Shown: one piece after another, positions 1-64,000 of the stretch
Layout of the letters: every line of letters starts with the position of its first letter
How positions within the stretch are numbered: position 1 is the stretch's first letter
Source of the DNA: an uncultured Verrucomicrobiota bacterium
Lineage (GTDB): Bacteria; Verrucomicrobiota; Verrucomicrobiia; Limisphaerales; UBA9464
Direction of reading: 5' to 3'
Assembly: GCA_903922605.1 (NCBI GenBank)
Contig: CAIXUG010000058.1
Coordinates: 1 to 64,000, forward strand
Length of the DNA: 64,000 nucleotides
Notes under the pieces: generated by a model
The model's database searches: none
Seen by the model: only the letters and a program-made list of their open reading frames with translations
What the model was told of the DNA's origin: nothing
Position numbers and translations under genes: made by a program

Positions 1-52
1 GTCCCCGCGAGCCGGGGCTTGATAGGCCTGGGGCGGCACGGTTCGCGGGGAC
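1..52. repeat. Inverted repeat at window edge
   Basis: Arms at about 1-14 and 39-52 are complementary except for one position and enclose a GC-rich loop. The element lies downstream of the minus-strand FMN reductase gene. It could be a transcription terminator stem or one of the palindromic elements seen elsewhere in the window. It may continue beyond the left edge. Confidence 0.45.
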
Positions 53-109
53 GCTCGCCCCACCAGCCGCCCTTCATTCGGGCTCACCCAGCGTTCCCTC
101 ACCTGCGGT

Positions 110-667
110 TCATGCAGCCCGCAGCGACTTGCCACGGAGCTGCTCGACGAAGGTGACGTATTCCGCCGCCTGCTCCCGTAGGCGCTTGGTCAGGTCGACA
201 TTGGCGAATTCGCCCTGGTCGTTGAGTGAGTTGTTGATGCCGGGCATGAAGACGCGCTTGGGGAATACGTAGGCGTTGCGGTAGCCGAAGATGGCCGTCA
301 GTTGCTCGACGCTGCGGAGCGCGCCCCAGATTCCGGCGGACAGACCGACGAAGGCCACTGGCCGCGCCTCGAAACTCTCGGGAAACTTGAGGTGGTCAAT
401 GAACACCTTCAGCACGCCGGGGAAGGAGCCGTTGTATTCGGGCGTCACGACGACCAGGCCGCTGGCATCGAGCACCGCCTGTGCGAATGGCGCGAAGGCT
501 TCCGGCTTCTCGGCGTAGGCTCCGGGCAGGAACAGCTCGGACGGCAGGCTGTGCAGATCAAGCACGCGCGTGGGCACGCCCAGCTCGCGATAGATGCCTT
601 CAATGACGGCGGTGATTTTGCGGGTGTTGGAGCCGGGACGGTTGGTGCCGGAGATAAGCGTGATCAT
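110..667 (-). CDS. NADPH-dependent FMN reductase family protein
   Basis: Predicted cytoplasmic flavodoxin-fold oxidoreductase of the NADPH-dependent FMN reductase (SsuE/ChrR/azoreductase-like) family, 185 residues, which is normal for the family. The N-terminal phosphate-binding loop is visible as SGTNRPGSNTRK (about residues 6-17). The flavin-contacting PEYNGSFPG motif is at about 76-84. The start is an ATG at 667. The actual substrate (quinone, chromate, azo compound or free FMN) cannot be read from the sequence. The gap upstream, before the peptidase gene, contains a short CTTTCCCA-type oligo-repeat near 750-776. Confidence 0.9.
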   Translation of the reverse strand: MITLISGTNRPGSNTRKITAVIEGIYRELGVPTRVLDLHSLPSELFLPGAYAEKPEAFAPFAQAVLDASGLVVVTPEYNGSFPGVLKVFIDHLKFPESFEARPVAFVGLSAGIWGALRSVEQLTAIFGYRNAYVFPKRVFMPGINNSLNDQGEFANVDLTKRLREQAAEYVTFVEQLRGKSLRAA

Positions 668-787
668 GTTCGGTGGATGGTTTGGCGTTACAAGGCTTCG
701 GATATTGCGACGGCAACCCTGCCCTACCTGCCCTCCGACTGCACTCTCTCACTTTCCCACTTTCCCACCCGCTCACTTACCCGTCTC

Positions 788-3193
788 TCACTCCGCATTC
801 CGATTGGGCGGCTCATTCCCCATCAGGTGGCGCACGAAGAAATCCTGCAGGCGCCGCTGGCCGTAGGCCCCACCGGCACCGTGGTTGCCGTTGGGCACGA
901 CCAGCAGGTCGAAGTCCTTGTTCGCCCTGATGAGCGCATCGACGAGGCGGTAGGTGGATTCCGGCGGCACGTTGTCGTCCACCTCGCCGACGACGAGGAA
1001 GAGGTGGCCCTTGAGCTTGCCCGCGTTGTCGATGTTGGAGCATTCGGCATACTGCGGTCCGACGGGATAGCCCATCCACTGCTCGTTCCACGAAGCCTTG
1101 TCCATGCGGTTGTCGTGGCAACCGCAATTCGCGACGGCCGCTTTGTAAAATTCCGGATGGAACAGCACGGCGCCCGCCGCGTTTTGTCCGCCCGCCGAGG
1201 TGCCGTAGATGCCCACGCGCGAAATGTCGTACCACGGATATTTCGCCGCGACCGCATGGTGCCAGAGAATGCGGTCAGGAAACCCGGCGTCCTTCAGATT
1301 CTTGAAGCACACGTCGTGAAACGCCTTCGAGCGGAAGCCCGTGCCCATCGCGTCCATCTGGACGACGACGAAGCCCAGGTCCGTCAGGCCGGAAAAGCGG
1401 CTGCCGGCGCTGAAGGACTTCGGCGTGTAAGCGCCCTGCGGGCCGGCATAGATGGATTCGATGACCGGATATTTCTTCGCCGGATCGAAGTTCTTGGGCC
1501 GGCAGATGATGCCCCAAATGTCGGTCTTCCCATCGCGGGCCTTGGACACAAACACCTCGGGGGCGGTCCAACCCTTGGCCATCAGTGCGCCCGTGTCCGC
1601 CGTTTCCAGCGGGCACACGAGCTTGCCATCGGAGGTGCGCCGCAATTCGGTGACAGGCGGCGCGTCCACGCGGGAATAGGTATCGATCAGCCAGGTGCGG
1701 TCCGGCGAAAACTCGACGGTGTGGTTGCCGTTGCCTTCGGTGAGCGCGACCAGGCCGGAGCCGTCGATGTTCACGCGATAATAATGGAGAAAGTACGGAT
1801 CCTGACCGGCATTGCGGCCGCCGGCGTGAAACCAGATCTGGCGCTTCCCCTCGTCGATCTTGTCGATGCCGCGCAGCACCCATTCACCCTTCGTGATCTG
1901 CTTCATCGTGCCGGTGGTTCGGTCCACCAGAAAGAGGTGCCGCCAGCCATCCAGCTCGGAGACGTAGATCAGCTCGTCGGTCTGTTCGAGCCAGTTGACG
2001 AGGCTGAGCCGAAGCATCTCGGTATGGGTCGTCCAGATGAAGGTGTTCGACTTTTCATCCACCAGGTTTTGGACGCTGCCGGAATATCGATCCACCTGGA
2101 TCACCCGGAAACGCTGGTGGCCACGGTCATCCTGCTGGTAGGCGAACTTCGTGCCCGCCTTGTTCCAATGCACGTCCGGCTGGAGCCACTCGTGCTCGAA
2201 GCGATCCACCGCCGGCTTGGTCTGCTTGCCGGTGGCGACGTCGAACACGTTCAGCTCGTACTTGGGAAATTTGTCCCCCGGCAGCGGATACGGCCGGCTG
2301 GCCAGGGTGGCGCGACCACCTCCGGGCGGCGACGAGCGGATGAGGTAAACCTCCTTGCGCTCGCCCGGCTCGATACGGAAGGCCACGACGGTCTTGGAAT
2401 CCGGTGACCACGAGACGTGGCCATAAGGCACTTCCTCCGTTCCATCGGTGGTCAGCTTCCGCTCGCTTCCGCCCTCTTTCGCCCGCAGGACCAGGTTGTG
2501 CTCATGCACCACGGCGGTCCATTTGCCATCCGGCGATTCATCGCGATTGCTCCGGCGTGAGGGCACGTTGGAATCGTCATCATCGGCATTGGCACGCCGC
2601 CGGTTTCCTATCTCCCGCTGACTGTCCTCCGGCAGTTTGAGCGTCACTCCTTCCAGCTTGGAGCACGCGTAGGACTGCAGGTCGCACTGCCAGGCGGTTT
2701 CCTCAACCTTGAAGCGGATCGCCTTGCCATCCGCTGTGAACTCGATGGCCGCAAACGGCAGCTTATCGCCGGTCAGTTCCTTGCCCGAGGCTTTTGCCAG
2801 GGAGACCGCCAGCCGGGCGTGATCGAAAGCTGGAGTTCGTGTCCCTTGCGCCGCATCGACCAGGACGAACTCCTTCGCCCCGTCGGCCAGATCGTTGCGG
2901 TACCAGAAAAGGGTGCCGCCCTCCAGCCAGTGCGGCGCCACCCGGTCGCGGAACACCAGGCGCGGTGTCTGACCAGCACCACGACTGGCCTGCGGAGATG
3001 GATGCTCCCCTGCCCCGTCACCATCGGAAAAGATGTCCGCCGGAGCGCCGTCCCCGCTCATGACTTGGATAGGAAGCGCGTGCTCGGGCACCGATGAGGA
3101 GCCCACCAGGTGACCACCGGAAAGCAGACCGATAAACGTACTGAACCACGTGCCCATCAGTACGAGTCGTGAGAGACGATTTTTCATGTGCAT
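788..3193 (-). CDS. S9 family serine peptidase (DPP IV-like)
   Basis: Secreted prolyl-oligopeptidase-family enzyme of 801 residues. An N-terminal signal sequence (MKNRLSRLVLMGTW...) is followed by a long beta-propeller region of the DPPIV_N type and a C-terminal alpha/beta hydrolase. The catalytic serine sits in GTSAGG at about residue 666. The aspartate is in the VDDN segment at about 739-740 and the histidine in NGNHG at about 771, giving a complete triad in the expected order. I chose the ATG at 3193 because an in-frame upstream start at 3256 would place charged, non-signal sequence before the hydrophobic segment. Likely role: dipeptide or oligopeptide release from exogenous proteins in the periplasm. 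Confidence 0.93.
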   Translation of the reverse strand: MHMKNRLSRLVLMGTWFSTFIGLLSGGHLVGSSSVPEHALPIQVMSGDGAPADIFSDGDGAGEHPSPQASRGAGQTPRLVFRDRVAPHWLEGGTLFWYRNDLADGAKEFVLVDAAQGTRTPAFDHARLAVSLAKASGKELTGDKLPFAAIEFTADGKAIRFKVEETAWQCDLQSYACSKLEGVTLKLPEDSQREIGNRRRANADDDDSNVPSRRSNRDESPDGKWTAVVHEHNLVLRAKEGGSERKLTTDGTEEVPYGHVSWSPDSKTVVAFRIEPGERKEVYLIRSSPPGGGRATLASRPYPLPGDKFPKYELNVFDVATGKQTKPAVDRFEHEWLQPDVHWNKAGTKFAYQQDDRGHQRFRVIQVDRYSGSVQNLVDEKSNTFIWTTHTEMLRLSLVNWLEQTDELIYVSELDGWRHLFLVDRTTGTMKQITKGEWVLRGIDKIDEGKRQIWFHAGGRNAGQDPYFLHYYRVNIDGSGLVALTEGNGNHTVEFSPDRTWLIDTYSRVDAPPVTELRRTSDGKLVCPLETADTGALMAKGWTAPEVFVSKARDGKTDIWGIICRPKNFDPAKKYPVIESIYAGPQGAYTPKSFSAGSRFSGLTDLGFVVVQMDAMGTGFRSKAFHDVCFKNLKDAGFPDRILWHHAVAAKYPWYDISRVGIYGTSAGGQNAAGAVLFHPEFYKAAVANCGCHDNRMDKASWNEQWMGYPVGPQYAECSNIDNAGKLKGHLFLVVGEVDDNVPPESTYRLVDALIRANKDFDLLVVPNGNHGAGGAYGQRRLQDFFVRHLMGNEPPNRNAE

Positions 3194-3395
3194 CCGGCCT
3201 TCACCACGATGAGTGAGGCGACGAGAAAATGGTGGAAATTGGAAACGCGAACACATCGAACCGTCGCCATGCTTACTCCACCAGATCTGGCCAGACTAGG
3301 TGCGGATTGACACTCCAAGGCCACATTCGTTCCCGCCTCGGCATCGCACTGTTCCGTTTGGCAAGGACCGCGCGCCGGGAATCGTTCCTGCCGCA

Positions 3396-3515
3396 GTAGG
3401 TCAGGCTGCCAGCCTGACAGGTACGACGGGCTGCCAGCCCGCCGAAAAAGTGCCGCGTCGTAACCGACGGGCTGGCAGCCCGTCGTACGATGTCGGGCCA
3501 GCGGCCCGACCTACC
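3396..3515. repeat. Cluster of palindromic GTAGGTC/GACCTAC elements
   Basis: The 465-bp gap between the divergent peptidase and aldolase genes has no convincing gene. It contains a nested palindrome: GTAGGTCAGGCTGCCAGCC at 3396, a GTACGACGGGCTGCCAGCC unit at about 3421, its inverted copy at 3464-3488, and a closing unit ending CGGCCCGACCTAC at about 3515. Outer and inner arms pair with each other, and single units fold on their own. This is REP/BIME-like organisation. The rest of the gap must hold the promoters of both flanking genes, but none is recognisable. Confidence 0.7.
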
Positions 3516-3658
3516 AGGGAGGCTCCGCCCGGCGCGTCTTCCGCACCAAGTGCAACCCCGCGTTCCCTTCACGCCCCACTGCCAAGCCATGCTTCAGCTT
3601 ACTTGCTTCGGCGGTCAGTCATGGTTTCCTTCGCGCAACGAAACAACACTTCACCTCC

Positions 3659-4723
<1,065 letters not shown>

Positions 4724-4860
4724 GAAATCAGGAAGCTCTTTGGCAAGAGATACCCCGATGGGTCTTCACATTGTTAGAACGAACCTGAAGGCGCGCCGCA
4801 CCTGCTCCCCAAATCGGACGCTCTTGCCTTGGGCAAGTTTTCCAAGCCTTTGGCCCTCCC

Positions 4861-4967
4861 AAGTAGGACGGCGCGGCCCGCCCGTCTTCCATATATGTGT
4901 TCTCTGGCCCCACGCTCGCTGAAGACGAAGAAGAAATTAGAAGACGGGCGGGCCGCCCATCCTACTT
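4861..4967. repeat. Long inverted repeat (AAGTAGGA...TCCTACTT)
   Basis: Near-perfect complementary arms lie at 4861-4889 and 4940-4967, both containing a GGCCCGCCCGTCTTC or GAAGACGGGCGGGCC core. They enclose a 50-bp loop that is much lower in GC. The element sits in the 344-bp gap after the aldolase gene. It may act as a terminator, but its terminal GTAGGA/TCCTAC resembles the element at 3396-3515, suggesting a dispersed repeat family. I see nothing else in 4724-5067. Confidence 0.7.
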
Positions 4968-5067
4968 TGTGGAAAGGCAGCGGCTGCGCCGTGCCGGTCA
5001 GCTGAAATCCCGCGACACATGCGTGGGTGCCGATTAGCCTTGGCTCGCCAATAACACGCCTTGGAAC

Positions 5068-8000
5068 ATGCCCACGCCACCCAAAGCCCTGCGTCGCCGA
5101 CCGGATGACCTCGCCCTGTTCACGGGGCGCAAGGCGGAGCGCGAACGGTTGGAACAGCTCATTGCGACGCTGCTAGGCCAGTCCACCAGCCCTGCCCCGC
5201 TCATCACGCAGTTCCACGGGCTGGGCGGCATCGGCAAATCCTTCCTGCGGCTTTGGATTGAGCAATACTGGAAGGATCTACCACCCGCTGATCACAAACG
5301 TCTGCGCCTCGCCGCGATCAATTTGGATGTCGCCCACGTCTGGACCCTCAGCACTCCGGTGGCTGATTTTTGGTGGCAAGTCCGCATGGCCGTGAACCGC
5401 GCGGGCATCCCTACCGTCTTCTGCGATGATCTCTATTTCACTTTGTGGAAGCGACTGCATCCGGGCCACGCCAAGCCGGAGCACAAGGGCTTTTTCGGGG
5501 AACTGCTGGAAGGCTGCTCCAAGGCCGCCGAAGGCGGCGAAGTCGCTTCCCATGCCGACCCAGCGCTGGATGGCTTACGAGAGCTTCTCAAGGAAGTGCA
5601 GGATTCCGTAAAGAGTCTGAAACTCGTCAACAGCCTCGCCACCTATCTGCGGGATCGTCACCGGCAACGCCACGTCAAAGAAAGGGTGGGCTTCGATCCT
5701 GCCAGCCTCGACGAGGCCCAACAGGTAAACCGCCTGCCGGAATTTATCGCCCGCGATGTGCAGGACTATCTCACCGATCACCCAAAGCACGCCTTCGCCC
5801 TGCTAGTGGATGGCTTTGAGCGGGTGCAATCCGTTACTGGTGGGGATGACATCCAGCACAGCTTCGAACGGTTTTGCGGATGCGTCGCGCTTGGCGGAGA
5901 AGCAGCCCGGCGGGCCGCCGTGGTGGTGTTCGGTCGCGATCCGCTGAAATGGGACACCCTTTATTCCGATCCCGAGTGGCCACGCTACTGGTCACTCCAG
6001 CCGGTCACCGGATGGCCGGAGCCAGACGCCCGCGCGTTCCTTCTTACGGCTGAGTCGGAGTATGACCAAATCGGCGACACCGGGACCGCCACCCGCATTC
6101 GTCAGCACAGCGCGGCGATTCTTCAGGCCGCCTATAGCGAGAAGGTTGGCCCGGTCATCGGCTCCTGGCATCCCTTCCACCTCGCGCTGGCGGTGGACAT
6201 GGTGGCGGACCACGGTGCCAAGTTCACCGAGGAGATGCTGGGGCTCACGCCGCATGACCTCCTCGACCGCTTCACCCGCTACCTCGATACCGAACGCCGC
6301 CGTGCTTATCACCTCTTTGCCCTAGCGGTGGATTTCGATGAGCCGATCTTCCGGTTCTTTGTCGAACAGCACCTGCTGCCCGGCTACGGCGTGACGCAGT
6401 TTGCCGAAGCCGCCACACCATGGGCCTCGTATGTTACCGAGTCACGCATCACACCCGGCCGCTACCGGTTCCATCGGCTAATGCAGGAGATGCTTCTCCG
6501 CAGCCTGCGGGAGAATGACGCTTACCTTGCTGCCGCCCGCCAAGACCTCGGAGCCCTACTCGACCACTTCCTGACGGCCAGCCGGTTTGTAAACGAGGCC
6601 GCACTGGATGCACCCAAGCTCGCGGCCTACGCCCGTGGATTGGAGATCCTGCTCTATCATGCCGAGGATTCGCTTGGAAACCCGCCCTCTCCCCCTGACC
6701 TCCGAGCCTTACTCATGCCGGATAAAGTATGCCAATTATTCAGGCGGTTTCAGCAGGGGTTCGGAGCAGGTTCTCGAGCTGCCTTTCGTCTACCCTTTCA
6801 TGAGCGCCTGGCTCGATACGCTGAAATGGCGCTAGACGAAATCTCCACAGAGGCTGCCTACGTCTACAATGAAGTCGCTGTGTGCCATCAAGTTTTGGCC
6901 GCGTTTGAAAAGGCCGAACCGCTTCTACGCCGAGCGATCGCGATCGACGAATTGAATTACGGGGCCAACCATCCTCAGATCGCGATTCATCTCAACAATT
7001 TGGCGCAATTGCTCCTATCCACGAACCGGCTAAAAGATGCTGAGCCACTCCTGCGGCGAGCTTTGATGATCTGCGAGACTGCTTACGGCCTCCATCATCC
7101 TGAGATTGCTATCCGTCTCAACAATCTGGCGCAACTGCTACAACCCACAAACCGATTGGGAGAAGCTGAACGGTTGCTTCGAAGGGCAATACGGATTGGA
7201 GAAATCAGCTATGGGGTCGACCATCCTATATTTGCTACTCAGCTCAACAATTTGGCGCAGGTGCTTCAGGCAACCAACCGACTAAAAGAGGCCGAACCGC
7301 TAGTGCGGAGGGCTCTAGCAGTCGGCGAGCTCAATCTTGGGGCCGATCATCCTTTGGTTGCCAGTCGCCTCAGTAACTTGGCCCAGTTGCTTCAAGCAAG
7401 CAACCGTCTGAAAGAAGCGGAACCGCTGTTACGGCGGGCACTTGCTATCGATGAGGCCGCCTATGGAATCGACCATCCCGACGTCGCTGCTGACCTCAAC
7501 AATTTGGCCCAGTTGCTTCAAGCCACGAATCGACTGCAAGAGGCGGAGCCATTGATGCGAAGGGCGCTGGCTATCGATGAGGTCATCTACGGCATCAATC
7601 ATCCCACTGTTGCAATCCGTCTCAACAATCTGGGGGCCTTGCTGAAGGCCACCAACCGACTGGGAGAAGCCGAGGTACTCATGCGCCAAGCACTGAGTAT
7701 TGATGAGGCCAGTTATGGGGCTGATCACCCTAAAGTCGCAATCCGTCTCAACAATCTAGCTTCATTGCTGGATGCCACGAACCGTCCGGCAGAGGCCGAA
7801 CCCTTGATGCGTCGGGCACTTTCAATCGATGCGGCCAATTACGGCCCCGGTCATCCCAAAGTCGCCATCCGCCTCAACAATCTGGCCACGATTCTGAAAG
7901 TGGGAGACCGGATGGGAGAGGCGGAGCTGCTGGTGCGTCGTGCGCTGGCAATTGACGAGATCAGTTATGAAGCTGATCACCCAAGAATAGCTATAGATCT

Positions 8001-8232
8001 TAATAATTTAGCACAATTGCTGAGGGCTATGAAGCGATTAGAGGAAGCTGAGCCGCTTGCCCACCGGCAATTGGAAATCCTTCTCAACTTCACCAAAACC
8101 ACCGATCATCGCCATCCTCTCTTAGAACAAGCTTTCTCCAATTATGCCAACTTGCTTAGCGAAATCGGTCTCACTGGCCAGCAAATAGATAAAAAAATAG
8201 CGCACTTGGTAAGCAAGTGCGGCTTTGGGTAG
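5068..8232 (+). CDS. STAND-type P-loop NTPase with TPR repeats
   Basis: A 1054-residue cytoplasmic protein. A P-loop is visible as GLGGIGKS at residues 51-58 and a Walker B-like strand ending LLVDGFE near 245-251. This layout is typical of NB-ARC/STAND ATPases. A helical linker follows. About ten 42-residue tetratricopeptide repeats run from roughly residue 590 to 1010, each with the consensus LNNLAQLL-ATNRL-EAEPL-RRAL-IDE-YG-DHP, like kinesin-light-chain TPRs. The ATPase starts near the N-terminus, so there is no room for a classical effector domain in front. STAND-TPR proteins often sense ligands and oligomerise in signalling or antiphage defence. That role is an inference here, as no effector is adjacent. 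GC content drops in the TPR half. Confidence 0.85.
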   Translation: MPTPPKALRRRPDDLALFTGRKAERERLEQLIATLLGQSTSPAPLITQFHGLGGIGKSFLRLWIEQYWKDLPPADHKRLRLAAINLDVAHVWTLSTPVADFWWQVRMAVNRAGIPTVFCDDLYFTLWKRLHPGHAKPEHKGFFGELLEGCSKAAEGGEVASHADPALDGLRELLKEVQDSVKSLKLVNSLATYLRDRHRQRHVKERVGFDPASLDEAQQVNRLPEFIARDVQDYLTDHPKHAFALLVDGFERVQSVTGGDDIQHSFERFCGCVALGGEAARRAAVVVFGRDPLKWDTLYSDPEWPRYWSLQPVTGWPEPDARAFLLTAESEYDQIGDTGTATRIRQHSAAILQAAYSEKVGPVIGSWHPFHLALAVDMVADHGAKFTEEMLGLTPHDLLDRFTRYLDTERRRAYHLFALAVDFDEPIFRFFVEQHLLPGYGVTQFAEAATPWASYVTESRITPGRYRFHRLMQEMLLRSLRENDAYLAAARQDLGALLDHFLTASRFVNEAALDAPKLAAYARGLEILLYHAEDSLGNPPSPPDLRALLMPDKVCQLFRRFQQGFGAGSRAAFRLPFHERLARYAEMALDEISTEAAYVYNEVAVCHQVLAAFEKAEPLLRRAIAIDELNYGANHPQIAIHLNNLAQLLLSTNRLKDAEPLLRRALMICETAYGLHHPEIAIRLNNLAQLLQPTNRLGEAERLLRRAIRIGEISYGVDHPIFATQLNNLAQVLQATNRLKEAEPLVRRALAVGELNLGADHPLVASRLSNLAQLLQASNRLKEAEPLLRRALAIDEAAYGIDHPDVAADLNNLAQLLQATNRLQEAEPLMRRALAIDEVIYGINHPTVAIRLNNLGALLKATNRLGEAEVLMRQALSIDEASYGADHPKVAIRLNNLASLLDATNRPAEAEPLMRRALSIDAANYGPGHPKVAIRLNNLATILKVGDRMGEAELLVRRALAIDEISYEADHPRIAIDLNNLAQLLRAMKRLEEAEPLAHRQLEILLNFTKTTDHRHPLLEQAFSNYANLLSEIGLTGQQIDKKIAHLVSKCGFG
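6847..8100 (+). repeat. 126-bp tandem repeat encoding TPR units
   Basis: Around ten in-register copies of a 126-bp unit, each encoding one 42-residue TPR. The most conserved DNA words are those for LNNLAQLL and EAEPLLRRAL. The last copies, after about 7990, are more divergent and AT-richer. Such arrays can expand or contract by recombination. Confidence 0.85.
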
Positions 8233-8333
8233 GTGCCCAGACTTTTCCTCACCGCCACCAGTTACGCCCGATCACGGTGTGGAAGTCGAACCGCCTCTCG
8301 TCTGCTACTTGGCTTCGCTATTTCGACGCAATT

Positions 8334-10742
8334 TTACACCCGCTCGATGCTCACCAGCGCGTTGTATTCCGGCACGCCGCTGGCGGCATCGGTGAGCCCG
8401 TGGCGCAAGAGGACGTTGCCTTCGGGCCAGTGGATCTGGAGGTTGCCGCGCGCAATGGGAGAAGGAAACACGCTGCCGTCGTAGCGGCCCAAATCGTTCA
8501 CAAGTACAATGCGATCTCCTTTGGCAAGGTTCAGTTCGGCGGCGTCTTCAGGAGCGATAAGGACGGCATCGCGCGGGGCGCCGTTGAGCGGGTCGATCTC
8601 GGCGTAGATGAGCGAGTTAAACTGCTTCCCGCGGCGCGTCGAAACCATGAAGTTTCGAGTGCCGAGTTTCGAATTTCGAATGAGAGCTGAGGCGGCCGGA
8701 TGGGCTTGGCGTGGGTTCTTCCCATTCGACACTTGAAACTCGTCACTCGAAATTCTCTCACTCGAAACTGGCTCTGCGGGCAGCGGGATTACTTTGAAGT
8801 GCGCGTTGCCATCGGGCGTGGCGAACGTGCCGTTATCACACAGCCGAGGGCCGCCGTATTGGACGGCGTCGCCTGTCTTCGTGAGCTTCTCGCAGCCGGC
8901 GTAGAACGGCACCACGCGCGCGATCTCCTCGCGAATCCCTTGGCCCGTCGTGCAGCCCAGGAGATCGGCGCGCTCCGGATAGGCAGCAGCCGCCGCGTCC
9001 CGCAGGATACGCCATTCGGCCCGGGCTTCGCCGAGCTGGCGCGGGATTTCCGGCGAGAAGGCGATCCGGCGCTCCGTCGTGGTCTCGATGCCGCCGCCCT
9101 CCTGTTCGTAACGCGTCTGCGCCGGCAGGAGCAGCACCTCCTCACGCGGCTCCAGAAACATCTGGTCGGTGAGGATGATGTCCTGATGGACGCGCAGCGG
9201 GATGTTCTTCATCGCCCGCGCGACGTGGTCCGGCTCGGGCAGTGTGCGGAGAAAATTCCCGCCGAGACACCACAGCACATCGAGTTCCCCGCGTCCGGCG
9301 GCCTCGACCATTTCCACAGAGGTCAGTCCCGGCCAATCCGGCACGGTGAAGCCATATTCGGCGGAGAGCTTCGCCAAGTTCTCGGGTGTCAGCGGTTTGC
9401 CACCGGGCAAGGCGGTCGAGTAGCAGCCCATCTCCGCCCCGCCCTGTACGGAGCTGTGGCCGCGAATGGGCATCAGGCCGGTCTTTTCGCGGCCGACGTA
9501 ACCCATCGCGAGCCCGAGATTGAGCACGGCGCTGACCGCATCACCGCCATAGGAGTGCTGCGTGATGCCCATGCTCCAGACGAAGACGGCGTTCCTGGAA
9601 CGGTGTAGGAGTTCGGCGAACTCTTCCATCGCGGAGCGGGGCAGGCCGGAATGCTGTTCCAGGGTTTTCAGTTCGCAGTTTTCAGTTTTCAGCCGGAGCT
9701 CTTCCCAATCGGCGGTGTGCTTCGCGATGAAGCCTTCGTTCACCCAGCCGCGTTCGAGGAGAATTTTTAACACGCCGTAGATGAAGGCGATGTCGCCGCC
9801 CTGGCTCACGGGAAACCACCAGTCGGCGAGATCGGTGCCGAAGAGCGCGCTGCTCGCGGTGCTCGGAACCCAGTAGCGCTTCATGCCGGGCTCCAGATAG
9901 GGATTCACCATCGCGACCTTCGTCCCGAGCGCCTTGGCCTCGTGCAGGTACTTCGTGGTGACCGGCTGGTCGTTCGCCGGGTTGGCCCCGAAAAAGACGA
10001 TCAGGTCGGTGCCGTACCAATCCTTGTAGGAACAGGTGGACGCCGCGTAGCCGATGGCGTGTTTCATGGCACCGGTGCTGGGCGCGTGGCAGAGACGGGC
10101 GGCGTTGTCCACGTGGTTGGTGCCGAGGAAGCGCGCGACCTTTTGCGCGACATAATAGACCTCGTTTGTCACTCCCCGCGCAGTGACGAAAAAGGCCAGC
10201 CGCTTCGGGTCCGTGGCGCGCAGGCGTTTCGCGAGCAGCGCATTGGCCTCGTCCCACGAAATGCGGCGAAAGCCGGGCTCGCCACGCTGGCGAAGCATCG
10301 GATAGGGCAGGCGGCCCAGTTCGCGGAGCTGGGCATTGTCGAACTCGGGAGCACCGCTCTCCGAGCCGGCGCGTCTGTTTCCATCGCCCAATTCGCGTCG
10401 GATCGGAGACCGGCGCACCGCCGCAAGTTTGGTCCGCAACTTTTCCACATCCTCCAACAGCTTCACATCCAGCGCCGGCGCGGTGTTGAGGCGGAGCAGG
10501 TTCAGCCGCGTCATGCACAGGTGGACGCCGGGGATGGTCCAGTCATGCAGGCCGGCCACACCCAGGGCGCAGCCGTCGCACACGCCCCGGGTCACCACGC
10601 GCCACGCGTGCGCCAGATTGTCGCGGTTGCGCCAGATGACGCCCAGCATGTCCCGGAAGTGCTTGGGCTTGGTCTGCCCCAGGCCGAACGGGATGGCCCG
10701 TTTCAGCCGGTCGGCCAAACTGGAGGTCACTTCGTGCGCCAT
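8334..10742 (-). CDS. FdhF/YdeP-like molybdopterin oxidoreductase
   Basis: Predicted 802-residue molybdopterin oxidoreductase of the formate-dehydrogenase-alpha-like (YdeP/FdhF) family. Visible family features are a conserved N-terminal CDGCALGV cysteine cluster, ARLCHAPS, the FFGANPANDQP segment, SMGITQHSYGGD, IRGHSSVQGG, CLGGNFLRTLP and a C-terminal STRRGKQFN molydop-binding segment. The start is the ATG at 10742 (MAHEVTSS). An in-frame extension to 11000 exists but encodes the shadow of the preceding gene. Two short oligo-repeat insertions are read through in frame (about 8651-8770 and 9663-9693); see those entries. The substrate is unknown; several family members act on formate or in acid resistance. 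Confidence 0.92.
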   Translation of the reverse strand: MAHEVTSSLADRLKRAIPFGLGQTKPKHFRDMLGVIWRNRDNLAHAWRVVTRGVCDGCALGVAGLHDWTIPGVHLCMTRLNLLRLNTAPALDVKLLEDVEKLRTKLAAVRRSPIRRELGDGNRRAGSESGAPEFDNAQLRELGRLPYPMLRQRGEPGFRRISWDEANALLAKRLRATDPKRLAFFVTARGVTNEVYYVAQKVARFLGTNHVDNAARLCHAPSTGAMKHAIGYAASTCSYKDWYGTDLIVFFGANPANDQPVTTKYLHEAKALGTKVAMVNPYLEPGMKRYWVPSTASSALFGTDLADWWFPVSQGGDIAFIYGVLKILLERGWVNEGFIAKHTADWEELRLKTENCELKTLEQHSGLPRSAMEEFAELLHRSRNAVFVWSMGITQHSYGGDAVSAVLNLGLAMGYVGREKTGLMPIRGHSSVQGGAEMGCYSTALPGGKPLTPENLAKLSAEYGFTVPDWPGLTSVEMVEAAGRGELDVLWCLGGNFLRTLPEPDHVARAMKNIPLRVHQDIILTDQMFLEPREEVLLLPAQTRYEQEGGGIETTTERRIAFSPEIPRQLGEARAEWRILRDAAAAAYPERADLLGCTTGQGIREEIARVVPFYAGCEKLTKTGDAVQYGGPRLCDNGTFATPDGNAHFKVIPLPAEPVSSERISSDEFQVSNGKNPRQAHPAASALIRNSKLGTRNFMVSTRRGKQFNSLIYAEIDPLNGAPRDAVLIAPEDAAELNLAKGDRIVLVNDLGRYDGSVFPSPIARGNLQIHWPEGNVLLRHGLTDAASGVPEYNALVSIERV
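8651..8770. repeat. In-frame repeat insertion inside molybdopterin gene
   Basis: About 120 bp with arms built from GTTTCGAGTGCCGAGTTTCGAA-type words. The left arm is at 8651-8681 and an inverted, degenerate copy is at about 8727-8770. It is a multiple of three and is translated as roughly forty residues of serine/asparagine-rich sequence (ISSDEFQVSNGK ... RNSKLGTRNF). Family knowledge suggests nothing is expected at this position just before the STRRGKQFN segment. Confidence 0.65.
9663..9693. repeat. Short TTTTCAGTT-type oligo-repeat within CDS
   Basis: Iterated TTTTCAGTTCGCAGTTTTCAG words, encoding LKTENCELKT on the minus strand within the molybdopterin enzyme. They resemble oligo-repeats otherwise found between genes in this window (for example near 56270). 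Confidence 0.55.
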
Positions 10743-10773
10743 GGGGACAGGATGGGGAAACGGACGCCGGGCG

Positions 10774-10950
10774 TCACGACTGCACGTCGAGGGAGAGAAT
10801 CTCCCCCGGCTCGCATTCGGCGAAGACCTCGAACGGACGGCAGCAGACCTCGCAGTCGGTGGTGAACCGCTGTTCGGGGATGCTCGTGTCCACCACCAGT
10901 TCCATCGCCTGGCCGCAGTAGGGGCACTGGATCCGTTCCGAGATTTCCAT
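10774..10950 (-). CDS. CPXCG motif-containing cysteine-rich protein
   Basis: A 58-residue small zinc-binding-type protein. The N-terminus, [21 protein letters not shown], carries the CPXCG motif and is followed by a second pair in DCEVCCRP. The ATG at 10950 matches the usual start of this family; longer frames starting upstream add unrelated sequence. It ends 31 bp before the molybdopterin oxidoreductase start on the same strand, so the two are probably cotranscribed. The function of this family is unknown. Confidence 0.85.
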
Positions 10951-11048
10951 GCGGGAAACGTGCGCGTTTTGGCAATAATCGCAATGACGCAGGCAAGCAA
11001 GGGTTTGCGCGATGCCAGCGTCCACGCTTAAGGTGCGCCCGAACGCTC

Positions 11049-12260
11049 ATGGCCCCTTCCCCACAATCACCCCGGTCCGGTTCACATCGGAAGTCCCCCC
11101 AATGGCTCCGCCGGCTTTTGTTCGCCGCCCTGCTCGGCCTGCTCGCCTCCTGCAGCCAGGAAGCGCCGGTTCAATTTACCGACGTGGGAACCGGGCTCGC
11201 CTACGCCCACGAGACGGTGGCCAAAGTTCCCTGGTCGATTCACGTGGTACGCGTGGACCGGACCGATCCGACCCTCTCGCTGCGCACGGTCCACGCCGGC
11301 GGTGGTGCCCTGGGGTTGGAAACCCTCAGCAGCCAGCTCAAGCGGTTGCCGGCCACGGCGGGGAAACCGGTGGCGGCCGTGAACGGCGACTTCTACCAGC
11401 GGGACCGTGCCTATGCCGGCGACCCGCGTGGCCTGCAGATCGCCGAGGGCGAGCTGCTCAGTGCGCCGAACGGCGGCCTCAGCCTGGGTTGGGACACCAA
11501 CGGGCAGCCGCACCTCCTCGAACTGACCGCACAATTCACGGCCCAATGGCCGGACGGCAGCGCCGCACCTTTTGGCCTCAATGAAGAGACCAAGTCCGAC
11601 AACATGATCCTTTATACTCCGGCGGCGGGAACTTCGACGCATACGGTCGGCACCCGGGAGCTGATCCTGGAGCCGGTCGGCGGCTCCGGATCACCGCTGC
11701 AGCTCAGCACCCTGCTGACGGTCCGTGTGCGCGAGGTCCGGGATGGCGGTGACGTAAAACTGGAGAAGGGCACCCTGGTGCTCTCCATCGGACCCGCACT
11801 GGTGCGGAAGATGCCCAAGACCGTCCCCGGTACCGAGATCAAGCTGGACCTGTACTCCGCTCCGAAGCCGCTGGAATTGCGGAACGCCATTGGCGGCGGC
11901 CCCCAGCTGGTCAGCGACGGAAAGCCATTGAAGATTCATCCCAAACAGTCGGATTCCTATTCAGTCACTTCCATGACCGAACGGCACCCGCGGTCGGCCG
12001 TCGGCTGGAACCGGACCCACTACTTCCTCGTGGAGGTGGATGGCCGGCAAAAGGATCTGTCCGTGGGCATGACGCTGGAAGAACTGGGGCGCTTCATGGC
12101 CCGGCTGGGCTGCGATGAGGCGATGAATCTCGATGGCGGCGGCTCGGCGACGCTCTGGCTGGATGGCAGCGTGCGTAACAGCCCCTGTGATGGCGGCGAA
12201 CGGCCCCTCGCCAATTCTCTGGTCGTGATCCGGGCAGGCACCGCCAAACCCTCACCCTGA
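11049..12260 (+). CDS. Phosphodiester glycosidase family lipoprotein (NAGPA domain)
   Basis: A 403-residue exported protein with a lipobox LASC (cysteine about residue 35) after a hydrophobic stretch. The rest is a phosphodiester glycosidase (NAGPA, DUF2233-type) domain. Family blocks are visible: AAVNGDFY, GDPRGLQI, AIGGGPQLV, RHPRSAVGWN, LVEVDGRQ, and the terminal MNLDGGGSATLW catalytic-region signature. The human relative uncovers mannose 6-phosphate; bacterial members act on glycan phosphodiesters or peptidoglycan-related substrates, and the substrate here is unknown. It is the first of three paralogues in the cluster and is divergent from the minus-strand CPXCG gene. Confidence 0.9.
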   Translation: MAPSPQSPRSGSHRKSPQWLRRLLFAALLGLLASCSQEAPVQFTDVGTGLAYAHETVAKVPWSIHVVRVDRTDPTLSLRTVHAGGGALGLETLSSQLKRLPATAGKPVAAVNGDFYQRDRAYAGDPRGLQIAEGELLSAPNGGLSLGWDTNGQPHLLELTAQFTAQWPDGSAAPFGLNEETKSDNMILYTPAAGTSTHTVGTRELILEPVGGSGSPLQLSTLLTVRVREVRDGGDVKLEKGTLVLSIGPALVRKMPKTVPGTEIKLDLYSAPKPLELRNAIGGGPQLVSDGKPLKIHPKQSDSYSVTSMTERHPRSAVGWNRTHYFLVEVDGRQKDLSVGMTLEELGRFMARLGCDEAMNLDGGGSATLWLDGSVRNSPCDGGERPLANSLVVIRAGTAKPSP

Positions 12261-12341
12261 GGCCAGCCCGCCACGCCAGCATTAACTTATTGTAATGCTC
12301 CATCGGGTTGTCGTGGCTTAATTTCTGCTTAGTCTCTCTCA

Positions 12342-13523
12342 GTGCCACCGAAGACAGATAAAATCAGCGCTCTCCGCCTTGAGGCATTATGCCTCGGGGT
12401 GCTCCTCTGGCTTGGGGCAGTGGCTCAGGCACAGCCCGCCGCCACTCCGGTAGAGCCGAAGATCGCCACGCACGGCTACGCGTACATCCACGACGAAGTC
12501 CACGAGGTTCCGTGGTCCATCCACATCTTCAAATTCGAGCGTTCCCGGCACGACATCTTCTTCGGCAACACGTTGGGAAGTAATAATTTCATCGGCATGC
12601 GGACCGTTTCGGAGCAGGTCAAGAGCCTGCCCGCCGACCTCGGCATACCGCTGGCGGCCGTCAACGGGGATTTTTACAACAACGACAAGTATTACCCGGG
12701 CGACCCGCGGGACCTGCAGATTCACCAGGGTGAGCTGATCAGCGCGCCGAACGGACATGCTTGCTTCTGGGTAAATGCTGCCGGTCAGCCTCAGAGCACG
12801 AATGTGACGTCCAACTTCCGGGTGGTCTGGCCCAACGGGTCCACGACCCCGATGGGCCTGAATGAAGCCCGGGAAAAGGATGCCGCCGTGCTCTACACGG
12901 CAGTCAATGGCGCTTCCACCCGTACCCATGGTGGTCGGGAGCTGGTGCTCGAACCCGCCGACCATGGCCCGCTGCTCCCCCTGCGCATCGGGCAGACACT
13001 GCACGCCAAAGTGCGGGAAGTGCGCGAGGACGGGGATTCCCCGCTGACCCAGGACACGGCGATCCTCTCGCTGGGCTACAAGCTGGCCAGCCGGATGCCG
13101 CAAATCGCTCCGGGGGCGACCCTGACGCTCGTCACGGAGACCGTGCCGGACCTGACCGGGGTGAATATGGCGGTCGGCGGTGGCCCCACGCTGGTGCGCG
13201 ATGGCAAGACGATGGAATGGTCGGGCTTTCTCATGCGCCATCCGCGCACGGCCATCGGCTGGAACAAGGAACACATCTTCCTCGTCGAGGTGGATGGCCG
13301 ACAGAGCAGCCTCTCCGTCGGCATGACCCTGCCCGAACTCGCCGCCTACATGCAGAAGCTCGGCTGTGAGCAGGCCATGAACCTCGACGGCGGCGGTTCC
13401 GCCACGATGTGGGTTTGCGGGAACGTGATGAACAGCCCCTCCGAAGGCCAGGAGCGCCCCGGCGCCAACACGCTCGTGGTGTTCCGCCGTGCGGAACAGA
13501 CCCAGGCCAGGCGTGCACCGTAA
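12342..13523 (+). CDS. Phosphodiester glycosidase family protein (second paralogue)
   Basis: A 393-residue close paralogue of the preceding gene product, with an N-terminal signal sequence ending near AVAQAQPAA rather than a lipobox. It keeps AAVNGDFYNND, GDPRDLQIHQGE, AVGGGPTLVRDG, RHPRTAIGWN, LVEVDGRQSSLSVG and MNLDGGGSATMW. The start is a GTG at 12342, with no clear Shine-Dalgarno sequence. The tandem arrangement suggests gene duplication. The two proteins probably share a substrate class but act in different compartments (outer-membrane-anchored versus soluble periplasmic or secreted); that is an inference. Confidence 0.9.
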   Translation: MPPKTDKISALRLEALCLGVLLWLGAVAQAQPAATPVEPKIATHGYAYIHDEVHEVPWSIHIFKFERSRHDIFFGNTLGSNNFIGMRTVSEQVKSLPADLGIPLAAVNGDFYNNDKYYPGDPRDLQIHQGELISAPNGHACFWVNAAGQPQSTNVTSNFRVVWPNGSTTPMGLNEAREKDAAVLYTAVNGASTRTHGGRELVLEPADHGPLLPLRIGQTLHAKVREVREDGDSPLTQDTAILSLGYKLASRMPQIAPGATLTLVTETVPDLTGVNMAVGGGPTLVRDGKTMEWSGFLMRHPRTAIGWNKEHIFLVEVDGRQSSLSVGMTLPELAAYMQKLGCEQAMNLDGGGSATMWVCGNVMNSPSEGQERPGANTLVVFRRAEQTQARRAP

Positions 13524-13527
13524 GGTC

Positions 13528-14748
13528 ATGAACACCCCGGCATCCATCGCCCTATGGCCCGTGCGTTTGCTCCTGCTGACGCTGCTTGCAGTCTCGGCCC
13601 AAGGCGCACCGGTCCCATCCCCGGGCGGTTTTGGCGAGCAGGTGCATGAGCTCCGCATTGAGCTGGGCTCGGAGGCCGTCGCGGCCCTCCAACACGATCC
13701 ACGCACGTATGTTCACGCGAAGGTCCGGTCGGAGGGCAAAGAGTGGCCGGACGTGGCCATCCATCTGAAAGGTGCGACCGGCAGTTTCCGCCCGCTCGAG
13801 GACAAGCCGGGGCTCACGCTTGAGTTCGACCGATTCGTGAGCGGCCAGAACTTCCTCGGCCTGACCAAGGTTCACCTGAACAACTCGGTCGAGGATGGCA
13901 GTTACCTGAGCGAGCTGATCGGCAGCGAACTGTTCCGGGCCGCAGGCATTCCCGTCCCCGACACCGGTCATGCGATCGTCCGGCTGAATGGCCGGCGGCT
14001 TGGGCTTTACGTGCTAAAAGAGGGATACGACCGAAACTTTGTAGGACGGGAGTTCCCAGGTTCCGACGGAGTGGTGCTCGAAGCCAGGCGCGGTCAGGAC
14101 CTTGACGGGCAGATGCTGGTTCACGGGCACAGCCACACCGCAAAACTGACTGGCACGCCGGCCGACATCACCGCGGCGGCGCTGGAACCGGACCTCAATC
14201 TTCGCTGGGAACGCCTCTCCGCCACCTTGGACATGGATCGTTTCATCCGCTTCATGGCGGTGGAGGTGATGATCGGCCATCGCGACGGCTATTCGCTCGC
14301 GAAAAACAATTTCCGCGTACTGCTGCCGGCGGGAAATCAGCGGGCGGTGTTTCTGCCCCAGGGGATGGATCAGCTCTTCCAGGTCGCCGGGGTGCCGTGG
14401 GAACCGCAGTTTGCCGGTCTTATCGCCCGGGCCGTGATGGAGACGCCGCAGGGGCGTCAGCGTTATGCGGAAACCTTTACCGCCCTGCTGCCGAAGCTGT
14501 TGCAGCCGGAACCGCTGGCCACGCGGCTGGACACGGTTTCCGCCCGTCTGTGCGCCGCCGTGACCTGGTCGGAGGCCGCAGCCCTGCGACAAGAAACGTC
14601 CGAGTTGAAGGACCATGTCCGGCTGCGTGCCGCCGCACTCGAACGGCAGCTGAAACAGTCGCACTCCGGCGTAAACGCCATCGCGTCCTTACCATTGCCC
14701 CCTTTTTCAGCTAGTATTGGTGCCAGCAGCCCACTCTCTGGCCCCTGA
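13528..14748 (+). CDS. CotH-like protein kinase-fold secreted protein
   Basis: A 406-residue protein with a signal peptide (ALWPVRLLLLTLLAVSAQGAP) and a CotH-type domain. Visible blocks are HLKGATGSFRPLEDKP, LNNSVEDGSYLSELIG, AGIPVPDTGHAIVRLNG, LYVLKEGYD and the DGYSLAKNNFRV catalytic-loop-like segment. CotH proteins are atypical kinases of spore coats and other surface structures. In Verrucomicrobia and Planctomycetes exported CotH domains are common and uncharacterised. I prefer the ATG at 13528, five bases after the previous stop and with AAGG close upstream. It is likely cotranscribed with the glycosidase genes. Confidence 0.85.
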   Translation: MNTPASIALWPVRLLLLTLLAVSAQGAPVPSPGGFGEQVHELRIELGSEAVAALQHDPRTYVHAKVRSEGKEWPDVAIHLKGATGSFRPLEDKPGLTLEFDRFVSGQNFLGLTKVHLNNSVEDGSYLSELIGSELFRAAGIPVPDTGHAIVRLNGRRLGLYVLKEGYDRNFVGREFPGSDGVVLEARRGQDLDGQMLVHGHSHTAKLTGTPADITAAALEPDLNLRWERLSATLDMDRFIRFMAVEVMIGHRDGYSLAKNNFRVLLPAGNQRAVFLPQGMDQLFQVAGVPWEPQFAGLIARAVMETPQGRQRYAETFTALLPKLLQPEPLATRLDTVSARLCAAVTWSEAAALRQETSELKDHVRLRAAALERQLKQSHSGVNAIASLPLPPFSASIGASSPLSGP

Positions 14749-14760
14749 ATCCGTCCCAGT

Positions 14761-15426
14761 ATGCAAACCCCAAAGTCCACACGCGCCTTCACGCTCATTG
14801 AGCTGCTGGTGGTGATCGCCATCATCGCCATCCTGGCCGGCATGCTGTTGCCGGCCCTCGCCAAGGCCAAGGCCAAGGCCAAGGTGACCGCCTGCCAGAA
14901 CAACCTCCATCAGATCGGCATCGCCTTCAGACTCTGGGCGCTCGACAACCAGGACAAGTACCCTTGGAACGTCACGAATACCAGCGGCGGCAGCCTCGGA
15001 TCGAAGGACTGGGCGGACAATTACAAGGTCTGCTCCAACGAGCTGGGCGCCATGAAGATCCTGATCTGCCCGGCCGATGTCACCAACAAGGTGGGCACCA
15101 ACTGGTCGTTCCTGCTGGGTGACCTCAATGTGAGCTACTTTGTCGGCAAGAGCGCCGATGAGACCAAACCGCTGACCATCGTTGCGGGCGACGGCAACGT
15201 GACCGGCGGCAGCAGCAAGACCGATCCGTCCTGGAGCGTTTTCCTGGGCACCTCAATTGATGCGGCATGGGACAACACCCGCCACGTCAGCCGGGGCAGT
15301 CTGGCGATGGCGGATGGCAGTGTGCAGACCACGACCACTCCCGCACTGCGCGCGGCGATCAGCGCCGCCCTGTCCAGCGGTCTCACCAACGTCGTCTTTT
15401 CAAAGCCACAGCCCAGCATCTATTGA
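14761..15426 (+). CDS. H-X9-DG type II secretion/pilin-like pseudopilin
   Basis: A 221-residue protein with a canonical type IV prepilin leader and helix: [29 protein letters not shown], with Glu at +5. The Planctomycetes/Verrucomicrobia H-X9-DG motif is at [12 protein letters not shown] near residue 180. These pseudopilins are cleaved by prepilin peptidase and are very numerous in these phyla. It starts 12 bp after the CotH gene and probably belongs to the same operon. Its individual role (assembly or export of the neighbours' products) is not known. Confidence 0.93.
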
Positions 15427-15454
15427 GGCGGAACCGCGACGGGAAGCCTCTTTC

Positions 15455-16093
15455 ATGGGGAAAAGCAGACTCATCACCATAGTTTCAGTGGCGGCGATCG
15501 CCGGCTCCCTGCTGGCGTTGTTCCTTACGTTCGGCGCCTATCCGCCCGGAACCGACGCCACCGTCCCGCGCGAGGTCGGCCGCTCGCTGGCCGAGGCCGC
15601 GACGAAACTGCTCCCCCCGGGAGGACGCATCACGGTGTTGGCGCGCGACACCTCCACGTTCCCGCAACCGGCGGCCGCGGCCACGCTGGAAGCGCTGCTC
15701 GGCGAAATCCGCAAGGCCGGGGCCACGGTCGCTTCCGTGGAAGTCATGCAGGTGGATCCGCTCCGCCCGCTTCAGGTTTCACCGGATGATTTCTACCAGC
15801 TCCTCCGCCGGGCCAAGGCGAATGACGTGATCGTCTCCCTTATGGGGCCGCCGTTGCTGAGCGATGAACAACGGCAGACACTGGGCGAAGTCAAACCGCA
15901 GATCGTGGCCTTCTGCCCCGGCAATCTGCCGAACTACATCGACCTGCGGCTGTTGGCCGAGCGGCATCTGCTCCACGCCGCCGTGCTGGGCCGCCCCCTG
16001 CCCTCCAAGGCCGCCCCACCGCTGGCGGAAACCTTCGACAACCTTTACAGCCGGGCCTCGGCGGCCGATCTCGCGAAGCTGCCCTCGCCATGA
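15455..16093 (+). CDS. Membrane-anchored protein of unknown function
   Basis: A 212-residue protein with one N-terminal membrane segment (LITIVSVAAIAGSLLALFLTF) and a periplasmic remainder. The alternation of RITVLARDT, LLGEIRKAG, VEVMQVDP and NDVIVSLMGPP resembles an alpha/beta Rossmann-like or periplasmic-binding-type fold. I do not recognise a family. The start is the ATG at 15455. The stop overlaps the ATG of the next gene (ATGA), so the two are translationally coupled. The position between two pseudopilin genes suggests a helper for that pilus-like system. Confidence 0.7.
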   Translation: MGKSRLITIVSVAAIAGSLLALFLTFGAYPPGTDATVPREVGRSLAEAATKLLPPGGRITVLARDTSTFPQPAAAATLEALLGEIRKAGATVASVEVMQVDPLRPLQVSPDDFYQLLRRAKANDVIVSLMGPPLLSDEQRQTLGEVKPQIVAFCPGNLPNYIDLRLLAERHLLHAAVLGRPLPSKAAPPLAETFDNLYSRASAADLAKLPSP

Positions 16094-16782
16094 AGCCGCC
16101 CGTTTCCAGTCTTCGTTCGCGCGGCGCGGCCTTCACCGCCGCCAACCTGCTTGCCGTCGTGGCCGCTTTGGTGGTCCTGGCCACGCTGGTGGTCATCCCC
16201 TTGCTGCGGGTACAGCAGCGATCCCGGCTGACGCTCTGCCAGAACAATCTCCAGCAGGTCAACCGCGCCGTGCTGCAGTTCGCCGAGGATCATTCCAAGA
16301 CCCTGCCGGGACCCACGGTCGACCTCGCCGGCGAGCTGCAGTGGTGGTACAAGGAACAGGTCAAAGGCTACGCCGGGCTCAAAGGCGCGTCCTCGACCAA
16401 TGACACGGTCTTCGCCTGCCCCGATGACCGGGGCTATACCGATCCCAAGCCGTTCTACCGTACCGCCCGGTTCGATTTTGGCAGCTACGTGTTCAACGGC
16501 GTGCTCATGCCGGGCATGCCCAATGTCGCGGGCATGAACCTGGCCTCCCTCGTGGAACCCAGGCGCACCCTGCTCGTCATGGAATGGACCGCCCACGGTC
16601 CGCTCTCCTGGCATCGCAGCAAAACCGGCAAGAAGAATGCTCCCTTTTACCGCGATGCCGAGAGTGTGCTGGGTTTCGCGGACGGGCATGTGGCCCTGAA
16701 CAGGATCTATTACGACGGCTACAACGCGGCCTACACCCGCGATCCGATTCCTGGGTACGACTACCGCTACAGCGGCAACTGA
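16090..16782 (+). CDS. Degenerate pseudopilin-like protein
   Basis: A 230-residue protein with a pilin-like N-terminal helix (AFTAANLLAVVAALVVLATL) and downstream features of the H-X9-DG pseudopilin family: LCQNNLQQVNRAV, CPDDRGYTD, LVMEW and a terminal FADGHV block. The usual Glu at +5 is replaced by Asn, and the leader is atypical. It overlaps the previous gene by ATGA. It is either a minor pseudopilin or a membrane protein that kept the fold without processing. The usual H-X9-DG spacing is not obvious. Confidence 0.8.
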   Translation: MKPPVSSLRSRGAAFTAANLLAVVAALVVLATLVVIPLLRVQQRSRLTLCQNNLQQVNRAVLQFAEDHSKTLPGPTVDLAGELQWWYKEQVKGYAGLKGASSTNDTVFACPDDRGYTDPKPFYRTARFDFGSYVFNGVLMPGMPNVAGMNLASLVEPRRTLLVMEWTAHGPLSWHRSKTGKKNAPFYRDAESVLGFADGHVALNRIYYDGYNAAYTRDPIPGYDYRYSGN

Positions 16783-16794
16783 CTTATTTTCAAC

Positions 16795-18750
16795 ATGAAC
16801 CTTTTCCCGACTTTTCGCCGGCTGTCCCAGCTTGGGCTCGCCCTCGCCGCCCTGTTCGCCGCCCAGGCCAGCCCGCAGATTCCTGGCTGGACACCGTTGT
16901 TCAAGGGTATCGACCATATCGTGGCGACCAACTCCACCAGCAGCGGCGATTTCCAGAGCCTGATGGTGGCCAACGCGCTGCGGATCGACCTGACGGATCC
17001 TGACATCCGGCTCACCACGACACCTCGCAGCCCCAATTACGTGCAGGACACCGTCGAGACGGGGGCCATGAAGGTCAGCCGCTTCGTCCAGACGAAGCAT
17101 GTTCAGGCCGCCATCAACGGCAATTTTTTCCACCTGAGCAGCGACCCCGGTAACGACAACGTTCCCTATTATGTTGCCGAAGGCACCGAGATGCTGTTGC
17201 TGGGCTTGGAGATCAGCGAAGGGACCGTGGTTTCGCGCCAGCAGAACGCGGTGGACTCGGCCTCCGTGCTTTTCGACGTTTCCAACCATTGTACAATCCT
17301 CCACACCAACTGGCCGGCCACGAACAATGTCGGGGTGTATATGGCGGTTTCCGGGGACTACCCGCTGGTGATCAAGGGGGTGAACATCGGCCGCAGATAC
17401 CTGGGACAGGGCGGCGTGCACGACCAGAACCCCCGGACTTCCTACGGGCGCTCGCAGGACGGACACTACCTCTACCTGTTGACGGTCGATGGCCGTCAGC
17501 CCGGATATAGCGATGGGGCCTTCGACTATGAGACCGGCGCGTGGATGCTCGCCCTGGGGGCCTATGATGCGGTGAACATGGACGGTGGCGGCTCCACCAC
17601 GATGGTCATCGCCGATGCCGCCGGAAATCCTCACCGCCTCAACAGCTCGAGTGCCGTGGCCGATTCCGGAAACGAGCGGGAAGTCGGCAGCCACTTCGGC
17701 ATTTTCGCCAAACCCCTCGCGGGCTTCATCGACAACGTGACCTCATTGCCGGACGACGACGCGGCCACGATCACCTGGACCACCTCTTCGCCGGCCACCA
17801 CGCAGGTGGAATATGACACCACCGAGGACTTTACCCTGGCCACCCCCTTGCAGACGGCCAATGTCACCAATCACGCCGCCCTGATCACCGGCCTGCAGCC
17901 CGGCACGGGCTATTTCTTCCGCGCCGTCTCGACCCAAAATGGCACCCGCTACGCCTCGCCCAGCTTCTATTTCACCACTTCAAACTATGTGTCCACCACA
18001 GAGGTCATCGCCCTGACCAATTCCTGGAAGTACACCCCCGCCAGCCAAAGCGGTTCCGGTTGGACGGCCGCCGGATATAATGACTCCGCCTGGTCCGGCC
18101 CCGGTGCCGGCCTGCTTTGGGTCGATACCCGGGCCACCGGCCCGAATCCCGACGTCGGGCCCAGGGGCGAGCAGATGCCCTACGATCCGACCACCGGCTT
18201 TCCATACGTCACCTACTACTTCCGCAAGCATTTCACGCTTCCGACGGCTGCCGCCGGTGCCGCGCTGCAATTTTCCGCCCAGGTTGACGATGGCGCAGTC
18301 ATTTATCTGAACGGCCACGAGATCTACCGCCTCCGCATGGATGATCCGCCGACGGTGATCGCCAACGATTCGCTGGCCACCGCTTACCCCTGTGACGGTG
18401 ACGCGGTGACCACCTGTTTCGATGATTTTGCCGTGACTGGCGACCAGGCCGGCTTTCTGGTCGCGGGCGACAACGTGCTCGCGGTGGAGGTTCACAACTA
18501 CAACACCCGGAGCGCCGACATCACCTTCGGGCTGGATCTCGCCATCACCGAACCCAATCCGGTTGATCCCGTGCTCAACATCGTATCTGCCGATGGCACG
18601 GCCAACCTGCAATGGACCCGTGGCGGCTTCACCCTCCAGCAGGCCGACAGCCCCGAAGGCCCGTGGACCGATGTGCCCGGCCCGGTCGTCAGCAGCCCGT
18701 TCACCCCGGACCTCACCGGCGTGGCCCGCTACTACCGCCTGCACAAATAA
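16795..18750 (+). CDS. Secreted phosphodiester glycosidase with Fn3-like and C-terminal lectin-like domains
   Basis: A 651-residue exported protein (signal LGLALAALFAAQASP). Residues of about 45-310 form a third NAGPA domain, with AAINGNFFH, RTSYGRSQDG, LLTVDGRQPGYSDG and VNMDGGGSTTMV. A purple-acid-phosphatase/fibronectin-III-like module follows at about 325-405 (ATITWTTSSPATTQVEYD, LITGLQPGTGYFF). The next region, about 410-590, looks like a galactose-binding-type beta sandwich (VTYYFRKHFTLP, DDGAVIYLNGHEIYR, VEVHNYNTRSADITFGLDL). No PEP-CTERM anchor is visible. It is the last gene of the plus-strand export cluster. It may bind and process a surface glycan; the substrate is unknown. Confidence 0.88.
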   Translation: MNLFPTFRRLSQLGLALAALFAAQASPQIPGWTPLFKGIDHIVATNSTSSGDFQSLMVANALRIDLTDPDIRLTTTPRSPNYVQDTVETGAMKVSRFVQTKHVQAAINGNFFHLSSDPGNDNVPYYVAEGTEMLLLGLEISEGTVVSRQQNAVDSASVLFDVSNHCTILHTNWPATNNVGVYMAVSGDYPLVIKGVNIGRRYLGQGGVHDQNPRTSYGRSQDGHYLYLLTVDGRQPGYSDGAFDYETGAWMLALGAYDAVNMDGGGSTTMVIADAAGNPHRLNSSSAVADSGNEREVGSHFGIFAKPLAGFIDNVTSLPDDDAATITWTTSSPATTQVEYDTTEDFTLATPLQTANVTNHAALITGLQPGTGYFFRAVSTQNGTRYASPSFYFTTSNYVSTTEVIALTNSWKYTPASQSGSGWTAAGYNDSAWSGPGAGLLWVDTRATGPNPDVGPRGEQMPYDPTTGFPYVTYYFRKHFTLPTAAAGAALQFSAQVDDGAVIYLNGHEIYRLRMDDPPTVIANDSLATAYPCDGDAVTTCFDDFAVTGDQAGFLVAGDNVLAVEVHNYNTRSADITFGLDLAITEPNPVDPVLNIVSADGTANLQWTRGGFTLQQADSPEGPWTDVPGPVVSSPFTPDLTGVARYYRLHK

Positions 18751-18782
18751 CCGGTCGGGATCGCCCGGCCTTGGAGCCAAGG

Positions 18783-18995
18783 CTAAAAAAGCCGGTCAAC
18801 CGCCACTGTCAGCCCGATCAACGCCAGGCCGGCCAGAAAGCAAATGCCGGCGAATTTCAGCAGGGTATCAGCGGCCGCTGGCCGGTTCATTAGCAGCAAA
18901 ACCAAGCCGCTGAGGAGACAAACCACCACGATGGCGGCAACCAGGGCTGCGATCAACAGACCGCCAAGTGAGAGTGGGTTGAAATCAGCGAACAT
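18783..18995 (-). CDS. Small two-helix membrane protein, hypothetical
   Basis: A 70-residue open frame with two strong hydrophobic segments (LLIAALVAAIVVVCLLSGLVLLL and the CFLAGLALIGLTV region) and a short polar link. It is small, but composition and topology look like a real membrane protein. It starts on an ATG at 18995 and is antisense to nothing else. I recognise no family. It could be cotranscribed with the ACP-like gene upstream at 19204-19464. Confidence 0.45.
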   Translation of the reverse strand: MFADFNPLSLGGLLIAALVAAIVVVCLLSGLVLLLMNRPAAADTLLKFAGICFLAGLALIGLTVAVDRLF

Positions 18996-19203
18996 TGCCG
19001 GCCTAAACTCGGGTGGTCCATACTCTGTCGCTTGCCGACTGGGAATGTCGACCGTTATGCGGTCCGGACTGGACTGCTCTTCGCCTCAATCCGCGCCTTT
19101 GCCTTCCCCGTTGAGGGGGCAATGGCCCCCGGCCTTGGGACGACCAATTTAACCCGAACACCCACCCCCACCCACCATTTTGTCTGGATGGGCCAGGCTG
19201 ACT

Positions 19204-19464
19204 TCAATCCAGACCAAGGTCCTCGATGAAACGGGCGGTCGGTATGACCTGTTCGGGTTTCACGCCCAACTGATCGACGATGATCGCTCGCAGCCGGGCG
19301 AAAACCTGGGCGTCAATGGGCACCTCACCCCGCTCCCGCAGTTTTTGTATTACCAAGGCATGCAGGTCACTCACCAGAAGCACCTTCTCGGCCTCGGCGT
19401 CTGAAATCTCGAGGCGGAATGATTCCTCGACCGCCATTACCAACTCGACTCCGTCCATGCCCAT
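19204..19464 (-). CDS. Acyl-carrier-protein-like protein lacking the carrier serine
   Basis: An 86-residue protein whose two halves both resemble ACP in permuted order. The N-terminus MGMDGVELVMAVEESFRLEI corresponds to ACP helix II onward (normally DSLDVVELVMALEE...). The C-terminal half, VFARLRAIIVDQLGVKPEQV ... FIEDLGLD, corresponds to ACP helix I up to the residue before the attachment serine, where the protein stops. In the N-terminal copy the serine position is Gly (MDG). The phosphopantetheine site is therefore absent at both ends. It may be a structural or regulatory ACP homologue. It lies close to the NRPS island but outside its att site. Confidence 0.7.
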   Translation of the reverse strand: MGMDGVELVMAVEESFRLEISDAEAEKVLLVSDLHALVIQKLRERGEVPIDAQVFARLRAIIVDQLGVKPEQVIPTARFIEDLGLD

Positions 19465-19644
19465 ACGCGTGCTGTTTTCTGACGCCCCGAACCCAGCGAG
19501 GCACTTCGATGACGCTAGGAGCGAGCAGCCACGATTGGCAACCCAAGGTTGGGTTGGGCGGGGAAACCAGTCACCGCCGGGACCTGGGTTGCTGACGCTT
19601 TGCGGTTGCTTCGATGCGCCCTCTCACCGAACGCTCACTCCGTA

Positions 19645-19730
19645 GCGGATGTGGCGAAATGGCAGACGCAGGGGACTTAAAATCCCCTGGCCGAAAGGCC
19701 GTGCGGGTTCGATCCCCGCCATCCGCACCA
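19645..19730 (+). tRNA. tRNA-Leu (anticodon TAA), encoded CCA
   Basis: A complete class II tRNA. Acceptor GCGGATG pairs with CATCCGC, followed by discriminator A and genomic CCA. The anticodon stem GGGGA/TCCCC holds the loop CTTAAAA, giving anticodon TAA for Leu codon UUA. The long variable arm GGCCGAAAGGCC confirms leucine type, and the T-arm is GCGGG-TTCGATC-CCCGC. Its 3' end is the integration site of the island that follows. Confidence 0.97.
19712..19730 (+). repeat. attL-type direct repeat in tRNA-Leu 3' end
   Basis: The 19-bp sequence ATCCCCGCCATCCGCACCA at the tRNA 3' end recurs identically and in the same orientation at 34251-34269. Flanking bases differ on both sides. This is the expected footprint of tyrosine-recombinase integration into a tRNA gene. 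Confidence 0.85.
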
Positions 19731-19793
19731 TGTTTTATTGGTGTTTTTAGCAAACTGTTGACTCTTTAGGACAGTTTAGGGACAATATCGCGC

Positions 19794-21107
19794 ATGAAAG
19801 CGAAACGGTCCTCCCCTTCCCGCAAGGCTGATGAATTCCCCATGTCCGTTCGCGTAGGCAGCGCGGAAGTTAAGATTTATTCGACTCCGGTCACTGTGGG
19901 GGGCACCAGTTACAAGCAGTTCACGGTCAGTTATTACCTGGGGGGCAAACGGATTCGGCAACGCTTCTCCGATTTGAACAAAGCCGAGACGGAAGCTCAT
20001 GCCGCTGCCGTCAAGCTCTCCAATGCCGACCACGAGGCGTTGAAGCCGTCCCCGAGTGACCGCGCCGCATACGTCCAATGCCTTGACCTTCTGCGCCCGT
20101 CTGGGCTGTCGCTCCCTGCCGCCGTGACAGATTACGTGTCCGCGCTGGCCGAAATGCCGCCGGGAGTGTCGCTGATCGAAGCGGCGCGGAGCTTCGCCAA
20201 GCGGCATCCGGCCAACGCCCCGAAGCGGACAGTGACGGAAGCCGTCGCAGAACTGATTGAGGACCGGCGCGCGGCGGGTTGCTCTGAGGTCCATCTGCGT
20301 GATATGCAGACGCGCCTTGGCCGGTTCTCGCGCGCTTTCCAAGTCCAACTGCCGACCGTCTCCGCCGCCCTCGTGCGCGACTACCTGCGCGCCCTTACGA
20401 CGCCAGAGGGTAGGCCAGCCAAGAACCGCACCAAGCGGAACGTGCTCCGCCTCATCAGCGCCCTGTTCCACTTCGCCCGGAAGCGCGGGTTTATCTCTCG
20501 CGAACTCGCGGACGAGATCGCCGAGATTGACGCCCCAAAGTCGGAACACACGGAGATCGGCATTTTCTCCCCAACAGACATCCGGGCTTTGCTTTCAAGT
20601 GCGGCCCCGGAACTCGTGGCCCCGATGGCGATTGGTGCCTTTGCTGGGCTTCGCACGGCCGAAATCGCGCGCCTCGATTGGTCGGAAATCAAACTGGCGG
20701 AGCGCGTGGTGATTGTCGGCGCGGCAAAGTCCAAAACCGCTTCGCGGCGGGTTGTACCCATCACGGACAATCTAGCCTCGTGGCTGGCCCCCTACGCGCG
20801 GCAATCAGGCCCAGTGAATCCTTGCACGAGCGACTCGGTGTTATCGAACCGGTTCTCCCGTGTCGCCGACCGCTTGGGGATGGTTTGGGTAGAGAACGGG
20901 TTGCGGCATTCCTTCGTCTCCTACCGGCTCGCCGTCACGCACGATCCGGCACGGGTCGCCAACGAGGCGGGGCATTCGCCTTCCATGCTCCACAAAAACT
21001 ACAAGGCGCTGGTGACGGAGGCGGAGGGGAAGGATTGGTTCGCCATCATGCCATCAGCGGAAGCAGCAGACGTGCTCCCGATGCCGCTCGCAAGTGTGGC
21101 GGCATGA
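19794..21107 (+). CDS. Tyrosine-type site-specific integrase
   Basis: A 437-residue phage-type integrase. An N-terminal region with an arm-binding-like segment (about 30-90) and a core-binding SAM-like domain (about 145-240) precede the catalytic domain. Visible catalytic residues are Arg287 in AGLRTAE, Lys312 or Lys314, Arg371 in NGLRHSF, His394 in AGHS and Tyr403 in KNYK. The usual first histidine of the HxxR box is Asn (N368), a common variation in related integrases. It lies directly after tRNA-Leu, pointing into the island, as is typical for tRNA-targeting integrases. All essential residues look intact, so the enzyme may be functional. Confidence 0.95.
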   Translation: MKAKRSSPSRKADEFPMSVRVGSAEVKIYSTPVTVGGTSYKQFTVSYYLGGKRIRQRFSDLNKAETEAHAAAVKLSNADHEALKPSPSDRAAYVQCLDLLRPSGLSLPAAVTDYVSALAEMPPGVSLIEAARSFAKRHPANAPKRTVTEAVAELIEDRRAAGCSEVHLRDMQTRLGRFSRAFQVQLPTVSAALVRDYLRALTTPEGRPAKNRTKRNVLRLISALFHFARKRGFISRELADEIAEIDAPKSEHTEIGIFSPTDIRALLSSAAPELVAPMAIGAFAGLRTAEIARLDWSEIKLAERVVIVGAAKSKTASRRVVPITDNLASWLAPYARQSGPVNPCTSDSVLSNRFSRVADRLGMVWVENGLRHSFVSYRLAVTHDPARVANEAGHSPSMLHKNYKALVTEAEGKDWFAIMPSAEAADVLPMPLASVAA

Positions 21108-21430
21108 CAAGCGACGCGCTTCGGTCTGCGAAAGTGTAGCAGAAAGTGTAGCACAGCGGTTCTGCCTCCCCCAACGCACGCCGCAGTTCGGTGCCCTGCC
21201 CTGCCCTTTCGGGATCGGAATTTGAATGCCCCCGGCTTGTCATTCCACGTCTCCCGGAACGCAGGCCAATAGAGCCCCGGGGGGCACTTCGGGGGGGCCG
21301 GCGGGTTGCGCCGTCGCTCAGGATGGGTGGGCTTTCTATATCGCATGGCCTTTGGACCAAGGAGAGGCATGGGAAGCGCTAGGAAGGGGCCGCCATCGCT
21401 TCCTCTCGGGCGTTGTGATACTCTGTCGCC

Positions 21431-21769
21431 ATGAAGCGGGTGCATTTCCAGCAAACATGGGCATGTGACCAACAAAACGGTCTGGTTGGGAATGTGTCTG
21501 GCTCGTTTGGGGAGTCGCTGACGAGTGCGCTCGCGCCGGATAGTGCCGAGTTTCGGCAGATGCTGGGGGAGTTGCGCGCCGACTTGGAACTGCCCGTAGC
21601 GGGTCTGGCGGCCGTGCTCGGGGTGCCGAGGATCACCCTGCGCCGATGGATGAACGGGACGCGCCAGCCTAGCGGGGCGGCCAGGCGCTTGGTGTGGCTG
21701 CTGCACACCGCTCAACGCTCGCCGGACACTCTCAAGCAGCCCTCCGCCTGGTTGGCCTGGGGCCGCTAA
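21431..21769 (+). CDS. Small helix-turn-helix protein
   Basis: A 112-residue protein. Its C-terminal half has an HTH-like pattern, LPVAGLAAVLGVPRITLRRWMNGTRQPSGAARRLVWLLH (about 55-92), similar to XRE or YdaS-type DNA-binding domains. The segment coding for the last 57 residues is duplicated at about 30905-31076, in the same orientation. It may regulate excision or cargo expression, which is an inference. The start is the ATG at 21431. Confidence 0.6.
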   Translation: MKRVHFQQTWACDQQNGLVGNVSGSFGESLTSALAPDSAEFRQMLGELRADLELPVAGLAAVLGVPRITLRRWMNGTRQPSGAARRLVWLLHTAQRSPDTLKQPSAWLAWGR

Positions 21770-21843
21770 TGAAAATGCCTCCTGCGGGCAGCCAGAGGCC
21801 ACGATGGCGATCGGGAAAAGAATCGAAGTGGCTACCCTACCGC

Positions 21844-21905
21844 CAGGCGTATAACCACCACCGGCCCCACAGCCGGCTGGGCTACCTCAGTCCGGCCAAT
21901 TACGC
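21844..21905 (+). pseudogene. IS3-family transposase C-terminal remnant
   Basis: A short in-frame piece reads QAYNHHRPHSRLGYLSPANYA, the characteristic C-terminal integrase-core signature of IS3-family OrfB (YNxxRPHSxLGYxxPxxY). No DDE residues or other transposase sequence are visible nearby, and no terminal repeats were recognised. This is a small relic of an earlier insertion. Confidence 0.8.
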
Positions 21906-21914
21906 GCACAGACA

Positions 21915-22025
21915 CCCTTGTCCATCCACGGCTCCGGTCGGGGATGGACATTCCACTACCAACCATTAACTATCAACCAGCTCCTGGAACTCTCATATCC
22001 ACTGGAGCAGTTTGGGTGGTCCCGT
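21915..22025 (+). repeat. Island repeat family, copy A
   Basis: Starts GTCCATCCACGGCTCCGGTCGG and runs through ACCATTAACTATCAACCA to CCACTGGAGCAGTTTGG. Related copies lie inverted at about 22395-22530 and direct at about 22525-22620. It overlaps the 5' half of the hypothetical gene 21918-22247, suggesting that gene was truncated by, or fused to, the repeat. Confidence 0.6.
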
Positions 22026-22247
22026 CACACCCCTGAGGAAGAAATCTTCGTGAATCTCGTCGTCCTTCAAATCAGCAGCGTTTTCGAGGCGCTGAAGACC
22101 GGCCTCGTCATCAAGCAGGAAGGCCTGCGCCGCGATGTCTGGTGGTTCATCTCTCTGCCGATTCCGAAAGCAGTCTGGGAAAAAGGCACGGTGCTACAAA
22201 ACGACGACTTCGCGGCCTATGTCGAAGCGTGCCGCAATTGGAAGTGA
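21918..22247 (+). CDS. Hypothetical protein, probably 5'-truncated
   Basis: A 109-residue frame. The first 35 residues are encoded by repeat copy A. The remainder (FVNLVVLQISSVFEALKTGL ... WWFISLPIPKAVWEKGTVL ... AYVEACRNWK) looks like a genuine protein C-terminus. A strong terminator follows 11 bp after the stop. I infer that an originally longer gene lost its 5' end when the repeat arrived. I recognise no family. Confidence 0.5.
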   Translation: MSIHGSGRGWTFHYQPLTINQLLELSYPLEQFGWSRHTPEEEIFVNLVVLQISSVFEALKTGLVIKQEGLRRDVWWFISLPIPKAVWEKGTVLQNDDFAAYVEACRNWK

Positions 22248-22256
22248 GGAGAAAGC

Positions 22257-22283
22257 AAGGAGCGCGCAGACGCTCCTTTTTTG
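22257..22283 (+). terminator. Rho-independent terminator
   Basis: Stem AAGGAGCG/CGCTCCTT with loop CGCAGA, followed by TTTTTT. It sits immediately after the stop of the gene ending at 22247 and therefore terminates it. Confidence 0.85.
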
Positions 22284-22394
22284 TCCCGCAATTACTGAGT
22301 ATTTTGGGCCGCTTCCCTTGACCAAAAACCCAACGCCCGGATCGAGCATGATCCCCTAAAATGGAGGATAAACGGTCATTTCCGAAGGCCGTAT

Positions 22395-22530
22395 ACTCGT
22401 CCCATGAGAGTGACCGGACCTCCCAAACTGCTCCATGTGATATGAGAACTTTAGGCGTTGGTTGATGGTTGTTGGTTTACTGCAAATTGTCCATCCCAGG
22501 TGGAGGGAGGGCGGAGCCCGACCGGAACCG
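22395..22530 (-). repeat. Island repeat family, copy B (inverted)
   Basis: Read on the minus strand this gives GTCCATCCCCGGTTCCGGTCGG ... CCAACAACCATCAACCA ... CATGGAGCAGTTTGGGAGG, closely matching copy A. It carries an extra GCTCCGCCCTCCCTCCACCTGG segment. It abuts copy C head to head near 22525. Confidence 0.6.
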
Positions 22531-22620
22531 GGGATGGACAAAACAACACATAACCACAACCATCAAAGAGCGCCTGAGACTTCCATCTCCCTTGGAGCAG
22601 TTCGTGGCGGCCGTTCAGTT
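22525..22620 (+). repeat. Island repeat family, copy C
   Basis: Direct copy: GGGGATGGACAAAACAACAC ... ACAACCATCAAAGAGCGCC ... CCTTGGAGCAGTTCGTGGCGG. It ends shortly before the phosphopantetheinyl transferase start, so it may have delivered or displaced that gene's promoter. Confidence 0.55.
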
Positions 22621-22639
22621 TGTCACGTGGAGCAAGAAA

Positions 22640-23365
22640 ATGATGTTTCAACCTGTGGGTTCGCGAGAACAAACAAAGTATACTGATCAACTCGCAATTG
22701 CGATTCGCTCCATGTTTCCCTGCGATTGCGCAATAAGCGCAGAATGCTTCCCTACCACGGTCGACGCGCTTTTCCCTTCAGAAATGGAATCAGTGAGCAA
22801 GGCTGTTGCCGTCAGGCGTAGTGAATTTGCTGCAGGACGAATTGCGGCACGGCGAGCGCTGGCGGAGATTGGTCGGCCCCACGCAGAAATTCCTGCGGGT
22901 GCCGATCGCGCGCCACGGTGGCCGACCGGGACGATCGGAAGTATATCACATGCGGGGGGCGTGGCCGTGGCCGTTGTCGCGGCAACCGCGACGATCAAGG
23001 CGATCGGCATCGATATTGAAATAATGGATGCGGTGCGTCCCGAACTCTGGCCACTGGTCCTATCGGCAGACGAACGTCATTGGCTGCGACGCCAGCCAGC
23101 TGCAGAGCAGATACGTTGGGCTACGGCAGTCTTCTCAGCTAAGGAAGCTTTCTACAAATTTCAGTATCCTCTCACGGGCCAATGGCTTGATTTTCTCGAT
23201 GTCGAAGTCCGAGCGACCCAGAATTCGTTTACTGCGTCCGCTCCTCACTCGCCAATTGCAGGGCTCGAAGAAGTTTTCCAAGGACGTCTGCTGCATCTTG
23301 AGCGTTTCATCGTGAGTGCTCTGTACTGGGTACGCCAACGTGGTGAGTCATCGTCAGTTGCATGA
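22640..23365 (+). CDS. EntD/Sfp-type 4'-phosphopantetheinyl transferase
   Basis: Transfers phosphopantetheine from CoA to the carrier-domain serines of the NRPS, converting apo to holo T domains. The 241-residue protein has the EntD-type N-terminal region (RRSEFAAGRIAARRAL, then SISHAGGVAVAVV) and both metal/CoA motifs: AIGIDIE and FSAKEAFYK. I chose the ATG at 22640 because a GGAG lies 7 bp upstream; the longer frame from 22469 starts inside repeat copy C. It is convergent with the NRPS gene 250 bp away. The pair makes a self-contained biosynthetic unit on the island. Confidence 0.92.
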   Translation: MMFQPVGSREQTKYTDQLAIAIRSMFPCDCAISAECFPTTVDALFPSEMESVSKAVAVRRSEFAAGRIAARRALAEIGRPHAEIPAGADRAPRWPTGTIGSISHAGGVAVAVVAATATIKAIGIDIEIMDAVRPELWPLVLSADERHWLRRQPAAEQIRWATAVFSAKEAFYKFQYPLTGQWLDFLDVEVRATQNSFTASAPHSPIAGLEEVFQGRLLHLERFIVSALYWVRQRGESSSVA

Positions 23366-23560
23366 GCCGCAGGATGGTGAGCGCGGTTTTCGCGTCGGTG
23401 ACATAAACGAGATCGGGGGCGTTTGGGAATCGCACGAGAGAGCGCACGGCAACGTTTTTCTGCTAGGGCCGCATGGCGACGTCCCAGTTGCTTTGGAAGG
23501 GTGCGGCGGTGGCCGTTCTCATCTTAGCCGGCATACCACGCCTGATAATCCACGCGGGCG
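23366..23560 (-). pseudogene. Possible decayed coding remnant between PPTase and NRPS
   Basis: One minus-strand frame reads MRTATAAPFQSNWDVAMRP, an in-frame TAG, then QKNVAVRSLVRFPNAPDL and VYVTDAKTALTILRLMQ, running into the antisense of the PPTase 3' end. The amino-acid composition is protein-like on both sides of the stop. I do not recognise the family, and chance cannot be excluded. Confidence 0.25.
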
Positions 23561-23616
23561 ACGCGCGACTGCAATTCTCCCGCACCATCGAGGCTGAGTC
23601 ATTCGCTGTTCGCTGA

Positions 23617-26600
23617 TCACGGTTTGCCGTTCGCGGTTGCGACGGGGGAAGCGAGGTGGGCGTCGATGCGGCGGCGGCAAAAATCCGCCAGCGCTTCGGC
23701 GCCCTTGATGAGATAGGTTGCGTGGTTTCCGGGCAGATTTAGCACCTCGGCCCCCTGCGAGGCGTTTTCCCGCCAGGACAGGACGCGCGGGTCGGACTTG
23801 AGACTGTCGCTGAGGACCAGATCAATGCGCCCTTGGAATTGGCCCGTCGGCGGAGTCAGGAGGTGCCGCAAATAGCCCTCACCCTCCTGATAGTGGGTCC
23901 ATTCCCGCTCGGCCGCCCGTAGCGCCGCCAGTTTCGCCGTCCGCTGCGGATTCCCGGCCCCGCCGAACCCGGCGGCGAGGAGACGCCGGCGCCCCGCCCG
24001 GTTCAACAGGGCCCGCAGCCGCGGGAAGGTGAGGAACAGGCTGTTCATCAGGAACTGACGCCGGCCGCGAAACGGATCGGCGAGGCACATCCGCCAATAT
24101 GCGCGGGTCCGTGGGCGCTGGCAGTCGCTGAGCATCAGCAAGGGAACCGCTTCACCGGCCTGCTGGAGACGGCGGGCGATTTCGAAGGCCAGATTGCCAC
24201 CGATGCAGAGGCCCACCAAAAACCACGGCCCGCCTGGATGAATCCGGCGCAGGTCGGCCAACGCGTCCTCGGCCAGCGCGGCCAGGTTGGGCCGGAGCGG
24301 TCCCGCCCCGCGCCAGGCGCGGTTCTTGAGGGCGTAGACGGGCTGGTCCGGCCCCAGATAACGATGCGAAAGCCAGGCGGTTGAGATCAGCTCCGATTCG
24401 TCACCGTAGCCGCCCGCAAACACGAACAGCGGCGGCCGTCGCCCGCCGGGGAAAAACGCGATCATCGGCTGGTCGGGCGGAAAGCTGACGCCCTCCGGAT
24501 GCCGGCCGCGCGCTTCCAGCACCTGCCGGGTGAGTCCCCGGATGGTGGGATCGGCAAACAGCAGGCGCGGCGGCAGTTCGACCCCGAGCAGGCGGCGGAT
24601 CTCATCCAGCAATCGCAGCGAGAGCAGCGAATGGCCGCCCAGATCAAAAAAACTTTCGTCCATCCCGATGCGTTCCCGTTCGAAGAGGCGCCGCCAGATC
24701 TCCCCGATCAGGGCCTCGACCAGGGTTTCCTCATGGTCCGGCTCGGGCGTCGCGGCCGGGCTCTCCACCCGCACGGCAGACAGGGCCTTGCGGTCCACCT
24801 TCCCATTGGGGTTCAGCGGCAACGCCTCCAAGCTCACCACCCGGCTGGGGGTCATGTAGTCCGGCAGGAGCTGGCCCAAATTTTCCTTCAGGGATGCCAC
24901 CTCGGCCAAGCGCCCTGGCCGGGGCACGATGAACGCCACGAGTTCATTCGTGCCGCCGGGCCCGGGACGGGCCACCACCGCCGCCTGGAACACCCCCGGC
25001 TGCCGGAGGAGCACGGTCTCCACTTCCCCGAGTTCCACGCGGTAACCGCGGATTTTGACCTGGTCGTCGGCGCGGCCCAGGAGGTCAAGATTGCCATCCG
25101 CCAGCCAGCGCGCCCGATCTCCAGTGCGGTAGTGCCGGCTGGTGGGGCTGTCCCCGAACGGGTTGGGCTGGAAGCGGTCGGCGGTGAGTTCCGGCTGGTT
25201 GAGATAGCCCAGGGCCACACCGTCCCCGCCAATGTAAAGTTCCCCCGGGACGCCGACTGGCAGGAGCTGTCCTCGCCGGTCCAGGACATAAACCCGGACG
25301 TTGGGCAAAGGTCGGCCAATGGGAATGCCCCGGCCCCCGGAGTGGAAATCGGCGGCCGCCTCAAAGACCGTGGCGGTAATGGTGGTCTCGGAAGGGCCAT
25401 AGGCGTTGCACCAGCGGATACGCGAACCCACCTTGGCCCGCCAGACCGCTAGCAAGGCCGGGTCGGCCGGCTCCATCCCCGAAATCACCAGGCGCAGATC
25501 GGGCCATTCCACCGCCGGATCCTCCGGCAGGGATTGCACCCACTGGTGCCAATAGGAGGCCGTCATGCCGGCCGCCGTGATGCGTTCCTCGGCGAGGAAA
25601 CGCAGAAACTCGCTGATGGAGAGCAGCGTCGCCGCCAGCGGCAGCACCAGGGTCGCGCCGCTGAGCAGGTAGGGGAACACTTCCGCGTTGATGACGTCAG
25701 AGGAGACGGCGGCGAATTGCAACCGCCGATCCCGCTCGATGATATCATACCGCCGGATGACTCCCCACGTGTGGTTCACCAAGGCCCGATGGGAGACAAG
25801 AATGCCTTTGGGGCGTCCTTCGGAGCCGGAGGTGAAAACTACATAGGCGGGGTCGCCGGGCTGCACGTTCCCGGACGGCGAGTCAGCCGGCTGGCGCAAA
25901 ATTTCAGACGCGTCGGAGTCCAGGTTCACCACTTGGGCCGACAACCCGGAAAACCGGCTCGCGAAATCGCCCATCGTCACAATCAGCCGGGCACCCGTGT
26001 CGGCCACGATCTGGCGCAGGCGGCTTTCCGGCTGACGCGAGTCGAGCAGGCAATAGGCGGCGCCCGACTTAAGAATGGCCAGCATCGTCCCGACCAGTTC
26101 CGGCGAGCGTTCCAGACAGACCGCGACCACCGCCGCTGTCGTGGGTGCCGCCTCCCGCAGCCGATTGGCGAGCCGATTCGATCGCAGTTCCAGCTCGCCA
26201 TAGGTGAGTTTGTGCTGGCCTTGCTCCACCGCGATCCGATCGGGGCCCTGGTGGGCCTGTTGCGAGAACAGCTCGTGGGCGCAGAATTGCGCCGGGTAAT
26301 CGGCGGTGACGCCGCTCCACTCCTCCAACAGCTGACGCCGCTCGGCTTCCGTCAGCATGGGAATGGTGGAGACCGGACGATCCGGTTCCGCGAGCACGCC
26401 TTGCAAAAGGGTGAGAAAGTGACCGGCCATCCGACGGATGGTGTCCGTTTCGAAGAGGTGGGCGTCGTAAACCAGGGTTCCGGCCCAGCCCTCCCCCACC
26501 TGGCGCAGGTGAAGTTCGAGATCCAGGTGGATGGATAGCCTCGGCAGCGGCTCTTCCCGGACCTGCAGCCCGGGCAAGGCCAGGCGATGTTCGGGGGCAT

Positions 26601-29600
26601 CCTGCATCGCGAACATCACCTGGAACAGGGGGTGCCGGCCGGGTTCGCGGACCGGATTGAGACGTTCCACCAATTTGTCAAACGGAAGCTCCTGGTGTTC
26701 AAAAGCCGCGAGCGCGGTGCGCCGGACGCGGACCGCCAGTTCCCGGAAGCTGGGGTCGCCCGCCAGATTCCCACGCAGCACCAGCGTGTTGACGAACAAG
26801 CCGGTCAGATTCTCGGTCTCCATGACCGGGCGATTGGCCACGGGAACGCCGACCGGGATATCTTCCTGGTCGGCGTATCGGAATAACAGCGTCTGAAAGG
26901 CAGCCAACAGACTCATGAACGGAGTCACGTTCTCCTGCCGGTTGAAGGCCCGGAGCCGCCAGGACAGCTCGGCGGGAATCAGGAACGTACACTCGGCCGC
27001 CATATCCGTCGGCGTCGCCGCGCGCGGACGGTCGGTGGGAAGTGCCAGGGTGGTGAGCCCGGCCAATTGTCCCTGCCAGAAGTCCACCAGGCGCTCCAAG
27101 TTGGCCCCCCGCAACCGCTCGCGCTCCCACCGTGCGTAATCGCCGTAACGAACGGGCAAGGCCGGCAACCGGGCGGAAGTGCCGGTACAAAAGCTGGCAT
27201 AGAGAGCCGACATCTCCTCCTGGAAAACGGCCAGGGACCAGCCATCGGAAATGATATGGTGGAAACACACCAGCAGGAGGTGCTCCTGGGGAGCCAGCCG
27301 CCACAGCCGCACCCGCCACAGCGGTCCGGCCGCCAAGTCGTACGGTTCCTCCAGACTGCTGGCAGCCAACTCGGTGACCCGGTGCTCCCGCGCCGGCGAG
27401 CCGGCGGCGGCGAGGTCGTCCAAGGGGAAGAGGAACGCGCCGGGAGAGTGGATGATCTGGACCAATTGGCCGTCGCGGATCTCGAACGTCGTGCGCAGCG
27501 CCTCATGGCGCCGCACCAGCTCCCCCAGGCTGCGCTCCAAGGCGCCGAGCTGGAGCGATCCCTCCAGTCGCCAGGCCAGTGGGAGGTTATAGGCCGGTGC
27601 CTTGGGCCGGAGCCGGTTCAGGAACCAGAGCCCTTCCTGCGCAAAGGATGCCGGCAAAGGCCGGTCCGGCGGTCCGGACCCGATGGACAGGAGTTCGGCC
27701 GCACCGGGTCCCGGCGGAGCGGATTCGAGGTGCGTAGCCAACTGGGCGACGGTTGGAAACTCAAACAAGGCCCGCAGGGGAGGGTTGCACTTCAGCGTTC
27801 TCCGGACCCGCGCGATGACCTGGGCCGCCAGCAATGAATTGCCGCCCAGCTCAAAAAAGTGGTCCCCGACCCCGATCGCCTCCAGGCCGAGGAGCTCCTG
27901 CCAGATGGTTGCGAGCTGCTGTTCGAGTTCGGTGCGGGGTGCCGTATAAGGTTTCGTTACCAGGGCCCGGGAAAACTCCGGATCGGGCAGGACCTGGCGA
28001 TCCGTCTTTCCGTTGGGCGTCAGCGGCATTCGCTCCAGCACGGTAAAAACCGATGGCACCATGTGCTCCGGCAGTCTGGCTCGCAGGAAGTCCCGCAGCT
28101 CCGGCAGGCTTAACGAAGGACCGGCGGCTTTCGGCACCACATAGGCGACCAGCCGCGCGCTCCCGCCCTCCGGCGTCTGCGTCGTCACCACTGCCTGTCG
28201 CACACTGGCCTGCAACTCCAGGACCGATTCAATCTCGCCCAGTTCAATCCGGAAGCCGCGAATCTTCACCTGGTGGTCGATGCGGCCGCGGTACTCCACC
28301 TCACCGTCCGGCAGACGCCGCGCCAGGTCGCCGGTCCGGTAGAGGCGTCCCGCCCCGAAGGGATTGGGTAGAAAGCGCTCGGCGGTGAGTTCCGGCCGTT
28401 TGAGGTAGCCCAGTGATACACCAGCACCGCTCACGTAGATCTCACCATCCTCACCCAGCGGCGCGGGTCGGCCCTGCTGGTCGAGCACGTGGAGTTGCAG
28501 GTCAGGGATGGGTTCGCCAATCACACTGCCCTGACCTGTCAGGATGTCGGCGGCCGAGAGCGGCCGATACGTCACATGCACCGTCGTCTCGGTGATGCCG
28601 TACATGTTGACCAGCCGTGGCCGGTCGGCGCCGTGGAGCGCCAGCCACGGGCGCAGGCTCGCCGGATCGAGCGCCTCGCCACCGAAGATCACCACGCGCA
28701 AGGAAAGCCCGCTTCCATTCCGCCGCTGCTCCTCGGCCACCATGAGTTGGCGGAAAGCGGATGGGGTCTGGTTAAGCACGGTAACCTGCTCGCACCGCAA
28801 GAGCTCGCCGAACGCCTCCGGATCCCTCGTGGTCCCGGGTGGCGGGATGACCAGGCGTCCGCCGTACGCGAGGGCGCCCCAGATTTCCCAGACCGAGAAG
28901 TCGAACGCCACCGAGTGAAACAGCGTCCAGACGTCGCTCGGCCCGAAACCGAACCAGGGCTCCGTCGTCGTGAAGAGCCGCGACACATTGCGGTGGCTTA
29001 CCACGCAGCCTTTGGGTTTCCCGGTCGATCCCGAGGTGTAGATCACATACGCCGGATCGTCGGGCTGACCCACCGGCGCGGGGCCGGCGGCCCGGCTGTG
29101 GGGCAGGCCGGTCGCTGGGGCCTCGGCTTCGATCCATTCCGCACCGGCCAGGACTCCGCCCAGCCTCGCTCGCGCGACGGGTGAACCGACAATCAGGCGC
29201 AGTTCGCTGTCCGCAATGGTGAAGGCCAACCGATCCGGGGGATACGCCGGGTCGAGCGGCACGTAGGCACCACCCGCGCGAAGAATACCGAGCAACCCGA
29301 CGATCAGGGCGGCGTCTGGCTCGCCGCATAAGCCAACGAGCATCCCCGGTCCGACCCCACGGGCCCGGAGCCTGGCGGCCAAGGCCTCAGCCCGGTCAGC
29401 AAGCTCCCCGTAGGTCATGGACCCGTGAGCATCCGTCAGGGCCATGCGCCCTGGTTCGCGAGTCGCGTGGGCGTAAAATCGGCCATGTACCGTCTCAGCC
29501 TCGTAATCCCCGGCATCTCCGGGCTGCGCTGCCGCCGGTGGCCGTTCGGGCTCTTCCAACTCACCTTGGGCGGGAGTTGGCCGCAGGCTCACCACGGGGC

Positions 29601-30498
29601 AACGGCTGCCCAGCTCATAACCTAGGTGGCGAATTTCCTCCACTGTGAAGCCAGGCGTCAGCGCCGCGAGAGCATCGCCCAAGGAGGGAAAGGTGAAGCG
29701 GGCCTGCTTGTCGCGATACAGCTCGATCGTATGAATCGCATCCTCGGTCCAGCCGGTCCTGGCCGAGAGCTCGGACGCCGGGATCCCGGCGTCGGCCCAA
29801 TTCCGCCAGATGTCATGCAGCCGCACCCCCGCTTCCGGACTTGGTTGCAGCGCCATCGCCAGCCGCCATTTGAACGCATGAAAACTCCCGATGTCGCCGC
29901 GGTGAAGGCTGGCATACACGTCGGGCGCCGATTCGTACGGCGTCTCCTTGGCAAAGAAGCGCAGGATGACCAGCCCGTCCGCCTTCAAGACCCGGCGCAG
30001 TGACGCCGTGAGGGAACGGTAGCCATCTGGGTAGCTCATGCTGATGAAACAACCGTCCCCAATGATCAGGTCGAATTCGTGGGCCTCGAAGGGGAGTTCC
30101 AGCCATTCGCCTTGCACGGCTTGGCGACGACTAGGAATGTCTCCCGGCCAGACGACCGCGATCATTTCCGCAGAACGCTCAATGGCGTGAAGCTGCGTAC
30201 CGGCCGGCCACGACATGCTCGCTATCTCCGGCGTCACCCCCAGCAGCAACACCTTCAATCCGCCGCTCCGTTGGGAGGCGTGTCGGGCGACAAGTTGGCC
30301 CATGCATTCGATGTCTTCTGTACCTGGGCGCAAGGGCGGACCGAAATGCTTCCAATTCTCCGCCACACTGTCCCAATGACGCTGAATCACGACCCGCGCC
30401 GGCCCTTGGGCGCCTTCTGGCGGCGGAGACGAACCCTCCACCTCCGGCTCCAGTCGGGCAGCTGCGGCAGAGAATTGATTGTCTGGGGTCTTGAACAA
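23617..30498 (-). CDS. Dimodular nonribosomal peptide synthetase, MT-A-T-C-A-T-TE
   Basis: A 2293-residue multienzyme. Domains in order: class I SAM methyltransferase (about 40-305; VLLLGVTPEI, FDLIIGDG); A1 (about 335-835; YTSGSTGKPKG); T1 (LGGNSL, Ser888); C (about 945-1390; HHIISDG at 1080-1086); A2 (about 1405-1905; FTSGSEGRPKG); T2 (LGGHSL, Ser1957); thioesterase (about 2020-2280). The A1 selectivity residues 533, 534, 537, 576, 604, 606, 632, 640, 641 and 831 spell DFWNIGMVHK, the threonine code. By my alignment A2 gives DVAGIGAITK, which I cannot assign. The TE nucleophile is Cys2098 in GLCIGG, with Asp2125 and His2259. There is no starter C domain, so this should make a Thr-X dipeptide-type product, perhaps methylated. 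The apparent start is TTG (30496-30498), so the first ~35 residues are uncertain. Confidence 0.95.
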   Translation of the reverse strand: MFKTPDNQFSAAAARLEPEVEGSSPPPEGAQGPARVVIQRHWDSVAENWKHFGPPLRPGTEDIECMGQLVARHASQRSGGLKVLLLGVTPEIASMSWPAGTQLHAIERSAEMIAVVWPGDIPSRRQAVQGEWLELPFEAHEFDLIIGDGCFISMSYPDGYRSLTASLRRVLKADGLVILRFFAKETPYESAPDVYASLHRGDIGSFHAFKWRLAMALQPSPEAGVRLHDIWRNWADAGIPASELSARTGWTEDAIHTIELYRDKQARFTFPSLGDALAALTPGFTVEEIRHLGYELGSRCPVVSLRPTPAQGELEEPERPPAAAQPGDAGDYEAETVHGRFYAHATREPGRMALTDAHGSMTYGELADRAEALAARLRARGVGPGMLVGLCGEPDAALIVGLLGILRAGGAYVPLDPAYPPDRLAFTIADSELRLIVGSPVARARLGGVLAGAEWIEAEAPATGLPHSRAAGPAPVGQPDDPAYVIYTSGSTGKPKGCVVSHRNVSRLFTTTEPWFGFGPSDVWTLFHSVAFDFSVWEIWGALAYGGRLVIPPPGTTRDPEAFGELLRCEQVTVLNQTPSAFRQLMVAEEQRRNGSGLSLRVVIFGGEALDPASLRPWLALHGADRPRLVNMYGITETTVHVTYRPLSAADILTGQGSVIGEPIPDLQLHVLDQQGRPAPLGEDGEIYVSGAGVSLGYLKRPELTAERFLPNPFGAGRLYRTGDLARRLPDGEVEYRGRIDHQVKIRGFRIELGEIESVLELQASVRQAVVTTQTPEGGSARLVAYVVPKAAGPSLSLPELRDFLRARLPEHMVPSVFTVLERMPLTPNGKTDRQVLPDPEFSRALVTKPYTAPRTELEQQLATIWQELLGLEAIGVGDHFFELGGNSLLAAQVIARVRRTLKCNPPLRALFEFPTVAQLATHLESAPPGPGAAELLSIGSGPPDRPLPASFAQEGLWFLNRLRPKAPAYNLPLAWRLEGSLQLGALERSLGELVRRHEALRTTFEIRDGQLVQIIHSPGAFLFPLDDLAAAGSPAREHRVTELAASSLEEPYDLAAGPLWRVRLWRLAPQEHLLLVCFHHIISDGWSLAVFQEEMSALYASFCTGTSARLPALPVRYGDYARWERERLRGANLERLVDFWQGQLAGLTTLALPTDRPRAATPTDMAAECTFLIPAELSWRLRAFNRQENVTPFMSLLAAFQTLLFRYADQEDIPVGVPVANRPVMETENLTGLFVNTLVLRGNLAGDPSFRELAVRVRRTALAAFEHQELPFDKLVERLNPVREPGRHPLFQVMFAMQDAPEHRLALPGLQVREEPLPRLSIHLDLELHLRQVGEGWAGTLVYDAHLFETDTIRRMAGHFLTLLQGVLAEPDRPVSTIPMLTEAERRQLLEEWSGVTADYPAQFCAHELFSQQAHQGPDRIAVEQGQHKLTYGELELRSNRLANRLREAAPTTAAVVAVCLERSPELVGTMLAILKSGAAYCLLDSRQPESRLRQIVADTGARLIVTMGDFASRFSGLSAQVVNLDSDASEILRQPADSPSGNVQPGDPAYVVFTSGSEGRPKGILVSHRALVNHTWGVIRRYDIIERDRRLQFAAVSSDVINAEVFPYLLSGATLVLPLAATLLSISEFLRFLAEERITAAGMTASYWHQWVQSLPEDPAVEWPDLRLVISGMEPADPALLAVWRAKVGSRIRWCNAYGPSETTITATVFEAAADFHSGGRGIPIGRPLPNVRVYVLDRRGQLLPVGVPGELYIGGDGVALGYLNQPELTADRFQPNPFGDSPTSRHYRTGDRARWLADGNLDLLGRADDQVKIRGYRVELGEVETVLLRQPGVFQAAVVARPGPGGTNELVAFIVPRPGRLAEVASLKENLGQLLPDYMTPSRVVSLEALPLNPNGKVDRKALSAVRVESPAATPEPDHEETLVEALIGEIWRRLFERERIGMDESFFDLGGHSLLSLRLLDEIRRLLGVELPPRLLFADPTIRGLTRQVLEARGRHPEGVSFPPDQPMIAFFPGGRRPPLFVFAGGYGDESELISTAWLSHRYLGPDQPVYALKNRAWRGAGPLRPNLAALAEDALADLRRIHPGGPWFLVGLCIGGNLAFEIARRLQQAGEAVPLLMLSDCQRPRTRAYWRMCLADPFRGRRQFLMNSLFLTFPRLRALLNRAGRRRLLAAGFGGAGNPQRTAKLAALRAAEREWTHYQEGEGYLRHLLTPPTGQFQGRIDLVLSDSLKSDPRVLSWRENASQGAEVLNLPGNHATYLIKGAEALADFCRRRIDAHLASPVATANGKP

Positions 30499-30670
30499 AG
30501 GCTAACACACTGTCGGGCGAGACTTTGCAGGTCAACCTTACTGCGCGTTGTCCCGCTCCTGACTCCGGATGCAAATCCCTCCTGTCTCCTGTCTCCTTCT
30601 TTCCTAGGGCTCCATCGCTATTTAAGGCAGGTTGTAGGGCCCTCCGAAACCCCGCATATTTACAAAAGTA

Positions 30671-30906
30671 ATGGGGCGGAAACCGTCAACGCAGTGGGAC
30701 TTCGGTGAGCTTTTCCCGACGGCGGAGACGCGCACCGTGTTCTCGGTGACGGACCTCACGCTGCGGCTGAAGCGGCTGATTGAGAAGAAGTTCACCAATG
30801 TCCTGGTCAGCGGGGAGATATCCAACTGGCGGCTGCAGTCCTCGGACCACGCCTATTTCGTGCTCAAGGATGCCAATGCCCAGCTCAACTGCGTGCTCTT
30901 CCGTGG
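30671..30906 (+). pseudogene. xseA: 5' fragment of exodeoxyribonuclease VII large subunit gene
   Basis: The first ~79 residues show the XseA N-terminal OB-fold: TVFSVTDLTLRLKRLIEKKF, VLVSGEISNWRLQSSDHAYF and LKDANAQLNCVLFRG. The reading frame then shifts into a duplicated HTH-coding segment, and the nuclease body is missing. The remaining ~330 residues expected for XseA are not in the window. It is a truncated copy, not a functional nuclease. Confidence 0.85.
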
Positions 30907-31076
30907 CGGGGCTGGCGGCCGTCCTGGGCGTGCCAAGGATCACCTTGCGCCGCTGGATGAATGGGACACGACAGCCGAGCGGCGCGGCACGGCGACTGGT
31001 GTGGCTACTGCATACCGTTCAACGCTCGCCAGACACTCTGAAGCAGCCCTCCGCCTGGTTTGCCTGGGGCCGCTAA
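30905..31076 (+). repeat. Duplicate of HTH-coding segment, fused to xseA fragment
   Basis: The DNA matches about 21598-21769 closely. Both copies encode GLAAVLGVPRITLRRWMNG, TRQPSGAARRLVWLLH and RSPDTLKQPSAW, with synonymous and few non-synonymous differences. Here the segment lacks its own N-terminus and follows directly on the broken xseA. Conservation of the protein sequence despite silent changes suggests past selection on the encoded HTH. Confidence 0.8.
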
Positions 31077-31144
31077 GGAGAAGATCCCGTGACGAATCAG
31101 CCCAAGGGAATTTCGGGTGCGAAGGGTGTTGTTCTCCCGGAGAA

Positions 31145-31447
31145 CTAGGTTCGCTGGGCCATCGCTTCACGAATGGCCTTCGCGCGTGCTTTCTTCGCCG
31201 GCCAGAATGATTCAATGTCGGTTTCCAACACTGACGCGAGGCAAAGCAGTTCAAAGTCTGCGACCCACCGGAGCTGAGATTCGATTTTTGCCAGTGTGTC
31301 CCGGCTGATGTCCCAACCGAGAAGATTGAGCCGCGCGGCCATCGTTTGCTGAGTCCAATCCCGCGCCATGCGTAGGGCACGAACCTGGGGTCCGATGATG
31401 TTGCGGGGATGGCTCACGTTCCGAATTTGGAACTTGACCCTAGCCAC
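31145..31447 (-). CDS. XRE-family helix-turn-helix regulator
   Basis: A 100-residue DNA-binding protein. The pattern IIGPQVRALRMARDWTQQTM, AARLNLLGWDISRDTLAKIE and the following DFELLCLASVLETDIESFWP cover a complete five-helix XRE/HTH_3 domain (about 17-78). It probably represses or activates genes on the island. It is divergent from the zinc-ribbon gene at 31508, with a 60-bp gap that could hold operators; no clear inverted repeat was seen. The start is the ATG at 31447. Confidence 0.8.
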   Translation of the reverse strand: MARVKFQIRNVSHPRNIIGPQVRALRMARDWTQQTMAARLNLLGWDISRDTLAKIESQLRWVADFELLCLASVLETDIESFWPAKKARAKAIREAMAQRT

Positions 31448-31507
31448 CCATCATCGTGACTTGGTTCCGAATTCAGCACAGAGCCAAGACTGACCCGCAG
31501 ACCAACG

Positions 31508-32191
31508 ATGAGCGCCCAGCCGCTAATCCCGTGCCAGTGCGATAACTGTCACGGCTGCTTCCAGTTTGAGGCAACGAGGGTTGGAGAATTTATCCCCTGT
31601 CCTCGTTGCAAAATGCCCATGCCGATACAGAGATGGAGTGCGCTTTTACCTCAGCTCCGCGACCTCATTGTGGAATCGATCGGAAACTGGACTGGCAGCG
31701 ATTCCCCTGACGATCGCCCAACAAAGGAACCCCCGTCGATTGAGCCAGCCGTTCTTTTCCAGTCCTTTGCAGGGCTTCGGGAAATGGTCCGCCAAGGTAA
31801 TGTTCGACTCAGATACCAAAGCCACAGCGCAAAATCGTCTAACGCCTTCAACGCAACCGCCACAGCGTTCCAGCGTACCGTGAGCAGTACACTTTTATGG
31901 GTTCCCCTGTTGTACGCGCCGATAGGCGCGGCGACCGAGTTGGGCGTCGTGGTGAGCACCGTGAAGGTTTCCTCGCGCACGGCAGGGTTCTCCTTCGGTT
32001 GCCAGCACTCCCAGAGCCCAGCCATGAGGAAGGGCGCCCCATCGCCCTGCACGAAGCGCCAGGGAAGCTTCTGCTTCCCTTCCGTCATCTTCCGCTACTC
32101 GCTTTCTCCCTTTCTCCGCTTCTCCATTGCTGAAACTCTCTGCTACTCCTTTCCTCTGACTCTCCCCCTCTCTGTAAAGTTCGGGTGCTGA
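31508..32191 (+). CDS. Zinc-ribbon protein; 3' part probably not native
   Basis: The N-terminus has two CxxC pairs (C11/C14 and C31/C34) in IPCQCDNCHGCFQF and EFIPCPRCKMPM, a zinc-ribbon layout common in Verrucomicrobia. After about residue 100 the frame runs antisense to a SRAP fragment and an oligo-repeat. The C-terminal half (from about 31890) is therefore likely accidental coding, and the gene is probably a truncated fusion. Function unknown. Confidence 0.45.
   Translation: MSAQPLIPCQCDNCHGCFQFEATRVGEFIPCPRCKMPMPIQRWSALLPQLRDLIVESIGNWTGSDSPDDRPTKEPPSIEPAVLFQSFAGLREMVRQGNVRLRYQSHSAKSSNAFNATATAFQRTVSSTLLWVPLLYAPIGAATELGVVVSTVKVSSRTAGFSFGCQHSQSPAMRKGAPSPCTKRQGSFCFPSVIFRYSLSPFLRFSIAETLCYSFPLTLPLSVKFGC
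31893..32088 (-). pseudogene. Internal fragment of SOS response-associated peptidase (SRAP/HMCES-like)
   Basis: About 60 residues resemble the central SRAP domain: TEGKQKLPWRFVQGDGAPFL, MAGLWECWQPKENP, EETFTVLTTTPNSVAAPI. Intact SRAP proteins shield abasic sites through an N-terminal Cys2, and that half is missing. The expected MPVIL continuation is also lost, the frame turning into unrelated sequence after API. An in-frame TAG lies upstream. This is a non-functional remnant. Confidence 0.75.
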
Positions 32192-32199
32192 AGGTGAGT

Positions 32200-32536
32200 C
32201 CTCCAATGAAATGGGAATGGCCTTCAAATTCCGAAACAGTTCAGGATCGTAGGACACAAAACAAAGTCGGCACACGTCGCTCCCGCTAGGGTCAATCTCA
32301 TGCCCAGTAAGCTCGCGGCAATGCCTCGCCACGGCCTTGAACGATTCCTTGTGGAGGTTGGGATCGTTCGGAACGCGAAACAGTGCCTTGAGGCCGCTGC
32401 CAGTGACGGAAAGGAAGAGCGCAAGCAGATGGGGCGATTTGACAAGCGCAAGCCGCGCTTGGTCGATGCCGTCACCTGACAGCCGAGACGGAGTCCGGCG
32501 AGTGAGGGACGGAGGTGAATGGATTAGCCATAACAC
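32200..32536 (-). pseudogene. Fragment of VirE/BT4734-like primase-associated protein
   Basis: The frame contains QARLALVKSPHLLALFLSVT, GSGLKALFRVPND and HEIDPSGSDVCRLCFVSYDP, which resembles the BT4734-like/VirE N-terminal domain found in plasmid and phage replication proteins. The start and the downstream helicase-type half are missing. A GGAGAAAGGGAGAAAG oligo-repeat (near 32100-32150) joins it to the SRAP fragment. It points to a mobile-element replication gene that has decayed. Confidence 0.65.
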
Positions 32537-32585
32537 TCCCCTTTAGAGCAGGTATTCCGGACCTTACGAAGCGTCGGGGGCCAAG

Positions 32586-33896
32586 TTACAGACACGATGG
32601 AACGAGGAACGGAAAGCGGGAATCGAGTGCGTAGGTGTCTAATTCTCGCGCTGGATCACCATGAAGCGAATCAAGGGCCGCCAGCAGCCTGCCAGCGGCG
32701 CGCGATTGATTATCCAGGCTGGCGACGACATCGCGCCTTTTGCCTTCCTGTGTAACTAATCCTACCGCCTCTGCAAGTTTCGCACTAAGAAATGCGAACC
32801 CAGGTCCAAGTCCGTTTCCAACCGCTTTGGCTCCGGTTTGTTTCACCGCATCCCACACCGCAAGCCCAAGGTAAAGGTGTGCAGAGGTTGCCAGTTTTCG
32901 GGGCGGCTGCAATGCCGCGAAGGGAGCTGTGCCTGTTCGGTTTGCTTGCCAGAACCGCTGACATTCCGGTTCCCATTCCAACCGCGATTCGCGTCGGATC
33001 GCCGTAGCGAAACGGCCCCGCAACACTCCCAAGTCGTCGCATGACGGGATAAGACAGAACGCCTTCCGATTCCTCGCTGCCGGCACAACGCGAATTCGCG
33101 GATCGGGCTGACGGGGTGAAGGGGAAATCTCGCCCGGCCGCCACCAAGGGGCAGTTTTGGAAAGTCGCTTCTGCTCAGCCGGCCGCTCCGAAGCTAGGTC
33201 CGCGCGCGCCGATGAAGTCACTTTTTCGCCTAGCAAAGAATTGAAGCGTTCGCTTAAGCCCCGCTCCAGTGCTTCCACCGGAAGATGGACCATGAAACTG
33301 ACAACGAGATAGGGCGTCGTTTCCTTGAGGGGGAGCGATTGAAACCAGTCTGAATCGACCGCGCCGGATATTGTTAGGGCATCGCCGCGCCAATGAGTTT
33401 TGCCAACAGCGATTCCCAGAGGAGATTTCGGATGCAGCCAGGCCAATCCAAGTGCCATTTCGTGCGCTTCAGGATGTCGCATCCGCTGGCCAACTGGGGC
33501 TGAACCCCTAACCGCCATCCGCTGGGCCGCCGATAGGTCAACCCACGAAATGGTGGGATCTATTCCATGCAAGAGGTAGGTCTGAAGAGTCTCCCCCACG
33601 AGATTGCCAAGGATCGAGTGATAAGCGCGATCCGGGCTAGTGCGGAGGAGGTCAATCAAATCCCGAGCCGCGGGCCTTTCTGTGGACGCTGCGGCACGTT
33701 GCTTCAAACTATTGATGACCCGCTGATGCGCCTCCCAAAGCGCCGGATAGAAATTGGTCCGCCGAAGCAATTCCCACTCGTGGGCACCCGGCGATTGCCA
33801 GTGGTCCTTTGCCCCAGGATGCCACCACCACCACTTCCTTTGCAGCCGGTTCAGGTGATCCGATCCTAGCGGCGGCTTTTTAGGTTTCGTGGGCAT
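32586..33896 (-). CDS. Hypothetical protein
   Basis: A 436-residue protein starting MPTKPKKPPLGSDHLNRLQR, with conserved-looking tryptophan-rich segments (KWWWWHPGAKDHW, ALGLAWLHPKSPLG, APWWRPGEISPSP). No membrane segments or recognised catalytic motifs are seen. It has the coding character of a real gene and lies at the distal end of the island, so it may be cargo specific to the element. I cannot assign a family. Confidence 0.65.
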   Translation of the reverse strand: MPTKPKKPPLGSDHLNRLQRKWWWWHPGAKDHWQSPGAHEWELLRRTNFYPALWEAHQRVINSLKQRAAASTERPAARDLIDLLRTSPDRAYHSILGNLVGETLQTYLLHGIDPTISWVDLSAAQRMAVRGSAPVGQRMRHPEAHEMALGLAWLHPKSPLGIAVGKTHWRGDALTISGAVDSDWFQSLPLKETTPYLVVSFMVHLPVEALERGLSERFNSLLGEKVTSSARADLASERPAEQKRLSKTAPWWRPGEISPSPRQPDPRIRVVPAARNRKAFCLIPSCDDLGVLRGRFATAIRRESRLEWEPECQRFWQANRTGTAPFAALQPPRKLATSAHLYLGLAVWDAVKQTGAKAVGNGLGPGFAFLSAKLAEAVGLVTQEGKRRDVVASLDNQSRAAGRLLAALDSLHGDPARELDTYALDSRFPFLVPSCL

Positions 33897-34504
33897 GTTT
33901 CCCTTTGCCTGAGCGTGATAGGGCTTAATGAGATTTCGCCGATTCGGCAGAGATTAGCGCAAAGGTGCGCGTTGTCAGCATGAAGGAGCGCGGGCGCGAC
34001 ACTCCAAGGAGACCGGCCAACAAGGGGAATCTTGCGCCGAAGATTGCCCCGGCCATGCTCTCCACCGGCGGGGCACGAGCGAAGTCTTTGTCGCGTTTGG
34101 GGACAATTAGGGACAGCGACCCTTCGCAAAGGTGCGTTTTCCTGCGCAGAAGCTGGAGCGGGCTGAAAATCGAGAGGCGCAGCAAAGGCCCGTCAACACG
34201 CAACGAAACGAAGAAATGCGTAAAAAAGCGCGAGCGGCTTTGTGGCTTCTATCCCCGCCATCCGCACCAAAAGATCATCCCGCAAGCCGCAAATGGGCTG
34301 GCGCTCACAGCGACCGCTTGTCCCATCGGGGCTTTTCTGTTCTCGTCCGCCTGTATGCAAAACCTCGGCTTCCATCCGCCTGTTTCAAGGGCCGCCTGGC
34401 GTCGCCCTGAGGCAGGGGTCGGGCGGCGGCACCAGCGTCCTGATCCCCCAGGCGCAGGCCCTAGTTCATCCGCACAGTTCCCTTCCTCATTCCCATTTCT
34501 TTCC
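33897..34504. other. Intergenic stretch containing the island's right end
   Basis: I find no convincing gene in these 608 bp. The first 350 bp are island sequence with lower GC. At 34251-34269 lies the att repeat. The rest is native sequence that would originally have followed tRNA-Leu. A proline/alanine-rich open frame runs in from 33965 to join the NlpC gene, but its N-terminal extension lacks signal or domain features. Confidence 0.6.
34251..34269 (+). repeat. attR-type direct repeat of tRNA-Leu 3' end
   Basis: Identical to 19712-19730 (ATCCCCGCCATCCGCACCA), including the CCA. No tRNA body precedes it, as expected for the distal junction of an element integrated at the tRNA 3' end. Confidence 0.85.
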
Positions 34505-35071
34505 ATGAAAATGATCTCATCCCGAGTGGCGGTCGGCCTCCTCAGCATCGGACTGCTCGCCGTTGGCTGCACGTTCTCCCACGAAAACACCAGCACCGGC
34601 CTGCCCTACTGGCCGCCCAGCATCCCGAACTACTCCAGCCAGTCGGTCCTGACCTGGGGCCAGCCCGCCGCTTCCGGTTACAGCGTCAATCCCACCGTGC
34701 CGCAGGCTGCGGCGTGGCGGGATGCCGCCTCCCGCTGGGTCGGCACCCCCTATCGCGAGGGTGGGCATGACCGGCGGGGCATTGACTGCTCCGGCTTCAG
34801 CGACGCGCTTTATCGCGAGGTGGCCGGTCGCGGTCTGCCGCGCTCCGCCCGGGAACAGTCGCTTGCCGGCCGCCCGGTCGAGCTCAACGACGTCCAGCCC
34901 GGCGACCTGCTCTTTTTTCAGACCACGGGTGAACCGATTTCCCACGTGGCTGTGAGTGTGGGCGGCAGCGACTTTGCCCATGCCAGCACCTCCAAGGGCG
35001 TGATGTTTTCGTCGCTGACGGATCCCTATTGGGCCCAGAACTTCATCGGTGCCCGCCGCATGACTCCTTGA
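34505..35071 (+). CDS. NlpC/P60 family cell-wall peptidase lipoprotein
   Basis: A 188-residue predicted peptidoglycan endopeptidase. A lipobox ends at Cys22 (LLAVGC). The NlpC/P60 domain spans about 68-185, with catalytic Cys95 in GIDCSGF, His147 in ISHVAV and a third polar residue His159 in FAHASTSKG. DVQPGDLLFF is the usual family block. I chose the ATG at 34505 because it places the lipobox at the right distance; the frame is open far upstream without signal features. It probably acts on the periplasmic face of the outer membrane. Confidence 0.93.
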   Translation: MKMISSRVAVGLLSIGLLAVGCTFSHENTSTGLPYWPPSIPNYSSQSVLTWGQPAASGYSVNPTVPQAAAWRDAASRWVGTPYREGGHDRRGIDCSGFSDALYREVAGRGLPRSAREQSLAGRPVELNDVQPGDLLFFQTTGEPISHVAVSVGGSDFAHASTSKGVMFSSLTDPYWAQNFIGARRMTP

Positions 35072-35113
35072 GCCGCCGGCCCGCTCGCGTCACGCCCCTG
35101 TTCCCGCAGTGGC

Positions 35114-35833
35114 GTGAAAGTGCAGTGGGCCAAACCTCCATCGTCCGAAGCGGCTTTCCCTGCTGTGCCTGCCCCTGCTCCCAGACGGTTCCTGTTTCAC
35201 ACGATTGTGGCCGTGCTGGGCACGCTGAGCATGGGCTTCCAACTGCTCGCGTCGCGCCTGCTCGCGCCCCATTTCGGCACCTCCATCATCGTCTGGGCCT
35301 GGCTCATCTCGACGTTCCTGGCCGCCTTCAGCCTCGGCTCCATGCTGGGCGGCTGGATCTGCAATGCCGCTCCCCACGTCCGGCAGCGGCTCCAGGTCGT
35401 GACCGCCGCCGCCGGCGTCGTCTCGCTGGCGGTGACGGCCCTGTTCGGACGCGTGCTGCTGGATCGCATCGAGGTGGCGTTCCTGCCGGTGGAAGCCGGC
35501 GACCTCCAGGAAGTCGGCGGCATGAGCCGGGCGCTGTTCGTGTCGTGTCTCTGCCTCTTTTTCGTGCCCGTCACGGCGCTGTCCTCCTTCAGCCCGCAAT
35601 GTGTCCAATATCTGGCGGCGCACGGCACGGCTCCCGGAGCGGCCTCCGGCGTGGTCTATGGGATCAGCACCCTGGGCAACATCGCCGGCGTCATGCTCAC
35701 CGCATTTGTGCTGATTCCCAATGAGCACCTCGGGCTGGCGCGGCTCCTGTTGCTCTGGCTGGTGGTGGCGGGCGTGAGCCTTTCCGGACTGATCCTGCTA
35801 CTGCGCGCACCAAACGGGAGAACCGCCTCGTGA
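35114..35833 (+). CDS. Membrane domain of fused-type spermidine synthase-like system
   Basis: A 239-residue integral membrane protein with about six helices, beginning after a short cytoplasmic tail (RRFLFHTIVAVLGTLSMGFQLLASRLLAPHFG). The segment MGFQLLASRLLAPHFGTSI and GVVYGISTLGNIAGVMLTAFVLIP are characteristic of the transporter-like half of fused MFS/spermidine-synthase proteins. The start is GTG at 35114. It overlaps the next gene by GTGA. The two genes together match one fused protein, here split in two. Confidence 0.88.
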   Translation: MKVQWAKPPSSEAAFPAVPAPAPRRFLFHTIVAVLGTLSMGFQLLASRLLAPHFGTSIIVWAWLISTFLAAFSLGSMLGGWICNAAPHVRQRLQVVTAAAGVVSLAVTALFGRVLLDRIEVAFLPVEAGDLQEVGGMSRALFVSCLCLFFVPVTALSSFSPQCVQYLAAHGTAPGAASGVVYGISTLGNIAGVMLTAFVLIPNEHLGLARLLLLWLVVAGVSLSGLILLLRAPNGRTAS

Positions 35834-36771
35834 AACTCGCCTGCTTCGTCCTCCTATCCGTCCTCTTCGGATCATGCCTGGCGGCCGAAACGGCCCCGCC
35901 CGCAACCGCGCCGCGAAAGGGCAGCTACACCGAGACGTACGACACGCTTTATAACAGCCTCACGGTCCAGCGCGAGGGCAGCATCGTGGAACTGCGTGCC
36001 CGCTCGCGCCGGGGTGAGTTTCTGGAGTCCGCCGTGGACCTCGACGATCCGCTCCGGCTCATCGTGCCTTACTCACGCTCGGTATTTGCCGCCGAATTTT
36101 TCCTGCCCAACCCGAAGCGCGTGCTCATGATCGGCCTGGGTGGCGCGGGCATTCACCGACTGTTCGTCGCCGCCCATCCCGAGGCGCTGATCCAGAGCGT
36201 GGAGCTGGATGCAAAAGTCTTCGAGCTGTGCCGTACCCGGCTCGGCTTCCAGCCCACCACCAACACACCCGTCGCCGTGATGGATGGCCGCATGTTCATC
36301 AAGCGCAACCGGGAGCAGTGGGACTGGCTCATTCTCGACGCCTTCCGGGGCGGCTACGTGTCGCCGCACCTGAAAACCGCGGAGTTTTACCGCGAATGCG
36401 CCGCGCGGCTCAGCGAGCGCGGTGTGTTTGTCAGCAACCTGCATGAGACGACCGCCCTGTATTATTCCGATTTAAAAACCATCACCTCGGTGTTCCCTCA
36501 GGTGGTGCTCTTTCATGTGCCGGGCACCGGCAACGTCGTCGCCTTCGCCGTGAACTACCGGACGCCCGTGATCTCCGATGACAGCACCTGGTCGGCGGAT
36601 GCGGAAGTGGCCAAACCCTTCGCTGGCCGGCTGAATTTTTCGCTGATCCGCAATGGCATCCGCCCGCTCCCCACCAAGGAAATCGCAACCGCAAAAGTGC
36701 TCACGGACGACTTCGCCCCCGTCGAATTCCTCAACTCCGTGCGGACGAACAACGCGGCGAAGGACCGGTGA
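35830..36771 (+). CDS. Spermidine synthase-like protein with N-terminal signal sequence
   Basis: A 313-residue SpeE-fold protein. The nucleotide-binding block VLMIGLGGAGIHR (about 98-110), SVELDAKVFELC and LILDAFRGGYVSPHLKT are visible. A signal-like sequence at the N-terminus (LACFVLLSVLFGSCLAAE) is unusual for a soluble aminopropyltransferase and suggests periplasmic location. It is start-coupled (GTGA) to the membrane gene. It may modify an exported substrate rather than make spermidine; the reaction is not known. Confidence 0.85.
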   Translation: MKLACFVLLSVLFGSCLAAETAPPATAPRKGSYTETYDTLYNSLTVQREGSIVELRARSRRGEFLESAVDLDDPLRLIVPYSRSVFAAEFFLPNPKRVLMIGLGGAGIHRLFVAAHPEALIQSVELDAKVFELCRTRLGFQPTTNTPVAVMDGRMFIKRNREQWDWLILDAFRGGYVSPHLKTAEFYRECAARLSERGVFVSNLHETTALYYSDLKTITSVFPQVVLFHVPGTGNVVAFAVNYRTPVISDDSTWSADAEVAKPFAGRLNFSLIRNGIRPLPTKEIATAKVLTDDFAPVEFLNSVRTNNAAKDR

Positions 36772-36953
36772 TATATTGGGTGCCCTTTCAGAAAAGGGCT
36801 GTAGCAGACGACGTGACGAGGCTGAATTTTCTCCGGCAATTCTGGGCTTCCTCACGTCAGCCCCACCGTGCAGGGGTTTTGATAGAGCTGATGACCGTTC
36901 CAAGATTGACAGTTGTATGCACGGGCTTGGACGATTGCCCCAGTCATATCACC

Positions 36954-39900
36954 ATGAGGTCCTTACCCGCTGTTATCCGGCTGCTGAGCCTGCTGCTGTC
37001 CCTCGGCTGTATCCAAGCCTCGGATTTTATCGATCCCACCTTCCGGGCGGGAGTTTCCCCGATCACGCGCGGTCCCGATGGGCCGGTGTATGCCATGGCC
37101 CAGTTTCCCGAGGGCCGCATCGTCATTGCGGGCGACTTCGCCCGGGTCAATGGCCTGCGACACCACGCCATTGCCCGGCTGCTGGTCGATGGTTCATTGG
37201 ACACGACCTTTGATGCCGGCCAGGGCCCCGACAATGACATCACGTCCGTTGTGGCCTTGGCGGATGGCAGCGTGCTCGTGGGCGGTCGTTTCGGGAGCTG
37301 GGGCAACGAGCTGGCAGGTGACCATCTGGTGCGGCTGAAACCCGATGGCTCCCTGGACCATGACTTCGCCGCCACAGCAGCCTGGGATGGCGAAGTGGTC
37401 CAGCTCGTCCAACGACCGAATAGCACCATCACCGTGCTCGAAAGCCGCCCCTCCGACACCACCTCACGCTCCCTGCTTGAACGCCGCCGGGCTGACGGCA
37501 CACTGGACGACCAGTTCGCCCCGGCCTTGCCCGAGAATGCCGCGTTGAATGCCCTGTGCCTCATGCCCGATGGCGGCCTCCTCGTGGTGGGCCGTTTCAC
37601 CGAATTCGACGGGCTCGCCGCCACGAACGTCGTGCGCCTGAAACCCGATGACTCGGTGGACGGCGCCTTTGCAGTGCCCGCTGCCGCCGGGGCGGGCGAA
37701 CTTTTTTCTCTCGCCCTGGCGAATGATGGACGTGTTGCCATCGGTGGCAGCATTACCAACCAGAATCCGCGGGCCTTCTTGACCGTGTTGCAGCCGGACG
37801 GTCAGCCAGACCCTCAGTTCGAATCAGCCTCTGGCGTTGTTTACGATCCGGTCACCAAGTTGTCCTTTGACAAAGCGGGCATCCTGCTCGCCGCAGACCG
37901 AACATTTGTTTCGTCGGGGTTTTCGTTCTTCTATCGTTTTTCGTTGCAGGGTACTGCGCTGGGCACCCTCTCGTTTACCTCGGCCGACGGAAATGCCTCT
38001 CCCCTCGCCCTGCTGGACGGCAATGTTCTGTGGGCCACGGATGGAGTCTATGGCTCCTCCAGTTGGCTGCTACGAACCTTGCCCGATGGGACCACCGATC
38101 CCGCCTTCATTTCGGCGGCTCCTCCCGCCGATGGATTTCCCCGGGCCATCCTCAATCTGGCAGCGCTGCCGGGAGGGGATGTCTTTGCCGATGGCACCTC
38201 GGTTTCCGGAATCTCCAATGGTCGGTTTTTCACCGCCGAGACGCTGGTTCATCTGGATTCCGACGGCTCCACGAATCCGGCATCAAACGCCCAGATTTCA
38301 GCCTGGTCGGGCACTGAAAGGATAAACCGCCTCCTCCCCGCCGGTGGACAGAAACTGTATCTGGCCGGTGGCTTCTACGCCGTCAACGGGAATGCCAATT
38401 TCCCCTTTCTGGCGCGATTAAACGGGGACGGCTCGTTGGACCAGTCCTTTCACCCCGGTTTGCCCCTCTTCTTCTCGGGCGGTTTCAGCCAGTCCCTCGC
38501 CACCATTGATCTGCTGGACGACGGCCGCCTCTATGTTGGCGGTCATTACGCCGTCTCGTCGGGGAACAATGTGCTGCTCAACCGCCTCCTGCCGGACGGT
38601 TCATCCGATCCGACGTTCATCCCACTGCCGGCCACGCACGGGATTCTCGACGAGGCCGTCTCAGTCGATCGCCTCGTGTCGTTGACACCGGATCGTGTCC
38701 TGTTCTGGGGGCACTTGGAAATATCGGGCGGGACCACCGAACTATACTCGTACACCGCCGCCGGCCAGAAAAGTCCCGGCCCCGTTGTGCTGGGCCCGTC
38801 GGGCCTTGCGGACTCCAGCGCCTCAATCTCCCAGATGCTCCGCCTGGCCGACGGGCGCGTGCTCCTGGCCGGCGCTTTCAGCGGCATCGGCGGCGTCTCT
38901 CGTACCAATCTCGCGATTCTCACTCCGGACCTCGCGGTGGACCCGGGTTTCGATGTGGGCACCGGGCCCAATTCAGGAATTTCAACCGCCATTCAGCTCA
39001 CCGACGGCCGCATCCTCGTCGCTGGCGCCTTCACCCAATGGAACCGCAAAGAACACCGACGGCTCGTGCTCCTGCAGCCGGATGGCCGGTTGGATGAAAC
39101 CTTCGATGCCGGCACCGGACCGGATGACGTGCCTTTCGAGCTAGTCGAGCAACCGGATGGTAGCGTCCTCATCGCAGGACGTTTTACCAATCTCGATGGT
39201 CGCGGTCCGGCCCGGCTTGCCCGGCTGGTGATCTCATCGTCGGTCCCGCCGGTCCCGGCCCATCTTACGCTCCAGCCCCTCACCACGGTCAGCACCAATC
39301 TGACCGTTCCCGTGGTGCTGAGGGCCGCCGCCCAAGGCACCCCGCCCCTGCACTATCAATGGTTTCGCGACGGCGTTGCGTTGACCGAAGGCAGCGGATA
39401 TTCGGGTGTCAGCACCCCCCAGCTTTTGATTCAGGGGACCAATCTCATCGTCCCGGCCAGCTATCAGATGAAGGCGGCCAACGACTCCGGCCGCGAGCTT
39501 AGCGCCGCCGCCGTGGCCGGCTTCGCGTCGGGCACGATGGATTTTAGTTTCACCACCAATGCCACCGGGGCGCTTCGCGTCCATGGTAACCAGGCCACCT
39601 TTGTCACCGGCCTTACCGCCGATCGCGGACCCGATGGCCGCGCCCGGCGCGTGCTCATCACCGGCACTTTCACCACCTACGAACAGTTCTCTACCCCCGG
39701 GCTGGCGATGGTCCACCCCGATGGCAGCTTTGACCCGCAGTGGACACCCCCGCCCGGGGTGAGCGGTGCGGACACCCTGGCGGCGGCCTTCCTGCCGGAC
39801 GGACGGCTCATTCTGGCCGGCAAGTTCGGCCGGTCTCGCGGCGCCCCGCGCGACGTCGTGTTGCGGTTGAATGCGGACGGCACGCTCGACAACACCTTCG

Positions 39901-41219
39901 ACCCGGGCGACGCGCTTGCCGTCAAACCGCCCAAGAATTTCGCCATGCTATCCTCCGCCAGCGCCCTGGCCCTGGATGGCGATGGCCTTTTCGTGGCGAG
40001 CCCGTTCGGCATTTTCCGGCGGCTCAACCAGGACGGGACCACCGACGCCAGTTTTCAGACCACCAACCTCACCTGTCTGGGGACCCTGTCCGCCCTGGCC
40101 GTGGACACCTCGGACACCGGCGGCCTACTGGTGGGCGGAACCCCCTTTGCCGCCATGCAGACGCGGGGCTCTAAAACCGTCTACCAGGGAGTCGCCCGCT
40201 TTTTGCGCAATGGCCTGTTGGACACGAACTACAACGCCCATCCCAAAAATCCCGCATCCGGCGCTTATGGCAGCACCGGCACCCTCCTGCCGACGGCAGA
40301 CGGCGGCGCCTTCGTCGCCGGCGATTTCACCCAGTTTAACGGTGCTCCCGGCCCCGTCACACATCTGGACGCGCTCGGAGAGGCCGACACCAATTTTGTG
40401 GCCCACCTCCCCGGGAATGGGCTCCAGCCCTATGCCGGCCGAAAACTGCTGGGCATGACACCCCTCCCCGAGGGCAATTTCCTGATGAACTACCAACCCC
40501 AGACCGGGCTGACCGACTCCATCCTCCGGATGCAACCGGACGGCACCCTGATCCCGAACTCCCATGGTCCGGTCGAGGACTGCCGCCTCAGTGGTCCCGT
40601 GCTTCAGCTCGGCGACGGCAGTTATCTCGTCCCCATCTCGTTCCGAAGCCCGGTCCCGGGCCAGTCAGGCTTCACGATGGGCCGATTTTTTCTCACACCT
40701 CTGGCCCGGCTTCCAGCCACCAACCTCCCGCCCGCGATTCTGCAGGCTCCGTCGGATGTAACTCTGACCAATCGCCCGGCCTACCGCGAACCGCTCGTGC
40801 TCTCGGCGGTGGTCCAGGCCGGCGGCAGCCCACAGGTCCAATGGCACCGGGATGGAGTCCTGCTCCCCGACCAGACCAATGCCACACTGATCATTACCGA
40901 TCCTACGCCGGAAGATTCCGGGCGCTACCGGCTGGACGTGAGCAACTCAGCCGGGTCCGTATTCGCCGAGGCGGACGTGGTCATCCGCGTCGCAGTGTCG
41001 TCGGTGCCGCCCCTCAGTGTAGAACGCCGCATGGACGACCCGCAACACGTTCACCTGCATTTCAGCCCGCAGCCCGCCACCCAGTACCGGCTCGAAAGCA
41101 CCGCCGATCTGAACACATGGCAGACGGTTACCGATCCGGCCGTGCGCGTTTCGGACTCGGAATTTGCGCCGGCCCTTTCGGACGGGGCCGTCTTCTTCCG
41201 TCTGGTGCCGGAGCCTTGA
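36954..41219 (+). CDS. Delta-60 repeat secreted protein with Ig-like domains
   Basis: A 1421-residue exported protein. A signal sequence (VIRLLSLLLSLGCIQAS) is followed by two blocks of delta-60 (DUF5122) repeats, each about 50-60 residues with the theme DGSLD-TFDAG-GPD--I-VVALADGSVLVGG-F. More than a dozen copies are seen, predicted to form beta-propellers. An Ig-like domain separates the blocks (HYQWFRDGVALTEGS) and another lies near the C-terminus (VQWHRDGVLLPDQT ... EDSGRYRLDVSNSAG). The final 60 residues resemble a fibronectin-like tail. The ATG at 36954 gives the correct signal. Likely cell-surface; ligand unknown. Confidence 0.9.
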   Translation: MRSLPAVIRLLSLLLSLGCIQASDFIDPTFRAGVSPITRGPDGPVYAMAQFPEGRIVIAGDFARVNGLRHHAIARLLVDGSLDTTFDAGQGPDNDITSVVALADGSVLVGGRFGSWGNELAGDHLVRLKPDGSLDHDFAATAAWDGEVVQLVQRPNSTITVLESRPSDTTSRSLLERRRADGTLDDQFAPALPENAALNALCLMPDGGLLVVGRFTEFDGLAATNVVRLKPDDSVDGAFAVPAAAGAGELFSLALANDGRVAIGGSITNQNPRAFLTVLQPDGQPDPQFESASGVVYDPVTKLSFDKAGILLAADRTFVSSGFSFFYRFSLQGTALGTLSFTSADGNASPLALLDGNVLWATDGVYGSSSWLLRTLPDGTTDPAFISAAPPADGFPRAILNLAALPGGDVFADGTSVSGISNGRFFTAETLVHLDSDGSTNPASNAQISAWSGTERINRLLPAGGQKLYLAGGFYAVNGNANFPFLARLNGDGSLDQSFHPGLPLFFSGGFSQSLATIDLLDDGRLYVGGHYAVSSGNNVLLNRLLPDGSSDPTFIPLPATHGILDEAVSVDRLVSLTPDRVLFWGHLEISGGTTELYSYTAAGQKSPGPVVLGPSGLADSSASISQMLRLADGRVLLAGAFSGIGGVSRTNLAILTPDLAVDPGFDVGTGPNSGISTAIQLTDGRILVAGAFTQWNRKEHRRLVLLQPDGRLDETFDAGTGPDDVPFELVEQPDGSVLIAGRFTNLDGRGPARLARLVISSSVPPVPAHLTLQPLTTVSTNLTVPVVLRAAAQGTPPLHYQWFRDGVALTEGSGYSGVSTPQLLIQGTNLIVPASYQMKAANDSGRELSAAAVAGFASGTMDFSFTTNATGALRVHGNQATFVTGLTADRGPDGRARRVLITGTFTTYEQFSTPGLAMVHPDGSFDPQWTPPPGVSGADTLAAAFLPDGRLILAGKFGRSRGAPRDVVLRLNADGTLDNTFDPGDALAVKPPKNFAMLSSASALALDGDGLFVASPFGIFRRLNQDGTTDASFQTTNLTCLGTLSALAVDTSDTGGLLVGGTPFAAMQTRGSKTVYQGVARFLRNGLLDTNYNAHPKNPASGAYGSTGTLLPTADGGAFVAGDFTQFNGAPGPVTHLDALGEADTNFVAHLPGNGLQPYAGRKLLGMTPLPEGNFLMNYQPQTGLTDSILRMQPDGTLIPNSHGPVEDCRLSGPVLQLGDGSYLVPISFRSPVPGQSGFTMGRFFLTPLARLPATNLPPAILQAPSDVTLTNRPAYREPLVLSAVVQAGGSPQVQWHRDGVLLPDQTNATLIITDPTPEDSGRYRLDVSNSAGSVFAEADVVIRVAVSSVPPLSVERRMDDPQHVHLHFSPQPATQYRLESTADLNTWQTVTDPAVRVSDSEFAPALSDGAVFFRLVPEP

Positions 41220-41307
41220 AGTAATGGAGCGCAGGTCTCCGACCCGGCGCGGCGGGTTAACCAGCACCTACCTGAGGCGTCGGAGATTGGCAGCCATCAT
41301 AAAAGCA

Positions 41308-41338
41308 ATGAAGCCCGCGCTTTTCAGGCGCGGGCTTC
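41308..41338 (-). terminator. Rho-independent terminator for aminotransferase gene
   Basis: An 11-bp stem (GAAGCCCGCGC/GCGCGGGCTTC) is followed on the minus strand by ATTGCTTTTATG. It lies 52 bp after the aminotransferase stop. Confidence 0.75.
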
Positions 41339-41389
41339 AGCGTTTGCAGGAGAATCGGTCCCGAAGACGGACAGCGTCCCCGTCCTTCC

Positions 41390-42565
41390 CTACTTCTTCA
41401 GCCCGCGCACGAAGCGGTCCATCCGCTCCAAGCCCTTCTCGATGTTGGCGAGGCTGGTCGCGTAGCTGATGCGGATGTAGTCGTCGGCGCCGAAGGCGAT
41501 GCCGGGGACGGCGGCGACCTTTTCCTGTTCCAGCAGCCGCGCGCAGAAGTCGGCGGACTTCAGGCCCGTGCCGGAGATGTTCGGGAAGAGATAGAACGCG
41601 CCCTTGCTGTTCACGCAGGTGATGCCGGGCATGGCGTTGAGCATCTGCCACGCACGGGTACGGCGCTTGGCGTATTCGGCCAGCCACTTCGGCAGGTGAT
41701 CCTGCGAGCCGTTCAGCGCGGCCACGCCACCCTTCTGGGCGAAGCTGGTCGGGTTGCTCGTGCTGTGGCTCTGGACGGCGTCGATGGCCTTGGCGATGGG
41801 CTCCGGCGCGGCGAGGAAGCCGAGCCGCCAACCGGTCATGCTCCACGCCTTCGCAAAGCCGTGAACGATGATCGTGTGATCATAATGGGCCTGGCTGAAG
41901 CTGGCGACGCTCTTCACCTGGGCGCCGTCGTAGGTGAGGTGCTCGTAGATCTCGTCGCTCATGATGAGCACGCCCTTTTCCACGCAGATGTCGCCGAGCG
42001 CCTTGATCTCGTCCGGCGTGTAAACGCTGCCGGTCGGGTTGCTGGGCGAGTTGAGGATGAACAGGCGGGTGTTCGGCGTGATGGCCGCACGCAGCTGCTC
42101 CGGGGTGACCTTGAACTCGGTCTTGTCGGTGGTTTCGAGGATGACCGGCGTCGCCCCGGCTAGCTTCACCATCTCCGGATAGCTCAGCCAGTACGGCGCG
42201 GGGATGATGACCTCGTCGCCCTCCTGGCAGGTCGCGAGGATGACGTTGTAGCAGGAGTGCTTGCCGCCGTTGCTGACGATGATCTGCGAGGGCTTGTAGA
42301 TCAGCCCGTTCTCGCGCTTGAACTTGGCAGCAATGGCCTCGCGCAGCTCGGGAATGCCGCTGCTGGGGGTGTACTTGGTGAAGCCGTCGGCCAGGCCCTT
42401 GATGGCGGCCATCTTGATGTGGTCCGGCGTGTCGAAATCGGGCTCACCCGCGCCGAAGCCCACGACATCATCGCCCGCGGCCTTCATGGCTTTGGCCTTC
42501 GAGTCGATGGCAAGCGTCAGTGAGGGCGACAGGGTGGCGGCACGGCGTGATATTTTGTAGTTCAT
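41390..42565 (-). CDS. Aspartate aminotransferase, class I/II PLP-dependent
   Basis: A 391-residue cytoplasmic fold-type I aminotransferase of the Ib subgroup, interconverting aspartate/2-oxoglutarate and oxaloacetate/glutamate, possibly also prephenate. Signatures: GAGEPDFDTP (38-47), YTPSSGIPELREA, LNSPSNPTG (171-179), SDEIYEHLTYDG, and the PLP lysine K239 in HGFAKAWSMTGWRLG. Ala replaces the more usual Ser just before the lysine. The terminal substrate arginine region (DDYIRISYA) is present. It has its own terminator and is upstream-independent of cysK, which is on the same strand. Confidence 0.95.
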   Translation of the reverse strand: MNYKISRRAATLSPSLTLAIDSKAKAMKAAGDDVVGFGAGEPDFDTPDHIKMAAIKGLADGFTKYTPSSGIPELREAIAAKFKRENGLIYKPSQIIVSNGGKHSCYNVILATCQEGDEVIIPAPYWLSYPEMVKLAGATPVILETTDKTEFKVTPEQLRAAITPNTRLFILNSPSNPTGSVYTPDEIKALGDICVEKGVLIMSDEIYEHLTYDGAQVKSVASFSQAHYDHTIIVHGFAKAWSMTGWRLGFLAAPEPIAKAIDAVQSHSTSNPTSFAQKGGVAALNGSQDHLPKWLAEYAKRRTRAWQMLNAMPGITCVNSKGAFYLFPNISGTGLKSADFCARLLEQEKVAAVPGIAFGADDYIRISYATSLANIEKGLERMDRFVRGLKK

Positions 42566-42645
42566 TGCGAAACGGCGCGGAGATTGGCGACGCGCGGCCC
42601 AGTGGCAAGTGTAAGTTCAACCGCCGATCAGGACGGTCCCGAAAT

Positions 42646-42687
42646 GGAAAACGGGCGGAGGCCGAGCAATGCTGGCATCCGCCCGTT
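42646..42687 (-). terminator. Rho-independent terminator for cysK
   Basis: A 10-bp stem (AACGGGCGGA at 42650-42659 and TCCGCCCGTT at 42678-42687) with an 18-base loop, followed on the minus strand by TTTTCC. It is 16 bp after the cysteine synthase stop. Confidence 0.75.
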
Positions 42688-42703
42688 CAAAATGTGAGAA
42701 GGC

Positions 42704-43699
42704 TCAGCCGCCGACTTCGGCGCGGGCCTCGGCGGCCAGCGCCGTCGAGAGGTAGCGTTCGCCGGTCGAGCAGGCGACGGTGACAATGGTCTTGCCCTTG
42801 TTCTCAGGGCGCTTGGCGACCTCGATGGCGGCCCAGACATTGGCCCCGGTAGAAATGCCAACGAGCAATCCCTCTTCCTTGGCCAATCGGCGGGCCATGG
42901 CGAACGAGTCGTCGTTCGACACCTGGACGCACTCGACGATCTGCGGCTCGCCGTTCGGGCCTTTGAGGTGGAGGTTCTTCGGCACGAAGCCAGCGCCGGT
43001 GCCCTGGATCTTGTGCGGTCCGGGTTTGACCGCCTCGCCCTTGAGCGTCTGGGTGATGACCGGCGAATCCTTCGGTTCCACGGCGATGGCCTGGAAGCTG
43101 GCTTTCTTCGGGTGGATGTACTCGTAAACGCCGGTGATGGTGCCACCGGTGCCCACGGCGGCGATCAGGATGTCCACCTTGCCGTCGGTGTCGTCCCAGA
43201 TTTCGGGGCCGGTCGTGGCGGTATGGATTGCCGGGTTGGCCGGGTTTTCAAACTGTTGGGGAATCCACGAGTTCGGCGTCTCCTTCGAGATCTGTTCGGC
43301 CCGGGCGATGGCGCCGCGCATGCCTTCGCTGCCGGGGGTGAGCACCAGCTTCGCGCCGAGCAGCGCGAGCAGCGTCCGCCGCTCCAGCGACATCGTCTCC
43401 GGCATGGTGAGGATGAGCTTGTAGCCCTTGGCCGCCGCGACGAACGCGAGCGCGATGCCCGTGTTGCCCGAGGTCGGCTCGATGATGGTCGTGTCCGCCT
43501 TGAGCACGCCGCGCTTCTCGGCGTCCTCGATCATCGCCGCGCCGATACGGTCTTTGACGGAGCCGAGCGGATTGAAGAACTCGCACTTGAGCGCGATCGT
43601 GGTGGAAGGATCGACGCCGAGGCTGGCAGGAATGCGGTTCAGGCGGACGAGCGGGGTGTGACCCACGGTTTCGACAACGTTGTTAAAGATGCGGCCCAT
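42704..43699 (-). CDS. cysK: Cysteine synthase A (O-acetylserine sulfhydrylase)
   Basis: Makes cysteine from O-acetylserine and sulfide, PLP-dependent, cytoplasmic. The 331-residue protein has the PLP lysine K49 in NPLGSVKDR, the substrate loop TSGNTG (76-81), a glycine-rich phosphate loop GTGGTITG and a late STGAN block. Length and order match CysK rather than cystathionine beta-synthase (no CBS domains). The start is the ATG at 43699. A divergent transporter gene begins 120 bp away. Confidence 0.96.
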
Positions 43700-43822
43700 A
43701 GTCTTGGAAGTTGAATTGCTGTAAGAGCGGGCAGTTTCTTCGAGATGCCGTGCGGGGCAAGCCGGTTTTCAAGGGGTGGAAAAGAATTCGAGCCGGCAGT
43801 CCGATGTCGGTATCCTGCCACC

Positions 43823-45052
43823 GTGCTGCCTGCCGAACGCGCCCGCCTGACTTTCCGACTCGATTCCGGGCGCATGTTTGCGGCCGGCATCATCGAGTCG
43901 GGGGCGAACACATTCCTGCTGCTGATCGCCGTGAAGCACTTCACCGCCGGCGCCGGGGCCAAGGCGTTCATCGCCGGCGCGGGCAGTTTCGGCCTGCTGC
44001 TGTCGCCGGTGGCCGTCAGTTTCGTCCAGCGCCGTCGCTGGTCGGCCACCGTCGCCGTGTCCCGCTTCCTCATGGTCGGCTGCGGCTGCTGCGCGCTGAT
44101 GGCGGCAGTTCCACGGCTCTGGCTGTATGTCCCAGCCTGTCTTATCGCCATGGCGGTGCAGTCGGCGATCATCCCGCTGATGACGGAGACGTATCATCAC
44201 AACTACCCGGCCGAATCGCGCGGGAAGCTCTACGCGCGGTCCTTCGTGCTGCGAATCATGGGCGCCCTGCTCTTCGCCTGGGCCGGCGGCCGGTTTCTGG
44301 ATTGGCAGCCCGAGCTCTTTCCGCTCCTGCTCCTCTGTTTCGCGGTCGCCTTCGCCGGTGCCGCCTGGTGCGCCCGACGCATCCCGTCGGTGCCATTGGA
44401 AGACAACGGCGCGGCACACCCGCTCCATGCCCTGCGCTTCGTGCGCGAGGACCGCGTGTTCCGCCAGACGCTGATCGTGTGGATGTTCATGGGGTTCGCC
44501 AACCTGATGATGCTCCCCATGCGCGTCGAGTATCTGGGGAATCCCGCGCACGGCCTCGCCCGTTCGGCGGCCGAAATCGCCTTCCTCACCGGCGTGGTGC
44601 CCAACCTCGCCCGCCTGGTGATGAACCCGGTCTGGGGCTGGCTGTTCGACCGGATGAACTTTTTCGCCCTCCGCATTGTGCTGAACTGCGGCTTCGCCCT
44701 CGGTATTCTCGCCTTCTTCACCAGCGACACCACCGCCGGCCTGATTACGGGCGCGATCATCTATGGCATTTCCACCGCCGGCGGTGACGTCGCCTGGGGC
44801 CTGTGGGTCACCAAGTTCGCCCCACCCGGTCGCGTGGCCGATTACATGGGCGTCCACACGTTCCTCACGGGCATCCGGGGCATCGCCGCACCGGTTGTGG
44901 CGTTCCAGATGGTGCAGCATTTCGCATTGAGTTCGCTGGGCTGGTTCAGCGCGATCCTGATTGTGATCGCCACCCTGCTGCTCCTGCCCGAGGTCAACCG
45001 TGACAAGGCCCGTCGCAAGGGCGAGGTGCTCACGGAAGAGGTGACCGATTAA
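43823..45052 (+). CDS. Major facilitator superfamily transporter
   Basis: A 409-residue protein with about 11-12 membrane helices. The N-half includes FLLLIAVKHFTAGAGAKAFI and a loop VQRRRWSATVAVSR; the C-half includes GVVPNLARLVMNPVWGWLFDRMN and IIYGISTAGGDVAWGLW. MFS character is supported by internal two-fold organisation, but no substrate motif is recognised. I suggest the GTG at 43823; the ATG at 43874 would also fit. The upstream frame to 43745 is unlikely coding. It is divergent from cysK. Confidence 0.8.
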   Translation: MLPAERARLTFRLDSGRMFAAGIIESGANTFLLLIAVKHFTAGAGAKAFIAGAGSFGLLLSPVAVSFVQRRRWSATVAVSRFLMVGCGCCALMAAVPRLWLYVPACLIAMAVQSAIIPLMTETYHHNYPAESRGKLYARSFVLRIMGALLFAWAGGRFLDWQPELFPLLLLCFAVAFAGAAWCARRIPSVPLEDNGAAHPLHALRFVREDRVFRQTLIVWMFMGFANLMMLPMRVEYLGNPAHGLARSAAEIAFLTGVVPNLARLVMNPVWGWLFDRMNFFALRIVLNCGFALGILAFFTSDTTAGLITGAIIYGISTAGGDVAWGLWVTKFAPPGRVADYMGVHTFLTGIRGIAAPVVAFQMVQHFALSSLGWFSAILIVIATLLLLPEVNRDKARRKGEVLTEEVTD

Positions 45053-45064
45053 GTGGCAGGAACA

Positions 45065-45155
45065 AATTGGAACAACAAAGGAACGAAGTAACAAAGCAAG
45101 ACAGGCCTGTCAGAGGGCTTTTTGCGTCCTTTGTTCCTTCGTTCCTTTGTTGTTT
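45065..45155. terminator. Long bidirectional hairpin between convergent genes
   Basis: Left arm GGAACAACAAAGGAACGAAG (from about 45070) pairs with a right arm TTCGTTCCTTTGTTGTTTCC (to about 45155), giving ~30 paired bases with a few mismatches. It lies between the convergent MFS and alcohol dehydrogenase genes. It probably terminates both. The iterated AAAGGAACGAAGGAACAAAGG pattern also makes it a repeat-type element. Another oligo-repeat, ATCAGTGCAGATCAGTGTGGATCAG, follows at about 45206. Confidence 0.65.
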
Positions 45156-45244
45156 CCACCTTCTTTCGAACGACCACGGTGAAAAGATGTGCCCCTTGCC
45201 GCTATCAGTGCAGATCAGTGTGGATCAGCGGTTAAAGAACCCCC

Positions 45245-46345
45245 TCAAAACACGATCACGCCCTTGGCATTGCGGCCAGTCATCATGTCGTCCATGGCGT
45301 CGGCCAAATTCGCCAGCGGATAGGTGCGGGTGACCAGTTCGTCGAGGAACAGTTCCCGTTTCGCGTAGTGTTGGAAGATGCGCGGAAAATCGCGTCCCGG
45401 GACGCAGCCGCCGTAGAGCGGCGTGACATAGGTCTTATTCCACATGAACCAGGGCATCTCGACCGAAACCGCCTCGTTAATGCCGCTGACCTGCAGCGCC
45501 ATGCCCCCATCGCGGATGAGCAGCAACGGCGTAAACGCCAGATGCGGAACACTGGTCGCCTCGAAGGCGTAATCTGCGCCCCGCCCTTCGGTCAGCCGTG
45601 TCACTTCGGTGGCCACCAACCGCAGTTCACGGTCGTCGCGCTGTGCCAGAATCGTGTCGGTCGCCCCGAAGCGGCGCGCGTTGGCCAGGCTTCCTTCCCG
45701 CAGGTCCACCGCGATGATGCGCCCGGCCCCGGCGAGGCGCGCGCCTTGGATCACATTCAGACCGACGCCACCGCAACCAATGACCACCACCGAGGAGCCC
45801 GGTTCGACCTTGGCCACGTTCACCGCCGAACCAAATCCGGTCATCACGCCACAGCCGACGATGCACGCGCTGGTGAAGGGAACTTCCTCCGGAATGGGCG
45901 TGACTGCCTCAGCCCGGACCAGGGCGAGACCGGAGAGCGTACCGATATTGAACGAACGGTCGATGGGCTGCCCCCGCCATGTCGTGCCGGCGGCGTGCGC
46001 GTGACCCGCCGAGGGCTGCATCACATGCGCGGGCCGGCTGGATTCACAAAGCACGGCCTGCCCGCGCTGGCATTGGAAACAGCCACCGCACGGGATCGCC
46101 CAATTCAGCACAACGCGGTCGCCCGGTTTCACGGACGTGACGCCCGCACCCACCTCACGCACAACACCTGCACCCTCATGTCCCATCACCAGAGGACGTT
46201 TCCACGAAAGCGAGGCGTGGTCGGTGTGGCAGATGCCGGCGGCCCGGATCTCGACGAGCACTTCGCCGGCGAGCGGCGAAGCCACTTCAATCTCGTCGAG
46301 GGTGAAGTGACCTTGTCCGTCAGCGATGGCGGCGGGAGCGAGCAT
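45245..46345 (-). CDS. Zinc-dependent alcohol dehydrogenase
   Basis: A 366-residue medium-chain dehydrogenase oxidising alcohols with NAD(P)+. Catalytic zinc ligands are visible as Cys39 (AGICHTD), His56/Glu57 (GHEGAG) and Cys164 (VGCGVMTGFG). The structural zinc set Cys86, 89, 92 and 100 is in CGGCFQCQRGQAVLC. The dinucleotide loop GCGGVGLNVIQG starts near 189. It most resembles the class III/NDMA-dependent or S-(hydroxymethyl)glutathione/mycothiol-type group. The natural alcohol is unknown. The start is the ATG at 46345, and a hypothetical gene lies just upstream on the same strand. Confidence 0.93.
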   Translation of the reverse strand: MLAPAAIADGQGHFTLDEIEVASPLAGEVLVEIRAAGICHTDHASLSWKRPLVMGHEGAGVVREVGAGVTSVKPGDRVVLNWAIPCGGCFQCQRGQAVLCESSRPAHVMQPSAGHAHAAGTTWRGQPIDRSFNIGTLSGLALVRAEAVTPIPEEVPFTSACIVGCGVMTGFGSAVNVAKVEPGSSVVVIGCGGVGLNVIQGARLAGAGRIIAVDLREGSLANARRFGATDTILAQRDDRELRLVATEVTRLTEGRGADYAFEATSVPHLAFTPLLLIRDGGMALQVSGINEAVSVEMPWFMWNKTYVTPLYGGCVPGRDFPRIFQHYAKRELFLDELVTRTYPLANLADAMDDMMTGRNAKGVIVF

Positions 46346-46360
46346 GATGGGGCGTGCGGA

Positions 46361-46975
46361 TTACCAAGATGGCCAGCTCATGTCAGGGAGTTTTTGGCCA
46401 TAGGCAGGATTGGGCATCTCAACCAGGCCCAGTCGGTTGCCATCCTTGTCTAAAATCGCAAACCGCAAGGCGCGCTCGTGGGTGGAAAACAGGTTGGTAT
46501 AGCCGCCGAATTTTGGGTCTCCGTTCATCAGGGAAAAATGGTGGAAGTACACATCCTCATCGCCCCGACGAAGCACCTGCGTCCGCCCCCAGCCCTGGGC
46601 TACCGGCGGCTGCCCCGGAATAGGCTGCCACCAGAAATCACTGACGGGAGGTGGCGGATTTCCCGGGTGCGGGCTGACATGGCTAAACCAGATGGTCACG
46701 TTCGGGTGCCAGTGATCACCGAAAAACCCTCTGGTCAATGTTTGGGGATTCGGAAGGGGCAGCAACCGCTGGATGAAGCCAGGAAGGTAGTGGGCGTAAT
46801 CCTCCAGCCAGGGAGGACGAAACCGGGGCGCGGGAGGTACACCGATACCGAAAGTGGCCGCGTAGAAGGTCAATCGTGTCCCATCCGGCAGGGTCACCCG
46901 GTTCGTGTGCGGCCAGCGCAGACCCAGCACGGCGATGCCGGTGAGCACCATGGCTGTCACGCCGATCCATTTCAT
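46361..46975 (-). CDS. Membrane-anchored hypothetical protein
   Basis: A 204-residue protein with one N-terminal hydrophobic segment (IGVTAMVLTGIAVLGL) and an extracytoplasmic remainder rich in proline and aromatic residues. No family is recognised. The C-terminus reads HERALRFAILDKDGNRLGLVEMPNP, a beta-rich pattern. It ends 15 bp before the ADH start on the same strand, so they may be cotranscribed. An in-frame GTG exists at 46987, but I favour the ATG at 46975. Confidence 0.65.
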   Translation of the reverse strand: MKWIGVTAMVLTGIAVLGLRWPHTNRVTLPDGTRLTFYAATFGIGVPPAPRFRPPWLEDYAHYLPGFIQRLLPLPNPQTLTRGFFGDHWHPNVTIWFSHVSPHPGNPPPPVSDFWWQPIPGQPPVAQGWGRTQVLRRGDEDVYFHHFSLMNGDPKFGGYTNLFSTHERALRFAILDKDGNRLGLVEMPNPAYGQKLPDMSWPSW

Positions 46976-47080
46976 CCGTGCCCGCACACAGAGAATCTAA
47001 CGGGGCCGCTTGCGCAAACGGGAGCCAAATCGTGCATCATTCGCTTCGATTCGCCCGGCCCGCGCGCTGAACTTGCCCGC

Positions 47081-47190
47081 GTGAATGTCAATCTTGCCGG
47101 TGGGCACGGACCTTGTCCGGTGATATTCCGGTCGGGCGCACCACGGTTATAGAACCGCCGTTCCGACCCGGCCGGCTGGCCGAACCTTCA
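47081..47190 (+). pseudogene. 5' fragment of a larA duplicate
   Basis: The DNA from about 47045 resembles the region upstream and at the start of larA (51403 onwards). Both read TTCGATTCGC-CGGCCCGCGCGCT-AACTTGCCCGCGTGAATGTCAATCT. Translation begins VNVNLAGGHG as in MNVNLAYGKG. The match then decays, with substitutions producing a stop, and continues weakly (ATAGAACCGCCGTTCCGACCCGG vs ATCGAACCCTCCTACCGGGCCGG). The body of larA is absent. This is a remnant of a local duplication about 4.35 kb apart. Confidence 0.75.
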
Positions 47191-47259
47191 CCAATAGTCC
47201 ATGTCGAGGTCTTGACATTTGAATGGCAGGCACCGGTAGTCTGACCTGTCCACTCAGCC

Positions 47260-50200
47260 ATGAATCCCCTTGCCGCCCGTTTTCATTCCTTTGGCCATGC
47301 CGTGCGACGGTTTCCTCGCCCCGGCTTATTAAGCCTGCTCATCACATTGCTCGTGACCGTTCCACTCGCGCGGGCGCAGGACTGGGCGGCCAACTTCAAC
47401 TCACCCGGCACCGACGGAAGCGTCAGCATCCGCGCCATCGCCCAGACGGCCGACGCGTATTATTATGGCGGATCGTTCTCGGCTTTTGGCGCCACGACGG
47501 CCGCGAACATCGTGCGCGTGGACAAACTGACCGGCGCGGTGTCCGCCCTGGGCGGCGGGGTGAACAGCACTGTCAATGCCCTCGCGGTGAGCGGGAACAT
47601 CCTTTACGTAGGCGGCAGTTTCCATACTGCGGGGGGCATCGCGGCCACCAACATCGCCCAATGGGACGGCACCTCCTGGTCCGCCCTTGGGGCCGGCGAC
47701 GGGAACGGGGTGAACAGCACCGTCAATGCCCTGGCAGTGAGCGGGACCGATCTCTACGTCGGCGGTGCCTTCACCTCGGCGAACGCGGGCGGCTCCGGGG
47801 CCACGCCCGCCCTCACCGCCAACAAAGTCGCCAAGTGGGATGGCAGCGCCTGGTCCGCCCTCGGCGCGGGCGACGGGAACGGGGTGGGGCCCGCCTTGAT
47901 CACCCGAACGGTCAACGCCCTGGCAGTGGTTGGGACCGATCTATATGTGGGCGGTTTTTTCACCCTGGCCAATGTCGGCGGCACCGGGGCCACGCCCGCC
48001 CTCACCGCCAATAATATCGCCAAGTGGGACGGTGGCAATTGGTCCGCCGTCGGCTCCGGCGATGGGAACGGGGTGAATCGGGTGGGCAGCAGCGGCGGCG
48101 TCTTCGCCTTGGCCGCAAACGGAACCGACCTCTACGTCGGCGGCGCATTCAACTCGGTGAACCTCGGCGGTGACACCGATGACGACCCTCCGATCGGTGT
48201 CGCCAACCTTGCCCGTTGGGACGGCGCTAAATGGTCCGCTGTCGGCAGCGACGACGCCGGTTACGGGGTGGGTTTCAAGGTTCAGGCCTTCGCCGCCATC
48301 GGAACCGATCTCTATGTCGGCGGCGTCGGCAGTGATGTTGACGACCCGTTAGCCGTCCCCCTCATCGCCAAGTGGGATGGCTCCGTCTGGAGCGACCTCG
48401 GGTCCGGTGATGGGGACGGAGTGAACAAAAGCGTCAACGCGCTGGCGACGAGCGGAACAAACCTCCTAGTCGGCGGCGGCTTCTCCCGGGCAAACTACGG
48501 CGGCACGGGGGCGACGCCTGAAATCCTGGTCAGCGGCATCGCCCAATGGGACGGAACCATGTGGTCCCCCGCCGTGACCACGGTGGGCGACGGCCTTAAC
48601 GGTCAGGCGAATGCGATCGTGGACGCCGGCAGCGTGGTCTATGTTGGCGGCCAGTTCACCGCGGCCGGGATCGTCGCAGCCAACGGCGTGGCGTGCTGGC
48701 ACAAGGCAAGCCGCACCTGGTCGGCCCTGGGTTCCGGCATAACCCAACGGGTCTATTCTCTGGTCCTGAGCGGGACCAACCTCTATGCAGGCGGCTCCTT
48801 CGCCAGCGCCGGAGGCGTCGCCGCCACGAACATTGCCCGCTGGGATGGCACTGCCTGGAGCGCGGTCGGAGACGGCGTGGGCACGTTTGTCGCCGGCAAC
48901 AGCGTCAACGCACTGGCCGTAATCGGGGGCAACCTCTACGCAGGCGGCTCCTTCGCCAGCGCCGGAGGCATCGCCGCCACCAACATCGCGGTGTGGGATG
49001 GCAGCGCCTGGTCCGCCCTCAGTGCGGGCGGCATGAATGGGATGGACGGCGCGGTCAATGCCCTGGCCACGATCGGGACCGACCTCTATGCCGGCGGCGC
49101 CTTCGGCAGTGCCGGCGGCGGCGCGGTGGGTAACGTCGCCAAATGGGATGGCTCGGCCTGGAGTCCGCTCGGCCGGGGTGTGGGGGGCGAGGTCCACGCC
49201 CTGGCCGCGAGCGGCACCAGCCTTTATGTGGGCGGCCATTTCGGGACGGCATATGATTCTATCACGGAACTTTTCGTCGGTCGCGTGGCCAAGTGGGACG
49301 GCAGCGCCTGGAGCGTCCTAGGCTCCGAGTCCAACTACGGGGTTTACAGCCCGGAAAACTACTTCAGTGACGTCAACGCCCTGGCCGTGAGCGGAACGAA
49401 CCTCTACGTGGGGGGGACGTTCGTCGTGGTCGGTTTCTTCGAGCTCAGCGGCACGGACGACGGCTCGGCCATCGGGGCCAACCGGATCGCCAAATGGAAC
49501 GGCAGCGCCTGGTCCGCCCTGGGTGACGGCACGGGCAACAACGAGTTTGACACGGTCACGGCCCTGGCCGTGAACGGAAGCGATGTGTATGTCAGCGGGA
49601 GCTTCAGCGTCGCCGGCGGCAAAGCGGCGGACCATTTCTCGGAATACGGCCCACCCGTGCTCGGCGTCGAGCAACCGGTGAACACCGCGCTGGTCTCCGG
49701 CGGCACGCAGAACTTTGGCACGGTCGCCAAGGACGCGGCGGCCAGCAGCCTCACCTTCACCGTCAGGAACACGGGGCCGATCAATCTCAGCGGCCTGGTG
49801 CTGACGGTGGACGGCCCCGCCGCCGCGCAGTTCACGGTCACGGCCAGTCCCGCCGATCCCGTCGCGCCGGTGGGCAGCACGACCTTCAACGTGCAATTCC
49901 TTCCGACCGCCAACGGCGCGCAGACGGCCACTCTGCATGTCGCCAGCAACGACCCGGATCACTCGCCCTTTGACATCATGCTCACGGGGACGGGCACGGG
50001 CTTTAACGCGCCGCCCGTCGCCGGCACGGACAGCCTCTCGCGCCCCAACAGCGGCCCCACGATCAAGGTGCTGACGGCCAGCCTGCTCGCCAATGACACG
50101 GACGCGGACGGTGATCCGCTCACGCTCACCGCCGTGGGCGACGCGCTGCCCGCCGGGGCCACGGTGACGCTCTCCGGCAACTTCGTGCTCTACGCCGCCC

Positions 50201-50553
50201 CGAGCGCCACGGCCGGCAACGGCAGCTTTACCTACACCCTGAGTGACGGTCCCGGCGGCCACACGGTCACCGGCACCGTCACCGTGACGGAGATCACACC
50301 GGTAATTGACGATTCCCCCGCGAACGCCACGCACATCGGTTTCGACGGTGGCGGCCATTTCGTCCTGACCTTTATCGGCGTGCCCGGCCACGGATACCGG
50401 GTGCAATATACGACGGCCCTCGGCGGGGCGACCGCCTGGCAGGAGTTCACCGGACCCGCGCTCCACACCGCGCCCGACAGCGGGGTCTTCACCCACACCG
50501 ACACGGACCCGCCCGACGCCAGCCGCTTCTACCGGGCCGTACCGAATCCGTAA
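47260..50553 (+). CDS. Large secreted repeat protein with choice-of-anchor-D-like and Ig/cadherin-like domains
   Basis: A 1097-residue exported protein. After a signal sequence (LSLLITLLVTVPLARA) come about twelve repeats with consensus VNALAVSGTDLYVGGAFTSA followed by NIAKWDGSAWSALG, predicted to build beta-propellers. About residues 810-910 form a choice-of-anchor D/HYDIN-like sandwich (NFGTVAKDAAASSLTFTV ... VTASPADPVAPVGSTTFNVQF). Then comes a cadherin-like/VCBS region (LLANDTDADGDPLTLTAVGD, FTYTLSDGPGG) and a short C-terminal block. Likely surface-associated. Its repeats differ from the delta-60 protein at 36954. Confidence 0.85.
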   Translation: MNPLAARFHSFGHAVRRFPRPGLLSLLITLLVTVPLARAQDWAANFNSPGTDGSVSIRAIAQTADAYYYGGSFSAFGATTAANIVRVDKLTGAVSALGGGVNSTVNALAVSGNILYVGGSFHTAGGIAATNIAQWDGTSWSALGAGDGNGVNSTVNALAVSGTDLYVGGAFTSANAGGSGATPALTANKVAKWDGSAWSALGAGDGNGVGPALITRTVNALAVVGTDLYVGGFFTLANVGGTGATPALTANNIAKWDGGNWSAVGSGDGNGVNRVGSSGGVFALAANGTDLYVGGAFNSVNLGGDTDDDPPIGVANLARWDGAKWSAVGSDDAGYGVGFKVQAFAAIGTDLYVGGVGSDVDDPLAVPLIAKWDGSVWSDLGSGDGDGVNKSVNALATSGTNLLVGGGFSRANYGGTGATPEILVSGIAQWDGTMWSPAVTTVGDGLNGQANAIVDAGSVVYVGGQFTAAGIVAANGVACWHKASRTWSALGSGITQRVYSLVLSGTNLYAGGSFASAGGVAATNIARWDGTAWSAVGDGVGTFVAGNSVNALAVIGGNLYAGGSFASAGGIAATNIAVWDGSAWSALSAGGMNGMDGAVNALATIGTDLYAGGAFGSAGGGAVGNVAKWDGSAWSPLGRGVGGEVHALAASGTSLYVGGHFGTAYDSITELFVGRVAKWDGSAWSVLGSESNYGVYSPENYFSDVNALAVSGTNLYVGGTFVVVGFFELSGTDDGSAIGANRIAKWNGSAWSALGDGTGNNEFDTVTALAVNGSDVYVSGSFSVAGGKAADHFSEYGPPVLGVEQPVNTALVSGGTQNFGTVAKDAAASSLTFTVRNTGPINLSGLVLTVDGPAAAQFTVTASPADPVAPVGSTTFNVQFLPTANGAQTATLHVASNDPDHSPFDIMLTGTGTGFNAPPVAGTDSLSRPNSGPTIKVLTASLLANDTDADGDPLTLTAVGDALPAGATVTLSGNFVLYAAPSATAGNGSFTYTLSDGPGGHTVTGTVTVTEITPVIDDSPANATHIGFDGGGHFVLTFIGVPGHGYRVQYTTALGGATAWQEFTGPALHTAPDSGVFTHTDTDPPDASRFYRAVPNP

Positions 50554-50578
50554 GCCAATGCCCGCCGCTTACCACCCC

Positions 50579-51262
50579 ATGAAACTTCGCCAACCGCTCT
50601 GCTTCGCCGCCGCCATGGTGGCCGCCACGTATCCGGCCTCGGCCGGGCTCATCTCCGAGAACTATTCGTTCTCCGGGCTCGGCCTCCCGGTCGCCGACAA
50701 CGGGGTGCCGCTCCCCTACGGAATCAACCTCGACGGCATCTCCGCGATCGTTTCCCTCACCGAGGTGCAGATCAGCCTGAATCTGACGGGCAATCCCGCC
50801 GGCACCGGCTGGGCCGGCGACATGTTCGTCTCGCTCAACCACGACTTCGGCAGCCAGACGGCGATCCTGCTCAACCAGGCGGGCGTGAATGCCGGCAGCC
50901 CCTTTGGATACGGCTTCGACGGTTGGAATGTGACCTTCAAGGATGGGGCAGCCAACGGGGACGTGCATCTCGGCCAGCCCACGGGGCCGGCCACCACCCT
51001 CGTCGGCTCTTGGCAGCCCGATGGCCGCACCAGTCCGCTCGATACCGCGCGGCCGGCGCAACTCGGGGTGTTCGATGGGTCCCCCGGTTCCGGTGCCTGG
51101 ACACTCACGGTAGCCGACCTCGCCCCCGGCGGAAACATGACCCTGAACGGATTCACCCTGACCCTCACCGGCGTTACCGCCGTGCCCGAGCCGGCGGCGA
51201 TGGCCGTTTTCGCCGCCCTCGGCCTGCTCGGCTTCGCGCTCTGCCGCCGGGCGCGACGCTAG
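50579..51262 (+). CDS. PEP-CTERM protein with P/Homo B-like domain
   Basis: A 227-residue exported protein. A signal is followed by a proprotein-convertase P-domain-like beta sandwich (ISEVQ-like LTEVQISLNLTG, VSLNHDFGSQTAILL, AQLGVFDGSPGSGAWTLTVADL). The C-terminus ends VPEPAAMAVFAALGLLGFALCRRARR, in order: PEP motif, membrane helix, arginine cluster. This marks it for exosortase-type sorting. The start could be 50558 or the ATG at 50579; the second gives a compact signal. It follows the previous gene by 25 bp and may share its transcript. Confidence 0.88.
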   Translation: MKLRQPLCFAAAMVAATYPASAGLISENYSFSGLGLPVADNGVPLPYGINLDGISAIVSLTEVQISLNLTGNPAGTGWAGDMFVSLNHDFGSQTAILLNQAGVNAGSPFGYGFDGWNVTFKDGAANGDVHLGQPTGPATTLVGSWQPDGRTSPLDTARPAQLGVFDGSPGSGAWTLTVADLAPGGNMTLNGFTLTLTGVTAVPEPAAMAVFAALGLLGFALCRRARR

Positions 51263-51435
51263 GCCGGAATCACGCGAAACCGGCGGTAAGCGAAATACCG
51301 CCTGTGGAAAAGGGCGGCGGCGCGGCCCCGGCAGGGAAGACGTCGACCATGGGCGCCACCGTGTTGTTCCGGTAATGCATGGTGGGGGGAAATGATTGGC
51401 TTCGATTCGCGCGGCCCGCGCGCTAACTTGCCCGC

Positions 51436-52704
51436 GTGAATGTCAATCTCGCCTATGGCAAAGGCCACGTGTCCGTCGATTTTCCCGACGACCGCACGAC
51501 GGTGATCGAACCCTCCTACCGGGCCGGATTGCCCGACGAACGGGCGGCCCTGATCGCGGCGCTGGAACAGCCCATCGGGGCCGCCCCGCTCCGTCAGTGG
51601 CTCAAGCCGGAGGCCAAGATTGCCATCCTCTTCACCGACATCACCCGCGCGACTCCCAATCACCGGCTGATCCCGTGGCTGCTGGCCTATCTGGAGCAGC
51701 TCGGCGTGCGGCGCGAGCAGGTCACGCTGCTCAACCAGCTCGGCACGCACCGCCCCAACACCCGGGCCGAACTCGAGCAGATGCTGACGCCCGAAGTGGT
51801 GGCCAATTGGCGCGTGCTGAATCATGAGCCGGAGAACCACGCCGCCTGCGTCCAGCTCGGCACGACCCGTACTGGCACGCCGGTGTGGATCAACCGGCTG
51901 GCCGTCGAGGCCGACGTGCGGATTCTCACCGGCTTCATCGAGCCGCATTTCTTCGCCGGCTTCAGCGGCGGGCCCAAGGCGCTCATGCCCGGCGTGGCGC
52001 ACGTTGAAACGGTGATGAGCAACCACGGTGCGCATCATCTCGAGTCGCCGGGCGCGACTTTCGGCGTGTGCGAGGGCAATCCGTTGTGGGAGGAGCTGAG
52101 GGACATCGCGCTGCGCGTCGGTCCGAACTTTCTGCTGAATGTCACGCTCAACGAACAGCGCGACATCACCGGCATCTTCGCCGGCGACCTCGTGGCGGCG
52201 CACCGGGCCGGCCGCGAATTTGTCCGCACCTCCGCGATGCAGCCGGTGGCCCGGCCCTTTGAGGTCGTGGTGACCACGAACTCCGGCTATCCGCTCGACC
52301 TGAACCTGTACCAGGGCATCAAGGGCGTTAGCGCCGCCGCCCGCATCGCCGTGACCGGTGGCACGATCATTCTGGCCGCCGAATGCCGCGAAGGCGTGCC
52401 TGCGGGCAGTCCCTACGACCGGCTGTTGCGCGAAGGCGGCTCGCCCGAGGAGATCCTGGCCCTGCTGGCGACCCCGGGTTTTGTGCGGCCCGAGCAGTGG
52501 CAGGCGCAGATCCAGGCGCTCCTGCAGCGGCGTGCTCGCATCCTCGTCCATTCGGCCATGCCCGAAGCGACGCTGCGGGCGGCGCATCTGGAGCCCTGCC
52601 CCGACATTGCCGCCACCGTGCGCGCCGAACTGGCCCGGGGCGGGCCGGACGCCCGGGTGGCCGTGCTGCCGCAGGGGCCGTTGACGATTCCCTACCTAGT
52701 TTGA
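51436..52704 (+). CDS. larA: Nickel-dependent lactate racemase family protein (LarA-like)
   Basis: A 422-residue LarA/DUF2088 protein, family length. Family racemases and epimerases use a nickel-pincer nucleotide covalently bound to lysine. The expected residues are visible: His105 (LGTHRP), His171 and Lys181 (IEPHFFAGFSGGPKALMPG), and His200 (NHGAHH). The maturation genes larB, larC and larE are not in the window. LarA homologues act on various 2-hydroxy acids, so lactate is only one possibility. The start is GTG at 51436. A broken 5' copy of the gene is found at 47081. Confidence 0.9.
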   Translation: MNVNLAYGKGHVSVDFPDDRTTVIEPSYRAGLPDERAALIAALEQPIGAAPLRQWLKPEAKIAILFTDITRATPNHRLIPWLLAYLEQLGVRREQVTLLNQLGTHRPNTRAELEQMLTPEVVANWRVLNHEPENHAACVQLGTTRTGTPVWINRLAVEADVRILTGFIEPHFFAGFSGGPKALMPGVAHVETVMSNHGAHHLESPGATFGVCEGNPLWEELRDIALRVGPNFLLNVTLNEQRDITGIFAGDLVAAHRAGREFVRTSAMQPVARPFEVVVTTNSGYPLDLNLYQGIKGVSAAARIAVTGGTIILAAECREGVPAGSPYDRLLREGGSPEEILALLATPGFVRPEQWQAQIQALLQRRARILVHSAMPEATLRAAHLEPCPDIAATVRAELARGGPDARVAVLPQGPLTIPYLV

Positions 52705-52767
52705 GACCGTTGCGCGTCAACCCGAGGTTTGAATTGCAAAATCACCTACAAACACGACCCTTCTCCC

Positions 52768-53187
52768 ATGGCTGTTAAGCAAGATTGGCCGGAGGTAGAA
52801 CGTGGCCCGAAACGGCTTGAAAGTCTCCGGAACCTGATTGAGCAGGTGGATCGGTTGCCCGAGACTGTCGGCCTTTCCGTGGTCGTCATGGAATGGCTGA
52901 ACGAAGTTCGGGAATTTCGCGAAGAAGAGCTAAATTTCTTGGAAGCGGGTGAAAATTTCAAGACTGATCCGGATGATTATCGAGCCAATCTTTCCCACCT
53001 GATCGCCCAAGGTGAGAGCTTGTTGTACGGGGCAAAGAAGTGGGGGCTGTTGGCGGATATCCGGGTGAAAGTGGATGATATTTCGGCCACGGTTGAATTG
53101 CTGCGTCTCACCCTGCGGGGTGTTCAGGGCCCGCATGCCCATCCCGAAACTGGGAAAGCGATTGAGAACCTGTTCGTTGCAGCATGA
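52768..53187 (+). CDS. Hypothetical protein, first gene of a two-gene unit
   Basis: A 139-residue soluble protein with charged helices (REFREEELNFLEAGENFKTD, LSHLIAQGESLLYGAKKWG). I do not recognise a family. The ATG at 52768 follows a short leader. Its stop overlaps the start of the next open frame (ATGA), which carries a premature stop. The pair could be a regulatory or toxin-antitoxin-like unit, but there is no motif evidence for that. Confidence 0.6.
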   Translation: MAVKQDWPEVERGPKRLESLRNLIEQVDRLPETVGLSVVVMEWLNEVREFREEELNFLEAGENFKTDPDDYRANLSHLIAQGESLLYGAKKWGLLADIRVKVDDISATVELLRLTLRGVQGPHAHPETGKAIENLFVAA

Positions 53188-53438
53188 GCCGCAATCCGGC
53201 GATCGAGACAATTCTGACCGCCTGGTTAAAGGCGTAGCATTGTCCTGACCACAATCGTGCAGCCTCGTGGAAGGAATTGCGTGACCTGGTCAGTTCCCAC
53301 ATTCGGAACCAACCTTTCACGGTCGACCAAGTGCTGGACCAGTTGCATTCGCAGTACTTGGATTACAAACGCGACCGACGCCGTAACGAGCGGCTTTCGG
53401 GAGGACAGCAGGCGGTTCCACGGCCGTCACAGAATTAG
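53184..53438 (+). pseudogene. Small gene interrupted by an in-frame amber codon
   Basis: In one frame, MSRNPAIETILTAWLKA is followed by TAG (53235-53237) and then HCPDHNRAASWKELRDLVSS, HIRNQPFTVDQVLDQLHSQY and LDYKRDRRRNERLSG to a second TAG at 53436. Both halves have clear coding character and the ATGA overlap with the previous gene is intact. A single change from CAG (Gln) to TAG would explain it. Alternatives are sequencing error or suppression. Family unknown. Confidence 0.6.
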
Positions 53439-53531
53439 GCCATCCGCGAATCCCGCAGACCGGGTTGCTGAAGCGATTGCCCGATTGCCCATTGGCCCGG
53501 ACACGGGACTTCGCTAAGGTACGGACATCTC

Positions 53532-54932
53532 GTGAACATACTGCGATTCCTTTTGGTGCGTGGCCTGGCCCTGCTGATGACCGTGGTTTGCGCCACCGCG
53601 GCCGGCGGCACAGTGGTGCGTACCGCCCTCGGTCCGCAGCGGACCAATTCATTTCCGAACATCATCCTCATTCTGGCCGATGATCTCGGCTATGGTGAAC
53701 TGGGCAGCTACGGGCAGAGGATGATCCAGACTCCCAATCTGGACCGGCTCGCCGCCGAAGGCATGCGCTTCACCGACGCCTACGCCGGTAACACGGTCTG
53801 CGCCCCCAGCCGCTCCGCCCTGATGACGGGCATGCACAGTGGTCACGGTCGGGTGCGGAGCAACGTGCAGGTGCCCCTTGCCCCCGAAGATATCACGCTC
53901 GCCGAGGTGCTGAAATCGGTCGGCTACCACACCGGGGCCTTCGGCAAATGGGCGCTCGGCTGGGAAGGCACCACCGGCACCCCGAACCGGCAGGGCTTTG
54001 ACGAATGGTTCGGTTATCTCGACCAGGTTCATGCCCACAACTACTACCCGCAGTTCCTCTGGCGGAATGACCAGCCGTACTTCCTTCCGGGCAATGAAAA
54101 TGGCCGGCTCGGCGCCTACGCGCCGGACTGGTTCGCCCGGGTGGCCACCAACTTCGTCCGCGTCAACGAATACGAAGCCTTCTTCCTCTATTTCCCCACC
54201 ATCATTCCCCACGCGAACAACGAGCTGGGCACCAACGGTATGCAGGTCCCGTCATTGGGCGCTTACGCCCGCGTGGACTGGCCGGCCCCCGAGAAGGCCA
54301 AGGCGGCGATGATCACGCGGCTCGACGCCTTCGTCGGCTCGCTCATGGATCAGTTGAAGGCCTATAAGATCGATCAGGATACGCTGATCCTGTTCGCCAG
54401 CGACAACGGGCCTCACCGCGAAGGCGGCGTGGACCCGGACTTTTTCCGGAGCGCCGGCCCGCTGCGTGGACTCAAGCGCGACCTGTACGAAGGCGGCATC
54501 CGTGTGCCGTTGCTGGCGCGTTGGCCGGGCAAGATCCAACCGGGCACGACCAACACCCTGCCGGTGGCCTTCTGGGACATTCTACCTACGGTTGCCGAGC
54601 TGGTCGGGGTCAACCCGCCCAAGGGAATCGACGGCATCTCCTTCGCCCCGACCCTGTTCGGCAAGGAACCCCGGCAGACGCATCCCTACCTCTACTGGGA
54701 GTTCCACGAGAAAGGCTACCAGCAGGCGGTGCGCGCCGGGAACTGGAAGGGCGTGAAGCTCGACGCGGACAAGCCGCTGGAGCTTTACGACCTGGCCACC
54801 GATCTCGGCGAAAAGCACAACGTCGCCGACCTGCATCCCGACGTCGTGAAACAGCTCGAAGGCTATCTCAAAGAAGCCGCCAATCCGTGGGTCCAGCCCG
54901 AGGACAAGTCGCCCTTCGCAGGGAAGAAGTAG
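53532..54932 (+). CDS. Sulfatase (arylsulfatase-like, FGly type)
   Basis: A 466-residue secreted sulfatase acting on sulfated sugars or polysaccharides. The signal is MNILRFLLVRGLALLMTVVC. The metal-binding DD pair is at residues 50-51 (ILADDLGYG). The formylglycine motif CAPSR with Cys90 (to be modified by an FGE/anSME) is followed by SALMTG. Other blocks are FGKWALGW (where family members usually have GKWHLG), FASDNGPHREGG and YLYWEFHE. The start is GTG at 53532. No maturase is present in the window. Substrate unknown. Confidence 0.95.
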   Translation: MNILRFLLVRGLALLMTVVCATAAGGTVVRTALGPQRTNSFPNIILILADDLGYGELGSYGQRMIQTPNLDRLAAEGMRFTDAYAGNTVCAPSRSALMTGMHSGHGRVRSNVQVPLAPEDITLAEVLKSVGYHTGAFGKWALGWEGTTGTPNRQGFDEWFGYLDQVHAHNYYPQFLWRNDQPYFLPGNENGRLGAYAPDWFARVATNFVRVNEYEAFFLYFPTIIPHANNELGTNGMQVPSLGAYARVDWPAPEKAKAAMITRLDAFVGSLMDQLKAYKIDQDTLILFASDNGPHREGGVDPDFFRSAGPLRGLKRDLYEGGIRVPLLARWPGKIQPGTTNTLPVAFWDILPTVAELVGVNPPKGIDGISFAPTLFGKEPRQTHPYLYWEFHEKGYQQAVRAGNWKGVKLDADKPLELYDLATDLGEKHNVADLHPDVVKQLEGYLKEAANPWVQPEDKSPFAGKK

Positions 54933-55010
54933 GAGGGGCTATCCTGGATCCCAAGTCCACAATCTATGGGCCGATCGCCGTTGGGGACGCGAGAATTATC
55001 ACGGGACGCT

Positions 55011-55288
55011 GGTGGGGTAACGCTGCCGTGTTACCCATTATTTCCGCCCCGACCAGCCTCAGCGCCGTCGGGGCGGCCGCAGGCAGGAAGACTCCGTTCA
55101 CCGCGGGAAAGAGGTAGAAAACAACGACAACGTGAAGACGCGAAGCAACTTTCAAGGCCACGCCCTGAAGGCCGAGCCGTAACGTCCTTGCCGGACTGGT
55201 CACGTTTTGGGCCTGATGCGGCCGGCCGCCGGCATCGCTGCGCTCGCGGGGCGGCGAAATGAGGGTAAAGCGGCAGCTTTACCCCACC
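55011..55288. repeat. MITE-like element with ~40-bp terminal inverted repeats
   Basis: The ends GGTGGGGTAACGCTGCCG (55011-55051 arm) and CGGCAGCTTTACCCCACC (55247-55288 arm) are imperfect inverted repeats that stay complementary over about 40 bp, including TTTCCGCCCCG/CGGGGCGG-GAAA. The 195-bp interior has no gene. It lies in the 510-bp gap after the sulfatase gene. The remaining gap, 55289-55395, shows nothing else notable. Confidence 0.65.
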
Positions 55289-55390
55289 AGCGCAACGTGA
55301 GCACGTCCCTCACAAACGGCGATCAGCCCATCGGCAGCCGCGAACGGCTCCCCTTTGACCTTTCTCTGAAGGGCTCATGAGTGGGGGAGA

Positions 55391-55424
55391 TGAAAACAAA
55401 AAGGCGGCCGTTTAGGCCGCCTTT
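55391..55424 (-). terminator. Rho-independent terminator for FKBP gene
   Basis: Stem GGCGGCC/GGCCGCC (55403-55421) followed on the minus strand by CTTTTTGTTTTC. It is 22 bp after the FKBP stop. Confidence 0.85.
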
Positions 55425-55445
55425 GCGCTTGGGGATGGAGTCAGC

Positions 55446-56144
55446 TCAGTTCGCCTTCTCGATCGAGAGCAGCTCCACGTCGAAGATGAGCACGCTGTTC
55501 GGCCCGATCTTGGGGCCCGCGCCCTGCTCGCCGTAGGCGATCTTGGACGGGAGCGTGATCTGCCACTTGTCGCCTTCCTTCATGAGTTGCAGCGCCTCGG
55601 TCCAGCCGGGGATGACGCCGTTCACCGGGAAGCTCACCGGCTCGCCGCGTTCCACGGAGCTGTCGAACACGGTGCCGTCGATGAGCGTGCCGTGGTAGTG
55701 GACCTTGACCGTGTCCGTGCTCTTGGGCGTGCGGCCGGTGCCCGACTTGAGCACCTTGTATTGCAGCCCGCTGGCGGTGGACTTCACGCCGTCCTTCTTG
55801 AGGTTGGCGGCGAGGAATTCCTCGCCCTTCTTGATGTTTTCCGCGCCGGCCGATTTCTGCTTGGCCTCCATCTTGGCCTGCATCTGCGTGCCGAACTCGG
55901 TCAGCACCTGCTTGATCTCGTCCTCGGTCAGGGCCGGCTTGCCCGCGAAGGCGTCGGCGAGACCGGCGGCCACGGTCTTGGGATCAATGTCCAGCTCCTG
56001 GCGTTTCATGCCGGTGCCGATGTTGATGCCGATGGCGTAGCTGACGCGCTGCTTGGAATCCTTGAGGTCCGGCTTGTCGTCCGCGAGGGCGGCGCCGGCT
56101 AAAATGACAGACATGGCGAGTGTATGAATGCGAAATGAGGTCAT
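55446..56144 (-). CDS. FKBP-type peptidyl-prolyl cis-trans isomerase
   Basis: A 232-residue exported folding factor (Mip/FkpA-like). After the signal (HTLAMSVILAGAALADD) comes the dimerising helical region (SYAIGINIGTGMKRQELDID, GKPALTEDEIKQVL, about 30-125). The C-terminal FKBP domain (VKVHYHGTLIDGTVFDSS, FPVNGVIPGWTEALQLMKEGDKW, IAYGEQGAGPKIGPNSVLIFDVELL) carries the usual active-site residues. I chose the ATG at 56144, where the signal peptide begins. It lies on the same strand as the ubiquitin-like operon, but repeat-containing DNA separates them. Confidence 0.95.
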   Translation of the reverse strand: MTSFRIHTLAMSVILAGAALADDKPDLKDSKQRVSYAIGINIGTGMKRQELDIDPKTVAAGLADAFAGKPALTEDEIKQVLTEFGTQMQAKMEAKQKSAGAENIKKGEEFLAANLKKDGVKSTASGLQYKVLKSGTGRTPKSTDTVKVHYHGTLIDGTVFDSSVERGEPVSFPVNGVIPGWTEALQLMKEGDKWQITLPSKIAYGEQGAGPKIGPNSVLIFDVELLSIEKAN

Positions 56145-56218
56145 GCGATGTACGGCGCCAGCGCGATGGCTGTGAACGCCGATGGCAGCCTCGGTGACCC
56201 CGCCCTTTGGGTCAAGCC

Positions 56219-56402
56219 CACTCCATTTACGATTTGCGATGTACGATTTTTGCCCCGTCGCACGATTTTCCCAGTTCGCAGTTCGCAAGTCGAAATCTCC
56301 CCTGCTCCCCCTGCTCCCTTTCACCCCCGCTCCCTGCTTTGCCGGGCCTTCTCCTGACTCCGTGCGAAGCACCTCCGCAACATCGTTGCCTCCTGTCTCC
56401 TC
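56219..56402. repeat. Oligo-repeat rich intergenic region
   Basis: Contains TACGATTTGCGATGTACGATTTTT, then CAGTTCGCAGTTCGCAAG and CCTCCTGTCTCCT words. Similar words occur within the molybdopterin gene (9663) and upstream of the NRPS (near 30575). There is no gene in 56145-56405. Confidence 0.55.
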
Positions 56403-56405
56403 GGG

Positions 56406-56975
56406 TCACATCACCAGCATCGCCTCGTCGGGTAGCTCCTCCGAAGCGCCGCCAAAGAAGCACTTACGCTCCTTGCGGATGGGGTCCACCACCAGCCCGA
56501 GGGCGTAGGGGTGATTGAAAAAGGCCGATTGCGTGGCGCGGTCCGTGCCGCTGAAGAAGACACCCAGGTTGGGATGGCTGTGGTACCAGCCCACGACCAT
56601 CAGGCCGTTTTGCAGGCGCTCGCCCGCGCGTGACCAAACCTCGGTGCCCATGCGGAGGGACACGGAGGAGTTGCAGTACTCGTTGCTGGCCACCGCCTGT
56701 TCCACGACGGTGATCCAGGGGTAGTTCGTCGCGGTGGCAAAGCGCGTCTGATACACCCGACCCAGGAGCAGGCCGCCCAGTTCGGCGTCCTCGCTGTCCA
56801 GGTGGGCCGCGATCGCCCGTTCGGCCGGCCGGGTGATATAGACCTTCTGCCCCGCGTTGGCATTGCGGATGAAGGCCGTCGAATCGGCCCAATGCGACTG
56901 GCGCGCGAGCTGGTCGAATTCACGGACACGAACTTCGGGCTCGGCTTCACGCCAGCGGATGCAACGGGGGATCAT
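56406..56975 (-). CDS. JAMM/MPN (JAB) domain isopeptidase of ubiquitin-like operon
   Basis: A 189-residue metalloprotease predicted to cleave the ubiquitin-like protein from its precursor or conjugates. The complete JAMM zinc motif is visible: Glu65 (DAELGGLLLG), His132 and His134 (YHSHPNLG), Ser142 and Asp145 (FFSGTD). Roughly 45 N-terminal residues precede the domain. The ATG at 56975 overlaps the E2 stop (ATGA), so translation is coupled. It is the last gene of the operon. Bacterial relatives include BilC of BilABCD antiphage operons, but specific orthology is not established here. Confidence 0.93.
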   Translation of the reverse strand: MIPRCIRWREAEPEVRVREFDQLARQSHWADSTAFIRNANAGQKVYITRPAERAIAAHLDSEDAELGGLLLGRVYQTRFATATNYPWITVVEQAVASNEYCNSSVSLRMGTEVWSRAGERLQNGLMVVGWYHSHPNLGVFFSGTDRATQSAFFNHPYALGLVVDPIRKERKCFFGGASEELPDEAMLVM

Positions 56976-57490
56976 TTGAGGGTCTTCCACTGGATGGTGG
57001 GTTTGGTGGCGACGCGCAGGGAGTCGAGCCGCACGGTGGGAAACAGGGCGAGGTCGCGCCGACGGGTGGCGGCATACCATTGCGCCGCCTCGCTGTTGGC
57101 CGGGCTGGCGAGATTGATGATGGACGGCTCGAGGGTCAGGATCTGCAGCACCCGCTGGACGAGCATCGCGAGATTGTGCGTGGGGATCCACTTCTCGCCC
57201 ATGCAGATCAGTCCGCTGGGGTAGATGTTTGGATTCCACACGGGCGTGGTGACGCTGAATTTGGGCGGGTCGAAGGGATACCGTGCCGGCAGGTCGATCC
57301 GCACGTCGCTGACGGACGACCGTTCATCAGGATAGCGCTCGCTCCGGACGGTCGGCAGGTTGATCGCCAGCTCAATCACCCCCACCGGGTTGCCCGTCGT
57401 GCGCGTGACGGCCACGACGCCCCGAAACTCGGCCGCGAGATCCAGCAGCTTGGTGACATCCTCCTGACGCCGTTTGGCGATGGCATCCAT
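56972..57490 (-). CDS. E2/UBC-fold ubiquitin-conjugating enzyme-like protein
   Basis: A 172-residue predicted E2. The core shows DLPARYPFDPPKFSVTTPVW (about 66-85), the HPN-like turn WNPNI (85-89; His replaced by Trp-Asn), and the active-site cysteine Cys96 in SGLICMGEKW, then helices with LAMLVQRVLQILTLEPS. This order matches eukaryotic UBC enzymes. It would carry the Ubl as a thioester for transfer to lysines or other acceptors. It is 346 bp from the Ubl gene because a repeat element intervenes, and is start-coupled to the JAMM gene. Confidence 0.92.
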   Translation of the reverse strand: MDAIAKRRQEDVTKLLDLAAEFRGVVAVTRTTGNPVGVIELAINLPTVRSERYPDERSSVSDVRIDLPARYPFDPPKFSVTTPVWNPNIYPSGLICMGEKWIPTHNLAMLVQRVLQILTLEPSIINLASPANSEAAQWYAATRRRDLALFPTVRLDSLRVATKPTIQWKTLK

Positions 57491-57565
57491 GGGATTAGAG
57501 CGGTCCCATAAGGGACCATTCGGAATTCATCTCGCGATGCGAAGGCCCCTGAGGGACGCAAGCCG

Positions 57566-57836
57566 CCTTCCCCCTCACCCCGGCCCTCTCCCTGGGGGAG
57601 AGGGGGAAGCCGGGTAGCCTGACGGGTTGTTCGTATATGCTTCCGGCAACTCCAGCGCGCGTTTTCGCCGAAAGACGGGCGATAATTCTCCCTCTCCCTA
57701 AGGGAGAGGGCCGGGGTGAGGGGGAAGGGCGCGAACAGACCACAAAACGCCCGGAAACGATGAAGGCTATGTCCGGAGATCCAAATCTCCCCGGCCCCAC
57801 CAAGTTGTTCCCAACTGCAGAACGGAGGCTCATCGG
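57566..57836. repeat. Inverted repeat element splitting the ubiquitin-like operon
   Basis: A CCTTCCCCCTCACCCCGGCCCTCTCCC arm starts at 57566. Its inverted counterpart runs at 57701-57728, each with an inner GAGAGGG hairpin. The sequence beyond the right arm, to about 57830, resembles the inverse of 62690-62810, so the mobile unit is probably larger than the arms. No gene is seen in 57491-57836. It has been inserted between Ubl and E2. Confidence 0.7.
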
Positions 57837-58109
57837 CTACGAGAGTTCTGAACCTGTCCAACCCGCCACGAGCACCGGCTGGATCTCCAGCGTGTCCCCC
57901 GAGGCGACTCCCGCCTTTTCCAGGGTGTCGGCCGGGTTGACGGTCTTCTTCTGCGAATCGTTGACGAGGGAGTAGTCGGTGTCGCGGGGCAGGCTCCATT
58001 TGTCCACGGCGGCCTGGATGACATCGCCGCCGGTCATCTGCTGCGGTAGCTCGATCTCGGCCTTTCGGGCCCGGTCGGCCGTGCGCACGATCAGTTTCAG
58101 TTCGCTCAT
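57837..58109 (-). CDS. Ubiquitin-like beta-grasp modifier
   Basis: A 90-residue predicted modifier. The order of elements fits a beta-grasp: strand LKLIVRTA, strand KAEIELP, helix GGDVIQAAVDKWSL, strands YSLVN and DTLEIQPVL. The end reads LVAG-WTGSELS: a glycine at position 83 followed by a seven-residue tail. I infer that the JAMM enzyme removes the tail to expose a C-terminal Gly for E1 activation; a simple readthrough of an older stop is the alternative. ATG follows directly after the E1 stop. It resembles EsaB/YukD-type as well as ubiquitin-like folds, but the neighbours decide. Confidence 0.88.
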   Translation of the reverse strand: MSELKLIVRTADRARKAEIELPQQMTGGDVIQAAVDKWSLPRDTDYSLVNDSQKKTVNPADTLEKAGVASGDTLEIQPVLVAGWTGSELS

Positions 58110-59228
58110 TCAGTCCTCCAATTCGAGCAGGAATTGTTGTTCACGGTCATGGAAATGGATGTATTTCACCGGCAAAGGCCGGTCGGCAAAGGACGCGAGC
58201 AACTCGCGATAGGAAAGCGCGTCCACGATCCGCAGCACGTTGGACGGCTGCTGGCAGGTCGGGCATTCGGCGAGGCGTTCGTCATGCCGCGCGGCAAGGT
58301 CAAAGATGTCGGACTTCCGGTCACACAGGGTACATCGGCTGTCTAGGACGATTGGTTCACTCAAAAAAACGGTGAAGTCCTGGTCGGCCAGCCGATGCGC
58401 GAGTTCCTGGTCGAGAGAATGGCGCTTCACCCGGAAACAATGGCAGTCCGCTTGGAACCGCGAACAGGCCGGGCAGAGATCGTACGTGCTGATCGCCGTC
58501 ACCGTGCTGGCCAAGCTCACGGAATCGAGGGTGAATTTCTGCGAACCCGTCAGCCGGTCGGGATGGCCGCAACGCCGTTGCAGGAAGAGTGAGGCCATCG
58601 TCGCCCCTGCCAGGCTGGAGGTGATGGCGGTCGTCGGCACCTTGCGTTCCTCAAAGGCCACGCGCTGAAGCCAGCCGCACGAATAGCGCCGGCGCATCGT
58701 CGCGTAAGCGCCGGGCGGCAGCCAGCACTCGTAGCAGGCGCAATCCGCCTCGGTGCCAAATGGATACTGCTCGACCGCGACATGGCGGCTGTCGATGCCG
58801 GCGTTAAAGAAATCCACGCGCGCCAGCCGGCAGAGCTGGTTGAGCCGGATGCGCGCCGCGAAATTGTCCACGCAGCAGAAGACCGCCTGAAAACCGCGCA
58901 AGTCATCCAGCGACAACGACTCCCAAAAGTCGTAGTTGCTGAACGTGACCCGGGCATTGGGGTCCAGTTCGCGGCACGCCGCAGCGGCGGCTTCCGCCTT
59001 GAAGCGGCCCACATCGGCCGGCTTGAACAGCACCGTGCGCGTGAGGTTGTGCTCCTCGATGCGGTCAAAATCCACGATGTGGACGTGCCCCACCCCGAGC
59101 AGGCAGAGGTTTTTCAGCACCTCATTGCCGATGGCCCCTGCCCCGATCACGGCCACCGAACTGCCGGCGAGCTTCTCCTGGTCGAACCAGTCCACCAGGG
59201 AGTGACGTTGGTAGCGCTCGCGCTTCAT
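58110..59228 (-). CDS. E1/ThiF-family Ubl-activating enzyme
   Basis: A 372-residue adenylating enzyme that would activate the Ubl C-terminus with ATP. Visible features are the nucleotide loop GAGAIG (29-34), Asp53, Asn61/Arg64 (EEHNLTR), Lys77 in GRFKAEA and Asp121 (CCVDNFAAR). Cysteine pairs C165/C168 and C252/C255 suit the structural zinc. Cys184 in RYSCGW, in the crossover-loop position, is the best candidate for the thioester cysteine. A second CxxC...CxxC (C299/C302, C322/C325) forms an extra C-terminal zinc module. The ATG overlaps the J-protein stop by ATGA. Confidence 0.95.
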   Translation of the reverse strand: MKRERYQRHSLVDWFDQEKLAGSSVAVIGAGAIGNEVLKNLCLLGVGHVHIVDFDRIEEHNLTRTVLFKPADVGRFKAEAAAAACRELDPNARVTFSNYDFWESLSLDDLRGFQAVFCCVDNFAARIRLNQLCRLARVDFFNAGIDSRHVAVEQYPFGTEADCACYECWLPPGAYATMRRRYSCGWLQRVAFEERKVPTTAITSSLAGATMASLFLQRRCGHPDRLTGSQKFTLDSVSLASTVTAISTYDLCPACSRFQADCHCFRVKRHSLDQELAHRLADQDFTVFLSEPIVLDSRCTLCDRKSDIFDLAARHDERLAECPTCQQPSNVLRIVDALSYRELLASFADRPLPVKYIHFHDREQQFLLELED

Positions 59229-59491
59229 GAATCGGAACCCGGTGACGGCGGGGTCGTGCGCTTGACCAGCACCTCGTACGCTTCGTTGATGATTTTCAGC
59301 ACCTCCGCGTTGCTGCCCTGCAGGAATTCGTGCGAGCGGTCGGGATGGTAAATTTTCACCAACCGGCGATAGGAGGCCTTCACGTCCTCTAGCGGCGCAT
59401 TCTCCACCACCTGAAGCACCTCGTGCGGCGGCAAGGTGCGGAGCGCCTCGGGCCGGCTGGCATAGCCCTTGGGTAGATCGCGCCATTTCAT
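59225..59491 (-). CDS. Short J-domain protein
   Basis: An 88-residue J-domain with the HPD motif at residues 49-51 (KIYHPDRSHEF) between helices II and III (EDVKASYRRLVKI and AEVLKIINEAYEVLVK). It should stimulate an Hsp70 (DnaK) ATPase; no Hsp70 gene is in the window, so a chromosomal DnaK would be used. The ATG overlaps the stop of the upstream membrane protein gene, and its stop overlaps the E1 start. Its fixed place in the operon suggests that a Ubl-tagged or membrane-localised client is handed to the chaperone system. Confidence 0.9.
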   Translation of the reverse strand: MKWRDLPKGYASRPEALRTLPPHEVLQVVENAPLEDVKASYRRLVKIYHPDRSHEFLQGSNAEVLKIINEAYEVLVKRTTPPSPGSDS

Positions 59492-60423
59492 CGGATGTCC
59501 TCGATCATGCTGCGTTCGGTGAGGAGCACCTGGTGGCCAAACTCCTCGTGTTGCTGCACCAGGCCGCGGATGCGGATCGTCCGGCCTTCCAGGTTGCGGA
59601 CGAAGGGCTCGCCACCTACGGCCGCCAAATCGTGATGCAACACCACCGCCTTGAATCCCTGCGACCACTTGCGGTTCTGGAACATGATCGCGAAGTGCCG
59701 CCCTTTGGGACTGGCCAGCACCCGGGGCACGAAGCCCTCGAAGCTTACGACCCGGCCGACGTGCTCGCGAAAGTTGATCAGCGTCACCGGTCCGCTGGGT
59801 TCTTCCGCCGGCAAGGTTCCGCGAGCGGGTGTCTCGGCCGTGGCCGGGCGGAATCCGCGATGCGGCGTGGTCAGGGTCACCGGGCGGATGGAAATGCTCA
59901 GGCAGGCCACGCATTGGCCGCCATTTTCCGCCTTCAGCGTCTCTACACTCGCCCGGTGGTAATAGACTTCGCATTGGAAGCACTGGAAGAGCCCCAACGC
60001 CGGCTTCAGGCCCTCGCCGGTGAAGGCATCCACCACGTCCGCCACATCATCCGCCGTGACCGAACGCTGTTCGGGCTGAAGGTCGCGGAAAACGATGGTC
60101 TTTTTCGGGGCGCCGACGAGGCCAGAAGGCCGGAACCACACCTCCGGTTGCGCCCGGGTCGGTGGCGGTGGGGGCGGCGGGGCAAACGGATTCGGCAGCG
60201 ACTGCCGGCAGGCGCCGCAGCGATACCGCGTGGGGTCGGCTCTGGGGCGCAGGCGGTTACGCTGGCCGCAATGGGCGCAATCCACGATCCGGGCATCCAC
60301 GGACCCGGACGTGGCGGCATTGGCCAAAGCCATGCGCGAGCGGGCGAGCCAACGGAAGTTGGAGAATCTCAACACCCACCAGATCACCAGCGCGGACGCG
60401 GCAATGGCCCAAACAAACACCAC
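59488..60423 (-). CDS. Membrane protein with zinc ribbon, RING-like cluster and OB-fold; candidate E3
   Basis: A 311-residue first gene of the operon. Order: N-terminal membrane helix (VWAIAASALVIWWVLRF); zinc ribbon with Cys49/52 (DCAHCG) and Cys69/72 (RCGAC); proline linker; a second cluster CFQCEVYYH ... GGQCVAC with Cys148, Cys151, His156, Cys171 and Cys174; and an OB-fold-like C-terminus (VVSFEGFVPRVLASPKG, EGRTIRIRGLVQQ). The second cluster is RING/treble-clef-like but has only about five ligands, so it may be a single-site domain. A membrane-tethered E3 is an inference from context. Alternatives are a scaffold or a substrate receptor. Confidence 0.8.
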   Translation of the reverse strand: MVFVWAIAASALVIWWVLRFSNFRWLARSRMALANAATSGSVDARIVDCAHCGQRNRLRPRADPTRYRCGACRQSLPNPFAPPPPPPPTRAQPEVWFRPSGLVGAPKKTIVFRDLQPEQRSVTADDVADVVDAFTGEGLKPALGLFQCFQCEVYYHRASVETLKAENGGQCVACLSISIRPVTLTTPHRGFRPATAETPARGTLPAEEPSGPVTLINFREHVGRVVSFEGFVPRVLASPKGRHFAIMFQNRKWSQGFKAVVLHHDLAAVGGEPFVRNLEGRTIRIRGLVQQHEEFGHQVLLTERSMIEDIR

Positions 60424-60518
60424 AGGATGAAACAGTCTCCTAGGTTAGCGGAATTTCGGGCCGTTTCCTTGATGGGAAAGAGCGAATTTGACCTCAACCG
60501 CAATTTAGGAGTCCAGTC

Positions 60519-61430
60519 TCATTGCCCCACGGTGGCCTCCCAATTTCGTGAACTGTTCGTATTCGCGACCCCTCTGAACTGAATCCACATGTCGTCCTCC
60601 GGAGTGCTATTGATCGCCACCTCAACCTGCATTTTGCTGTACACGCGCCCCCCTCTGCTCGACAGAAACATGTACCTGTCAATGCCACCATACCAACCAC
60701 GACGATCATCTGCGCGCATTCGAACCAAAAGTGATTTCTCATACCCTGCTGACGGAGCTTGGTAGGTTTTGCGATACTCCGGAAACTCGCGGGCCATAAG
60801 ACCTCCATCGACAGGCTCAAATAGGACCGACCAGTCGCCAGGACTCTCCTTGGTGAGCACACCCGGGCCACGGGTGAAGGTCAACCGGATGTCCCCGCCA
60901 TTGGTGCATATGGTTCCGGTCACCAAATCAAACAGGATCGGGCCATCCGTAAACCGCAACCCGTAGGCTTTGTCAATTTTCAGGACCGGCTCGGCACCCT
61001 GCAGTTTCCACATTTTGATTTCGACCGGCTTGTTCGGATCGGGGATGTGTCGTTGCGCGGCTGGCCAAAGCTTCGAATAGACGAACGATGTATCCGTCGT
61101 GGCCAGAACATAGCCCGGCTTGATCGGAGTGATTCCCAGCGTCTTTCCTCGATGACCTTTGAATTGGAAGAACCCATCCGCATCGGTCGATGTCTTGACC
61201 TCGTCCGCTCCGGACCGGAAGCCGCTGTTGACTTGAATATACCCAGTCACAGTTGCGCGCGCCACTGGAGCAGAAAACTGATCAACGAGTCGGCCATAAA
61301 ACTCGATCTTTTCATGATTCTGGGTGGCCAGTCCCAATAACATCTGAACGCCCTTGAGGCCTATGCCTCCGAACAACAGCAAAGCGGCTGCAAAACCAAG
61401 AATCAGAACCGTTAGAAGCCTTTTTGACAT
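60519..61430 (-). CDS. Membrane-anchored protein with carboxypeptidase-regulatory-like domain
   Basis: A 303-residue protein. One N-terminal membrane segment (LLTVLILGFAAALLLFGGIGL) is followed by a beta-sandwich of the CarboxypepD_reg/Ig-like type (FYGRLVDQFSAPVARATVTG, STDADGFFQFKGHRGKTLGI). The remaining 190 residues are beta-rich and unrecognised. I favour the ATG at 61430 over the TTG upstream. It is on the same strand as the Ubl operon, ending 95 bp before it, so readthrough is possible; a functional link is not supported by sequence. Confidence 0.75.
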   Translation of the reverse strand: MSKRLLTVLILGFAAALLLFGGIGLKGVQMLLGLATQNHEKIEFYGRLVDQFSAPVARATVTGYIQVNSGFRSGADEVKTSTDADGFFQFKGHRGKTLGITPIKPGYVLATTDTSFVYSKLWPAAQRHIPDPNKPVEIKMWKLQGAEPVLKIDKAYGLRFTDGPILFDLVTGTICTNGGDIRLTFTRGPGVLTKESPGDWSVLFEPVDGGLMAREFPEYRKTYQAPSAGYEKSLLVRMRADDRRGWYGGIDRYMFLSSRGGRVYSKMQVEVAINSTPEDDMWIQFRGVANTNSSRNWEATVGQ

Positions 61431-61614
61431 CAAACTTGGTGGTAGATGAAACCCATTTTCGAACCGGGCATTGGAATTGGCAACACCAGTAAAGCCGTTT
61501 CAGAAGTCGACATGCCACAACAGCCTAGTTCTCACACGAAGGAATAGAGAGCTGCAATGTCTGTCTGCACTAACGGCATTAACCGCGGCTGCGGGCTACA
61601 CCCTTCGGCGCGTC

Positions 61615-62061
61615 TCACCGCCGCTGAGGAAAGACCTGGTAGAGCAGCAGGTAGATCAGCACGCCGGTGAAGGAGACGTAGAGCCAGATCGGCAAGGTCA
61701 CCCTAGCGATCGTCTTGTGCTGCTCGAACTGTCCCCGGATGGCCCGGTAAAAGGTCGTGAAAATCAGGGGCAGGATCACAAAGGCCCCCAGCAGGTGCGT
61801 GAACAGGATCGTGAGGTAGATGGGACGGAACCAGGCCGGATCGGTGAAGCTCGTGTGCGCCCGGCCGAACTGCTGCTGCATCTGGTAGTGGTAATAGAGG
61901 TAGCACCCCAGAAACAGCGACGAGGAGATGAACGCCGCGATCATGCAGTTGCGGTGGGCGAGCTTGTGGCCGGCGCGGATGTGGTAGAAGCCATAGAGCA
62001 GCAGCACGGCGCTGAGGCCGTTGAGGCTGGCGTTCACGGCGGGGATGTCGGCGAGGGTCAT
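61615..62061 (-). CDS. DUF420 membrane protein (CtaM-like)
   Basis: A 148-residue protein with four membrane helices and conserved histidines typical of DUF420: LYGFYHIRAGHKLAHRNCM, CYLYYHYQMQQQFGRAHTSF, ILFTHLLGAFVILPLIFTTFYRA. Family members such as CtaM assist cytochrome aa3/caa3 oxidase formation. It overlaps the SCO gene (ATGA) and lies near coxB, supporting that role. The start is the ATG at 62061. Confidence 0.9.
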   Translation of the reverse strand: MTLADIPAVNASLNGLSAVLLLYGFYHIRAGHKLAHRNCMIAAFISSSLFLGCYLYYHYQMQQQFGRAHTSFTDPAWFRPIYLTILFTHLLGAFVILPLIFTTFYRAIRGQFEQHKTIARVTLPIWLYVSFTGVLIYLLLYQVFPQRR

Positions 62062-62672
62062 AGGGAGGTTTCGCGCTGCAACTGCTTCACGAGGGCGACG
62101 ATCTGGGCGGGGGCGTCCGGTTCCTCGCCGTGAACGACCGTCCGCAGGCGGCCGGCCCGGTCCACAATGGCAAAGTCGGTGGTGTGGATGAACAGGTCTT
62201 CCAGCTTGGCCTCGGCCGGATTGGCCGATTCGAGCACCGAAAATTTCAGGTCGCTGGCCGCCAGCCGGTAGATCTCCGCCTTGCTGCCCGTGAGGAACCA
62301 CCATTTCGTCGCGTCCGCGCCATTGCGCTGGGCGTAGCGCTTCAGCACCTCCGGCGTGTCGTAGCCGGGATCGGCGGTAAGCGTCAGAAGCCGCACTCCG
62401 GGGCCGACCGCCGCCTGCACCCGCGCCATCTGCTGGGTGAGCTTCGGGCACTGCGTGGGACAGCGGGAGAAGATGACGTTCACCACCGAGACATGTCCGC
62501 GCAGTGAATCGGCACCGACCGCTTCGCCGAGCTGGTTGGTCGCGGCAAACGGGTTCACCTGGCTGATCACCGGCAGGGGCGGGCGGCGCGTGGCCGACAG
62601 GAAATAGATCACGCCAATCGCCACCAGCGCGGTGACGAGGCCTCCCCACACGATCTTTTGAAAACGGTCCAT
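62058..62672 (-). CDS. SCO1/SenC-type copper chaperone
   Basis: A 204-residue membrane-anchored thioredoxin-fold protein. One N-terminal helix (IVWGGLVTALVAIGVIYFL) precedes the copper-binding motif Cys71-x3-Cys75 (SRCPTQCP) and His163 (FIHTTDF). It supplies copper to the CuA centre of cytochrome oxidase subunit II, encoded about 600 bp upstream. It is coupled to the DUF420 gene. The missing N-terminal oxidase genes (subunits I, III) would lie outside the window. Confidence 0.95.
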   Translation of the reverse strand: MDRFQKIVWGGLVTALVAIGVIYFLSATRRPPLPVISQVNPFAATNQLGEAVGADSLRGHVSVVNVIFSRCPTQCPKLTQQMARVQAAVGPGVRLLTLTADPGYDTPEVLKRYAQRNGADATKWWFLTGSKAEIYRLAASDLKFSVLESANPAEAKLEDLFIHTTDFAIVDRAGRLRTVVHGEEPDAPAQIVALVKQLQRETSL

Positions 62673-62689
62673 CAGTCAGGGCATTTTTA

Positions 62690-62850
62690 GAAAACTTGCG
62701 GCTGCACCAACCGAATCTTTGCAGTTGGAAAAGGAGCGTGTCGCTCTGGTCGTTGGGTCTTTCGATCCAGCCCCAATCGTTTTCAGCCGTGTGGCAGTCC
62801 GTTCACGCCCTTCCCCCTCACCCCGGCCCTCTCCCTTGGGGAGAGGGAGA
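62690..62850 (-). repeat. Dispersed CCCTCACCCCGGCCCTCTCCC element, third copy
   Basis: The core at 62809-62847 matches the arms at 57566 and 57701. On the minus strand the flank towards 62690 also resembles 57729-57830 (a GGCG-GAAC-GAC start, AAACGAT, TTCCAACTGCA words), so homology extends past the palindrome. It belongs to the 600-bp gap between SCO and coxB, 62673-63280, which has no gene. Confidence 0.65.
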
Positions 62851-62903
62851 ATTGCCGCCTGCTTCTCTGCGAAGTCCGGCGACGTCCCGGCGCATCCTCT
62901 GAG

Positions 62904-63038
62904 CGCGCCAGCGTCTTGGAGTGCGCCGGTGCTCCGGCGCTTTGCACGGGCGGATGCCTCCTTGCCAGCGAAGCTCCGCTGACGTTCGCACGCCTCACAA
63001 AGCGGCGCAGCAGCGCCGCACTCCAAGACGCTGGCGCG
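62904..63038. repeat. Element with perfect 22-bp terminal inverted repeats
   Basis: 62904-62925 and 63017-63038 are exact reverse complements (core CAGCGTCTTGGAGTGCG). The 91-bp interior is GC-rich without a gene. The perfect arms suggest recent activity or stem function. Confidence 0.75.
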
Positions 63039-63220
63039 TGAGCCACGCCCCGCCTCCAGATCGAAGACCTTTTTCTCCTCGTCACGCCCCCTCCTGTCTC
63101 TGGAGGGGACCCGGTTCATGGGTAGGGGGAAGGCGGCTCGCGTCTTTCCGCGTTCCGAGTTCGCCAGGCGCATTCCCAATGGGCTTCGTTTCATGGCCGC
63201 ATCATTTTCGCCACATCGCA

Positions 63221-63257
63221 GGAAAAAGAAAAGGCCGCCGGAGAAACTCCGGCGGCC
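63221..63257 (-). terminator. Rho-independent terminator for coxB
   Basis: A perfect 11-bp stem (GGCCGCCGGAG/CTCCGGCGGCC) with AAA loop (TTT on the minus strand), followed by TTTTCTTTTTCC on the minus strand. It lies 23 bp after the coxB stop. Confidence 0.9.
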
Positions 63258-63280
63258 TGAAGTGGTAGATCCACCGCCGA

Positions 63281-64000
63281 TCACTCGAAGCTCGCGCCCG
63301 CCGCACCGGACTTGGCCTTGTCGGCGAACCATTTGTCAAAATCGGCCTGCGCCACGACCTTGAAATTGCCACGCATCTTGGAGTGGCCGTTGCCGCAGAG
63401 CTGCGCGCAGGTGATGGTGTAATCGCCGATCTTGGTCGGCTTGAAGTGGACCGGGATGCTCATGCCCGGGATGGCGTCCTGCGTGACGCGCATCACGGGG
63501 AGCTTGAAGCTGTGGATGACGTCCATGCTGGAGATCTTGCAGATGACCTCCTTGTTCACCGGCAGGAGGAACGGCTCATTGGACAGCGTGGTCACGTCGT
63601 CCTTGGTCGCCGGGTCGGCGGCATCCAGGCCGAACGGATTGGTGGTGCTGGCGAACTTGATGTCCTGATGGCCCCACTTGCCGTCCGGACCGGCATAATG
63701 GGCGTTCCACGCGAACTGCTGGCCGATGATCTGGATCACCAGCGAGTCCTTTTCCTCGGGAAATTTCTCCACGGCCTTGGCCCAGAGCGGCACGGCAAAG
63801 CCGAGCAGCAGCAGGCCCTCGATGGCCGCAACGCCGACCTCCGCGTAGGTCGAGAAGTGCGAGCGGGCGCCCACATAGTCCGCCTTGGGGTTGCTCGCCC
63901 GGCGATGCTTGAGGAGGGCGAAGACAAAAAATGCGAGCCAGCCGACAAACAGCGCCGCCATCAGCAGGTGGACGTAGACGATCAGGTCGTCAATGCGGTC
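63281..64000 (-). CDS. coxB: Cytochrome c oxidase subunit II, start outside window
   Basis: The 239 visible residues end at the normal C-terminus; the frame is open to the right edge (DRIDDLIVYVHLLMAALFVGW), so the start is missing. Two membrane helices are followed by the cupredoxin domain. The CuA ligands are visible in CAQLCGNGHSKM (Cys-x3-Cys-x3-His-x2-Met), with an earlier His in MDVIHSFKLP. It accepts electrons from cytochrome c and passes them to subunit I. With SCO and DUF420 it forms a typical oxidase gene cluster. No fused cytochrome c domain is seen. Confidence 0.96.
   Translation of the reverse strand, partial: DRIDDLIVYVHLLMAALFVGWLAFFVFALLKHRRASNPKADYVGARSHFSTYAEVGVAAIEGLLLLGFAVPLWAKAVEKFPEEKDSLVIQIIGQQFAWNAHYAGPDGKWGHQDIKFASTTNPFGLDAADPATKDDVTTLSNEPFLLPVNKEVICKISSMDVIHSFKLPVMRVTQDAIPGMSIPVHFKPTKIGDYTITCAQLCGNGHSKMRGNFKVVAQADFDKWFADKAKSGAAGASFE

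Follow-up and report, generated by a model that had tools for sequence, protein, structure and literature searches.

A 64,000-nucleotide stretch of DNA from an uncultured verrucomicrobial bacterium (hereafter the window) carries a six-gene operon that encodes a ubiquitin-like protein (Ubl), an E1, an E2 and a JAMM isopeptidase, together with a membrane-anchored zinc protein and a J-domain protein. We propose, with a probability of roughly 0.5, that these genes specify a self-contained Ubl conjugation system in which the JAMM would trim the Ubl, a membrane zinc protein would take part, the J-protein would supply clients and the parts would dock through short WRD-type tails. The conjugation chemistry very probably operates, while the tagging of chaperone clients is a more tentative proposal that we place a little short of even. 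Most of what is known of bacterial ubiquitin-like systems concerns antiphage devices; if the proposal is true, the J-bearing version would be a minimal chaperone-coupled Ubl system for quality control, a function known elsewhere from eukaryotes.

Gene content and catalytic residues

As the original prediction had it, six minus-strand genes lie within 56406-60423, and all six open reading frames are present. The features are as follows:

59488..60423, minus strand: membrane-anchored zinc protein, 311 aa, with an N-terminal TM helix, a zinc ribbon and a degenerate RING-like motif
59225..59491, minus strand: J-domain protein, 88 aa (Pfam DnaJ 9.5e-12), HPD intact, N-terminal MKWRDLP
58110..59228, minus strand: E1-like ThiF enzyme, 372 aa, with ThiF-type Zn cysteines, Cys184 and an extra C-terminal zinc ribbon
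57837..58109, minus strand: Ubl, 90 aa, beta-grasp over residues 1-83 to a conserved AG, then a 7-residue tail, WTGSELS
57496..57858, no strand assigned: 363-bp insertion relative to the sister genome G004, its core a dispersed inverted repeat
56972..57490, minus strand: E2, 172 aa, with Cys96, NPN and C-terminal IQWKTLK
56406..56975, minus strand: JAMM isopeptidase, 189 aa, with E65, H132xH134, S142 and D145, and N-terminal IRWREAE

The genes had been described as mostly joined by ATGA overlaps, which holds for three of the five junctions; the E1 and Ubl genes abut, and the Ubl and E2 genes lie 346 bases apart because the repeat was inserted between them. Pfam matches (ThiF 3e-39, UQ_con 2e-14, Prok-JAB 2e-10 and a weak YukD match of the Ubl at 9e-5) and intact catalytic residues confirm that E1, E2, Ubl and JAMM are all encoded. 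In the E1, GAGAIG, D121, C165/C168 and C184 are invariant in the alignment with relatives, and the best PDB matches are eukaryotic E1s, with UBA5, MoeB and ThiF lower in the list. Cys96, the predicted carrier residue of the E2, is present and invariant across relatives, as is Asn88 of the NPN (HPN-like) motif; this places an HPN-type Asn eight residues ahead of the active Cys, as expected of a eukaryote-like E2, and the best PDB matches are indeed eukaryotic E2s (5e-10). The JAMM had been called intact, and E65, H132, H134, S142 and D145 are all kept and invariant in the alignment with relatives, the best PDB match being Caldiarchaeum Rpn11 (CsRpn11, E 7e-24). The prediction of a modifier is likewise borne out by a structure model of the Ubl, which gives a beta-grasp with mean pLDDT 89 and disordered residues 84-90, and whose best PDB match is Caldiarchaeum Ub (6fno_D).

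The membrane zinc protein displays a zinc ribbon (CxxC-CxxC) followed by CxxC-x4-H-CxxC, the latter being common to the zinc proteins of the window, of the divergent genome G061 and of one cyanobacterial MAG. In a profile comparison (hhalign probability 93) this motif matches one portion of the binuclear RING found in the wider family, and the G061 protein gives a sub-threshold match to Prok-RING_1. One of the two RING zinc sites is kept and one zinc pair is missing; these features support a putative degenerate RING relative, so that the earlier description as RING-like stands for a single-site relative of Prok-RING_1 and not for a full binuclear RING. The OB domain also predicted for this protein found no support (Pfam E=0.2; mean pLDDT of the structure model 48).

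Distribution, neighbourhood and the J-protein

An E2 profile scan of one genome per species, covering 84,980 species, yielded 80 loci. Most of them are Planctomycetota-type operons with the order Ubl-E1-JAMM-FHA membrane protein-RING-E2, which also occur in Riflebacteria, Myxococcota, Acidobacteriota and others, including the window bacterium's own taxonomic order; no J-domain was found in the Planctomycetota-type loci of the survey. An E2 match in genome G088 (L014) was discarded as a chance match within a signal-peptide-bearing protein of 1707 aa. Within the survey, the order E1-Ubl-E2-JAMM is found only in the window genome (G000), in G004 (public MAG Umea2_bin-2232), a sister genome in the same genus with the same six genes, and in a set of cyanobacterial loci. 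In G061 the genes for the zinc protein, the J-protein and the E1 are on one contig and those for the Ubl, E2 and JAMM on another. The E1 contig ends 25 bases past the E1 (loci L099 and L011), which may reflect an operon split in two or a break in the assembly. An E1 tree splits G000, G004, G061 and the cyanobacterial loci from the Planctomycetota-type family (99/98).

The J-protein is found in three genomes (G000, G004 and G061), all verrucomicrobial, and is absent from all cyanobacterial members of the clade; the three carriers as one clade give a p-AU of 0.19 on the E1 tree. Because neither the cyanobacterial members nor the wider family have it, the J-protein is, on the sequence record, best read as an accessory of the Ubl system. 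That it is a true part of the operon is supported by the divergent G061, in which the genes for the zinc protein, J-protein and E1 recur together. The prediction that all six genes would be conserved together holds for G004 and G061, where all six types occur, but not for the cyanobacterial operons, which have E1-Ubl-E2-JAMM, usually with a zinc protein, and no J-protein. Among these, the Crinalium relative (L137) is carried on the mobilizable plasmid pCRI9333.03. L137 and L144 also encode an extra VirD4-like ATPase and small proteins with LNWRD-like tails, so that a Ubl system and a conjugation-type ATPase come together in these loci.

In both the window genome and G004, the operon is flanked by a cytochrome oxidase cluster on one side and an FKBP gene on the other. 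We considered the FKBP-type prolyl isomerase (55446-56144, directly downstream) as a seventh part and rejected it, as all eight genomes of the genus keep it, whether or not they have the operon. The operon itself is patchy, being present in two of these eight; in the other members the FKBP gene is located elsewhere or the contig is too short for an empty-site comparison. Between the window and G004, dN/dS is 0.11 for the zinc protein, 0.13 for the J-protein, 0.07 for the E1, 0 for the Ubl, 0.014 for the E2 and 0.04 for the JAMM, with one amino-acid difference in the E2 and none in the Ubl. All six genes are under purifying selection in this comparison, which does not date the insertion.

The Ubl C-terminus and the W[RKH][DE] motif

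The Ala-Gly end is nearly invariant among the Ubl homologs: 16 distinct sequences stop at the Gly of AG, while most others carry tails of 1-24 residues. G004 lacks the insertion and has four bases between its Ubl and E2 genes. In the window, the insertion interrupts the ancestral Ubl stop codon from its third base onward (GGT TGA in G004, GGT TGG in the window), and as a result the Ubl does not end at the conserved Gly83 and instead reads seven residues past it. The inverted-repeat arms are 43 nt long (57566-57608 and 57686-57728), and the dispersed repeat occurs in at least 40 related copies across the window genome; another arm-like copy is seen at 62809-62835. Elsewhere, L129 (5102-5707) has tandem Ubl genes ahead of one E1, the first without the AG end (it ends LRLFAF). 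Of the two Ubl genes in L137, one ends GGY and the other is without a terminal Gly.

In the window operon an Rpn11-like JAMM and a tailed Ubl co-occur, and cleavage of the latter by the former is predicted. In Caldiarchaeum, Ub starts out as a precursor, which CsRpn11 cleaves after the C-terminal Gly (PMC6043591). Given this precedent, and because the homologs either end at Gly or carry tails, trimming of a tailed Ubl precursor by the JAMM is plausible by analogy. The window copy, with its stop-codon insertion, and the tailless copy of the sister genome offer a natural comparison by which to ask whether the Ubl is matured by the JAMM.

A second recurring feature is the motif W[RKH][DE], found near the N-terminus of the window J-protein and JAMM, with a looser form at the C-terminus of the E2; the window E1, Ubl and zinc protein are without it. 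In relatives it occurs at similar places as well as in the tails of the VirD4-like ATPase and of small proteins, and in the G061 J-protein the copy adjoins the J domain. We counted 21 occurrences in 10,958 aa compared to 3.3 in within-protein shuffles, although the motif was picked after seeing the sequences and the probabilities are optimistic. Its density is 1.9 per 1000 aa in clade proteins versus 0.16 in 89 neighbouring genes (about 12-fold). In the wider family the core E1, E2 and Ubl are almost free of the motif, and the copy seen in the JAMMs is unrelated and lies within the JAMM domain. The WRD tails offer a testable rule for the assembly of the parts.

Possible role and comparison with known systems

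Beyond the gene anatomy, we infer a flow of the Ubl with trimming, docking and a quality-control role. The JAMM would trim the Ubl precursor after Gly83, in the window strain removing WTGSELS, after which the ThiF-type E1 would adenylate Gly83 and the Ubl would pass to Cys96 of the E2. The membrane zinc protein may bring the charged E2 to the inner membrane, thereby aiding ligation, and the J-protein would bring DnaK and unfolded clients to the conjugation machinery, so that the substrates would be chaperone-bound or membrane-proximal proteins, from which the JAMM would later take the tag off. The short WRD-type tails of E2, JAMM and J-protein are proposed to dock on a common subunit, be it the E1, the Ubl or the zinc protein. 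The most specific form of this proposal, an Hsp70-wired pathway in which DnaK clients reach a membrane-anchored, WRD-docked E2 complex by way of the J-protein and the repeat has made a tail-less Ubl a JAMM-dependent precursor, is in our estimate somewhat unlikely.

The main rival to the quality-control role is defence, in which a BilABCD-like antiphage or stress-induced immune system would tag phage or host proteins and the J-protein would aid recognition of phage assembly intermediates. The patchy occurrence in the genus and the plasmid-borne Crinalium relative are consistent with this, as are the ties of related Ubl systems to conflict systems (PMC7159879) and to DNA-damage regulators (PMC13373217); the patchiness would equally suit a dispensable system. 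However, neither a defence island nor an integrase nor a CapW/CapHP/CapKS-type regulator was recognised beside the operon, no member was found in phage records or viral contigs, PADLOC returned no matching system for the operon, and no other known defence gene was found among the scanned window proteins, one weak match excepted; we hold this explanation to be unlikely. It is also unlikely, and a shade more so, that the window copy is impaired and only the G004 copy works, the repeat blocking the Ubl C-terminus and uncoupling translation or transcription of E2 and JAMM. The loss of the stop codon with its seven added residues would fit such damage, as would the strong folding of the inserted RNA (-122 kcal/mol, z -8.3); but all six frames are open, the E2 and Ubl have hardly changed relative to G004, tails past AG are natural in many homologs, and no terminator with a U-tract was detected in the insert. 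A sulfur-carrier or other ThiS/MoaD-like biosynthetic pathway in place of protein tagging is very improbable: the E1 does fall in the ThiF/MoeB group with ThiF-type cysteines, yet it is accompanied by a genuine E2 with an active Cys and an Rpn11-like JAMM, the Ubl fold is nearest ubiquitin, and the genes beside the operon include none recognised as sulfur or cofactor genes.

The proposed conjugation system was compared with those already described. BilABCD and Bub use, like the window operon, Ubl, E1, E2 and JAMM/JAB families, and the original prediction named BilABCD-type operons as relatives. This assignment was not upheld. Bil has a two-domain Ubl, a two-lobed E1 and a CEHH E2 (PMC11354881). 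In contrast to the two ubiquitin-like domains of the BilABCD Ubl, the window Ubl is a single 83-residue beta-grasp, and instead of an inactive and an active adenylation domain its E1 has one ThiF domain and a zinc ribbon, the BilD model matching only part of it (2.4e-8). The CEHH motif (Cys, Glu at +6, His at +8, His at +13) is likewise missing from the window E2, which reads C96-MGEKWIPTH with no Glu at +6 and no His at +8.

Descriptions of prokaryotic E1-E2-Ubl-JAB operons date back to 2006 (PMC1779556), so the core four-part kit is already known. What may be new here is the J-protein in a bacterial E1-E2-Ubl-JAMM operon: no description of one was found in the literature searched, whose coverage excludes Burroughs 2011/2012, Gong 2025 and Ye 2026, so that an earlier description may exist.

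Bacterial Ubl operons of the Planctomycetota type, which include a RING, were reportedly surveyed by Burroughs, Iyer and Aravind in 2011. They share with the window homologous E1, E2 and JAMM (by profile matches), an AG-ended YukD-like Ubl, membrane anchoring and a RING-family zinc protein, whereas the window differs in its E1-Ubl-E2-JAMM order, the lack of FHA, a one-site RING, the J-protein and the WRD-type tails. The Caldiarchaeum subterraneum ubiquitin operon, composed of CsUb, E1, E2, a RING E3 and CsRpn11, resembles the window in Ubl fold, Rpn11-like JAMM, precursor tail and eukaryote-like E2; unlike it, the window has an AG and not a GG end, a degenerate RING, a J-protein and a bacterial host. 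Five cyanobacterial operons (L026, L137, L143, L144 and L145) have the window gene order and related E1, E2 and JAMM, most with WRD-type tails and often with a zinc protein; they differ in having no J-protein, in some cases a VirD4-like ATPase or Ubls ending GG, and in one case a plasmid location. Judged by its sequences, the window operon is a member of this small E1-Ubl-E2-JAMM clade and not of BilABCD.
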